This document shows, piece after piece, positions 1-39,695 of a DNA stretch of 39,695 nt. The position numbers were made by a program, and so were the translations under genes. Positions within the stretch are counted from its first letter, which is position 1; each line of letters starts with the position of its first letter. The DNA is from Desulfurobacteriaceae bacterium. GTDB taxonomy: Bacteria > Aquificota > Aquificia > Desulfurobacteriales > Desulfurobacteriaceae. The stretch is from assembly GCA_039832905.1 (NCBI GenBank), contig JBDOLX010000036.1:1-39695 (forward strand), given 5' to 3'. The notes beneath the pieces are model-generated. The model was not told the DNA's origin. It ran no database searches and worked only from the letters and a program-made list of their open reading frames with translations.

Positions 1-90
1 CCTGTTAAACCTGCAAGGTCTGTCGTAGAAGTATCAAAATTACCACTTGATGCCGAAGTGGAGATAGAATGCATAGCTCAGAAAGGATAG
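1..90 (+). CDS. ridA: RidA/YjgF-family deaminase, C-terminal fragment (cut by window start)
   Basis: Frame 1 is open from the first base and ends at TAG 88-90. It encodes 29 residues containing PARSVVEVSKLPLDAEVEIE, the C-terminal signature of RidA/YjgF/YER057c proteins, where the Arg of the PARS segment binds the substrate carboxylate. RidA enzymes hydrolyse reactive enamine/imine intermediates released by PLP enzymes. Only this tail is visible. It overlaps the start of rsmI by 22 bases, so the two are probably co-transcribed. The family call rests on a short but highly characteristic stretch. Confidence 0.82.
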   Translation, partial: PVKPARSVVEVSKLPLDAEVEIECIAQKG

Positions 91-929
91 GAAAGTTATA
101 CATTGTAGCTACTCCAATAGGAAATCTTGAAGATATCACCCTTAGGGCGATTAATACTTTAAAAGAAGTAGATATTATTGCCTGCGAAGACACAAGAAGA
201 GCGCTAAAACTACTTAATCACTTTTCTATAAAGAATAAAAAACTTGTTTCTTACCACGAACATAACGAGAGAGAAGTAGCAGAAAAGCTAGTAAAAGATC
301 TTCTAAAAGGTAAGGATATTGCTCTTGTAAGTGACGCTGGAACTCCGTGTATAAGCGATCCAGGATTTAGAGTTGTAAAACTTGCTAGAGAAAATGGTAT
401 AGAAGTTGTCCCAATTCCCGGTCCTTCTTCTATTACTGCTGCTTTATCTGCTTCTGGCTTTCCCACTGACCGTTTCCTATTCATAGGCTTTTTACCAAGA
501 AAAGAGGGAAAACTAAAGGAAACCTTAGAGGAAGTAGTAAAACTCCCTTATACAGTCATCGCTTTTGAGTCTCCTCACCGTTTGGAAAGGACTTTAGAAT
601 TTTTAAGTCAAATCTCTAAGGAAAAGAAAATTGGCGTTTATAGAGAGATAACAAAAATCAATGAGGAGTTTTTAGAAGGAACTCCAAGGGAAGTATTGGG
701 AAAACTAAAAGAGGAAGGAAAATTAAAGGGAGAATTTGTTATTCTCTTTTACCCTGAAAAAAAAGAAAAAAATGAAAATGCAGAAAATTTTGAAAGTATC
801 CTTGAAAAGTTTTTGAAAGAAGGAAAGAGTTTGAAAGAAGCTGTAAAGGAGACCTGCAAGCTGACAGGTCTCCCAAAGAATTTAGTCTATAGGAAAGGGT
901 TAGAACTATTTGGAAATAGAAGGAGTTAG
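69..929 (+). CDS. rsmI: 16S rRNA 2'-O-methyltransferase RsmI
   Basis: Encodes 286 residues, the same length as the Escherichia coli enzyme. RsmI methylates the ribose of C1402 in 16S rRNA using S-adenosylmethionine. The N-terminal GKLYIVATPIGNLEDITLRA, the ACEDTRR segment, LVSDAGTPCISDPG and PGPSSITAALSASG are the hallmark tetrapyrrole-methylase-fold motifs of the family. The ATG at 69 is preceded by GGAG at 60-63, which lies inside the ridA tail. The gene ends with TAG 927-929 and overlaps the end of the convergent speD by 24 bases. Confidence 0.95.
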   Translation: MHSSERIGKLYIVATPIGNLEDITLRAINTLKEVDIIACEDTRRALKLLNHFSIKNKKLVSYHEHNEREVAEKLVKDLLKGKDIALVSDAGTPCISDPGFRVVKLARENGIEVVPIPGPSSITAALSASGFPTDRFLFIGFLPRKEGKLKETLEEVVKLPYTVIAFESPHRLERTLEFLSQISKEKKIGVYREITKINEEFLEGTPREVLGKLKEEGKLKGEFVILFYPEKKEKNENAENFESILEKFLKEGKSLKEAVKETCKLTGLPKNLVYRKGLELFGNRRS

Positions 930-1433
930 AGGGATAAGCTCTCCATTTTTGTATTCATAAGCTTTAATTACACAAGGTCCTCCAACGTACCTTTCCACAT
1001 CGACGAAAGAAGCGTATTCGACGTTAAACCATTTAATAGTTAACTCAAAAGCTACCATTGGGTCAAAGTCTTTACAGCTGTAAGCATCTAAGCTGAAGAA
1101 CTTGTCTTCAGGCCAAGTATGAATGGTACAATGGCTTTCAAGCCATATAGAAACTCCAGAAACTCCGCTATCTTCTGTAGCTCTTCTTTTTAGGGTTTCT
1201 TCCATAAATTCCAAAGTCTTGCTCTTTACGTTCTCCTCAGAAAGCTTCTTAACAAACTGTTCAAGCTCAGACTGAGCAAAAGGAAATCTTGCAACAATAG
1301 GAGGATATACAAGAGTCATATCAAGCTGTCTTGAAAGTTCTTCCATGTAGTCATAGATAGGCTGAATAGCATTGATTCTTCCAATATCCTTAACAATGGC
1401 ATCCATCATTACGTGTCTACCCACAAATTCCAT
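906..1433 (-). CDS. speD: S-adenosylmethionine decarboxylase proenzyme (pyruvoyl type)
   Basis: Encodes 175 residues. SpeD decarboxylates S-adenosylmethionine to supply aminopropyl groups for spermidine and longer polyamines, which are abundant in thermophiles. The self-cleavage site is visible as LESH: Ser100 would become the pyruvoyl group. His105 and Cys120, at +5 and +20 from that Ser, match the spacing of Ser63, His68 and Cys83 in the Thermotoga maritima enzyme, so the catalytic set is intact. The protein is about 40 residues longer than the compact class, with the extra length N-terminal. Start ATG 1433 has GGAGGT just upstream. It is the last gene of the rplY-rplI run, separated from rplI by a small hairpin. 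It converges with rsmI and overlaps it by 24 bases. Confidence 0.93.
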   Translation of the reverse strand: MEFVGRHVMMDAIVKDIGRINAIQPIYDYMEELSRQLDMTLVYPPIVARFPFAQSELEQFVKKLSEENVKSKTLEFMEETLKRRATEDSGVSGVSIWLESHCTIHTWPEDKFFSLDAYSCKDFDPMVAFELTIKWFNVEYASFVDVERYVGGPCVIKAYEYKNGELIPLTPSISK

Positions 1434-1457
1434 GGCAAACCTCCAAAAGGTAGGTTA

Positions 1458-1473
1458 GCCCCCATAAAGGGGC
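1458..1473 (-). terminator. GC-rich hairpin between rplI and speD
   Basis: The arms gcccc (1458-1462) and ggggc (1469-1473) form a 5-bp GC stem with a six-base loop, just after the rplI stop. No strong U-run follows on the minus strand, so it may be a weak or partial terminator, or a processing site that lowers speD expression relative to the ribosomal genes. Confidence 0.4.
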
Positions 1474-1482
1474 AAAATCACA

Positions 1483-1935
1483 TTACTTCTTTAAAGGAAC
1501 AACATCAACAGTAATAGTAGCCTCTATATCTTTAAAAAGATGGATTTTTATTTCATATGTTCCAACTTCTCTAATAGGTTTCTCGAGAACTATTTGTCTC
1601 TTTTCAACGTCCTCAAATCCAGCTTTGTGTAAAGCTTTCTCAATTTGAGAAGTTGTAACAGAACCAAAGAGCTTTCCTTCTTCTCCAGCTTCATGTTCAA
1701 TAACAATTCTTGCAGAGGATAGTTTCTCAGCAAGTTCTTTGTATCTTTCAATCATTCTTTGGACTTTCTTTTGAAGAGCCTTAAGCTCGTTTCTAACTCT
1801 TGCAATGTTAGATTTTGTAGCTGGAAGAGCAATTCCAGAAGGGATCAAATAATTTCTTGCATATCCATCTTTAACTCTGACGATATCTCCAACTTTTCCA
1901 AGGTTTTCCATATCTCTAAGTAAGATGATCTCCAT
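1483..1935 (-). CDS. rplI: 50S ribosomal protein bL9
   Basis: Encodes 150 residues. bL9 has two RNA-binding domains joined by a long helix and sits at the base of the L1 stalk. The N-terminal domain is unmistakable: MEIILLRDMENLGKVGDIV, then VKDGYARNYLIPSGIALPAT. The basic connecting helix covers about residues 40-75, and the C-terminal domain contains the SVTTSQIEKAL segment (about residues 93-103). ATG 1935 has AAGGAGG upstream. The start lies 20 bases inside the end of the upstream membrane-protein gene, so translation is probably coupled. rplI in the same run as rpsF, ssb and rpsR is a widespread arrangement. Confidence 0.97.
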   Translation of the reverse strand: MEIILLRDMENLGKVGDIVRVKDGYARNYLIPSGIALPATKSNIARVRNELKALQKKVQRMIERYKELAEKLSSARIVIEHEAGEEGKLFGSVTTSQIEKALHKAGFEDVEKRQIVLEKPIREVGTYEIKIHLFKDIEATITVDVVPLKK

Positions 1936-2725
1936 TTCCTACCTCCTTGTTAAGTTTTCTAAAGTCAAACCAGAAATCAAAAATTCCGGCTAACGCCGCC
2001 GTTATGACAGCTCCTACTGGGAAGAAAACAATAGCAGCAAACATCAGAAGCTTTGCCCAAAAGGATAACCTATCTAAAACATGAGAAAAGATAGAAAAAC
2101 CTTGAACAACAAAAATACCAAGTATTCCTATCAAAAAGTTTCCTGCTACCAATCTTAAAGTTTCGTTCCAACCGATAATGGTTAAGAAACCAAAAACTAA
2201 GAACACCAAAATCAACCAAAAGTTAAATTTAAGTTTTTTAAATTCAAAATCTTCTTTCGAAACTACAGAGATAATTCCAACAGAAATCGCTGATATTACA
2301 ACAGAAGAGAAAAAGTAAAGTCCCCACTTTAGCTTCAGAAACCAGGTTAGAGTTTGGACTTCTTCTGGTAAACCTACAAAGAAGTCCTCAATAACCGTCA
2401 TTCCAAACGAGATAAAGGAAAGAACGAGAATAAGATTTTCCGTTTTAAGTTTCCCTTTTGAAATCCTTGCCAAAATTCCAAATAATGGAAAAGAAGCTAT
2501 CTCCATAGCTATCTTCCAGCTTTCCAAAAACCAAACTGCACCCAATCCAAAAAACGAAATTCCTAAAGCAAGGGAAACCCCTAAATCCCTACTTACCAAA
2601 TACGCAAGGGCTGGAATAAACAACGAAAGCCCTAGAGCAAGAGGCACTAAAGCCTCTATGCCCATAAGGGCTCCCGTTAACACTACAAAACCCAAATAAA
2701 AAACTGGTAGCTTGTACTTTCCCAT
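1916..2725 (-). CDS. Polytopic membrane protein, DUF2232/YybS-like
   Basis: Encodes 269 residues, almost entirely hydrophobic, with about eight predicted membrane segments and a short basic tail. I assign it to the YybS/DUF2232 type from topology and position: genes of that family are commonly found between rpsR and rplI in several phyla. No catalytic motif is visible and the molecular role of the family is unclear. The start ATG 2725 shares one base with the rpsR stop (TAATG), and the end overlaps rplI by 20 bases, so it is embedded in the ribosomal operon. An ECF-transporter-like role is possible, but the sequence alone does not show it. Confidence 0.7.
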   Translation of the reverse strand: MGKYKLPVFYLGFVVLTGALMGIEALVPLALGLSLFIPALAYLVSRDLGVSLALGISFFGLGAVWFLESWKIAMEIASFPLFGILARISKGKLKTENLILVLSFISFGMTVIEDFFVGLPEEVQTLTWFLKLKWGLYFFSSVVISAISVGIISVVSKEDFEFKKLKFNFWLILVFLVFGFLTIIGWNETLRLVAGNFLIGILGIFVVQGFSIFSHVLDRLSFWAKLLMFAAIVFFPVGAVITAALAGIFDFWFDFRKLNKEVGNGDHLT

Positions 2726-2967
2726 TAGTCTATCTTCACAAACGGTAGTAAAGCAAGATGTCTAGCTCTTTTTACAGCTCTTGCAAGCTGTCTTTGGTGC
2801 TTAGAACAAACACCTGTAATTCTCTTAGGCATAATTCTTCCTCTTTCAGAAATAAAAGGCTTTAGAAGCTCAATATTCTTATAATCAATTTTCTCTATCT
2901 TTTCAGCACAGAACTTGCAGTACTTTCTTCTTCTTACAAATCTTCTTTGTGGCAAAGCGTTGCTCAT
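2725..2967 (-). CDS. rpsR: 30S ribosomal protein bS18
   Basis: Encodes 80 residues. bS18 pairs with bS6 on the 30S platform. The core [20 protein letters not shown] and [20 protein letters not shown] are diagnostic. This copy keeps a metal-binding knuckle: Cys17-x2-Cys20 and Cys54-x2-His57, the zinc-type form of bS18. ATG 2967 has GGAGGTAAGC upstream. It lies directly after ssb in the conserved rpsF-ssb-rpsR order. Confidence 0.97.
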
Positions 2968-2979
2968 TGCTTACCTCCT

Positions 2980-3357
2980 TTAGAATTCAATATCATCAAT
3001 TTCTTCAATGTTTTCGTCAAGTTCCCTTCTTGGATCAAGCGCTACTACTCTCTCAGCCCTTACCTCTATTTTTGAACGCTTCTCTCCACTTTCCGTTTCC
3101 CAGCTTCTTTGTTGAAGTCTTCCTTCAACGAGAACTCTTGTTCCTTTATTAAACCTACTCACTGCCCTATCGGCGGCTTCTCCCCATACCACTATATCAA
3201 TAAATACTGTATCTTCTTGCCAGTTTCCAGATCTATCCCTGTAAGGTCTGTTAACAGCAATCCTAAACCTTGTAAACGGTGTTCCATTTTGGGTATGGGA
3301 GAGTTCTGGGTCAGCAACAAGTCTTCCGATAAGGAAAACTTTATTTAAACTAGCCAT
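2980..3357 (-). CDS. ssb: Single-stranded DNA-binding protein
   Basis: Encodes 125 residues, short for bacterial SSB. The OB fold covers residues 1-107: LNKVFLIGRLVADPELSHT at the N-terminus, the FIDIVVWGEAADRAVSRFNKG segment and LVEGRLQQRSWE. It binds single-stranded DNA as a tetramer during replication and repair. The flexible linker is nearly absent. The acidic tip reads EEIDDIEF instead of the usual DDDIPF, so the penultimate Pro is replaced by Glu while the final Phe is kept. The start overlaps the rpsF stop by one base (TAATG). Confidence 0.96.
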   Translation of the reverse strand: MASLNKVFLIGRLVADPELSHTQNGTPFTRFRIAVNRPYRDRSGNWQEDTVFIDIVVWGEAADRAVSRFNKGTRVLVEGRLQQRSWETESGEKRSKIEVRAERVVALDPRRELDENIEEIDDIEF

Positions 3358-3740
3358 TACTCTTCTCCCTTATTCTCGTTAGAAGCCGCCTCTTCTTTTT
3401 TAGTTTCTTTTGCAGCAAGCTTTTCCTTTAGCTCTTTAACTTCAGAAGGCTTAAGTCTGAAGGTTAGAAATCTTAGAACGTCCTCATTAATTCTAAAGAA
3501 GTTCTCCATATTTTTAACAAAATCTCTGTCGTTTGTTCTTATGTACTCAAGAACGTAGTATCCCTTATCATAGTCGTTGATTGGATAAGCGAGTTCTCTT
3601 CTTCCCCACTTATCAATAAGAAGAACTTCTCCGTTGTATCTTTGAACGTAGGAATTAACTTTCTCTATTCCCTTCTCAATCTCCTCATCAGACATTGTTG
3701 GTCTTAGTATGTAAACCATTTCGTAATAGTACTCCCTCAT
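3357..3740 (-). CDS. rpsF: 30S ribosomal protein bS6
   Basis: Encodes 127 residues from ATG 3740. A GTG six bases upstream (3746) is in frame, but it falls inside the GGAGGTGAG ribosome-binding site, so the ATG is preferred. MREYYYEMVYILRPTMSDEE, the GRRELAYPINDYDKGYYVLE segment and FRINEDVLRFLTFRL are typical of bS6. The C-terminal 25 residues are Lys/Glu-rich and probably disordered, as in many bS6 proteins. It heads the rpsF-ssb-rpsR block, seven bases or so downstream of pth. Confidence 0.96.
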   Translation of the reverse strand: MREYYYEMVYILRPTMSDEEIEKGIEKVNSYVQRYNGEVLLIDKWGRRELAYPINDYDKGYYVLEYIRTNDRDFVKNMENFFRINEDVLRFLTFRLKPSEVKELKEKLAAKETKKEEAASNENKGEE

Positions 3741-3752
3741 TCTCACCTCCGT

Positions 3753-4322
3753 TTAGTTGCATTTACTCATGATTTTGTTGGTAATTTCCTTAGCTTTCAA
3801 AATCTCTTCTAAACAGTCTACCGCTCTCTCTAAAGACTCTTCCAAGATAGGAAGTTCATCTTTCCCAAAAGGAGAAAGAACGTAATCAACCACTTCTTCT
3901 TTTGTAAGAGGTCTTCCTATACCAATCCTTAACCTTGGAAATTCTCTACTTCCCAAGTGTTTCTCTATAGACAAAACACCTTTGTGTCCACCGCTACTTC
4001 CTTTAAGCCTTAAACGAAGCTTGCCTAAAGGTAAGTCAAGATCATCATAGACCACAAGAACTTCCTGTGGCTGTAGCTTGTAAAACCTTGCAAGCTCTCC
4101 AACGCTTTCTCCACTTAGGTTCATAAAGGTTAGAGGTTTTAATAGAAAAACCTTTCTTCCATCATCAAGGGAAATTTCCGATAACTTTCCCTTAAACTTT
4201 TCTTTTGAAAAGGAAACCCCTAACCTTAATGCTAATCTATCAAGCGCCATCCAGCCGACGTTATGTCTCGTATTTTCGTACTTCTTACCAGGATTACCAA
4301 GCCCTACAATCAGCTTTATCAT
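3753..4322 (-). CDS. pth: Peptidyl-tRNA hydrolase
   Basis: Encodes 189 residues. Pth cleaves the ester bond of peptidyl-tRNA released by drop-off, recycling tRNA. The catalytic residues sit at the same numbers as in Escherichia coli: Asn10 in LIVGLGNPG, His20 in NTRHNVG and Asp93 in VVYDDLDLPLGK. The substrate-binding FMNLSGESVG segment is at residues 66-75. The start ATG overlaps the rplY stop as ATGA, so the two are translationally coupled. The rplY-pth order is widely conserved. Confidence 0.96.
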   Translation of the reverse strand: MIKLIVGLGNPGKKYENTRHNVGWMALDRLALRLGVSFSKEKFKGKLSEISLDDGRKVFLLKPLTFMNLSGESVGELARFYKLQPQEVLVVYDDLDLPLGKLRLRLKGSSGGHKGVLSIEKHLGSREFPRLRIGIGRPLTKEEVVDYVLSPFGKDELPILEESLERAVDCLEEILKAKEITNKIMSKCN

Positions 4323-4912
4323 TGTTCGCTTGTAGCCTCTTCTTCGGTTTCAGCAGCTTCAGCTTCCTCTGGCTCAGCTACAACAACAACTGTTTCTTCT
4401 GGGTTATCAACAATTTTAACCCCTTCTGGAGTAGGCAAGTCTCCAACGTGGAGGGCATCTCCCGCACGAAGGTTGGAAATATCCACAACAAGCTTTTCAG
4501 GAATGTTGTTTGGAAGTGTTTCAATTTCAACTTCCCTTTTCATGATTTCTAAGACACCACCTTCTTCAGACACTCCAACCGGTGTACCTACAAACTCAAG
4601 CTCAACAACTGTTGTAATAGTCTCGTCCATCTTGATTTCTTGAAAGTCTACGTGAATTAGAACATCTCCAAGCCAGTTGTACTGGATGTCCTTGAGGATA
4701 CACATCCTCTCTTCGCCTTCAATGTCAAGCTTGATGAGACCGTGGTGGTGCTTAAGCTTTCTAATGTCGCTTGCAGGAACGGCAATGTGTGTTGCCTCTG
4801 GTCTTCCACCACCGTAGATAACGGCTGGCAGAAGGCCTTCCCTGCGTAGTTTTCTTGCTACCCCTTTCCCTGTCTTCTCTCTGCGGGTAGCTTTCAGGTT
4901 TACTACTTTCAT
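4319..4912 (-). CDS. rplY: 50S ribosomal protein bL25 (Ctc type)
   Basis: Encodes 197 residues, the long form of bL25 with a second beta domain (Ctc/TL5), which binds 5S rRNA. The first domain starts at LKATRREKTGKGVARKLRRE and continues to LIHVDFQEI. The second domain includes VELEFVGTPVGVSEEGGVLE and runs to DLPTPEGVKIVDNPEETVV. The last 20 residues are almost purely Glu/Ala/Thr, an acidic disordered tail. ATG 4912 has AGGAGG upstream. It is the first gene of the operon and lies directly behind the promoter at 4953-4981. Confidence 0.95.
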   Translation of the reverse strand: MKVVNLKATRREKTGKGVARKLRREGLLPAVIYGGGRPEATHIAVPASDIRKLKHHHGLIKLDIEGEERMCILKDIQYNWLGDVLIHVDFQEIKMDETITTVVELEFVGTPVGVSEEGGVLEIMKREVEIETLPNNIPEKLVVDISNLRAGDALHVGDLPTPEGVKIVDNPEETVVVVAEPEEAEAAETEEEATSEQ

Positions 4913-4952
4913 ACTGACCTCCTATCTTTTGTTTTCGCGGGAAAGCAGGCAA

Positions 4953-4981
4953 TATTTACATTGAAAACAAAAAATTGTCAA
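4953..4981 (-). promoter_or_regulatory. Sigma-70-type promoter of the rplY-pth-rpsF operon
   Basis: On the minus strand TTGACA (4976-4981) is separated by exactly 17 bases from TAAATA (4953-4958). This is a perfect -35 box with a good -10 box, about 40 bases upstream of the rplY start. It is the strongest promoter I can see in the window and suits a ribosomal protein operon. Confidence 0.8.
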
Positions 4982-5027
4982 GGGAAAAATATAAAAGTCT
5001 TTCCAGAAAGTAAAGAGAAGAATAGGT

Positions 5028-5033
5028 TATAAT
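5028..5033 (+). promoter_or_regulatory. -10 box close to the dsbC-like start
   Basis: A perfect TATAAT ends only seven bases before the first ATG (5041). Transcription from it would start at about 5040, giving a leaderless or nearly leaderless mRNA. No good -35 box is visible 16-18 bases upstream. Confidence 0.4.
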
Positions 5034-5040
5034 TAAAATC

Positions 5041-5712
5041 ATGAGCATGAAAGGGAAGCGAAACTTTCTTACACTAACAGCATTTTTGCTCTTAACAAAC
5101 GGTACCTTTGCAGAATGTCCGTCACTTCCTAAGGTTCAGTCTATACTAAATAGAATTTCAAAAGCTCAGCTTGTTGTAAAAGAAGTAGAAGAAGTTAAAG
5201 ACTTCCCTCTATGTAAGGTAAAGACAGTAGAAGGCGAAACATTTTTCCTTTCTCTTAATGAAAAGTATCTAATTGAAGGTATTTTGCTTAGAGTACCTCC
5301 CTTAGTTCTTAGTAAGAAAGAATACAAAATTTTAAAAAGAAATGTAATACTTTCGGTGGGTAAAGGACCTGAAATTCTAGTAATTACCAATCCTCTGTGC
5401 AAGGTCTGCAAAAAAAATAAGGGAAAACTACTAAAACTTAGCAAGCGATTTAAAATTAGCTTTGTAATGGTTGGCTTTAAAAAAGAAGAAGTTAACGCCG
5501 CTGCTGATGTAATATGTACAAAAAGATCTATTAACACTCTATTTAAAACAAAGGATAACCTTAAAGTTTGTGATTTAGGAAAGTTGAAAGCTTGGACTGT
5601 AGCAGAAATTTTGAAAAGGTACGGAATAACAGGAGCACCTATTTTTGTTTTTCCAGACAGGAAAGTAGCTGTTGGAATAAAAGATTTTGAGAGTATGTTG
5701 GAAGATTTTTAA
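5041..5712 (+). CDS. Periplasmic DsbC/DsbG-like thiol:disulfide isomerase
   Basis: Encodes 223 residues. Residues 1-25 form a signal peptide (basic start, FLTLTAFLLLTNGTFA, then Glu-Cys). About residues 27-95 resemble the DsbC/G N-terminal dimerisation domain. The thioredoxin-fold domain carries the active site Cys120-Lys-Val-Cys123 after ILVITNPL, and the cis-proline loop TGAP is at 198-201. DsbC/G proteins reshuffle wrong disulfides or reduce oxidised cysteines in the periplasm. Two further Cys pairs (Cys26/Cys58 and Cys159/Cys177) could form structural disulfides. The start could be ATG 5041 or ATG 5047. The gene stands alone, divergent from rplY, and its stop nearly touches the convergent tmRNA. 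Confidence 0.82.
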   Translation: MSMKGKRNFLTLTAFLLLTNGTFAECPSLPKVQSILNRISKAQLVVKEVEEVKDFPLCKVKTVEGETFFLSLNEKYLIEGILLRVPPLVLSKKEYKILKRNVILSVGKGPEILVITNPLCKVCKKNKGKLLKLSKRFKISFVMVGFKKEEVNAAADVICTKRSINTLFKTKDNLKVCDLGKLKAWTVAEILKRYGITGAPIFVFPDRKVAVGIKDFESMLEDF

Positions 5713-5713
5713 T

Positions 5714-6065
5714 TGGTGGAGGTGGCGGGATTCGAACCCGCGTCCGGAGATGCGGCTCAGGTAGCTTCTACAGGCTTAGCCCGTGTTTTGGCTTCTCGCT
5801 CTGAGGTTAGCCCACGGGCAGGCGCCCCAGATCCAGCCCTCTTAAATCTCGGCTGTTCCCCGAGGGCAAGGGATACAGCCCAGCCCGTCTCTTTGTCGCC
5901 CTACCTGGAGCCGACAGGCGAAACCCCAGGGGACGTCGCCGCGTTAATTAGGCGGCGAGAGCGAGTTCTTCGTTGGCAGCTATTTTGAGCGCCTTTTTTA
6001 CGAGGTTGGCTCCTCGGCCTGCCGCTACCTAAGCCATTGCATCCCCGTCGAAACCATTCACCCCC
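5714..6065 (-). ncRNA. ssrA: Transfer-messenger RNA (tmRNA)
   Basis: Read on the minus strand, the RNA starts GGGGGUGAAUGGUUUCGACGG and ends with a T-arm (GGUUCGAAUCCCGCC) and the genome-encoded CCA at 5714-5716. The 5' GGGGGUG (6059-6065) pairs with CACCUCC (5718-5724) to form the acceptor stem. tmRNA with SmpB rescues stalled ribosomes and tags the nascent protein for proteolysis. The tag frame reads ANEELALAA from GCC 5975-5977 to TAA 5948-5950; an alternative resume codon GCU at 5978-5980 would add one Ala. Length is 352 bases in one piece. Its 3' end lies one base from the stop of the convergent dsbC-like gene. A protein frame on the plus strand across it is spurious. Confidence 0.97.
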
Positions 6066-6087
6066 ATATTCAACTGTCCAACACTAA

Positions 6088-6115
6088 AATATAGTCATTT
6101 AATCTTCATTTGCAA
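6088..6115 (-). promoter_or_regulatory. Promoter of tmRNA
   Basis: On the minus strand TTGCAA (6110-6115) lies 16 bases upstream of TATATT (6088-6093), about 23 bases before the mature tmRNA 5' end. The -35 box is embedded in a 12-bp palindrome, TGCAAATTTGCA at 6111-6122. Confidence 0.5.
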
Positions 6116-6125
6116 ATTTGCAAAA

Positions 6126-6145
6126 GCCCCTCGCAAAGGAGGGGC
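6126..6145 (-). terminator. Terminator of the S-adenosylmethionine synthetase gene
   Basis: A 7-bp stem GCCCCTC/GAGGGGC (6126-6132 and 6139-6145) with a six-base loop lies five bases after the stop codon and is followed on the minus strand by TTTTG. This is a compact Rho-independent terminator directly upstream of the tmRNA promoter. Confidence 0.75.
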
Positions 6146-6150
6146 GTCTA

Positions 6151-7347
6151 TTAATAGACAAGAACTTCTCCCTCTACAAGCTTTTTCCAGATGTTCTTCA
6201 TATCAGCAAGACAGTCTTTCACAATCTCCTCAATCTTTTCTTGAAAATCTTTTGGATTCCCTTGGCTTCTAACTTTAACATCAACTGCCAAAGGTTCATT
6301 AATAGGCTTTCCAATCTGGCTTACCATATAACAGTAAGCTTCTTCTACTTCTTCTATGTTTTCAACCACGAACTTTGCTATCTCGTTGGCAGTAATGTTA
6401 TAGAGCTTTCCAACGTGGGTAATTGGATTCTTTCCTGCAGCTGCTTCCAAGCTCATGGGTCTATAAGGAGTAATTAGGCCATTTACCCTATTACCTCTAC
6501 CTACTTCTCCATCATCTCCAGCTTCAGACGATGTCCCAGTAACTGTTATATAGACATTTTGATTCTCAACATCATCACCAGTGTTAACATGAATTTCCAC
6601 TTCTCTATCTGTTAAACCTTTAGCAACTTCGAGGGCAATCTTTCTAACGTTCTCCCTCTTCTCTACATAATCATTAATATCCTTTACAAACCTATCAACA
6701 AAAGCACAAGCTATCGTTATTTTTATCTTATCTTCAATCCTGACGCCCATTACCTTTATATCTTCCCCGATTTCCGGATTAGTTTTCTTCATTTCCTTAC
6801 TGTTAAGTTTCTCCTCAATAGCGTAGACTATTTTCTCTACATCATCAAATGGAGCATATCCAACTCCAAAGGAGGTATCATTGGCAAGAGGAACTCCTTC
6901 TTTTAGTTTTCTCATATATATGTCAACAAGATCAACAGAACCCGGTCTTATATAAGTACAAATCCTTACATGCTTCTCAACATCAATAGCGTGAATGTTC
7001 TCTCTCAACCATTCTTTGGCACTTTCAACTGCAATTTCATCTACTGGAATTTCTATCCCTTTATACTCTTTAATAGCTCTACCGGACAAGAATATTTCTA
7101 TTGGTTCTACTACTTCTCCACCACCAAACTTTGGAATAGCTTTTCCACCAACAAGGAGGTTTTTATCAACGTTGTGATGGAGAACAAATCCAAACTTTTC
7201 ATAGTAAAATTTGCATAGCTCTGCAGAAAGCTTCTCAGCTAAAGCATCACAGATTGTGTCAGGATGACCAATACCTTTTCTTTCTACAATTTCAATTTCA
7301 GCTTCATAAACCGGCTGAGTATCAAGAGGAGTAACTCTTATGTTCAT
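6151..7347 (-). CDS. mat: S-adenosylmethionine synthetase, archaeal type
   Basis: Encodes 398 residues. It makes S-adenosylmethionine from methionine and ATP. The sequence is the divergent archaeal class, not bacterial MetK: EIVERKGIGHPDTICDALAE at the N-terminus, then HHNVDKNLLVGGKAIPKFGGG, the NDTSFGVGYAPFDDVE segment, TGTSSEAGDDGEVGRGNRVNG and PMSLEAAAGKNPITHVGKLYN. Archaeal-type enzymes are known in Aquificota, which supports the taxonomic reading. ATG 7347 has AGGAGGCAG upstream. The gene lies 50 bases downstream of the heptosyltransferase on the same strand and ends in its own terminator. Its product feeds SpeD, RsmI and the several radical SAM enzymes of this window. Confidence 0.95.
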   Translation of the reverse strand: MNIRVTPLDTQPVYEAEIEIVERKGIGHPDTICDALAEKLSAELCKFYYEKFGFVLHHNVDKNLLVGGKAIPKFGGGEVVEPIEIFLSGRAIKEYKGIEIPVDEIAVESAKEWLRENIHAIDVEKHVRICTYIRPGSVDLVDIYMRKLKEGVPLANDTSFGVGYAPFDDVEKIVYAIEEKLNSKEMKKTNPEIGEDIKVMGVRIEDKIKITIACAFVDRFVKDINDYVEKRENVRKIALEVAKGLTDREVEIHVNTGDDVENQNVYITVTGTSSEAGDDGEVGRGNRVNGLITPYRPMSLEAAAGKNPITHVGKLYNITANEIAKFVVENIEEVEEAYCYMVSQIGKPINEPLAVDVKVRSQGNPKDFQEKIEEIVKDCLADMKNIWKKLVEGEVLVY

Positions 7348-7397
7348 TTAACTGCCTCCTAAAATTTTGTTTGGGATAGGAAAATATACATCAAAAC

Positions 7398-8390
7398 TTA
7401 AAAATTTAAAAATTCTATTGTTTTCTCTATAACTTTCTTAGGCTTTAACTCCACCATACACTTAAAGTGTCCCTCTTTACACCTCCTTCCACCGTGGATA
7501 CCACACGGACGACAAGGTAAATCTTCCACCTCAAGGACAGTTCCATTCCTGTAAGGATAAAAACCAAACTTTGGAACCGTTGGCCCAAAGATAGCAATCG
7601 TCCTTGTGTTAAAACAAGAAGCAACATGAATGGGGGCTGAATCGTTTGATATCAAAAGCTGTGCCTCCTTTATAATAGAAAAGAATTCCCTTAAAGTCGT
7701 TTTTCCACAAAGATTTAGACTATTTCTTGATATTTGAAAAACTTTCTTGCACACTTCTTCGTCCTTTTTTGAACCTACAAGAACTGTTTTGACTCCTTCC
7801 CTTTCAAAAAATTTGGCGACTTCACCAAAGTATTCTGGCAACCACATCTTTGTTTTCCAGATAGAACCCGGAGAAAGAACAATGTAGGGCTTTTCCAAAT
7901 TAAATTTCCTTAAAGCTTTTTCCGACTCATTCTTATCTATTGGAAGTTCAGGTTCTTTATCTACTACAACATCATATTCTCTTTTTAGAGTAAGAAGAAG
8001 GTCTAAATTCCTATCAATCTCATGAATTCCTTCTCCTTGACGATACTTAACTTTATCGGTATATAGAAAGCTAAAACCTGAATTACTAAAACCGATACGT
8101 CTTTTTATCTTGGCTAAAAAAAGAATAAAGGAAGTTCTATGGGAACGATGAGGAGAAAAAACGAAATCAAATTTTTTCTCTTTTAGAAGATCCGCAAACC
8201 AAAAGACACCTTTTTTATTATAGGGAATTATTTCGGAGACATACTCAAACCCTTCAAACACAGATTCAAATCCTTCCCTTACAACAATGGATAAAGTAGC
8301 ATTCTTAAACGTCTTTTTTACAGATTTTATTAAAGGGGAAGTAAGTATTAGATCTCCTAAAAAAGCTGTCTGAAAAATGAGAATTCTCAT
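7398..8390 (-). CDS. ADP-heptose:LPS heptosyltransferase family protein (GT9)
   Basis: Encodes 330 residues. The family transfers heptose from ADP-heptose to the lipopolysaccharide core on the cytoplasmic face of the inner membrane. MRILIFQTAFLGDLILTSPL is the typical GT9 N-terminus, LSPGSIWKTKMWLPEYFGEV the start of the nucleotide-binding half, and LLISNDSAPIHVASCFNTRT the C-terminal signature. It looks closest to heptosyltransferase II (WaaF). A Cys-rich segment near the end (CRPCGIHGGRRCKEGHFKC) is seen in several WaaF relatives. ATG 8390 has AGGGAG upstream. It implies an LPS with an inner core. Confidence 0.85.
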   Translation of the reverse strand: MRILIFQTAFLGDLILTSPLIKSVKKTFKNATLSIVVREGFESVFEGFEYVSEIIPYNKKGVFWFADLLKEKKFDFVFSPHRSHRTSFILFLAKIKRRIGFSNSGFSFLYTDKVKYRQGEGIHEIDRNLDLLLTLKREYDVVVDKEPELPIDKNESEKALRKFNLEKPYIVLSPGSIWKTKMWLPEYFGEVAKFFEREGVKTVLVGSKKDEEVCKKVFQISRNSLNLCGKTTLREFFSIIKEAQLLISNDSAPIHVASCFNTRTIAIFGPTVPKFGFYPYRNGTVLEVEDLPCRPCGIHGGRRCKEGHFKCMVELKPKKVIEKTIEFLNF

Positions 8391-8409
8391 TTTTACTCCC
8401 TATACTTGA

Positions 8410-8425
8410 TTTTGAATTTTCAAAA
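8410..8425. promoter_or_regulatory. Palindrome in the divergent waaF-like / U32 intergenic region
   Basis: A perfect 7-2-7 inverted repeat, TTTTGAA-TT-TTCAAAA, lies between two divergently transcribed genes and could be an operator. The region is very AT-rich, so chance is a real alternative. Confidence 0.25.
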
Positions 8426-8463
8426 TTTATTTTCTCATCTTGAAAACATTAGAAGGAGATAAA

Positions 8464-9675
8464 ATGAAGCCAGAAGTTCTCGCTCCTGCTGGAAATTTGG
8501 AAAAGTTAAAGTTTGCAATTGATTTTGGAGCTGACGCCGTGTACTTAGGAGGAAAAGATTTTAACCTTAGAGCAAAAGCAAACAATTTTACTCTTACCGA
8601 AATGGCTGAAGGTATAGAATATGCCCATAAAAAGGGAAAAAAAGTTTACATCACTCTAAACGCCTTTGCGAGAAATAGCGACTTTGAGAAGATAGAGGAA
8701 TTTATCGATAAAGTAAAAGACCTCTCTCCCGACGCTTTCATAGTTTCAGACTTAGGAGTTCTTGCAACTGTTAAGGAGAAAGCCCCCGAAATTGATGTTC
8801 ACATCAGTACTCAAGCAAATACAACAAATTATAGAGCTGTGAAGGTTTATCAAAGTCTTGGAGTGAAAAGGATAGTTCTTGCAAGGGAACTTTCAATAGA
8901 CGAGATAAAGGAAATAAAAGATCTTGTTCCTGAAATGGAAATTGAGGTTTTTGTCCATGGATCAATGTGTATGGCATATTCTGGAAGGTGCCTTCTTTCA
9001 AATTACCTTTCTACAAGAGACAGTAATAAAGGGGCGTGTTCCCAAAGTTGTAGATGGAGGTACTACATTGTCGAAGAAACAAGACCAGGTGAGTATATGC
9101 CAATAGAGGAAGATGAGAAGGGAACTTATATCTTTAACTCTAAAGACCTATGTGCTTTACCTTTACTTCCTGAACTTTTAGATGCTGGTGTTGATTCTCT
9201 GAAGATAGAAGGTAGAGTAAAAAGTGCATATTACGTAGCTGTTACAACAAGCGTTTATAAAAAAGCTGTTGACCTTCTAAAAAAAGATAGGGAAAAGTTT
9301 AAAGAGGAATTACCCCTTCTTTTAGAAGAACTTACAAAAGTTAGTCACAGACCCTACACAACTGGTTTTCTAAATAAAAACGAAGAAATCCTTCAACATT
9401 ACGAAACAAGTTCTTACATTAGAAACTACAAGTTTTTGGCAGTGTTTAAAGACGGAATATGGAACGTTAGAAACCAATTTAAAAGAGGCGATGAAGTGGA
9501 AATTTTTACTCCAAGTGCCAAAAGTTTCAGAGCAAAAATAGAGAAAATAAGTCTCCTAAAAGGTGAAAAAGAAGAAGCAGTAGAAGTTGTTCATCCTAAC
9601 CAACTTGCTAAGATAGAGTTTAATCAACCAGTTTCTCTTTCAGAAAATACAATCTTAAGAAGGAAAGAGGTTTAA
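8464..9675 (+). CDS. Peptidase U32-family protein, TrhP/RlhA-like RNA hydroxylation enzyme
   Basis: Encodes 403 residues from ATG 8464, which has AGAAGGAGA at 8451-8459; an in-frame TTG at 8440 has no such site. The N-terminal barrel begins PEVLAPAGNLEKLKFAIDFG. The U32 signature is complete: EVFVHGSMCMAYSGRCLLSN, followed by GACSQSCRWRY, which provides the conserved cysteines thought to hold an iron-sulfur cluster. Characterised bacterial members hydroxylate tRNA U34 (TrhP) or 23S rRNA C2501 (RlhA) using prephenate-derived metabolism rather than acting as peptidases. The length and C-terminal beta domain resemble TrhP. It stands alone between divergent and convergent genes. Confidence 0.85.
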   Translation: MKPEVLAPAGNLEKLKFAIDFGADAVYLGGKDFNLRAKANNFTLTEMAEGIEYAHKKGKKVYITLNAFARNSDFEKIEEFIDKVKDLSPDAFIVSDLGVLATVKEKAPEIDVHISTQANTTNYRAVKVYQSLGVKRIVLARELSIDEIKEIKDLVPEMEIEVFVHGSMCMAYSGRCLLSNYLSTRDSNKGACSQSCRWRYYIVEETRPGEYMPIEEDEKGTYIFNSKDLCALPLLPELLDAGVDSLKIEGRVKSAYYVAVTTSVYKKAVDLLKKDREKFKEELPLLLEELTKVSHRPYTTGFLNKNEEILQHYETSSYIRNYKFLAVFKDGIWNVRNQFKRGDEVEIFTPSAKSFRAKIEKISLLKGEKEEAVEVVHPNQLAKIEFNQPVSLSENTILRRKEV

Positions 9676-9690
9676 CTTCCTCCTTCCTTT
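9662..9690 (+). terminator. Terminator at the end of the U32 gene
   Basis: GGAAAGAGG (9662-9670) pairs with CCTCCTTCC (9679-9687) with one mismatch and is followed by TTTATTT. The left arm overlaps the last codons of the U32 gene. It lies between two convergent genes. Confidence 0.55.
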
Positions 9691-10909
9691 ATTTCATAAG
9701 TTCTCCCATCTTGAAGATAGGTAGATACATAGCAACTATAATGAAACCAATAATTCCTCCAATGAAAAGCATCATCATAGGTTCTATGAGAGATGTCAGA
9801 CCGTCAACTGTTCTGTCAACTTCCTCTTCGTAGAACTCTGCGACTTTTGCCAGCATTTCGTCAAGTGTTCCAGCTTCCTCTCCAATTGCAACCATGTTAA
9901 TAAGCATTGGGGGGAATATTTTATTCCTTGCAAGGGCTATAGAGAGACTCACTCCCCTTTCTACCTGATCTCTCACGTTCCTTATTGCCTTTTTTACAAC
10001 TTCGTTGGTTGATGTATCTATTGCAATGTCTAGTGCATCAAGTATGTTAATTCCACTTGCAATCATAGAAGATAAGGTTGTTGAAAAGTTTGCTACACTT
10101 GACTTTAAGACTAACTCACCAAATATTGGAACTCGGAGAATGAGTTGATCTAAGAAGAATTTGATTTTTTCTATTCTTCTTAATCTCTTAAATATGATAA
10201 TGAAAACTACTAGACCTACAATACCCCAACCAACGTAGTTCCGTAGGAAATCACTGGCTTTTATGATCATCTGGGTTAAAGCAGGAAGTTGACCTCCCAA
10301 GCTTGCATAAAGGTTCTTAAAGGTCGGTATTACAAATACTAGAATACCAACTACTATTACTGTAGCTATTATAAGAGTAAAAACAGGATAGAACATCGCA
10401 CTTTTTATTTTTCCCTTCAACTTTTCTATTTTTTCTATGTAATCGGCAAGCCTTCCAAGAGTTGTATCAAGAGTTCCCGCTTCTTCTGCCGCTCTTATCA
10501 TGCTTATGTATAGATCTCCGAAAACATCTCTGTACTTTGATAAAGCTGTAGAAAATCTTCCTCCCTCTTCTATATGAGAAGCTAAGTCTTCTACAATATT
10601 TTTTAGTTCAGGGTTTGTCACCTGCTCTTTGATAACTTTAAGGGCAGCAACGAGGGAAATTCCTGCTTGAACCATTGCATAGAGCTGACGGGTAAAAATA
10701 AGAATATCCTGTCCTTTTATCTTTTTACCAAAGGATATTGGAACTTTGAGTTCTGTATTAAAGATAGATTTATCTTCTTTTAAACTTTCAATGTAAATAA
10801 TTCCCCTAGACCGAACAATGTTTTCTGCAAGTTCAAGGTTATCCGCCTCGACTTTTCCCTTTCGCTTCCTTCCTAAAATATCTTTACCAACATAAGAGTA
10901 GATAGGCAT
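9689..10909 (-). CDS. pilC: Type IV pilus inner-membrane platform protein PilC
   Basis: Encodes 406 residues, the standard GspF/PilC length. It has two repeated cytoplasmic helical domains (about residues 70-170 and 270-375), each followed by membrane segments near 170-195, 222-240 and 380-402. The repeated motifs FTRQLYAMVQAGISLVAALK and NFSTTLSSMIASGINILDAL are diagnostic, as is AIGEEAGTLDEMLAKVAEFY. PilC couples the PilB/PilT motors to pilin assembly. A type II secretion GspF would look similar, but the adjacent pilT favours pili. ATG 10909 has GAGGT upstream. It lies 28 bases downstream of pilT. Confidence 0.93.
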   Translation of the reverse strand: MPIYSYVGKDILGRKRKGKVEADNLELAENIVRSRGIIYIESLKEDKSIFNTELKVPISFGKKIKGQDILIFTRQLYAMVQAGISLVAALKVIKEQVTNPELKNIVEDLASHIEEGGRFSTALSKYRDVFGDLYISMIRAAEEAGTLDTTLGRLADYIEKIEKLKGKIKSAMFYPVFTLIIATVIVVGILVFVIPTFKNLYASLGGQLPALTQMIIKASDFLRNYVGWGIVGLVVFIIIFKRLRRIEKIKFFLDQLILRVPIFGELVLKSSVANFSTTLSSMIASGINILDALDIAIDTSTNEVVKKAIRNVRDQVERGVSLSIALARNKIFPPMLINMVAIGEEAGTLDEMLAKVAEFYEEEVDRTVDGLTSLIEPMMMLFIGGIIGFIIVAMYLPIFKMGELMK

Positions 10910-10937
10910 TTTTTTACCTCAATAAATTAACCGGGTC

Positions 10938-12011
10938 TTACCTAAAGGTTCTTATAAGAGACTCGAGTTCTTTTACATCTGGAGAAACCTTCTTTGCTTC
11001 TTCTAGGTCAATAATTCCCTCCGCGTATAGCTTCGCTAAAGACTGGTTCATAGTTATCATTCCTGTTGTAGCTTGTCCTGTTTGCATTAGTGAATATATC
11101 TGATGTAACTTATTTTCCCTGATTAGGTTCTTAATAGCAGGCGTTGGAATAAACACTTCCACAGCAGCTACTCTTCCCTTACCATCCTTCCTTCTTAGAA
11201 GCTTTTGGGCGACTGCACCTACGAGAACGAAGGACAGTTGAGTTCTAACCTGGGCTTGCTTTTCTGGTGGGAATACGTCAACTATACGGTTTATTGTTTC
11301 TATCGTAGAGTTGGTGTGTAGAGTGGAGAATACAAGGTGACCAGTTTCAGCTGCTGTAAGGGCTGCTTCTATCGTTTCCGGGTCCCTCATCTCACCAACG
11401 AGGATAACGTCCGGGTCTTCACGAAGGGCTGCTCTTAAAGCGTTTGCGAAAGACTTCGTATCTACTCCAAGTTCTCTCTGAGAAACCATAGATTTTTGAT
11501 GTTCGTATACAAATTCTATTGGATCCTCAATAGTAATAATGTGGTAAGGATAAGTTTCATTTATTATGTTTATTAAAGAAGCAAGAGTTGTAGATTTACC
11601 AGAACCTGTTGGACCTGTAACAAGAACAAGCCCTTTATCTTTATGGGCAAAAGTTTCAATTACAGGAGGAAGGTTTAAATCCTGAAATCTTGGTATCTCA
11701 TATGGAATTAAACGAAATACTGCTGCAAGAGTTCCTTTCTGATAGTAAGCGTTTCCTCTGAATCTTGCCACTCCTTTGATACCAAAGGAGAAATCAAGTT
11801 CTAAATCTTCCTCAAGTCTTTTCTTTTGGGCATCTGTCAAAACACTGTAGATTAGCTGTTTCGTATCGGATGCAGATAGAACCCCGTAATGTTCAAGAGG
11901 AATTAGATCTCCATGAACTCTTAGTCTTGGTGGACTACCGGCTGCAATGTGAAGGTCAGAACCTTTTCTTTCCACTGTTTCCTTTAACATATTGATAATA
12001 CTTAATGCCAT
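10938..12011 (-). CDS. pilT: Type IV pilus retraction ATPase PilT
   Basis: Encodes 357 residues. PilT is the hexameric ATPase that depolymerises type IV pili for twitching motility and DNA uptake. Visible are the PAS-like N-terminal domain, Walker A GPTGSGKS (133-140), the Asp box ITIEDPIEFVYEH, Walker B DVILVGEMRDPET, the His box TGHLVFSTLHTNS and the C-terminal AIKNLIRE, a close match to the AIRNLIRE motif that separates PilT from assembly ATPases. ATG 12011 has AGGAAGGG upstream. It is the first gene of pilT-pilC, and a TATAAT on the minus strand lies about 30 bases before the start. Confidence 0.96.
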   Translation of the reverse strand: MALSIINMLKETVERKGSDLHIAAGSPPRLRVHGDLIPLEHYGVLSASDTKQLIYSVLTDAQKKRLEEDLELDFSFGIKGVARFRGNAYYQKGTLAAVFRLIPYEIPRFQDLNLPPVIETFAHKDKGLVLVTGPTGSGKSTTLASLINIINETYPYHIITIEDPIEFVYEHQKSMVSQRELGVDTKSFANALRAALREDPDVILVGEMRDPETIEAALTAAETGHLVFSTLHTNSTIETINRIVDVFPPEKQAQVRTQLSFVLVGAVAQKLLRRKDGKGRVAAVEVFIPTPAIKNLIRENKLHQIYSLMQTGQATTGMITMNQSLAKLYAEGIIDLEEAKKVSPDVKELESLIRTFR

Positions 12012-12041
12012 AATACAACCCTTCCTTTGTTTTTTTTCTAA

Positions 12042-12084
12042 ATTATAACAGACAGATAATCTGAAATAACCTAATAATAACCTA
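12042..12084 (-). promoter_or_regulatory. Putative pilT promoter with upstream tandem repeats
   Basis: TATAAT on the minus strand (12042-12047) precedes pilT. The -35 region is poor (TTATTT at 16-base spacing). Two copies of AATAACCTA (12065-12073 and 12076-12084) are 11 bases apart, one helical turn, at the place where an activator could stand in for the weak -35 box. The second repeat runs into the tetR stop. Confidence 0.4.
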
Positions 12085-12648
12085 TTTTTTTATAAGTCCT
12101 TCTAAAACTACATCTAAAATTAATTTCTTTACTTCTTCAGATCTTAAACTGATAAACTCTTTAAGGCGGAAGTAGTTGATACTTGCAAGCGCTCCAGAAA
12201 TCAACAAAAAAACCCCTTGTGGACTGTAATTTTTGAAAATACCATCTTTTACACCCTTCTCTATTATTCCAGATAACTCATTTACATAATCTCTATACCA
12301 CAAAGAAAGGTTAAATCTTTCTGTATCTATGATAAAAGAACTTCCAAGTTCTCTCATAAATATTTCGAAGAAATTTTTTTCCTCAGAGAAAAAATCAAGA
12401 ATAGTACTTACATAGGCGGATAAAGCCTCTACTGGAGGTTTATTCTCAATGGCTTTCTTAACCCTATTTTCCATTTCGACTAATTTTTTCTTTATTACTT
12501 CCCCGTAGAGTTCTTCCTTACTCTTATAAAATCTGTAAATGGTTCCAACGGATACGCCTGCAATCTCTGCAATCTTTGAGATCTTGGCATCATAGAAACC
12601 TTTTTCAGAAAAAACTTTCTCAGCAGCTTCCAAGATCCTTTCTTTCAA
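12082..12648 (-). CDS. TetR-family transcriptional regulator
   Basis: Encodes 188 residues from TTG 12648, which has GGGGGAAAC upstream. The N-terminal helix-turn-helix is typical: KERILEAAEKVFSEKGFYDA, then AGVSVGTIYRFYKSKEELYG (residues about 3-50). The remaining 135 residues are the helical ligand-binding and dimerisation domain. Such proteins usually repress a nearby gene until a small ligand binds. It is divergent from moaA with a 66-base gap that could hold its operator, but I see no clear long palindrome there. The ligand and targets cannot be read from the sequence. Confidence 0.88.
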   Translation of the reverse strand: MKERILEAAEKVFSEKGFYDAKISKIAEIAGVSVGTIYRFYKSKEELYGEVIKKKLVEMENRVKKAIENKPPVEALSAYVSTILDFFSEEKNFFEIFMRELGSSFIIDTERFNLSLWYRDYVNELSGIIEKGVKDGIFKNYSPQGVFLLISGALASINYFRLKEFISLRSEEVKKLILDVVLEGLIKK

Positions 12649-12714
12649 AAGTTTCCCCCAAGTTAATTAAGGTTGTGCTATTATATACATCAGTATTCCC
12701 TTTTGGAGTGCTTA

Positions 12715-13686
12715 ATGAAGATAACTTACTTGAGGATTTCTGTCACCGATAGATGTAATTTTCGCTGCAAGTATTGTATGCCTGAGGGAATAAAAGATTT
12801 TATTCCTCATCATGAAATATTAAGGTATGAAGAAATTACCGAAATAGTAAAAGTCTTTACAGAGTTTGGTGTAAAAGCAGTAAGACTCACAGGTGGTGAA
12901 CCACTTATAAGAAAAGGATTGGAAAACTTAATAGCCCAGCTTAGAGAACTCGAGGAAATAGAAGACATTTCCTTAACAACTAATGGTTTCTTGCTTTTTG
13001 AAAAAGCAAAAATCCTAAAAGCTAATGGACTTAACAGAGTTAACGTAAGTATAGATACACTTAACCCTTCAAAGTTTGCCTTTATTACTGGAACAAATGA
13101 TGAGAAAACTTTATTCAAGATCTTAAAAGGCATCGAAACCGCTATAGAAAACGATCTAACTCCTCTAAAAGTAAACACAGTTTTAATAAAAGGTTTTAAC
13201 GAAAACGAAATAGAAGATTTCATAAAACTTTCAGAAAATTTTGGAATTGAAGTAAGGTTTATAGAACTTATGCCTGTTGGAGGAAAGTTTTTCTCTAAAA
13301 AGAACTTTATCCCTGTTTCTCACATAAGGGAAAAAATAGAAAATCTTTTCGGAAAGTTAATCCCTACAAAGTCAAGGAAAAACGGTCCTGCCAAATCGTT
13401 TCGTATAGAAGGAACTAATGCTAAGATAGGTTTTATACCTTCTGTCAGTGAACATTTTTGTTCTTCTTGTAACCGTCTAAGATTAACTTCAGATGGAAAA
13501 TTAAGACTTTGCCTTATGAACGATAAAGAAATAGACTTAAAAAAGGTAATTAGAAGTTCTAATTACAGGAGAAACGCTTTAAGAAAAGTAATAGCAGAGG
13601 CTATCTTAGAGAAAACAGGTATTAATGGTATAGAAGCTCTTGAAAGGTTAGGATGTACGAGGAAAATGTTTACTATTGGAGGTTAA
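12715..13686 (+). CDS. moaA: GTP 3',8-cyclase MoaA (molybdenum cofactor synthesis)
   Basis: Encodes 323 residues from ATG 12715, with GGAG at 12705-12708; an in-frame TTG at 12673 is unsupported. MoaA is a radical SAM enzyme that cyclises GTP in the first step of molybdopterin synthesis. The radical SAM cluster motif is CNFRCKYC, followed by AVRLTGGEPLIR. The second cluster ligands are in CSSCNRLRLTSDGKLRLCL. The protein ends in the conserved double glycine (FTIGG), needed for activity in this family. No other mo genes are in the window. It runs directly into the following small membrane protein gene. Confidence 0.95.
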   Translation: MKITYLRISVTDRCNFRCKYCMPEGIKDFIPHHEILRYEEITEIVKVFTEFGVKAVRLTGGEPLIRKGLENLIAQLRELEEIEDISLTTNGFLLFEKAKILKANGLNRVNVSIDTLNPSKFAFITGTNDEKTLFKILKGIETAIENDLTPLKVNTVLIKGFNENEIEDFIKLSENFGIEVRFIELMPVGGKFFSKKNFIPVSHIREKIENLFGKLIPTKSRKNGPAKSFRIEGTNAKIGFIPSVSEHFCSSCNRLRLTSDGKLRLCLMNDKEIDLKKVIRSSNYRRNALRKVIAEAILEKTGINGIEALERLGCTRKMFTIGG

Positions 13687-13935
13687 ATGGTAGTAGAGAT
13701 TTCTCTAGCAATCATAGCAACATGCATGATGATTATTACCTTGGGATTTATTGGTCTTGCCGTAGCTTTCTTCACAGCAATAAAAAAGGTAGAAAAGAAT
13801 ATTTTAAAACTACAGAGAGATTTGGAAACAAACATCAAGGAGTTTAAAGAAATCTTTTCAGGTACAAAGGAAACGTTAAAAACCGTTTATGGAATAGCTT
13901 CTTTAGTTAGGAAAATCAAGAAAGGAGGTAAGTAA
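13687..13935 (+). CDS. Small membrane protein, DUF948/YtxG-like
   Basis: Encodes 82 residues: one transmembrane helix (about 5-30) followed by an amphipathic, probably coiled-coil region ending in basic residues. The build matches DUF948 proteins such as Bacillus YtxG. It starts immediately after the moaA stop, with GGAGG at 13679-13683, and its stop overlaps the next start (TAATG). The pairing with a YtxH-like gene supports the assignment, since ytxG and ytxH are neighbours in Bacillus. No enzymatic motif is present. Confidence 0.65.
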   Translation: MVVEISLAIIATCMMIITLGFIGLAVAFFTAIKKVEKNILKLQRDLETNIKEFKEIFSGTKETLKTVYGIASLVRKIKKGGK

Positions 13936-14231
13936 TGAAAAGAAGTTCTTTAATGTTTCTACTTGGAACAATTCTCGGAGCAGGAGCTGCATATGTTGCT
14001 ACTACAAGAAAAGAGGAGATACTTAAGAAGATAGATGAACTTCAAGAGCAAATAAAGGAGAGCGATCTTCCAGAAAGGGCTAAAAATCTTGTAAAGGAAA
14101 TCTCAGAAGCAATAAATATTCTTTTAACTTCTGGTGAAGAAGCTATGAGTGAAGAAGAAAAGAAGAATATACTTGAAGAGGTTGAAGCAAAGATTCAAAA
14201 GCTGGAAGAAGCTATTCAAAGAGGAAAATAA
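13935..14231 (+). CDS. YtxH-like small membrane-anchored protein
   Basis: Encodes 98 residues. A short hydrophobic glycine/alanine-rich helix (about 5-22, LMFLLGTILGAGAAYVA) is followed by TTRKEE and a long charged helical segment rich in Glu and Lys. This is the layout of the YtxH family, which has a general-stress association in Bacillus. AAAGGAGGTAAGT precedes the ATG, and the start overlaps the upstream stop. The two small proteins probably act together at the membrane. Their role here is unknown. Confidence 0.65.
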   Translation: MKRSSLMFLLGTILGAGAAYVATTRKEEILKKIDELQEQIKESDLPERAKNLVKEISEAINILLTSGEEAMSEEEKKNILEEVEAKIQKLEEAIQRGK

Positions 14232-14235
14232 TTAG

Positions 14236-14250
14236 CCCCCTTCTTGGGGG
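14236..14250 (+). terminator. Hairpin after the YtxH-like gene
   Basis: CCCCC (14236-14240) and GGGGG (14246-14250) form a short GC stem with a TTCTT loop just after the stop codon. It is followed by ATTATATTCC rather than a clean U-run, so termination may be partial before murE. Confidence 0.5.
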
Positions 14251-14273
14251 ATTATATTCCTCTAGGTTAAACT

Positions 14274-15737
14274 ATGAAACTACATAGTCTTTTACAACTT
14301 TCTGGTATTAAGTGGAACGGGAAAAGAAATCCCGCGATTTTTGATATTACCGATAATTCAAAAGAAGTTAAAAAAGGAAGTCTATTTTGTGCCATAACCG
14401 GGTTTTCCTTTGACGGAAACGATTTTGTAGAGGAAGCTGCTAGAAAGGGAGCAGTAGCTATACTATCTGATAACAAGAAAAAATCTGAAGTTCTCTCCAG
14501 AAAATTATCAATTCCTGTCATTTATGTTAAAAACCTAAGGGAAAAATTGGGAATAATAGCTTCACACTTTTTAGGAAACCCTTCAAAAAAGATAAAAGTA
14601 ATAGGTATTACTGGAACTAACGGAAAAACCACAACGGCTTATATACTTTACGAGGTTTTAAACAAACTTGGCGTAAAAACAGCAATCATAGGAACGGTTG
14701 AATACGGAACCCCTGAAAATAGAAAACCTTCTACGAGAACAACTCCAAGTCCTATTCAATTCCAAAAACTTTTAAAGAAATTTCTCGAAGAAGGTGCAGA
14801 GTTTGTAGTTTCAGAAGTTTCATCCCACGGACTAGCTTTACATAGAGTAGCAGGAGTTTTCTTTACAGGATCAATATTCACGAACCTTACCCAAGATCAC
14901 TTAGATTTTCATAAAGATCTTTATGAATATTTTCTAGCAAAAGAGAAACTTTTTTTCATCACCAAAGAGTTTGGAATTGTAAACATTGATGACAGTTTCG
15001 GGAAAGTTCTAGCGGGACTAAGACACATATTTCCCTGCAAAATTATCTCTTTCGGCAAAGATGGAAAGGTAAGAATAAAATCCATAGTTTCTAAACACTC
15101 TTTTCAGGAAATTTACATAGAAACAAAAGGGCAAACTTACAGAGTAAAAACCAATCTCATAGGTGAATTTAATGCTTACAACGTGGCAGCAGCATTTTCT
15201 TGTTTAATCAACGTAGGGTTTGAAGGAAAGGAAATAGAAAATCTCTTCCACGGTATAAAGGTTCCCGGCAGAATGGAGGAAGTGGAAAACGGAGTCTTTG
15301 TTGACTATGCCCACACTCCAGATGCCCTTTTAAAGGTTTTAAAAACTCTTTTCACTCTAAAGAAGGGAAGAATAATAACCGTTTTTGGATGTGGAGGAGA
15401 CAGAGATAGAGAAAAGAGAAGTTTAATGGGAGAAGTTGCAGAAAAGTTCTCAGATAAAGTTATAATTACAAACGACAATCCTAGAAGTGAAGACCCGAGA
15501 GAAATCGTAGAAGATATCCTAAAGGGAATTAAGGATAGATCAAAAGTAGAAGTTGTTCTTGACAGGAAAGAAGCAATATTTAGAGCTTTACAAGAGAAAA
15601 AAGAAAAAGACATTGTTCTTATTGCCGGTAAAGGACACGAAAACTATCAGATTATAAAAGACACAAAGTTTTACTTCAGCGATAAAGAGGTCGTAAAAGA
15701 GTTCTATGGATGCAAAGGAACTAGCAAAGATTGTTAA
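14274..15737 (+). CDS. murE: UDP-MurNAc-L-Ala-D-Glu:meso-diaminopimelate ligase MurE
   Basis: Encodes 487 residues. MurE adds the third residue of the peptidoglycan stem peptide in the cytoplasm. The ATP loop GITGTNGKTT is at 111-120, the substrate segment STRTTPSP at 153-160, and the carbamylated-Lys region FLAKEKLF at 220-227. DNPRSEDP at 401-408 contains the DNPR motif that selects meso-diaminopimelate rather than lysine, so the wall is of the meso-DAP type. It opens the murE-murF-ddl-ftsQ-ftsA-ftsZ cluster and overlaps murF by 32 bases. The ribosome-binding site is weak (AGG). Confidence 0.96.
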   Translation: MKLHSLLQLSGIKWNGKRNPAIFDITDNSKEVKKGSLFCAITGFSFDGNDFVEEAARKGAVAILSDNKKKSEVLSRKLSIPVIYVKNLREKLGIIASHFLGNPSKKIKVIGITGTNGKTTTAYILYEVLNKLGVKTAIIGTVEYGTPENRKPSTRTTPSPIQFQKLLKKFLEEGAEFVVSEVSSHGLALHRVAGVFFTGSIFTNLTQDHLDFHKDLYEYFLAKEKLFFITKEFGIVNIDDSFGKVLAGLRHIFPCKIISFGKDGKVRIKSIVSKHSFQEIYIETKGQTYRVKTNLIGEFNAYNVAAAFSCLINVGFEGKEIENLFHGIKVPGRMEEVENGVFVDYAHTPDALLKVLKTLFTLKKGRIITVFGCGGDRDREKRSLMGEVAEKFSDKVIITNDNPRSEDPREIVEDILKGIKDRSKVEVVLDRKEAIFRALQEKKEKDIVLIAGKGHENYQIIKDTKFYFSDKEVVKEFYGCKGTSKDC

Positions 15738-17016
15738 TGGCAGACTAAAAGGAAGTGGCTTTGTCAAATCGTTTGAGTTTGATTCAAGGGAAGTTAAAGA
15801 AGGAAGTCTTTTTGTTCCAATAAAAGGGAAAAGGGACGGACACCTGTTTATCGACGATGCTTTTTCAAAAGGTGCAGTTGGAGCTTTTAGCGAAAAGAAG
15901 TTTTTTAAAATTCCAGAAGGAAAGTTTATAGTAGAAGTAGAAAATACCTTTTCTGCCTTCTTAAATCTTGGAAAGTGGAAAAGGGGTAATTTTTCTGGAA
16001 AAACTATAGCCATTACAGGAAGCGTTGGAAAAACCACAACGAAAGAGCTTATAAACTTTGTCTTCGAAAAGTTTTTTACAACATATAGAAATAAGAAAAG
16101 TTTCAACAATGTTTTGGGAATTGCTTATACCCTTTCCAATCTTCCTCTTAATGCAAAAGTCTATATTCAAGAGATCGGCACGAATAAAAAAGGGGAAGTG
16201 GCAGAGCTTACATCCTTTGTAAAACCCGAAATTTCTGTAATCACCACTGTAGAAAAGGCCCATATGGAGGGATTTAAGAGCTTTAACGAACTTTTAGATG
16301 AAAAGTTTTCAATTACAGAAAACACCTCCTTAGCAATAGTTCCTGAAAAGTTAAAAAGTTTTTCAAAAAGTAACGAAGTTATAACCTTTGGAAGAGATGG
16401 AGACGTAAAACTTAAGAAGGTTTTCTTTAAACCGGATAGCACAGAGTTCGAGATTGAAGCATTTGGAGAGAATTTTTTAATTTTTTCACAAGTTCCTGGA
16501 TTTGGAATCGTTAATGCAACCTTAATTTTGTTAGGACTTTCTTTCATTTTCGATCTACCAAGAAACGAGGTAGTTGATCTCGTAAAACACTTTTCACCAC
16601 CGGAAAAAAGGCTTAATGTAGAGAAGCTGAACGGAATAGTACTTATTGATGATTCCTACAATGCCAATCCAAAGTCTATGGAAAATGCAATAAGAGTTCT
16701 ATCCTTACAACCTTACCCAAAAGTCGCCGTAATAGGAGAAATGTTAGAACTTGGAAAAGAATCGAAGGTAGAACACAAGAACTTAGGAAGGTTACTTAAC
16801 CGTTTTAAAATAGATGTTGGCGTTTTCTATGGCGAAGAAACGAAACACGCTTTTAGAGAATTTGAAGGCAATAAGTTCTACTTTACAAGGAAAGAAGAAT
16901 TAATTAAATTTGTAAATAAGTATGATTTTCATGGAAAAGTTGTTCTTGTCAAAGGTTCGAGGGGAAACCGCTTAGAAGAAGTTTGTGAAATTCTAAGAAA
17001 GAGGTATAAAGATTGA
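15706..17016 (+). CDS. murF: UDP-MurNAc-tripeptide:D-Ala-D-Ala ligase MurF
   Basis: Encodes 436 residues. MurF attaches D-Ala-D-Ala to complete the pentapeptide precursor. The N-terminal domain has FDSREVKEGSLFVPIKGKRD, the ATP loop is AITGSVGKTTTKE, and EIGTNKKGEV and DDSYNANPKSM are the conserved central and C-terminal motifs. ATG 15706 lies 32 bases inside murE. The end overlaps the TTG start of ddl by four bases (TTGA). Order and overlaps indicate one transcript and coupled translation. Confidence 0.96.
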   Translation: MDAKELAKIVNGRLKGSGFVKSFEFDSREVKEGSLFVPIKGKRDGHLFIDDAFSKGAVGAFSEKKFFKIPEGKFIVEVENTFSAFLNLGKWKRGNFSGKTIAITGSVGKTTTKELINFVFEKFFTTYRNKKSFNNVLGIAYTLSNLPLNAKVYIQEIGTNKKGEVAELTSFVKPEISVITTVEKAHMEGFKSFNELLDEKFSITENTSLAIVPEKLKSFSKSNEVITFGRDGDVKLKKVFFKPDSTEFEIEAFGENFLIFSQVPGFGIVNATLILLGLSFIFDLPRNEVVDLVKHFSPPEKRLNVEKLNGIVLIDDSYNANPKSMENAIRVLSLQPYPKVAVIGEMLELGKESKVEHKNLGRLLNRFKIDVGVFYGEETKHAFREFEGNKFYFTRKEELIKFVNKYDFHGKVVLVKGSRGNRLEEVCEILRKRYKD

Positions 17017-17888
17017 GGGTGGCTGTCGTTTTTGGAGGACCATCTCCAGAAGCTGAGATTTCAAAGAAAAGTGCTAAAAGTGTTGTAGAAGCCTTACATA
17101 AGAAGGGATATCAGGTTTTTGAGGTAGAACTTAACGAAAATATAGTAGAAAATCTAAAAAAAATAAATCCAGATAAAGTTTTCTTAGTTCTTCACGGGTC
17201 TCCTGGGGAAGATGGCACTGTTCAAGGACTTTTAGAGATCACAGGATTTAAATACACAGGTTGTAATACTCAAACGAGTGCAGTCTGTATGGATAAAGAT
17301 ATCACAAAAAGAATCTTAAAAACTTACGGTATTCCTGTACCAAGTGGAGAAACCTACTTTAGGGGAGACGAAGTAAATTGGGTTGAGTTTCCTTGTGTAG
17401 TTAAACCTGCAAGAACTGGTTCTACTGTTGGAATAAACATTGCTAAAGATGAAGAAAGTTTTCAAAAAGCAGTTGAAGAAGCTTTTAAATACGATACAAA
17501 GATCATCGTAGAGGAGTTTATTGAAGGAAAAGAAATTACTGTTGCTGTTCTTTTCGGAAAAGTTTTACCTCCGATAGAAATAATCACAGAAACGGGTTTT
17601 TATGACTTTGATTCCAAGTATAAGAAAAAAACTACTTCCTACAAGATACCTGCTGAACTTTCCAAAAGACTTGAGGAAAAGATTAGAAAACTGGCAGAGA
17701 AGATTTATAAAGTATTAGAGTGTAGAGGAGCTGTAAGAATTGACTTTAGAATTGACGAATTTAACATTCCTTATGTTCTTGAAGTAAATACCATTCCAGG
17801 AATGACTGAAAGAAGCCTTCTACCCAAGGCAGCAAAATTTTACGGTATAGAATTTGAAGACCTTGTAGAGGAGATTTTAAGAGGGTGA
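17013..17888 (+). CDS. ddl: D-alanine--D-alanine ligase
   Basis: Encodes 291 residues from TTG 17013, preceded by GAGGT. The ATP-grasp enzyme makes the D-Ala-D-Ala dipeptide used by MurF. VVFGGPSPEAEISKKSAKSV is the N-terminal signature; LHGSPGEDGTVQGLLE, VVKPARTGSTVGI and EVNTIPGMTERSLLPK follow in order. It is somewhat shorter than the roughly 305-residue Escherichia coli DdlB. It overlaps both neighbours by four bases (TTGA at its start, GTGA at its end). Confidence 0.96.
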   Translation: MRVAVVFGGPSPEAEISKKSAKSVVEALHKKGYQVFEVELNENIVENLKKINPDKVFLVLHGSPGEDGTVQGLLEITGFKYTGCNTQTSAVCMDKDITKRILKTYGIPVPSGETYFRGDEVNWVEFPCVVKPARTGSTVGINIAKDEESFQKAVEEAFKYDTKIIVEEFIEGKEITVAVLFGKVLPPIEIITETGFYDFDSKYKKKTTSYKIPAELSKRLEEKIRKLAEKIYKVLECRGAVRIDFRIDEFNIPYVLEVNTIPGMTERSLLPKAAKFYGIEFEDLVEEILRG

Positions 17889-18613
17889 AAAAGCTAATTT
17901 TCCTTGTCATAGTCCTTTTCCTAGTAGGTATTAGTATTTACGGTTTTCTAACAGCTCCGCAAAAGGTAGAGAAGATAAAGTTAGAAATAGAAAATGGAAA
18001 TGGAACTTGGGAACTTCAGATAAGTCAGTATGTTTTTCCTCTTGTAAGACCAGGAGAAACGGTAGATATTGAGGAGTTAGAATATTTGAAAAGAACTATA
18101 GACTCTTTACCGTGGGTAAAAGATAACAAAATTTTTTTTAACGCAGGAACTCTAATAATAAAAGTTAAAGAAGAAAAAGTTGCTTTTTCTCTCTTTTATA
18201 ATGGTTATACCTATTTTTTGAACGATGAAGGATTTGTTCTTGATAAAAAGGAAGGATTTGTACCTCAAAAACCCATTTACTACTACAAAGGAAAATCTTC
18301 TCCGTTTGTTTTAGTAAATAGTTTCTTTAAACTAAAAAATTTAATAAAAATGGAAATTTCTTTGCTGGAAGAACGTTTAAAAGAAACAAAAATCTATCTA
18401 CTAAACCCTGAAATAATATTAACAGATATAGGAATTAATTTGGTTTTTCCAAAAACAAAAACAATTATTTATTTAGATAATAGCGGGAACTCTTGGAATA
18501 ATTTTCTACGATTTGATAGAATTGCAAAAGGACTCATACCTGGAATCTACGATTTTCGCTTTTCTAACCTGCTCATAAGAGGGAGGAATCAATGCTTGAA
18601 CAAAAAATCTTAA
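17885..18613 (+). CDS. ftsQ: Cell division protein FtsQ (divergent)
   Basis: Encodes 242 residues from GTG 17885. It has a single N-terminal membrane anchor (about 3-22) and a periplasmic domain. The sequence is weakly conserved; the call rests on topology, the DSLPWVKDNKIFFN segment, which resembles the FtsQ/DivIB region after the POTRA domain, and the position between ddl and ftsA. FtsQ links early and late divisome proteins. The last 22 bases overlap ftsA. An unrelated bitopic protein is possible but unlikely at this place. Confidence 0.8.
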   Translation: MKKLIFLVIVLFLVGISIYGFLTAPQKVEKIKLEIENGNGTWELQISQYVFPLVRPGETVDIEELEYLKRTIDSLPWVKDNKIFFNAGTLIIKVKEEKVAFSLFYNGYTYFLNDEGFVLDKKEGFVPQKPIYYYKGKSSPFVLVNSFFKLKNLIKMEISLLEERLKETKIYLLNPEIILTDIGINLVFPKTKTIIYLDNSGNSWNNFLRFDRIAKGLIPGIYDFRFSNLLIRGRNQCLNKKS

Positions 18614-19836
18614 CCATAGATTTAGGAACATACTCAATAAGAACTGCATTGTCGGTAATATCATCAAGTGGAAAAAAGAACATAACAATCACAACTGTTC
18701 CCTCGAGGGGAATAAAAAGTGGAAATATTGTGAACTTTCAATCAGCTGCCGAATCTTTAAAAAGTTGTCTTAACAAACTAAAGTTAGAAAGTTCAGAAAC
18801 TCTTCCTCCTGAAGCATACGTTCTAATTACTGGAGCTCACACTTTAAGTTTTTCCGTTGAAGCTACAATAACTTTTCCCGGAATACAAACCATCTCTTAC
18901 AGTGATGTTAACGAGGTTAAGAACAAAGCAAAGAGAGAACTTCTAAGACAGTTTGGTCATACAGTAAGAAGCCATTATGAGGTAATCCACATAATACCTC
19001 AGGAATTTAGAATAGAGAATCTTTCAGGAATTCAAAATCCCATAGGTCATAATGGAAGAGAACTTACTATGAAAGCTTTTATAGTCCTTGCTACCAAATC
19101 TTCTATAAGAACGATTGAGACTCTTTTGAGAGAAGTAAATTTAAGGCTTAAGGGGGTTGTTCTTCAATCCCTTGCAGCTTCCTACGGTATAAGAGACAAA
19201 AGAAGCTATTTCAACAACAACTTAGTCCTTTACATGGGAGCAGGAAACGTAGAGTATCTCTACTTTAGAGAAGATAAGCCAGTTTTGAGTAAACACATAC
19301 CCTTTGGCACAGAGGACATAATAGATTTTTTAATTAGAAAGTTGAAAGTAAGCAGAAAGGAAGCTGAAAGACTTTTTAAAGAACATGGGACGGCTTATGC
19401 TTTAAATGTGAACACAGAAGAAGTTATAACTATAAACTACGGAACGGTTCAAAAGAATATTCCCAAGATAATAATTCCTATTTTCATCCATATGCAACTT
19501 AAAAAACTATTTAAGGACATTAAGAAAGAATTAAACCAAAAAGATCCTTTATTCATTAGTGAGCTAAATCGAATTTACCTCTGTGGAGGATTATCTAAGC
19601 TAAAAGACCTAGATCTTCTAGCTTCAAAGATACTTAAAGCACCGGCAATTCTAACCGAGACACAGGATGAGAATCTAAAGGATCCTGAACTTTCACCTGT
19701 AGTCGGAGTAACAAACTACGTTCTTTCACTGAAAAACAGGGAAAAACTTTCAGATATAAAAGAAGACTTAACCAAGGAGTATCCAAAGAAAAACTTCTTT
19801 GCACAAATTTGGCGGTTTATTACGGACTTGATATAA
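18592..19836 (+). CDS. ftsA: Cell division protein FtsA
   Basis: Encodes 414 residues. FtsA is the actin-like protein that tethers FtsZ to the membrane and recruits the divisome. [18 protein letters not shown] is the phosphate-1 region, and [20 protein letters not shown] with HIPFGTEDI the phosphate-2 region. [13 protein letters not shown] is the adenosine motif. The last 15 residues ([15 protein letters not shown]) are an amphipathic helix of the kind that serves as the membrane-targeting sequence. It sits 16 bases before ftsZ, the usual order. Confidence 0.93.
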
Positions 19837-19852
19837 AGTACACGGAGGAAAG

Positions 19853-20923
19853 ATGTTTGACTTAGCAGAAGATACATTTTTAGGACCGGTTATAAAAGTG
19901 ATTGGTGTTGGGGGAGGAGGCGGAAATGCTGTCTCAAGAATGTTTGAAAAAGGGATAGAGGGAGTTGAGTTCATCGCCATAAACACTGATGCCCAAGTAC
20001 TTTCCAAAATTTCCGTTCCGATAAAAGTTCAAATAGGAGAAAAACTAACCAAAGGGCTTGGAGCTGGAGGGAAACCGGAAATTGGAGAACAGGCAGCTCT
20101 TGAAGATGAACCTAAAATCAGAGAAGTTCTTCAGGGAACGGATATGGTATTTATAACAGCTGGAATGGGAGGAGGAACAGGAACAGGAGCTGCCCCAATC
20201 GTTGCAAAAATTGCAAAAGATATGGGAGTTCTAACTGTTGGAGTCGTCACTAGACCTTTTGATTTTGAAGGTAGAAGAAGACACGAGTATGCCGAAGCTG
20301 GAATCAGAAGACTTAAAGAGTTTGTAGATACCTTAATGGTTGTTCCTAACCAGAAACTTCTTACCGTTGCCCCAAAGAGCATGAGTATATTAAACGCTTT
20401 TAGGCTAGCTGACAACGTCCTTTACCAAGCTGTAAAAGGTATAACAGAAGTTATAACAAAACCTGGACTTATCAACCTTGACTTTGCTGACGTTAAGACT
20501 GTAATGCAAAGCGGTGGATATGCTTTAATGGGAACTGGAGAGGCAAGCGGAGAAGAAAGGGCTTTAACTGCTGCAAGAAAGGCGATAGATAATCCTCTTC
20601 TTGAGAACGTTCAGGTAGAAGGGGCAAGTAGAATTCTAGTTAATATCACAGGTGGTTCGGATCTAACCCTAGATGAAGCTTACGCCGCTGCTGGACTAAT
20701 AAAAGAAAGAACGAAAAGGGACGATACAAACTTTTTCTTTGGAGTTAGCATAGACGAAAACCTAGAAGATACTATACAAGTTACAGTTATAGCAACAGGC
20801 TTTGATGAAAAAGGAAGACCTATCTTTGGAAGAGAAAGAAACTATTTCACCCAAGCAGAACAGAAGGATATATCTTTTGACGACGTATCAAAACTCTTAG
20901 AGGAACTGAAAAAGGAAGATTGA
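19853..20923 (+). CDS. ftsZ: Cell division protein FtsZ
   Basis: Encodes 356 residues. This tubulin-like GTPase forms the Z ring. The glycine-rich loop is [15 protein letters not shown] (16-30), the tubulin signature [12 protein letters not shown] (104-115), and the T7 synergy loop NLDFADV (208-214). The globular core is standard. The C-terminal tail is short, only about 35 residues, and I do not see the usual DIPxFLR-type peptide that binds FtsA. It ends [18 protein letters not shown], an acidic helical stretch. The ribosome-binding site is GGAGG just upstream. Confidence 0.97.
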
Positions 20924-20954
20924 AAAAGAAAACGGAGGATTATTCGAATTATTT

Positions 20955-22592
20955 ATGTCTAAAGTTATCCTTATAGATGAATGTTGCCATTTAGAGTTTA
21001 AGGAAGGGGATCTCAAGGTTTGTTTAGTCTATCCGGGAGAAACAAAAGTAGGACTTTCAAGTTTAGCAATTCATAGAATTTACTCTATTTTAAATTCTAT
21101 TGAAGGAATAAGTTGCGATTTATTTTTCTTAGATTCCGATTACTCTTTCTTTTTAGGCGAGGATCTTCTCTCTTTCGACGTCATTGCCTTTTCTATTACT
21201 TATGAAGAACATCTCTTTGTAGTAGCAAAATTTTTATACAAAAACGGTATTCCCCCTCTAAGGTCAGATCGGAAAGAAGGAGAATACCCTATAATTTTTG
21301 GTGGAGGAATAGGACTTTTTTACAACCCTACTCCTTTTTTGCCAATCTTTGATGTTGTTTACTTGGGGGAAGCTGAAGGAAGACTTGAAGAAGTTATAAA
21401 GAAACTTTCTGAAACAAACCTTGACATTGAATCCTTAGATGAATTTGACAACATTATAGTCAGTAAAAATTACAAATTTTTCTACGATGGTTACTTTGTA
21501 AAAGAAATAGTCGGAAAGAGGAAAAGAATTTTTCGGTCTCCAATTTTTAGTAAAACTCCTTCACACTCTTGTTTCCTGACAGGAGACACAGCTTTCAAAG
21601 ATATGTTCTTAATAGAACTTAGCCGTGGCTGCATTGAAAAATGTCGCTTCTGTGTAGCCTCATACATGGGACTTCCCTTTAGAGAAAAAGATATTGAAGT
21701 TGTTGAAGAAGAAATAAAAATAGCTTCAAGGTATGGAGACAGAGTCGGTCTCATAGGGGCGGGAGTTTCGGACTACTCAAAAATGAAAGAACTTTTGGAA
21801 ATTTTGAAAAAATACAACATGAAAGCCTCTTTCTCTTCTTTAAAAGCTTCATCTTCCGAAGAATATGTTTTCAAGATTATAGAGGAGTCCAAACAAAAAA
21901 CTATTACGATAGCACCCGAAGCTGGAACAGAAAGGTTGAGATTTGCAATAAACAAGAAAGTTCCTGATGAAAGGTTCTTTGCATTTGCTGAAAAAGCTCT
22001 TCAGAGTGGGGCTGAAAATATAAAGCTTTACTTCCTAGTAGGACTCCCGAGCGAAACCCAAGAAGATCTAGAAGGAATAATTGAAATGGCAAGATCTTTT
22101 AGAGAATTAGCTTTAAAATTTTGGAAAGAAAGAAAAAGAACAGGAGAAATTCATCTTAGTGTAAATCCAATTATAGCAAAACCTTTTACTCCATTCCAGT
22201 GGTATGGAATGAACAGTAAGGGAGAAATTGAGAGAAAGTTAAAGTTTTTGAAAAAAGGAATTTCAAAAATCCCTAACGTCAAGCTTACCCACGAAAACGT
22301 TAAAGACGCAATAATGCAAGCTATTATTGCAAGAGGAGACACAAGAGTAGGAGAAGCTGCAGTTGTATCTGCCGTTACAAATACCAATATTAGAAGAAGT
22401 TTAAAAGAAAAAGGGTTAAAACTTGACGAACTTTATACTAGAGAAAGGGAAAAAAACGAGATCCTACCTTGGGAAATTGTAGAAAGCGGAATAAATAGAG
22501 AGTATCTTTGGAGAGAATACCAAAATACTTTTAGCGGAAAATCCACTCCTACCTGCTTTAAAGGTTGTAAGCTTTGTGGTCTTTGTAATTGA
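20955..22592 (+). CDS. B12-binding-domain-like radical SAM protein, function unknown
   Basis: Encodes 545 residues. The N-terminal 170 residues look like a cobalamin-binding Rossmann domain (CLVYPGETKVGLSSLAIHRI, then IIFGGGIGLFYNPTPFLPIF, VYLGEAEGRLEEVI). The radical SAM domain has ELSRGCIEKCRFCVASYMGL with the CxxxCxxC motif, followed by TIAPEAGTERLRFAINK. The C-terminus carries an extra cysteine cluster, CFKGCKLCGLCN. It resembles broadly distributed uncharacterised fused radical SAM proteins; I cannot name a substrate. The only Shine-Dalgarno, GGAGG at 20934-20938, is 16 bases from the ATG, unusually far. It lies between ftsZ and lpxC on the same strand. Confidence 0.8.
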   Translation: MSKVILIDECCHLEFKEGDLKVCLVYPGETKVGLSSLAIHRIYSILNSIEGISCDLFFLDSDYSFFLGEDLLSFDVIAFSITYEEHLFVVAKFLYKNGIPPLRSDRKEGEYPIIFGGGIGLFYNPTPFLPIFDVVYLGEAEGRLEEVIKKLSETNLDIESLDEFDNIIVSKNYKFFYDGYFVKEIVGKRKRIFRSPIFSKTPSHSCFLTGDTAFKDMFLIELSRGCIEKCRFCVASYMGLPFREKDIEVVEEEIKIASRYGDRVGLIGAGVSDYSKMKELLEILKKYNMKASFSSLKASSSEEYVFKIIEESKQKTITIAPEAGTERLRFAINKKVPDERFFAFAEKALQSGAENIKLYFLVGLPSETQEDLEGIIEMARSFRELALKFWKERKRTGEIHLSVNPIIAKPFTPFQWYGMNSKGEIERKLKFLKKGISKIPNVKLTHENVKDAIMQAIIARGDTRVGEAAVVSAVTNTNIRRSLKEKGLKLDELYTREREKNEILPWEIVESGINREYLWREYQNTFSGKSTPTCFKGCKLCGLCN

Positions 22593-22602
22593 GAAATTTA
22601 AA

Positions 22603-22617
22603 TGCAAATTCGCAAAA
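22603..22617. repeat. TGCAAATTCGCAAAA, near-copy of the site upstream of tmRNA
   Basis: This 15-mer differs by one base from TGCAAATTTGCAAAA at 6111-6125. Both lie in intergenic or leader DNA (ahead of lpxC here, at the tmRNA promoter there). The core is a 12-bp palindrome in the tmRNA copy. It is a possible shared protein-binding site; two copies are thin evidence. Confidence 0.3.
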
Positions 22618-22699
22618 TTTTTCATTAGGAAAAGGTAAAAATAGACAAAGAGAAGACTATAATGAAAATGAACAAATACGGAAGTTGGGAGTTAATCAA

Positions 22700-23617
22700 G
22701 TGCAAGTTTTCCAAAGGACTATAGAGAGGGAAACTACCTTTAGTGGAATAGGTCTTCACACAGGGAAGAAAGTAAGCGTAAGGTTATCCCCTGCTCCTCC
22801 GGATACAGGAATAGTGTTCATAAGAGTAGACAAACCTGGTTCCCCTTCCATTAAGGCTAGTCCTAAATATCTTTCAAAACTGTTTTACGCAACAAACCTC
22901 TCTAATGGAAAAATTTCCATACACACCGTAGAACATCTGATGGCAGCTCTTTCAGCTTTTGGAATAGACAATCTTTTTGTCTACCTTGATTCTGAAGAAC
23001 TTCCAATACTTGATGGAAGTTCTGCTCCCTATGTTTATCTTTTCGAGGAATGCGGAATAAAGAAGCAGTCAAAAAAAAGAAAGTATGCAAGGTTAAAAAA
23101 GGAAGTTCTGATTGAACACGAAACAAAGAGAATAAAGGCAGAACCGGCAAGCGAACTTGTAATAGATAACACTATCTCCTTTGACCATACTTATAAGAAG
23201 ATAAGATACCAAAGACTTGTCTATACCCATTCCCTTGAAAACTTTAAAGAAATATCCAAAGCAAGGACGTTTTGCTTTGCCCACGAGGTTGAATTTCTAA
23301 AATCACAGGGATTAGCAAAAGGAGGAAGCTTAGAAAACGCTATTGTCATCGATAAATACGACATATTAAACGAATCGGGACTTCGAATGGAAAACGAGTT
23401 TGTTGCCCATAAAACTTTAGACTTAGTAGGAGATCTATACATCCTCGGCTATCCACTTCTAGCAAGGATTACAGCTTATAAAACTGGACATGCACTTAAT
23501 GCCATGTTGGTTAAAACCATTTACGAAAATAAACTGTTTGAAGTTGTTGAGTTTGAAGCAAGAGAAGACGGAAAGCTTTCCCCAGTAGTTCTTGATGAAG
23601 CTATTGCCACTAATTGA
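22700..23617 (+). CDS. lpxC: UDP-3-O-acyl-N-acetylglucosamine deacetylase LpxC
   Basis: Encodes 305 residues from GTG 22700, with GGGAG at 22687-22691. The frame is open back to TTG 22589, but this start gives a protein beginning (V)QVFQRTIERETTFSGIGLHT and puts the zinc ligand His79 (HTVEH) at the same number as in Escherichia coli. LpxC catalyses the committed step of lipid A synthesis. The other zinc ligands are His and Asp in FVAHKTLDLVGD, and the catalytic His is in KTGHALN. A TATAAT at 22656-22661 could be its own promoter. Presence of LpxC means the organism makes lipid A. Confidence 0.95.
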   Translation: MQVFQRTIERETTFSGIGLHTGKKVSVRLSPAPPDTGIVFIRVDKPGSPSIKASPKYLSKLFYATNLSNGKISIHTVEHLMAALSAFGIDNLFVYLDSEELPILDGSSAPYVYLFEECGIKKQSKKRKYARLKKEVLIEHETKRIKAEPASELVIDNTISFDHTYKKIRYQRLVYTHSLENFKEISKARTFCFAHEVEFLKSQGLAKGGSLENAIVIDKYDILNESGLRMENEFVAHKTLDLVGDLYILGYPLLARITAYKTGHALNAMLVKTIYENKLFEVVEFEAREDGKLSPVVLDEAIATN

Positions 23618-23623
23618 GAGTAA

Positions 23624-25087
23624 CTAGTAACGGTAAAAATCTATTTCAAAAATCGAAGAAACAGCAGTTCTGATGAAGTTTCTTTCTCCTTCTGAAAGTT
23701 TTTTATCCCTTATGTAGGTAAGTAAAAGTGGTAAGAATACCTTTATTCTCTCGTCCCTTATTTTTTCTTTAAACCTAAAACAGAAATAGAGAATATTCAT
23801 CTTTGTTTCAAAAGGAAGTTGCCAGTTAAATGCTTTACTTACCATTTCATCCAAGACCTTTTGAAAAAATTTCTCTGGAATGGAAACTTTAGAAAGGGCA
23901 GCTATTGAGTAGTTAAGGTAAAGGATGTCCTCTTTCCTTCTCAATGTACACCTTTTTAGAATAGAAAGAAGTTCTAATATGAATTTCTCCCTTTCTTCTT
24001 TACCAAGGCTTTCTTGTTCTTGAACCAGCTTTTCTATAACGTAAAGTCCCTTTAAATCCCTTTTGTTAAAAAGTCCCCTTAGAGCTTTAAGAGAAAAGTC
24101 CATCTTTTCTCCTTTACAAGAGAAGAAAGTCCTTTGCCCTTTATCCAAGCCAAAGTCTATCTTTTTAAGAACTGTCCTAAAAACAGGATTTAAGAGAGAT
24201 GCCTTTAAAAGTTCTTCTTCTTTGAATTCCTTTACTGGAATTGGAAATATTTTCTGTAAAACTTCCTTAAATGGAAAAGTAAGTCTTCCTATTAAAACTA
24301 TCTCTTTAACAGGAGGTCTCTCTTTGAAAGTTTCCTCAAAACTATAAAGGCTTAAGACAATAGAAGAAGACAAGTCTTTGGGTTTTTCAACAAAATCCCC
24401 GTAATTGGTTTCACCTGCATAGGGAGAAATAGCAAGTTTTATTTCTTCTTCAGAAATCTCTCTTTTGTAGTCGTCAAACTCTATTACTCTACTACCCTTA
24501 AAGAGAACTTTGGCTGCAAAACTTCTAAACTTATCAAGGACTATTCCCCTTAAACCTTCCTTTCTCAGCTGGGTATTTGAAATTCTTTTCTCAAGTAGGT
24601 ATCTATTGAAAAGGTAGTTTCCAAGTCCATCAACAAAATGGTATTCTCCGATTGGTATTATTACAACAAACTGTCCCCCAATAGATACAGAGGTTTTCTT
24701 ATAACCAATGTTTACAACTAAAGTCTCTCTATTAAAGAAGTTAAAATCGTAATATATAGAAAAATTTCTAGTGAAAGAGTTTCTAAAAAGATTTCTTATT
24801 AAAAATGTCGGTTTTCCGTATAGATACCCTGGCAAGATTATCTCTCTAAAAGAGCTTGCCGATACACCAAATAGGGCAAACTCCAGTATGTCTATAGCAT
24901 CGTAGTAAATATTTCCAAGGTAGAGATACTTTGTCTTGTCAAGGTTATCAAGAATAGACAAAAGTTTTCGCTTTACTTCTATTGGAACTGTTTCATAATC
25001 AATACCAACCTCTTTTAAAAAAAGGTCTTTAATTTTAAAAGTTCCGTCTAAAGAAACCGACTCAGGATATCCGAAGTATACCCTCAA
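23624..25087 (-). CDS. Unrecognised protein with actin/Hsp70-fold-like motifs and a helical C-terminus
   Basis: Encodes 487 residues that I cannot assign to a known family. Residues 121-155 (ETLVVNIGYKKTSVSIGGQF, then IPIGEYHFVDGLG) have the beta-hairpin-and-glycine pattern of the phosphate-2 region of the actin/Hsp70/FtsA superfamily, though the usual acidic residue is Asn. Residues 260-285 (VKEIVLIGRLTFPFKEVLQK) resemble the adenosine motif. Residues from about 310 to the end are predicted almost all helical, possibly HEAT-like or a dimerisation domain. There is no signal peptide, so it is probably cytoplasmic. The start overlaps the end of the beta-CASP nuclease gene by four bases, suggesting the two act together. 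Confidence 0.55.
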   Translation of the reverse strand: MRVYFGYPESVSLDGTFKIKDLFLKEVGIDYETVPIEVKRKLLSILDNLDKTKYLYLGNIYYDAIDILEFALFGVSASSFREIILPGYLYGKPTFLIRNLFRNSFTRNFSIYYDFNFFNRETLVVNIGYKKTSVSIGGQFVVIIPIGEYHFVDGLGNYLFNRYLLEKRISNTQLRKEGLRGIVLDKFRSFAAKVLFKGSRVIEFDDYKREISEEEIKLAISPYAGETNYGDFVEKPKDLSSSIVLSLYSFEETFKERPPVKEIVLIGRLTFPFKEVLQKIFPIPVKEFKEEELLKASLLNPVFRTVLKKIDFGLDKGQRTFFSCKGEKMDFSLKALRGLFNKRDLKGLYVIEKLVQEQESLGKEEREKFILELLSILKRCTLRRKEDILYLNYSIAALSKVSIPEKFFQKVLDEMVSKAFNWQLPFETKMNILYFCFRFKEKIRDERIKVFLPLLLTYIRDKKLSEGERNFIRTAVSSIFEIDFYRY

Positions 25088-26343
25088 AATCTTACTACCT
25101 CGCGGTTAAATGCATGAAATTTTCCATCTTTTAAAGGATAGCCGTGAACAAAAACTGTTCTTTCTGGCGTAAGTCTTTCAATTAACTTTTCTAATTCAGC
25201 GTGCCCTGAATGGGCAGAGAAGTGGTGTTTTTTCAGTTCACACTTGAAAGCTTTGAAAATCCTCTTATCGTTAAGAAGTTTATAACCAAAACTTTCTTCA
25301 ACCATGTATCCACTAAAAACTATGGCGTTTTTACCGTTTTTTGAAAGAATAGATGCATAAACGTAAGAAGGGGTTCCTTCCATGAGCATTCCTGAGGTTG
25401 AAACGATACAGTCAGCCTCCCGAAGATTTTCTTCACACGCTTCCAAGAAGTTAAGTCCATCGTAAGTAGGCGCAGGTTGAACAAAGTAGTTAAATAGTTT
25501 TCTATTAAGAAGGTTTTCGTAGATATTTGAAACTTCTCTTGCAAGACCGTCAACGTAAACTGTAATTGGAGGAAGTTTTCCACTCTTCATACCTTCTGTT
25601 AGAAGGAGAATTATCTCTTGAGCCCTTCCAAGGGCAAAAACTGGAATTAAAACTTTTCCTTTCCTTTCAAAAACTCTGATGAGAGTTTCGTAAAAATCGT
25701 TTATAGCTTTTTCTCTGTCAAAACTTCTGTTTGAGTAGTAATAGGTGCTTTCGGTTACAAGAAGGTTTGGGGATTCTGCCGGGAGAACTGCACCTTTTAC
25801 GGTACTTTGTGGACTTAACGATATATCACCGGTATGGTAAATAGATTTATTGTCTTCGTACTTTATTACGATAGAAGCAGCACCTAAAATATGACCAGCC
25901 GGTAAAAATTCTACTTCAATATCTTTTATCTTAATAGCATCAAAAAAATCCCTTCTTTCAATTCTTTTAAAAGCTTCATCTAGAAGTTTATACTCATTCC
26001 ACTCTGCTAAGGAGTTCTTTTCCTTTATGTACTTAACCTTTATCGCATCCTCAACCATTAGAGAAAGAAGCTGAGCTGTTTCGTGTGTCGTGTAGATCGG
26101 GGTTTCAGGATAGAAGGAGGAGAGAATATGAACACTTCCACAGTGGTCAACGTGGGCGTGAGTAATAAATATCGCATCAAGAGAAGGAGCAATGTTCTTT
26201 AGAAGTTCAAAATCTGGATAAGGATCTTTTGGGTTAAACCTTATTCCAGAATCAACTAAGATTCTTACATCGTCTACAATATAAAGGTAAGCACTAGCCC
26301 CTATTTCGTTTCCGCCACCAATAGGTATCAGAAGGTTTTCCAT
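25084..26343 (-). CDS. Beta-CASP metallo-beta-lactamase-fold ribonuclease
   Basis: Encodes 419 residues. All catalytic motifs of the beta-CASP (CPSF73/RNase J-like) nucleases are present: motif 2 THAHVDHCG (His62, His64, Asp66, His67), motif 3 His151 in PAGHILGA, motif 4 Asp173 in HTGDI, motif A Glu in VTEST, motif B His378 in HHFSAHSGH, motif C His400 in VHGYP. It lacks KH domains and the RNase J C-terminal domain, so it resembles the short archaeal/bacterial CPSF-like proteins (YsgA/RNase-type exonuclease annotations are common). Probable role: RNA processing or decay, using two zinc ions. It is translationally coupled to the unrecognised actin-like gene downstream. Confidence 0.88.
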   Translation of the reverse strand: MENLLIPIGGGNEIGASAYLYIVDDVRILVDSGIRFNPKDPYPDFELLKNIAPSLDAIFITHAHVDHCGSVHILSSFYPETPIYTTHETAQLLSLMVEDAIKVKYIKEKNSLAEWNEYKLLDEAFKRIERRDFFDAIKIKDIEVEFLPAGHILGAASIVIKYEDNKSIYHTGDISLSPQSTVKGAVLPAESPNLLVTESTYYYSNRSFDREKAINDFYETLIRVFERKGKVLIPVFALGRAQEIILLLTEGMKSGKLPPITVYVDGLAREVSNIYENLLNRKLFNYFVQPAPTYDGLNFLEACEENLREADCIVSTSGMLMEGTPSYVYASILSKNGKNAIVFSGYMVEESFGYKLLNDKRIFKAFKCELKKHHFSAHSGHAELEKLIERLTPERTVFVHGYPLKDGKFHAFNREVVRF

Positions 26344-26363
26344 GGAAAGTAATTAAATACCAT

Positions 26364-27365
26364 TTAAAATACAAAATCAACAGGCCTACCACATCTTGGA
26401 CATTCTCCACTCTCAGGAAATAAGACTTCAACGTCGTAGCCTATTCTCCTTACTAAAATTTCTCCACAGAGAGGACAGTGGGTAGATTCCCTCTCTGGTT
26501 CTATTACATTACCAACGTAGACGTAGTAGAGATATTCTTTCGTTACATCGTAAGCTAAGTTCAAAACTTCCAAAGGTGTTGGAGGAGTATTCATCAATTT
26601 GTAAGCTGGAAAGAATCTTGAGTAGTGTATAGGAACATCCCTTCCCAAGTTTTCTGAAATCCACTTTCCAAACCTTTCAAAGAAATCTTCTGTAAATTCA
26701 TCAAAACCAGGGACTATAAGTTTTGTTAACTCTAAGTGTTTACCAGCTTTTCTAATCTCTTCACAAACTTTCCAAACGTTTGGATTTGGAAATGAAGAAA
26801 ATTTTGAATAGTATTCTTTATCCATTCCTTTTAAATCAACGTTGAAAGCATCTATAAAGGGCAAGATCTCCCTTAGAGCATCTATAGATATGTTGCCGTT
26901 GGTCACCATGACGTTAACAAGTCCAGCTTCCTTTATCCTCTTAGCAGTATCTTTTACGAACTCAAACCAAATTATCGGATCGTTGTAAGTATAGGCTATA
27001 CCGATAGACCCGTATTGCTTTGCGTATTCTACGGCAATCTCTGGCAAAAATATTTCTCTTTTTGTCTCCTGCCTTGATATTTCCCAGTTTTGGCAAGATT
27101 TACAGTCAAGGTTGCAACCGTTTGTTCCAACCGAGAGTATGACAGACCCCGGATAAAAATGGTAAAGCGGTTTTTTCTCTATAGGATCATAAGCAAGGGA
27201 CGTAATTTCTCCATAAACGGTTGTGTAAAGTTTACCTCCTCTATTTTTTCTAACAAGACAAAATCCCTGTCCACCATCTAAGATTGTGCAGTTTCTTGGA
27301 CATAAAGTACATCTTACCTTATTGTCTTCCAAAGGTTCCCAGTAATCTGCTAAGACAGTTAGCAT
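26364..27365 (-). CDS. AmmeMemoRadiSam-type radical SAM protein (AmrS-like)
   Basis: Encodes 333 residues. The radical SAM motif is CNLDCKSCQNWEIS. An N-terminal cysteine set (CTLCPRNCTILDGGQGFCLVR) and a C-terminal zinc-ribbon-like pair (CPLCG, CPRCG) flank it. The layout matches the pyruvate-formate-lyase-activase-like radical SAM proteins that in many archaea and bacteria are encoded with AMMECR1 and Memo homologues. Neither partner gene is in this window. The substrate is unknown for the family. ATG 27365 has GGAGGG upstream. It lies 20 bases ahead of the beta-CASP gene on the same strand, so it may be the first gene of that operon. Confidence 0.85.
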   Translation of the reverse strand: MLTVLADYWEPLEDNKVRCTLCPRNCTILDGGQGFCLVRKNRGGKLYTTVYGEITSLAYDPIEKKPLYHFYPGSVILSVGTNGCNLDCKSCQNWEISRQETKREIFLPEIAVEYAKQYGSIGIAYTYNDPIIWFEFVKDTAKRIKEAGLVNVMVTNGNISIDALREILPFIDAFNVDLKGMDKEYYSKFSSFPNPNVWKVCEEIRKAGKHLELTKLIVPGFDEFTEDFFERFGKWISENLGRDVPIHYSRFFPAYKLMNTPPTPLEVLNLAYDVTKEYLYYVYVGNVIEPERESTHCPLCGEILVRRIGYDVEVLFPESGECPRCGRPVDFVF

Positions 27366-27401
27366 AATTCCCTCCTTCGTGTTCTTACTTTTTAATTTAA
27401 C

Positions 27402-27412
27402 CTACAGTGTAG
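27402..27412. promoter_or_regulatory. Small palindrome in the amrS/mlaE divergent region
   Basis: CTACA-G-TGTAG is a perfect 5-1-5 dyad in the 122-base gap between divergent genes, upstream of the amrS-like gene. Possible operator; short enough to occur by chance. Confidence 0.25.
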
Positions 27413-27445
27413 AATTTGGAATACGAAAAAGATATATTTTTACTC

Positions 27446-27474
27446 TTGAGGATTAATTGGATATTAAGTATATA
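27446..27474 (+). promoter_or_regulatory. Promoter of the mlaEFD run
   Basis: TTGAGG (27446-27451) lies 17 bases before TATATA (27469-27474), which overlaps a TATAAT at 27471-27476. Transcription would start close to the mlaE initiation codon at 27488. Confidence 0.55.
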
Positions 27475-27487
27475 ATGGAGATTAAGG

Positions 27488-28270
27488 TTGATTGGAATCT
27501 TGGAAAGTATAGGAAGAGTTGTCATTAATCTCTTTGAATTCTGGGGAAGTTGGCTAATAATTTCACTAAAAAGTCTAACCTTGGCTTTCTCAAAACCTTT
27601 CAGGATCAAACATTACTTACACCACCTTGCAAATATTGGAGCGGGATCTTTACCTGTCATTGCCATTACGTCCCTTTTCACGGGAGGAGTTATTGCCCTT
27701 GAAACGTATGAAGCCTTCCATCAGTTTAACGCTGAGTTTATGATCGGAGGAGTTGTTGCCATATCTATGTCAAGGGAAATGGCACCGGTTCTTACAGCAC
27801 TTCTTCTAACTGCCCGATCAGGATCTGCCATGGCAGCAGAGATTGGAACAATGAAAGTAACTGAACAGATAGATGCCTTACGAATGATGGCTGTTGACCC
27901 GATTAAGTACTTGATCACACCAAGGGTTTATACATCTATCATTGCTGCTGTTCTCCTAACGATAATATCTGATGTAGTGGGTTACGTTGGAGGATATGTA
28001 GTTAGCGTGATGACTTTTGATATAAACAAGGTTCTTTACATGAAATACACTCAAACTCTTGTAGATTTTGGAGACGTTATTCATGGACTTATAAAAGCAG
28101 CAATTTTTGGACTTTTAGTATCTACGATTAGTTGTTTTTACGGGTACTTAACAAGAGGAGGAGCAAAAGGAGTAGGAGAATCTACAACAAAAGCGGTAGT
28201 AGTATCTTCTATCGCTATTCTCGTTTCAGACTACCTAATAACCTTCATACTGAGGTTCTTAAATCTATGA
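27488..28270 (+). CDS. mlaE: MlaE-type lipid ABC transporter permease
   Basis: Encodes 260 residues from TTG 27488, with GGAG at 27476-27479. It has about five or six membrane segments and the conserved core GGVVAISMSREMAPVLTALL, TARSGSAMAAEIGTMKVTEQ, and DALRMMAVDPIKYLITPRV, diagnostic of MlaE/YrbE. With MlaF and an MCE protein it moves phospholipids between inner and outer membranes. The stop overlaps the mlaF ATG (ATGA). mlaA, mlaB and mlaC are not in the window. Confidence 0.94.
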   Translation: MIGILESIGRVVINLFEFWGSWLIISLKSLTLAFSKPFRIKHYLHHLANIGAGSLPVIAITSLFTGGVIALETYEAFHQFNAEFMIGGVVAISMSREMAPVLTALLLTARSGSAMAAEIGTMKVTEQIDALRMMAVDPIKYLITPRVYTSIIAAVLLTIISDVVGYVGGYVVSVMTFDINKVLYMKYTQTLVDFGDVIHGLIKAAIFGLLVSTISCFYGYLTRGGAKGVGESTTKAVVVSSIAILVSDYLITFILRFLNL

Positions 28271-29040
28271 AAGAGGCCATTGTAGTTAAGGATTTAAAAA
28301 AGTCTTTTGGCAAAAAGGTTGTTCATAACGGGGTAAACTTTACTGTTTACGACGGAGAAATTTTCGTAATAATGGGACCATCGGGAACAGGTAAAAGTGT
28401 TCTTCTTAAGCAGATTGCAAGGTTAATAAAACCTGATAGTGGTAAAATAATTGTTTACGGAATGGACGTTTTAAATCTAGAAGAAGAGGAAGAAACTGCG
28501 TTTAGAGAAACCCTAACTTACGTTTTCCAAAGTGGAGCCCTTTTTGACTCTCTTCCTATTTGGTACAACGTTTCTTTCTATCTAATAGAGAAAAAAGGAA
28601 TAAAGGAAAAGGAAGCTCGGGAAATTGCCAAACATTACCTTTCTCTTCTAGGATTAAGAGAAGTGGAAGATCTATTTCCCTCTGAACTTTCAGGAGGAAT
28701 GAGAAAAAGGGTTGCTGTAGCAAGAGCCCTTTGTATGAATCCAAAGTGTATCCTTTTTGATGAACCAACATCTGGTCTTGATCCGGTTATGACAACAGTT
28801 CTTGATAGGTTAATCCTAAGGTTAAGGAATGAGTTTAAAAAAACATGCGTGGTTGTAACCCATGATGTAAACAGTGCTTTTAGAATAGCTGATAGGATCG
28901 CGATTCTTTGGAATGGTAAGGTTGTTCAAATTGGAACTCCAGAAGAAATAAAGAATTCTAAAAACAAGGTTGTGAAGCAGTTTATAAGTGGAGAAATCGA
29001 AGGACCTATCACAAACTCTTTGGAGAGAAACGATGGGTAA
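28267..29040 (+). CDS. mlaF: MlaF-type lipid ABC transporter ATPase
   Basis: Encodes 257 residues from ATG 28267; the frame stays open upstream inside mlaE, but the ATG with ATGA overlap and the start MKEAIVVKDLKKSFGKKVVH fits the family. Walker A is GPSGTGKS, the ABC signature LSGGMRKRVAVARAL, Walker B CILFDEPTSGLDP, and the switch His is in VVVTHDV. It powers the MlaE permease. The end overlaps mlaD by eight bases. Confidence 0.95.
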   Translation: MKEAIVVKDLKKSFGKKVVHNGVNFTVYDGEIFVIMGPSGTGKSVLLKQIARLIKPDSGKIIVYGMDVLNLEEEEETAFRETLTYVFQSGALFDSLPIWYNVSFYLIEKKGIKEKEAREIAKHYLSLLGLREVEDLFPSELSGGMRKRVAVARALCMNPKCILFDEPTSGLDPVMTTVLDRLILRLRNEFKKTCVVVTHDVNSAFRIADRIAILWNGKVVQIGTPEEIKNSKNKVVKQFISGEIEGPITNSLERNDG

Positions 29041-30634
29041 ACTGTCTTTAGAAGCAAAAGTTGGTGCATTTGTTATTTTAAGTTTTTTAGGACTTGGAGT
29101 GATAGTAGCAAATCTAAATCCCTTAAAGTTTCAAAAAGCAGCCCCTCAAAGCTGTTGTTACTACCTTCTTTTTAGAAATGTAGCAGGTCTAGAGAAAGAT
29201 GCCCCTGTAAGGGTTGCAGGAGTAGAAGTTGGTAGAGTAGAAAAGATAGACGTGAAAGGAACTCTTGCAGAAGTTAAGGTTATTTTCTTTAAACCAATAA
29301 AGGTCTATAAAAATGCTAAAGCACGAATAGAAACCATGGGACTGATGGGAGAGAAGTACATAGAGTTCTATCCAGGTTCCCCTCCAGCTCCTCCACTTAC
29401 ACCGGGAACGGTGATAGAAAATACCCAAAGTGTAGCCTCTATGGATGAACTCCTACTGGCTCTTTACGAAACTGTAGAGAACTTTAACAAGGCTTTAATA
29501 ACTTCCGATGGAAAGAACAGGTTAGCAATTATAATGGAGGAAGTTTCCCACCTTACCTTAACTGTAGATCAGACTGTTAACACTTTAAATCAGGTGATAG
29601 AAGAAAATAGGGATGCGTTAAGAAAAACTCTCCAAAACGTATTGGCTTTATCAATGGCACTAAACGAAGAACTAACCCAAGTACTTGATAACGTAAACTC
29701 CTTAACAGTTCAATTATCAGAAATGGTATCAGAAAACAGAGAAGATATTAGAACCGTTGTGGTAAACCTTAAGAAAGTTACTGAGAAATTACCTGAGCTT
29801 ACACAAAAGGCAGAACTTATTTCTAAAGAATTAGAAGAAACGATAAAAGAAAGTAAAGGGAACATTCAAGAAAGTCTTCAAGATTTAAGGTTTTTAGCAG
29901 GAAACCTAAAAGAGGTTTCTAAGGATATAAAAATTTTAGTTTCAAAAATAAATGAAGGGAACGGAACGATTGGAAGACTTGTAAACGATGATACCCTCTA
30001 CAGGAGCGTTTCAGATACAGCAAAAACTTTAGGAAAATTAGCAAGTAAATTTGAGGAAACAAAGACCTATATAGGCTTCAGTGGAGATGTAAACACCAAA
30101 ACAGGAGATACAAGGGGACTCCTTACCTTTAAAGTTGTTCCATCAGAAGACCATTACTACTTACTTGAAGTTGTTGGAGACTCTCAAGGAAAAGTTGATA
30201 AAAAATACTACTACGTTACCAGTGGAAACAGCACTTCTTTAAGAAAAGAAATAGAAAGAAGTTATCGCTTAGAACTTACGTTGCAGTACGCTAAAGTTTT
30301 TAGAGACAGATTGCTTTCCAGAAATGGCAAATTTGTTTTAAGGGGAGGATTAAAGGAAAGTACAGGAGGGGTAGGTCTCGATTACACCATAGGGAAGTAT
30401 ACTCTCTTTTCAGACCTTTGGGATTTTGGAAGAGAAGACGAAGATGGAAAAGAAATTCCACCTCACCTTAGGGTAGGTTTAAAATACAACATTAGCGATA
30501 ATTGGTTCTTTTACCTTGGAGGAGATGAACTTCTTTACAAAGATTACAGAGGATTTTTCTTAGGAACAGGATTACTGTTTGGAGACGAAGACCTAAAATA
30601 TCTACTTACTTCTGTTCCAGCTGGAGGATTTTAA
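29033..30634 (+). CDS. mlaD: MCE/MlaD protein with coiled coil and barrel-like C-terminal domain
   Basis: Encodes 533 residues from ATG 29033, with GGAGA upstream; typical proteobacterial MlaD is under 200. In order: a membrane anchor (about 9-27), one MCE domain (about 42-122, LLFRNVAGLEKDAPVRVAGV), a long helical coiled-coil region (about 130-350), the segment NEGNGTIGRLVNDDTLYRSV common after MCE coils, and then about 165 residues of alternating-polarity strands (for example KFVLRGGLKE, HLRVGLKYNI, NWFFYLGGDE, GFFLGTGLLFG) ending in Phe. This last part looks like an outer-membrane beta-barrel. Such MlaD-barrel fusions have been described in diderm Firmicutes (Veillonella) as a bridge across the envelope. 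Stop overlaps hisH (TAATG). Confidence 0.85.
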   Translation: MGKLSLEAKVGAFVILSFLGLGVIVANLNPLKFQKAAPQSCCYYLLFRNVAGLEKDAPVRVAGVEVGRVEKIDVKGTLAEVKVIFFKPIKVYKNAKARIETMGLMGEKYIEFYPGSPPAPPLTPGTVIENTQSVASMDELLLALYETVENFNKALITSDGKNRLAIIMEEVSHLTLTVDQTVNTLNQVIEENRDALRKTLQNVLALSMALNEELTQVLDNVNSLTVQLSEMVSENREDIRTVVVNLKKVTEKLPELTQKAELISKELEETIKESKGNIQESLQDLRFLAGNLKEVSKDIKILVSKINEGNGTIGRLVNDDTLYRSVSDTAKTLGKLASKFEETKTYIGFSGDVNTKTGDTRGLLTFKVVPSEDHYYLLEVVGDSQGKVDKKYYYVTSGNSTSLRKEIERSYRLELTLQYAKVFRDRLLSRNGKFVLRGGLKESTGGVGLDYTIGKYTLFSDLWDFGREDEDGKEIPPHLRVGLKYNISDNWFFYLGGDELLYKDYRGFFLGTGLLFGDEDLKYLLTSVPAGGF

Positions 30635-31251
30635 TGATAGTTGTGATTGATTACGGCATGGGAAACTTAAGGAGCGTTAGCAAAGCTTTGGAGTTTGTAG
30701 GAGCTAAGGTAGAGGTAAGTGAAGATCCACAGAAACTAAAAGATGCAAAAGGTTTGGTTCTTCCTGGCGTTGGAGCTTTTAAAGATGCCGTTAAGAACTT
30801 AAAGGAGAAAAAACTTTGGGACGCGATAATAAAAGAAGTAGAAAAAGGCAAACCTATTCTAGGTATTTGTCTTGGACTTCAGCTTCTTTTTGAAAAGAGT
30901 TATGAATTTGGAGAAACGGAAGGGTTAGGACTTATAGAAGGTGAAGTTGTAAAGTTTGAACTTCCAAAAGATTTAAAAATTCCCCATATGGGCTGGAATC
31001 AAATTGAAAAGAAAAAGGAATCTGAACTTCTTAATGGAATAGAAAATGGAGAGTTTTTCTATTTCGTTCACTCTTACTATGTGAAACCAAAAGACGAAAA
31101 GGTTAAACTTACAGAAACAGAATACGGAGTAAAGTTCACCTCCTCAATTGAAAAAGACAACATTTTTGCCACTCAGTTTCACCCTGAAAAGAGCCAAAAG
31201 GTTGGCTTAAGATTACTTGAAAACTTCTTAAAAGTAGTTGAGAGGGCATAA
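30634..31251 (+). CDS. hisH: Imidazole glycerol phosphate synthase, glutaminase subunit HisH
   Basis: Encodes 205 residues. HisH releases ammonia from glutamine for HisF in histidine synthesis. VIDYGMGNLRSVSKALEFVG is the N-terminus; the class I amidotransferase triad is Cys79 in LGICLGLQLL, His183 and Glu185 in QFHPEKS. The oxyanion region LPGVGAF is present. No other his genes are in the window. It begins on the mlaD stop (TAATG) and is followed two bases later by gspG. Confidence 0.96.
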   Translation: MIVVIDYGMGNLRSVSKALEFVGAKVEVSEDPQKLKDAKGLVLPGVGAFKDAVKNLKEKKLWDAIIKEVEKGKPILGICLGLQLLFEKSYEFGETEGLGLIEGEVVKFELPKDLKIPHMGWNQIEKKKESELLNGIENGEFFYFVHSYYVKPKDEKVKLTETEYGVKFTSSIEKDNIFATQFHPEKSQKVGLRLLENFLKVVERA

Positions 31252-31253
31252 AG

Positions 31254-31652
31254 ATGAGAAGAAAAGGGTTTACCTTGATTGAACTTATGGTCGTTATTGT
31301 TATTTTAGGACTTCTTGCTGCTCTTGTAGCTCCAAAGTTCTTAAAGAGAGGGGAAGAAGCAAAACTAACAACGACTCAAGTTCAAATGAAGAACATAGAA
31401 CAAGCGTTAAAACTTTATAAACTCCACAACTCATCTTATCCAACGACAGACCAAGGACTCAAAGCCCTTGTTGAGAAACCTGAAAGTGAACCTGTTCCTA
31501 AAAATTGGAAAGGTCCATATCTTGAAAACGTTCCTAAGGACGCTTGGGGAAACGATTTTATTTACATCTCAGATGGAAAACACTTTATTCTCATATCGCC
31601 CGGAGCTGATGGAGAAGAAGAAACAGAAGATGACCTAAAAGTGGAAGGGTAA
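31254..31652 (+). CDS. gspG: Type II secretion major pseudopilin GspG
   Basis: Encodes 132 residues. The prepilin leader is very short (MRRKG, cleaved before FTLIELMVVIVILGLLAALV). YPTTDQGLKALVEKP, KDAWGNDFIYIS and the C-terminal GADGEEETEDD calcium-loop region are GspG signatures that separate it from type IV pilins. GspG polymerises into the pseudopilus of type II secretion. No other gsp gene lies here, so the rest of the system, if present, is elsewhere. It could also work with the pil machinery, whose platform and retraction motor are encoded about 20 kb away. Confidence 0.92.
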   Translation: MRRKGFTLIELMVVIVILGLLAALVAPKFLKRGEEAKLTTTQVQMKNIEQALKLYKLHNSSYPTTDQGLKALVEKPESEPVPKNWKGPYLENVPKDAWGNDFIYISDGKHFILISPGADGEEETEDDLKVEG

Positions 31653-31656
31653 AGTA

Positions 31657-32364
31657 ATGGTTATATACGGCATAAACCCTGTAGCAGAAGCAATAAGGTC
31701 AGGATATCCTGTTCTGAAAATATACGTTGAAGAAAACTTTAGAGATAGAGAAAGAATTTTACCTTTAGTAAGAAAGCAGGGAATAAAGGTAGTAAAGGTT
31801 AACAAAAAGAAACTTTTTGATGTAGCAAAAACGGAAAAAAATCAAGGCATTGTAGCTGTTGTTTCTCCAGTAGAACCCAAAAGCTTTGAGGAACTTGCAA
31901 AAGAAGCTATTGAAACAAAAGGATGTCTTCTATTCCTTGATAGAATAGAAGATCCCCACAATCTTGGGGCTATCTTTCGTTCAGCTGATGCTTTTGGTGT
32001 AATAGGTTTAGTTCTTCCGAAAGATAGAAGTGCCACTATTAGTGATACAGTAGTAAAAGCATCAACGGGAGCTGTTTTTTATGTTCCGTTTTCTATAGTT
32101 TCCAGTTTCTCGAACGCCCTAAGAAAGTTCAAAGACATGGGCGGTTGGCTTGTTGGTCTTGAGGCAGGGGGGAAAGATATAAGCAAATATTCATTTCCTT
32201 TTCCTTTGGGGCTTGTAGCAGGTTCGGAAGGCAAAGGTCTTTCAAGGACAACCTTAAAACAGCTGGATGACGTAGTTTCAATACCGATGAGGGGACATGT
32301 AAATTCTTTAAACGTTTCAAACGCTGTAGCAATAGGTCTTTACTGTGTATCTATGCAACTATAA
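31657..32364 (+). CDS. rlmB: 23S rRNA 2'-O-methyltransferase of the RlmB/TrmH (SpoU) family
   Basis: Encodes 235 residues. An N-terminal substrate-binding domain (VIYGINPVAEAIRSG, KNQGIVAVVSP) is followed by the knotted SPOUT methyltransferase domain with FLDRIEDPHNLGAIFRSADA, LVAGSEGKGLSRTTLKQ.D and IPMRGHVNSLNVSNAVAIGL. This is the layout of RlmB, which methylates G2251 in 23S rRNA. A tRNA-directed relative cannot be excluded from sequence. Five bases separate it from gspG, so it probably ends the mla-hisH-gspG transcript. Confidence 0.92.
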   Translation: MVIYGINPVAEAIRSGYPVLKIYVEENFRDRERILPLVRKQGIKVVKVNKKKLFDVAKTEKNQGIVAVVSPVEPKSFEELAKEAIETKGCLLFLDRIEDPHNLGAIFRSADAFGVIGLVLPKDRSATISDTVVKASTGAVFYVPFSIVSSFSNALRKFKDMGGWLVGLEAGGKDISKYSFPFPLGLVAGSEGKGLSRTTLKQLDDVVSIPMRGHVNSLNVSNAVAIGLYCVSMQL

Positions 32365-32414
32365 CTTTTTGGTCTTATCTTTTTAGTTAACAACTTTTTA
32401 AAAGAGGAGGAAAA

Positions 32415-32810
32415 ATGGAAAACCTTAAAGGTAAGATTGTTTTTATTCAGACAGCTGGAGGTGAAAGCGTTATTCCTTCTTCAGGAATTATTGGCATTTT
32501 GGAAGAAATAGGAGAGGACTACCTTAAAATCAAAGATGCCGGCGTTTTTGCCCTTTTACCGACAACTAAGGGAGCACAGGCAACAATTATGCCTCTTGAT
32601 CCAACAGCAAACGAACCAGTAGAAGCTTACATTATGAAATCTCAGGTAGTTTCTGTTGTTCCTGTTGGAGATAGATCCAAGTTAAAAGAGTTTCACCAAC
32701 AGTTTAAAGCAGCAGCTGCCGGGATAGAACTTGCAACTCCAGGTTCCATAGACCTTTCTAAGATTAAAGAGTTTCCTAAAGGAGGAAAAGGAGGACTTTC
32801 CATTACATGA
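32415..32810 (+). CDS. Unrecognised small protein, Sm-like beta-barrel suspected
   Basis: Encodes 131 residues that I do not recognise. Residues 4-85 look like a small beta-barrel: LKGKIVFIQT, then GIIGILEEIGEDYLKIKDAG, a loop with TTKGAQATIMPLDPTANEPV, then EAYIMKSQVVSVVPV. Strand order and the LEEIGEDYLKIKDAG hairpin recall Sm/Hfq or SH3-like barrels. The rest (about 86-131) is a helix followed by a Gly/Lys-rich, probably flexible tail. GAGGAGG precedes the ATG. Its stop overlaps the ntrB start (ATGA), so it is made together with the two-component pair. There is no signal peptide. Confidence 0.6.
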   Translation: MENLKGKIVFIQTAGGESVIPSSGIIGILEEIGEDYLKIKDAGVFALLPTTKGAQATIMPLDPTANEPVEAYIMKSQVVSVVPVGDRSKLKEFHQQFKAAAAGIELATPGSIDLSKIKEFPKGGKGGLSIT

Positions 32811-33808
32811 AAATAGAGGATCTTCTCTTTTCCCTTCCCCTTCCTGTTGCCCTCACCGACGGGGAAGGGAGAATATCTTACGTCAACCAAAAAATGGAAA
32901 GTTTCTTAAATAGATCCCTAAAATACTTAAAAGATAGAAAACTTTCAGAATTTTTCAAAAACAAAAAGGATATAGAAGAACAAATAAAAAAGTCCTATAC
33001 AGAACTTCTTGAAATTTTCGGTTTTAAGGACAACGGTCATTATTTAACTTTCGCTCCTTTGTACATTTCTTCTAAGGTTGAAGGAGTTATTGTTATAGTC
33101 CAGCAAGATACTAGCCCTTTTGAAAAAGATATTACCCTTTTCTTGAAAGGAATTTCTCACGAAATAAGAAACCCTTTAGGAGGCATTAAAGGGGCAGCTA
33201 AACTTTTATCTACACTAAAAAGTTATGATAAAGAATTGGTCTCTGTAATCCTTGAAGAAACAGAAAGAATAGAAAGGTTTCTAGACAATATTGTAAAAGC
33301 TTTTGACTTTTCCAAACTGAGCTTTTCAAGAAGAAATATCCACGAAATCATTCAAAGTGTCGTAAAACTTTTTGAACACGAAATAAAGAGGCACAAAGTC
33401 AAAGTTGTTTACAATTTTGACCCTTCTTTACCTGAGATTTTGTTAGATTCAGACAAAATTACTCAGGCAATAATAAACATCTTTAAGAACGCTTTAGAGT
33501 CCCTTACCGATGCTAAAGATAAATTGATAAGAATAGAAACCGGTTATGCTATTCAACCGTCAGGATTTATTTTCATTAGGATAGCAGATACAGGCTGTGG
33601 AATGGACGAAGAAGAACTTAAGAACTTTTTCCTGCCGTTTTTTACAACTAAGGAAAAAGGAACTGGACTTGGAACTTTTATTGCTAATGAGATAGTAAAA
33701 GGACATGGTGGAGAACTAAAAGTTAAAAGTGAAAAAAATGTTGGAACAGAAATAACAATTTTCTTACCAATGAGAAGGAACGATGGCAAAGATTTTAATA
33801 GCAGATGA
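32807..33808 (+). CDS. ntrB: NtrB-type PAS sensor histidine kinase
   Basis: Encodes 333 residues with no membrane segment, so it is a cytoplasmic sensor. A PAS domain covers about 5-105 (PLPVALTDGEGRISYVNQKM). The phosphorylated His118 is in GISHEIRNPLGGIKGAAKLL, the NtrB-type H box. The ATPase domain has IFKNALESL (N box), ADTGCGM (G1) and TKEKGTGLGTFIA (F/G2). It phosphorylates the NtrC-type regulator encoded directly downstream, whose start it overlaps by 26 bases. Its signal may be nitrogen status, but the PAS domain alone does not prove that, and no glnB/glnA lies here. Confidence 0.9.
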   Translation: MKIEDLLFSLPLPVALTDGEGRISYVNQKMESFLNRSLKYLKDRKLSEFFKNKKDIEEQIKKSYTELLEIFGFKDNGHYLTFAPLYISSKVEGVIVIVQQDTSPFEKDITLFLKGISHEIRNPLGGIKGAAKLLSTLKSYDKELVSVILEETERIERFLDNIVKAFDFSKLSFSRRNIHEIIQSVVKLFEHEIKRHKVKVVYNFDPSLPEILLDSDKITQAIINIFKNALESLTDAKDKLIRIETGYAIQPSGFIFIRIADTGCGMDEEELKNFFLPFFTTKEKGTGLGTFIANEIVKGHGGELKVKSEKNVGTEITIFLPMRRNDGKDFNSR

Positions 33809-35132
33809 CGAAAAAAGTATAAGAGTCGTCCTAAGAAAATTTCTAACATCGCTGGGACACAAAGTTGTAGAAGCAGAAGATGGCGAAAAAGCTTTGGAAA
33901 TTTTAAGGGAAGAAAAACTGGACTTAGCTTTTGTTGACATAAGAATGCCAAAGTTAAGCGGGCTTCAAATTCTTGACAAAGTGAAGGATGTTCCGGTAGT
34001 AATGCTAACGGCTTACGGCACAATGGATTACACAGTTCAAGCTATTGAAAAAGGAGCAGTTGAATATATTACAAAACCTTTTTCTTTGGAAGAGATAAAA
34101 GAACTTCTTGAAAGAATTTTGTCTTGTCATGAGAAAGAGGAAGAAGAAAACATAGAAGGGCAAGATGAAATTGTTGGAACAAGCAAGAAGATGCAAGAGG
34201 TTTTTAAGTTTATAGGAAGAGTTGCTAAAAGTGATGCAACAGTTCTAATCTTAGGAGAAAGTGGCACGGGAAAAGAACTTATCGCAAGAGCTATCCATAG
34301 GTATTCGAATAGAAAAGATAAACCTTTTGTTGCTGTAAACTGTGCAGCTTTACCTTCAAATCTTCTTGAAGCAGAGCTTTTTGGCTACGAGAAGGGAGCT
34401 TTCACTGGAGCGTTTTCAACAAAGAAAGGGCTTTTTGAGCAAGCTAACGGTGGAACGATATTTTTAGACGAAATAGGAGAATTGGAGCTTTCTTTACAGT
34501 CAAAACTTTTAAGAGTTTTGCAAGAAAAAGAGATAAGACGGGTCGGAGGAAATAGAACAATAAAGGTTAATATTAGAGTTATAGCTGCAACAAATAAGGA
34601 TTTAGAAGAAGAGGTAAGAAAAGGAAATTTTAGAGAAGATCTTTACTACAGACTTAACGTAGTAAGTATTTCTTTACCTCCATTAAGAGAGAGAAAAGAG
34701 GATATAATTCCTCTTGCTCAATACTTCATAAGGAAGTTCTCTAAAGAATTTAAACTTCCACTAAAAGAGCTTTCGTCCAAAGCTAGAGATTGGCTCTTAA
34801 ACTATTCCTTTCCGGGAAATGTAAGAGAGCTTGAAAATATGATTCTACGTGCAATGATTCTTTCTCCAGTTGATGTCATAGATGTTGAAGATCTAAAACC
34901 AAATTTAAATGCGAAACCTTCCTTTTCCATCGATGAGGCTATAAGAAGTTGGATAAAGTCTTTGAAAAACGAAAGAAACCTTTACGATATCGTTATCAAA
35001 AAAGTGGAAAAAATCCTAATTTCTGAAACTTTAAAGAAATGCGATTACAATCAAGTTAAAGCCGCGAAGGTGCTTGGTATCCATAGAAATACCTTAAGAA
35101 AGAAAATTAAGGAGTTAGGAATTGAAAGATGA
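33783..35132 (+). CDS. ntrC: NtrC-type sigma-54-dependent response regulator
   Basis: Encodes 449 residues. Receiver domain 1-115 with phospho-acceptor Asp52 (LAFVDIRMPKLSG); AAA+ domain with Walker A GESGTGKE (158-165) and the sigma-54 contact loop GAFTGA (205-210), Walker B GGTIFLDEIGEL; and a Fis-type helix-turn-helix at the C-terminus (VKAAKVLGIHRNTLRKKIKE). It activates sigma-54 promoters when phosphorylated by the upstream kinase. I found no clear TGGCAC-N5-TTGC sigma-54 promoter in the window, so its targets are elsewhere or diverged. The next gene downstream is the polyferredoxin, with its own promoter. Confidence 0.93.
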   Translation: MAKILIADDEKSIRVVLRKFLTSLGHKVVEAEDGEKALEILREEKLDLAFVDIRMPKLSGLQILDKVKDVPVVMLTAYGTMDYTVQAIEKGAVEYITKPFSLEEIKELLERILSCHEKEEEENIEGQDEIVGTSKKMQEVFKFIGRVAKSDATVLILGESGTGKELIARAIHRYSNRKDKPFVAVNCAALPSNLLEAELFGYEKGAFTGAFSTKKGLFEQANGGTIFLDEIGELELSLQSKLLRVLQEKEIRRVGGNRTIKVNIRVIAATNKDLEEEVRKGNFREDLYYRLNVVSISLPPLRERKEDIIPLAQYFIRKFSKEFKLPLKELSSKARDWLLNYSFPGNVRELENMILRAMILSPVDVIDVEDLKPNLNAKPSFSIDEAIRSWIKSLKNERNLYDIVIKKVEKILISETLKKCDYNQVKAAKVLGIHRNTLRKKIKELGIER

Positions 35133-35165
35133 AAATTAATTTTCCTCTATCAGTTTTAATTATAT

Positions 35166-35184
35166 TATCCTTATAATAAGGATA
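35166..35184. promoter_or_regulatory. 19-bp palindrome upstream of the polyferredoxin promoter
   Basis: TATCCTTAT-A-ATAAGGATA is a perfect 9-1-9 inverted repeat, 21 bases ahead of the -35 box at 35206. Its single-base centre and size fit a dimeric regulator operator. A further dyad, GTTAG (35194-35198) and CTAAC (35210-35214), overlaps the -35 box. It is not followed by a U-run, so a terminator for ntrC is unlikely. Confidence 0.55.
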
Positions 35185-35205
35185 CAATATTATGTTAGAT
35201 AAGCA

Positions 35206-35234
35206 TTGACTAACCTAAGCATATGACCTATTAT
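35206..35234 (+). promoter_or_regulatory. Sigma-70-type promoter of the polyferredoxin gene
   Basis: TTGACT (35206-35211) and TATTAT (35229-35234) are separated by exactly 17 bases. Transcription would start near 35241, about 15 bases before the ATG at 35257. This gives the gene a transcript separate from ntrBC. Confidence 0.7.
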
Positions 35235-35256
35235 TAATCCTTAGCAGGTTAGAAAC

Positions 35257-35874
35257 ATGAGGAGATGCGAAATATTGGATAAAGTTAAAAGGCAAGTAAT
35301 ACTTTGTCAGGATGGGTCTCCGTTCGTCCCACAGTATCCGGGTGGGATAAACGTTGCAAGATGTAATGGATGTGGCGAGTGTGTAAAGGTTTGTTCTCAA
35401 AACTGCATAGAACTTCAAGAAATTAAAGGAAAGAAAGTAGCAGTTATTGTTTCTCTGGAATACTGTATTGGCGATGGAATGTGTAAACTCGTCTGTCCAA
35501 ACGATGCTTTCTTGTGAGGCTTTAACTGTTCCTCCAGTTTGGAGGACTTAGAAATTAAAGAAGAAGATCTTCTTTCGGATGAGAATGGAAATTATGCTTA
35601 TCTAACTTTTGGAGGGCATCTTTATACTCCAAGTTTCCTGCAAGCAATCGATGTTAAAAGTTGTGAGAAGTGTGAAAAATGTTTAGACATGTGTGAAACC
35701 AGAGACCTTGACAATGAAGGGAATATAATTCCTGCTTTTCCGGAACTTTGCAATGGTTGCAGACACTGTGTCCATGTGTGTTCATCAAAAAGTATAAAAG
35801 CTTCCCCAATTCCCTTGGAAGAAATGATAAAGCGCGTGAGAAAAAGGAAACTAACTACAGATGTTAAACCTTAG
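35257..35874 (+). CDS. Candidate selenocysteine-containing polyferredoxin (in-frame TGA at 35515-35517)
   Basis: Read through one TGA, the frame encodes 205 residues with residue 87 as selenocysteine. Both halves look like FdxB-type ferredoxins. First half: SPFVPQYPGGINVARCNGCG, ligands Cys36, 39, 42, 46, then Cys70-x2-Asp73-x2-Cys76-x3-Cys80-Pro. Second half: LTFGGHLYTPSFLQAID, ligands Cys136, 139, 142, 146 and Cys165, 168, 171, 175. Up to four [4Fe-4S] clusters are expected. After the TGA the same frame continues as GFNCSSSLEDLE without a break. The only in-frame start beyond it is TTG 35539, which has no Shine-Dalgarno, and a SECIS-like hairpin follows the TGA. Alternatives are two separate genes (35257-35517 and 35539-35874), a nonsense mutation or a sequencing error. 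The start may be ATG 35257 or TTG 35275. The end overlaps the convergent gene by 24 bases. Confidence 0.7.
35515..35560 (+). promoter_or_regulatory. SECIS-like stem-loop after the in-frame TGA
   Basis: Counting the U of UGA (35515) as 1, the upper stem UCCUCC (16-21) pairs with GGAGGA (27-32), closing loop AGUUU with G at 23 and U at 24. U15 is bulged and G14 pairs with C33. C12-U13 can pair with A36-G37, and a lower stem CUUUAA (6-11) pairs with UUAAAG (41-46). The Escherichia coli fdhF element likewise has a bulged U at 17 and G23/U24 in the loop that contact SelB. No U-run follows, so it is not a terminator. Confidence 0.65.
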
Positions 35875-36735
35875 CGCCGTAACTTCTATAATCTTGATGA
35901 TGTCTGGATGATCCTGCAAGAAACGTTTCAAACTCTTTAAAGATAAAGGCTTCTTCGGCTTAACCATAATTTCCAAACATTTAGGGTTCTTAATGAAGCT
36001 AATTAACGGATAGGCAATTCTTTCTCTAAAAACTGGATTATTTTCTGCGTTCTTTTCTATAGCTGTGATAAATCTCTCTTTTAGTTCTTCAGGAGTCTTT
36101 CCTTCCTGTCTTGCTTCATATTCTAGAAAAGTTCTTAGAAGACCTAAATCTTTATACTTTAGCGATAAATAAGCAAGTTCTATTTTTCCAATCAAGTATC
36201 TGTTAAGGGTTTTTCCTTTTAAAAATTTTTCCAATCTTTCTCTGGTTAAGTTTTTCAGAGAAACGGATAATTGAAAATTAGCAAGATTTTCAAGGTGGGT
36301 TGTAAGATACGAGAAGAAAATGTCATCTTCAAACAAATAGCCTGCCTGGAAGTCAACTTCTAAAAGATTTTCGGAAAGCCCTAAGGTTTTTAGAAGTCCA
36401 GAAACAACAGGAAAGCCGGGAGGAATTATTAAACCTTCAACATTAACTTTTAGACTTTCTGGAAGTTCTTTCTTTCTCGCAAATAGTGGTAAATCAATGG
36501 TGATTCTCCTTACAAAAAGATCTATACCAAATTCCGAGGTTTTTAGATTCTTGATAACAATTTCATTGGAAAGTAGGTAATAATTTAAATCACTATAGGA
36601 AACCTTTATAGGCAACGTGGAAATTTTTGCATCAAGCTTTTCTTTTATCTTACTTTCAACAAAACTTTCTAAAGCTAAATAGGAAGAAAGGAGAGTAAGA
36701 AGAAAAAAAAGAAAAGTAAAAATCCACCTTGTCAT
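35851..36735 (-). CDS. Signal-anchored periplasmic protein, AsmA/DUF945-like, function unknown
   Basis: Encodes 294 residues. An N-terminal hydrophobic segment (about 3-25, WIFTFLFFLLTLLSSYLALE) anchors or exports it. The following part has the short amphipathic strands and pattern YYLLSNEIVIKNLKTSEFGI seen in AsmA-like and DUF945-like envelope proteins; the C-terminal third is helical. I cannot assign a family with confidence. ATG 36735 has AAGGT upstream. It follows hemE by five bases on the same strand, and its 3' end overlaps the convergent polyferredoxin by 24 bases. A role in the envelope is an inference from the anchor only. Confidence 0.6.
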   Translation of the reverse strand: MTRWIFTFLFFLLTLLSSYLALESFVESKIKEKLDAKISTLPIKVSYSDLNYYLLSNEIVIKNLKTSEFGIDLFVRRITIDLPLFARKKELPESLKVNVEGLIIPPGFPVVSGLLKTLGLSENLLEVDFQAGYLFEDDIFFSYLTTHLENLANFQLSVSLKNLTRERLEKFLKGKTLNRYLIGKIELAYLSLKYKDLGLLRTFLEYEARQEGKTPEELKERFITAIEKNAENNPVFRERIAYPLISFIKNPKCLEIMVKPKKPLSLKSLKRFLQDHPDIIKIIEVTALRFNICS

Positions 36736-36740
36736 CTTTT

Positions 36741-37778
36741 TTACCTTAACTCCTTGCTGATTTTATGAACAGTATCTACCAAGAACTTTGCTTTTTTAGG
36801 ATCTGTAGGTGGCAGGATTCCGTGTCCAAGGTTAAATATGTGTCCTTTAGCTTTTAAACCCTCTTGCAGTATCTTTCTAACTTTTTCCTCGATAGTTTTT
36901 TCATCTGCAAAGAGAGCTACTGGATCGAGATTTCCTTGAATTGATTTATCAATCTTAGAAAGTACAAAGGAGATTTCCGTTTTCCAATCAAGCCCAATTA
37001 CATCAACGTTTAGTTTGTTGTTTACTTCTAAAAGGTGGGCTGCATTAACTCCAAAGTGAATTATAGGAGTCTCTGGATGTCTTTTCTTTAATTCATTAAC
37101 AATTCTTTCTGTATATGGAAAAACAAACTTTTCATAATCTTCTTTTGAAAGAACTCCCATCCAAGAGTCAAATATTTGAATTAAATCAACGCCAGCTTTG
37201 ATTTGAGAAGAAAGGTACTCTATGACTGTTTCCGTAAGTTTTGACATAAGGGCATCCCAGAGCTCTGAATTATTCCACATTGTAGATTTGGCTGCAATGT
37301 AGTTCTTAGAACTTCCACCCTCTAACATATAGCTTGCCAGCGTAAATGGAGCTCCAGAAAAACCGATTAGAGGTCTATCGGTAAGTTTTTTCTTTATCAA
37401 CTGGATAGTTTCAAGAACGTAAGGAAGATCTTCAGAAGGGTTTGGAACTTTAAGCTTTTCAACATCGCTAATAGTTTCAACTTTCGGCTCTAAAACAGGG
37501 CCTTTACCTTCGACAAAGTTAACGCTTATTCCCATTTTTTCAACAGGAACTAAGATATCAGAAAAAAGAATAGCTGTATCAACGCCAATCTCTTCAATTG
37601 GTATCAAAGTAACTTCTGCTGCGAGTTTGGGATTTTTACACAAATCCATAAAGCTACCAGCCTGAGCCCTTATTTTTCTATAACGTTCAGAGTATCTTCC
37701 TGCTTGTCTCATAATCCATATTGGAGTATAGTCGGTCCTTTCTCCTCTTGCAGCTTTTAAAATTGGATGGTCTTTCAT
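36741..37778 (-). CDS. hemE: Uroporphyrinogen decarboxylase HemE
   Basis: Encodes 345 residues. HemE removes four carboxyls from uroporphyrinogen III to give coproporphyrinogen III. PIWIMRQAGRYSERYRKIR is the first signature, IGFSGAPFTLASYMLEGGSS the second; the catalytic Asp is in ILFSDILVP. GNLDPVALFADEKTIEEKV and GHIFNLGHGILPPTDP complete the family pattern. ATG 37778 has AAGGAG upstream. It lies 27 bases downstream of the AhbD-like gene, which acts on porphyrins later in the pathway, so the pair is likely a heme-synthesis operon. Confidence 0.96.
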   Translation of the reverse strand: MKDHPILKAARGERTDYTPIWIMRQAGRYSERYRKIRAQAGSFMDLCKNPKLAAEVTLIPIEEIGVDTAILFSDILVPVEKMGISVNFVEGKGPVLEPKVETISDVEKLKVPNPSEDLPYVLETIQLIKKKLTDRPLIGFSGAPFTLASYMLEGGSSKNYIAAKSTMWNNSELWDALMSKLTETVIEYLSSQIKAGVDLIQIFDSWMGVLSKEDYEKFVFPYTERIVNELKKRHPETPIIHFGVNAAHLLEVNNKLNVDVIGLDWKTEISFVLSKIDKSIQGNLDPVALFADEKTIEEKVRKILQEGLKAKGHIFNLGHGILPPTDPKKAKFLVDTVHKISKELR

Positions 37779-37805
37779 CTTTGAACTCCTTTTTTAGGTA
37801 AGTCT

Positions 37806-38915
37806 TCAAGAATTCCTTTTTTTCTTAACTCCAATTTTCATTTTGATAGGAACGTAATTACAGATTGGATCTTCCTGCATGTAGTCCCCATATTCCCAGT
37901 AAGCCCTTACTCTACAACCATTGCATATTTTTACATATTCGCAGCTGCCGCACCTACCTTTAAATTCTTCTATCTTTCTCATATCTTGCATTATCTTTGA
38001 CTCAAACCAAGCTCTGTGGAATGGAACTTCAAAAACGTTTATATCCGAAATAGGGAAATAGCTACAAGGTTTTAGCCATCCGTGGCAGTCAATGTAAGCG
38101 ATGTACTGTCCAGCTACGCACCCCTTCCCGCCACCAGTTCCAAAGACAAGATTTCTTCTTTTAAGATCTAATCCGTCCCTTTTAGCATTTTGGTTAAAGA
38201 TTCTGTAATAATGGGGAGCGCAAGTAGGTCTTACTAAAATGGTATTATCCCCTTTCAAAATTAACTCTTTCTCAAGCTCATAATGCCAGTTTAGCCAATA
38301 TTCAGATTCTTTCTCATCTAAAAGTTCAGCGTTGGCTTCTTCTCCTCTTCCAACAGGTAAAACTAAAAACATGTACCAAGCTCTAGCACCAAGTTCTCTT
38401 GCTTTTTTGTAAACGTTTGGAATGTCAAAAGCGTTTCTCTTAGTGAAAGAGGAATTTATGAGAAATGGAATGTTGTGCTTTCTAAAAAGTTCTGCTGCTT
38501 TAATTACTCCTTCAAAAGCTCCAGGCTGTTTTCTAAAGTCGTCGTGAATTTCAGCAGTTGAACCATCAAGCGATAAAGAAACCATTTTTATTCCGACTCT
38601 TTTCATTTCTCTACAAACTTCATCGTCAACAAGAACTCCATTTGTAGCAATACACATTCTAAAACCTTTTTCTGTTCCATAAGCAGCAATGTCCCAAAGG
38701 TCTTCTCTTAAAAGAGGTTCTCCACCGGTTAGAACAACTGTCGGTTTGGAGAGTTTTCCAATATCGTCAAGAAGTTTCTTTGCATCTTCAAAAGAAAAAT
38801 CTCCTTGTTCAGACTCCATAGTAGAAGAAGAACGGCAATGAATGCATTTTAAATTACAACGCCTTGTAACTTCCCATGCTATCCATTTAGGTAAAAACTC
38901 TTCTTTTGTTGCCAT
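37806..38915 (-). CDS. AhbD-like radical SAM/SPASM protein (heme synthesis family)
   Basis: Encodes 369 residues from ATG 38915, which has GAGG upstream; an in-frame ATG at 38936 has none. The radical SAM motif is in [20 protein letters not shown], with [13 protein letters not shown] following. The C-terminus has a SPASM-type cysteine set: [27 protein letters not shown] and DPIC. The [18 protein letters not shown] start is typical of AhbD, which decarboxylates iron-coproporphyrin III to heme, and of its NirJ/AhbC relatives. Being next to hemE supports a tetrapyrrole role. A peptide-maturase function for a SPASM protein is the main alternative. Confidence 0.78.
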
Positions 38916-39020
38916 TTTAACCTCGAATTTAAACATTTTGAGAAAATAAGTTTATCAAACTTTCTAAAAGGGGATTTTAATTGGAATTGAAAACAAGAGA
39001 AACTAAAAAGAAGAGAAAAA

Positions 39021-39042
39021 GGAAGGAACCCTTATCCCTCCC
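39021..39042 (-). terminator. Terminator of prfA
   Basis: On the minus strand GGGAGG (39037-39042) pairs with CCTTCC (39021-39026), including one G-U pair, and is followed by TTTTTCTCTTCTTTTT. The stem starts in the last prfA codons and the loop contains the stop codon. Confidence 0.45.
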
Positions 39043-39695
39043 TCACAAGAACTTCTAGCTTCTTAGCCTGTTCAGCTGCAGTTAAAGCATCTATCATTTC
39101 ATCAAGTTCACCATCAAGAAACTCTTGAAGGTTATAAAGAGTTAACTTTATTCTATGATCTGTTACTCTACCTTCAGGGAAGTTGTAGGTTCTAATCTTT
39201 TCGCTTCTATCCCCACTTCCTATTTGAGAACGTCTTTCAGAATCAAGCTTTTCTTTTTGTTGTCTTTCGTAATATTCCTTTAACCTTGCCCTTAAGATCT
39301 TCATAGCTTTTATACGGTTCTGAATTTGGGAACGCTCATTAGAACAGGTAACAACTATTCCGGTTGGAATGTGAGTAATCCTTACAGCAGAGTCAGTAGT
39401 ATTTACGTGCTGACCACCAGCGCCAGAAGAACGGTATGTATCAATTCTTAAATCCTTTTCATCAATGTGAATGTCAACTTCTTCTGCCTCTGGAAGAACA
39501 GCAACCGTTGCAGTAGATGTATGAATTCTTCCTCCTGACTCTGTAACAGGAATTCTCTGAACTCTATGGACGCCACTTTCGTACTTGAGTCTGCTGTATG
39601 CACCTTTTCCAGAAATGGTAGCCACAACTTCTTTAATTCCACCAAGTCCGGTCTCGTGAAGGGAGATAATTTCTACACTCCAACCTTTCTTCTCT
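39032..39695 (-). CDS. prfA: Peptide chain release factor 1 (N-terminus beyond the window)
   Basis: The frame is open to the window edge and shows the last 221 residues of RF1. RF1 reads UAA and UAG stop codons. The codon-recognition motif is PVT in [20 protein letters not shown], the PxT type of RF1 rather than the SPF of RF2, and the peptidyl-hydrolysis motif is GGQ in [24 protein letters not shown] and [20 protein letters not shown] match the region just before. The GTG at 39625 lies inside this conserved region and is not the start. RF2, which would be the factor for UGA, is not in the window. Confidence 0.96.

Follow-up and report, generated by a model that had tools for sequence, protein, structure and literature searches.

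Ferredoxins that carry an aspartate in a cluster motif (CxxDxxC), such as Desulfovibrio africanus ferredoxin III and the Pyrococcus furiosus ferredoxin, have a labile or site-differentiated cluster, the fourth iron site being the labile one. In D. africanus ferredoxin III, the incomplete labile cluster binds exogenous thiolate and metals reversibly (PMC13111528). Selenocysteine (Sec) is found in other iron-sulfur proteins: a 2026 inventory lists 119 prokaryotic selenoprotein families and subfamilies, and its iron-sulfur entries include the mercury-methylation ferredoxin HgcB, with the motif GVGU, the multi-cluster PRK07118-type proteins, with a predicted Sec in UxxC, and the heterodisulfide reductase selenoprotein HdrA (PMC13188914).

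The protein considered here is encoded in a 39,695-nt stretch of DNA from a Desulfurobacteriaceae bacterium (the window). Its gene, Sec-polyferredoxin, occupies positions 35257..35874 of the plus strand, from an ATG at 35257 to a TAG at 35872-35874, and specifies 205 amino acids when the in-frame TGA at codon 87 (35515..35517, plus strand) is read as Sec. An earlier note, made from the sequence of the window alone, had described two in-frame ferredoxin-like halves split by a single TGA, with the frame open for 118 codons past it. Re-reading of 35257-35874 confirmed 118 sense codons between the TGA and the TAG, and each half scored above the Pfam cut-off with Fer4-type models (score versus gathering score: PF00037, 50.2/21.1; PF12838, 46.4/27; PF14697, 41.9/35). 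Membership in the 4Fe-4S dicluster ferredoxins, judged by profile score and cluster cysteine motifs, was met.

The protein is built as two 2-cluster modules with 15 conserved ferredoxin cysteine ligand positions plus Asp73. The first module (35362..35496, plus strand) contributes C36, C39, C42 and C46 from one motif and C70, D73, C76 and C80 from the other, along with an extra Cys50; the second (35662..35781, plus strand) contributes C136, C139, C142 and C146, and C165, C168, C171 and C175. Motif 2 of the first module reads C-I-G-D-G-x-C, and in every family member Asp73 takes the place of the second ligand. Cys50, Asp73, Sec87 and Cys91 were invariant, except for a TGA at the Cys50 codon of one doubtful copy. 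The AlphaFold model was mediocre (pLDDT 68.5, below 50 at residues 89-96), and Foldseek returned only generic matches for it (FwdF, HdrA and NuoI-type ferredoxin domains), giving no functional lead.

Comparison with described families placed the protein outside each of them. The best NCBIfam match to the N-terminal half (residues 16-85) was the nif-specific ferredoxin III of the FdxB type (TIGR02936), and the likeness includes the [QR]DGxPxxPQ lead-in, matched by 19/19 members. However, the window protein reached 63.3 bits against an equivalog cut-off of 80.55, so that membership was not met, and it differs from that ferredoxin by the Asp in place of the second Cys of motif 2, the Sec and the second ferredoxin module. 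HgcB (NF040864) is likewise a ferredoxin with a catalogued selenoprotein form, but the score was 26.8 bits against a cut-off of 99, again without membership, and motif, size and context differ. The PRK07118 selenoprotein (NF005503) is similar in being a multi-cluster iron-sulfur protein with a predicted Sec; on the related model NF005504 the window protein scored 30.5 bits where 437 are needed, and it has its own motif, U-G-x-x-C. HdrA (NF040770) also combines iron-sulfur clusters with Sec, and its ferredoxin-like domains align; it is, however, a large flavoprotein, and the score was 31.4 bits against 1100. The D. africanus and P. furiosus ferredoxins share the Asp in the cluster motif, whereas they are single, small and without Sec. 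No entry with the architecture or motif of Sec-polyferredoxin was present in the full 2026 table of 119 (PMC13188914), which bears out the statement in the earlier note that no selenoprotein of such architecture had been described. A prior description was not found in the open literature; subscription papers were not excluded.

The read-through protein was searched for in 136 Aquificota genomes. Nineteen copies were identified in 18 of them, all Desulfurobacteriaceae and representing six genera, and the proteins are 62-71% identical to that of the window. The TGA occupied the identical codon in 19/19 homologues, within the aligned motif CPxDAFL-U-GxxCS; the proposed check of homologues at residue 87 thus gave Sec throughout. 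Among the carriers is Thermovibrio ammonificans, a culturable species with a published proteome (780 proteins from nitrate-grown cells; PMC5441870), in which the predicted peptide across Sec is IVCPEDAFL-U-GLNCSSGSEEVEVNEEELL.

Judging from these sequences, we consider it almost certain that the UGA of the polyferredoxin gene is read as Sec in this deep-sea-vent bacterium and in 17 related genomes. The whole is very probably best explained as an uncatalogued soluble tetra-cluster ferredoxin selenoprotein in which UGA 87 would be decoded as Sec. The suggestion that this was a candidate selenoprotein is therefore supported, by the conserved TGA and by the hairpin, SelA, SelB, SelD and tRNA-Sec described below. 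All of this is sequence evidence, without experimental or protein-level demonstration of Sec insertion. The result is a new selenoprotein family, strongly supported at the sequence level, in a deep-branching chemolithoautotrophic lineage.

No cysteine at the Sec position was found in the 136 Aquificota genomes or in 391 relatives spread over the domain, and a pattern scan covering about 85,000 species also gave none. Such an absence is unusual for selenoproteins, in which Cys forms are usual though not required. Since the protein is Sec-only in every genome in which it was found, it would escape methods based on Sec/Cys pairs, and it is expected to be split into two ferredoxin fragments by automatic annotation.

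Sec87 directly follows the first module and may work together with the module's incomplete cluster, where Asp73 stands for Cys. In the ferredoxin fold, residues past the last cysteine pack back against the module, so that Sec87, Cys50 and Cys91 would lie close enough to reach the Asp73-site cluster. Sec87 could then serve as a selenolate ligand that is open to exchange, or pair with Cys50 or Cys91 in selenolate/thiol redox chemistry; in this way it might couple the one-electron chemistry of the cluster to ligand exchange or to a two-electron reaction of a partner or substrate. This role, like the redox or cluster-ligand site that the earlier note had placed at Sec87, is inferred without measured model distances, and we propose it only tentatively. 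It is also conceivable, though not something we would call probable, that Sec87 and Cys91 (U-x-x-x-C) form a selenenylsulfide switch or a reductase site untied to the Asp cluster, with the clusters only feeding electrons, as in ferredoxin-thioredoxin reductase. The invariance of both residues and their closeness in sequence agree with such a site; however, known Sec redox motifs mostly have the form UxxC or CxxU rather than UxxxC (PMC13188914), and Asp73 and Cys50 are equally invariant.

The role of Sec87 as a ligand of the Asp73 cluster can be extended to an obligate-Sec family, in which the selenolate would be a reversible ligand of the site-differentiated cluster and form a redox-gated Se-Fe switch, ancestral to Desulfurobacteriaceae and without a Cys form because the function needs selenium. 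We regard this extended version, with an endogenous selenolate as the switch of a polyferredoxin, as rather unlikely. With Sec placed beside iron-sulfur clusters, one of them lacking a Cys ligand, a direct test of whether selenolate can ligate a cluster becomes possible, and the protein is small, soluble and available from culturable species.

In the proposed decoding mechanism, SelB and tRNA-Sec would read UGA 87 as Sec under the direction of a downstream hairpin at a distance of 18-19 nt. A SECIS-type hairpin is located at 35530..35546 (plus strand), with the stem TCCTCCA/TGGAGGA (35530-35536 with 35540-35546) and the apical loop GTT (35537-35539). In the transcript, this corresponds to a stem of 7, a GUU loop and a local fold of -10.9 kcal/mol; the loop is spaced 19 nt from the UGA, or 18 nt when the A-U pair is counted into an AGUUU loop. 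Published rules for bSECIS elements specify a loop of 3-9 nt, a stem of 4-16 bp, a spacing of 16-37 nt and a G in the first two loop positions, with the loop pattern N1-G[G/U]-N-N2 (PMC13188914). The window and most members of the family met these constraints, the loop pattern included. In the same family of organisms, SelD and FdhA genes carry hairpins at 17-18 nt with the loops GGUC, AGUU or GGUCU, mostly of the GGUC type.

Pairs were counted on 18 distinct sequences, with 500 shuffles and slid versions as controls. Paired cells made up 94% of the hairpin, and the covariation score exceeded all 500 shuffles and all slid controls. The closing pair was A-U in 8 sequences and G-C in 6, indicating compensatory change, and another pair was C-G in 14 and G-C in 1. 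Codon usage in the stem was restricted as well: Ser92, the first stem serine, was encoded by TCC in 19/19 copies, whereas TCC accounts for 20/140 of the family's other Ser codons. At the aligned +9 position, Glu was specified by GAG wherever it occurred, with neighbouring codons free to vary. The uninterrupted stem was weak in three genomes (G122, G127 and G128; -3.6 to -4.0 kcal/mol), and single-sequence z-scores against synonymous shuffles were modest.

The sel genes that had been suggested as a check were all present in the window genome: SelB (442 bits), SelA (633 bits) and tRNA-Sec (81 bits) exceeded their cut-offs, and SelD was found with one in-frame TGA. Across the 24 genomes of the order, tRNA-Sec was detected in 20, SelB in 20 and SelD in 21; gaps within the family occurred in draft genomes. 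Every carrier in the order had at least one of SelB, SelD and tRNA-Sec, and most had all three. In 21/21 genomes where SelD was found, its own gene had a TGA in frame at the RASG-U position. A Sec-containing FdhA was found in only 2 of the 24 genomes, which leaves Sec-polyferredoxin and SelD as the most widespread recognised selenoproteins here and the main recognised users of Sec in the lineage.

The hairpin and the Sec machinery also bear on the possibility that UGA 87 is read through as Trp, Cys or Arg by a near-cognate tRNA, or at a regulated low level, and not as Sec. Nothing specific favours such readthrough, and it is very unlikely in view of the conserved and suitably spaced SECIS-type hairpin, the co-occurrence of SelA, SelB, SelD and tRNA-Sec, and the use of UGA as a stop elsewhere. 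The last point had been made from rplY and ftsZ, and both genes do end in TGA; three members of the Sec-polyferredoxin family themselves terminate with UGA. As UGA is a normal stop in all of these, general UGA reassignment was ruled out.

A further possibility is that the locus comprises two genes, with an N-terminal ferredoxin ending at the UGA and a second ferredoxin translated separately, for example by termination-reinitiation. A program-made list of open reading frames does give a 111-aa ORF with a TTG start past the UGA; this TTG, however, is at 35539 and falls in the hairpin loop and stem; the earlier note had placed it inside the stem. The accompanying statement that the second half contains no ATG did not hold, as ATGs are present at codon +58 after the UGA and at Met190. 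Both lie only past the point where the second module has its first Cys motif, and neither is conserved across the family. No start of the second half was conserved, and the homologues of four genomes (G118, G129, G135 and G132) had no ATG, GTG or TTG in the 59 codons following the UGA. None of the 19 homologues was divided into two genes that had genuine starts.

The pattern of substitution likewise speaks against separate genes. The terminator at codon 87 was TGA throughout, without a single TAA or TAG among 19 sequences that differ by about 2 substitutions per synonymous site, which is near saturation. The dN/dS ratio (NG86, medians of usable pairs) was 0.106 for the codons before the UGA and 0.104 for those that follow, codon-position identities were equal on either side, and the codons from the UGA to the second module were under the same constraint as those elsewhere in the gene. 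A dN/dS of about 0.10 with equal codon-position identities on both sides indicates that the product is maintained as one protein. Going by the alignment, the conservation of TGA combined with equal purifying selection on both sides is far beyond chance, and we consider two separately translated ferredoxins highly improbable.

A frame-disrupting sequencing error or a pseudogene is a negligible possibility. The draft assembly of the window genome consists of 120 contigs, and one homologous copy (L023) may contain such an error, but 18 independent genomes share the TGA, single-contig and finished-size assemblies included, which excludes a sequencing error, and dN/dS remains about 0.10 after it. 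The finished chromosome of T. ammonificans HB-1 comprises 1,682,965 bp, with more than 4,000-fold Illumina coverage (PMC3570795). The L023 copy (1489-2100), the second one in genome G121, has an extra in-frame TGA in place of the Cys50 codon, which is invariant in all other copies. No SECIS-type hairpin was found after this TGA, and a second Sec at Cys50 was rejected for that reason. The extra TGA is probably an error, a strain variant or a sign of a decaying copy.

Genus g3, represented by four genomes (L134-L137), does not contain Sec-polyferredoxin; its slot is occupied by a leuC-like gene, identified by sequence, and no Cys counterpart was present there. The genus retains SelB, SelD, tRNA-Sec and the upstream kinase-regulator pair. 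In the tree of the regulator, g3 is placed beside the window genome and inside the carriers. This nesting suggests that the Sec-polyferredoxin gene may have been lost in g3, with the reservation that the tree relies on midpoint rooting and the branch is long.

The neighbourhood of the gene is conserved. Immediately upstream in the window is an NtrC-type sigma-54 response regulator (33783..35132, plus strand), preceded by an NtrB-like PAS histidine kinase (32807..33808, plus strand), and this pair was present upstream of Sec-polyferredoxin in 14/15 loci compared, the remaining locus being cut by a contig end. Two further conserved neighbours had no Pfam match: a gene for a 131-aa protein before the histidine kinase (32415-32810), with about 80% identity retained even in g3, and a gene for a 294-aa protein near hemE (35851-36735), convergent with Sec-polyferredoxin.

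A perfect FNR/CRP-type palindrome, TTGAYnnnnRTCAA, was located 84-100 nt before the start in 10/19 loci (L007, L012, L013, L014 and L016-L021), and two further loci had it at 9/10 matches; it was absent upstream of the gene in the window genome. These palindromes hint at control by redox or nitrogen-oxide state, with no partner identified. Such control would be compatible with the nitrate-ammonifying growth described for T. ammonificans (PMC5441870).

In the window, a sigma-70-like promoter, TTGACT-17-TATTAT, precedes the gene (35206..35234, plus strand); it is a consensus match only, and the number of such matches was not above that in shuffled sequences. The gap between the regulator and Sec-polyferredoxin also contains the palindrome ATCCTTATAATAAGGAT at 35162-35184, seen only in the window genome among the loci read. 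Elsewhere in the window, a tmRNA gene is located at 5714-6065 on the minus strand.
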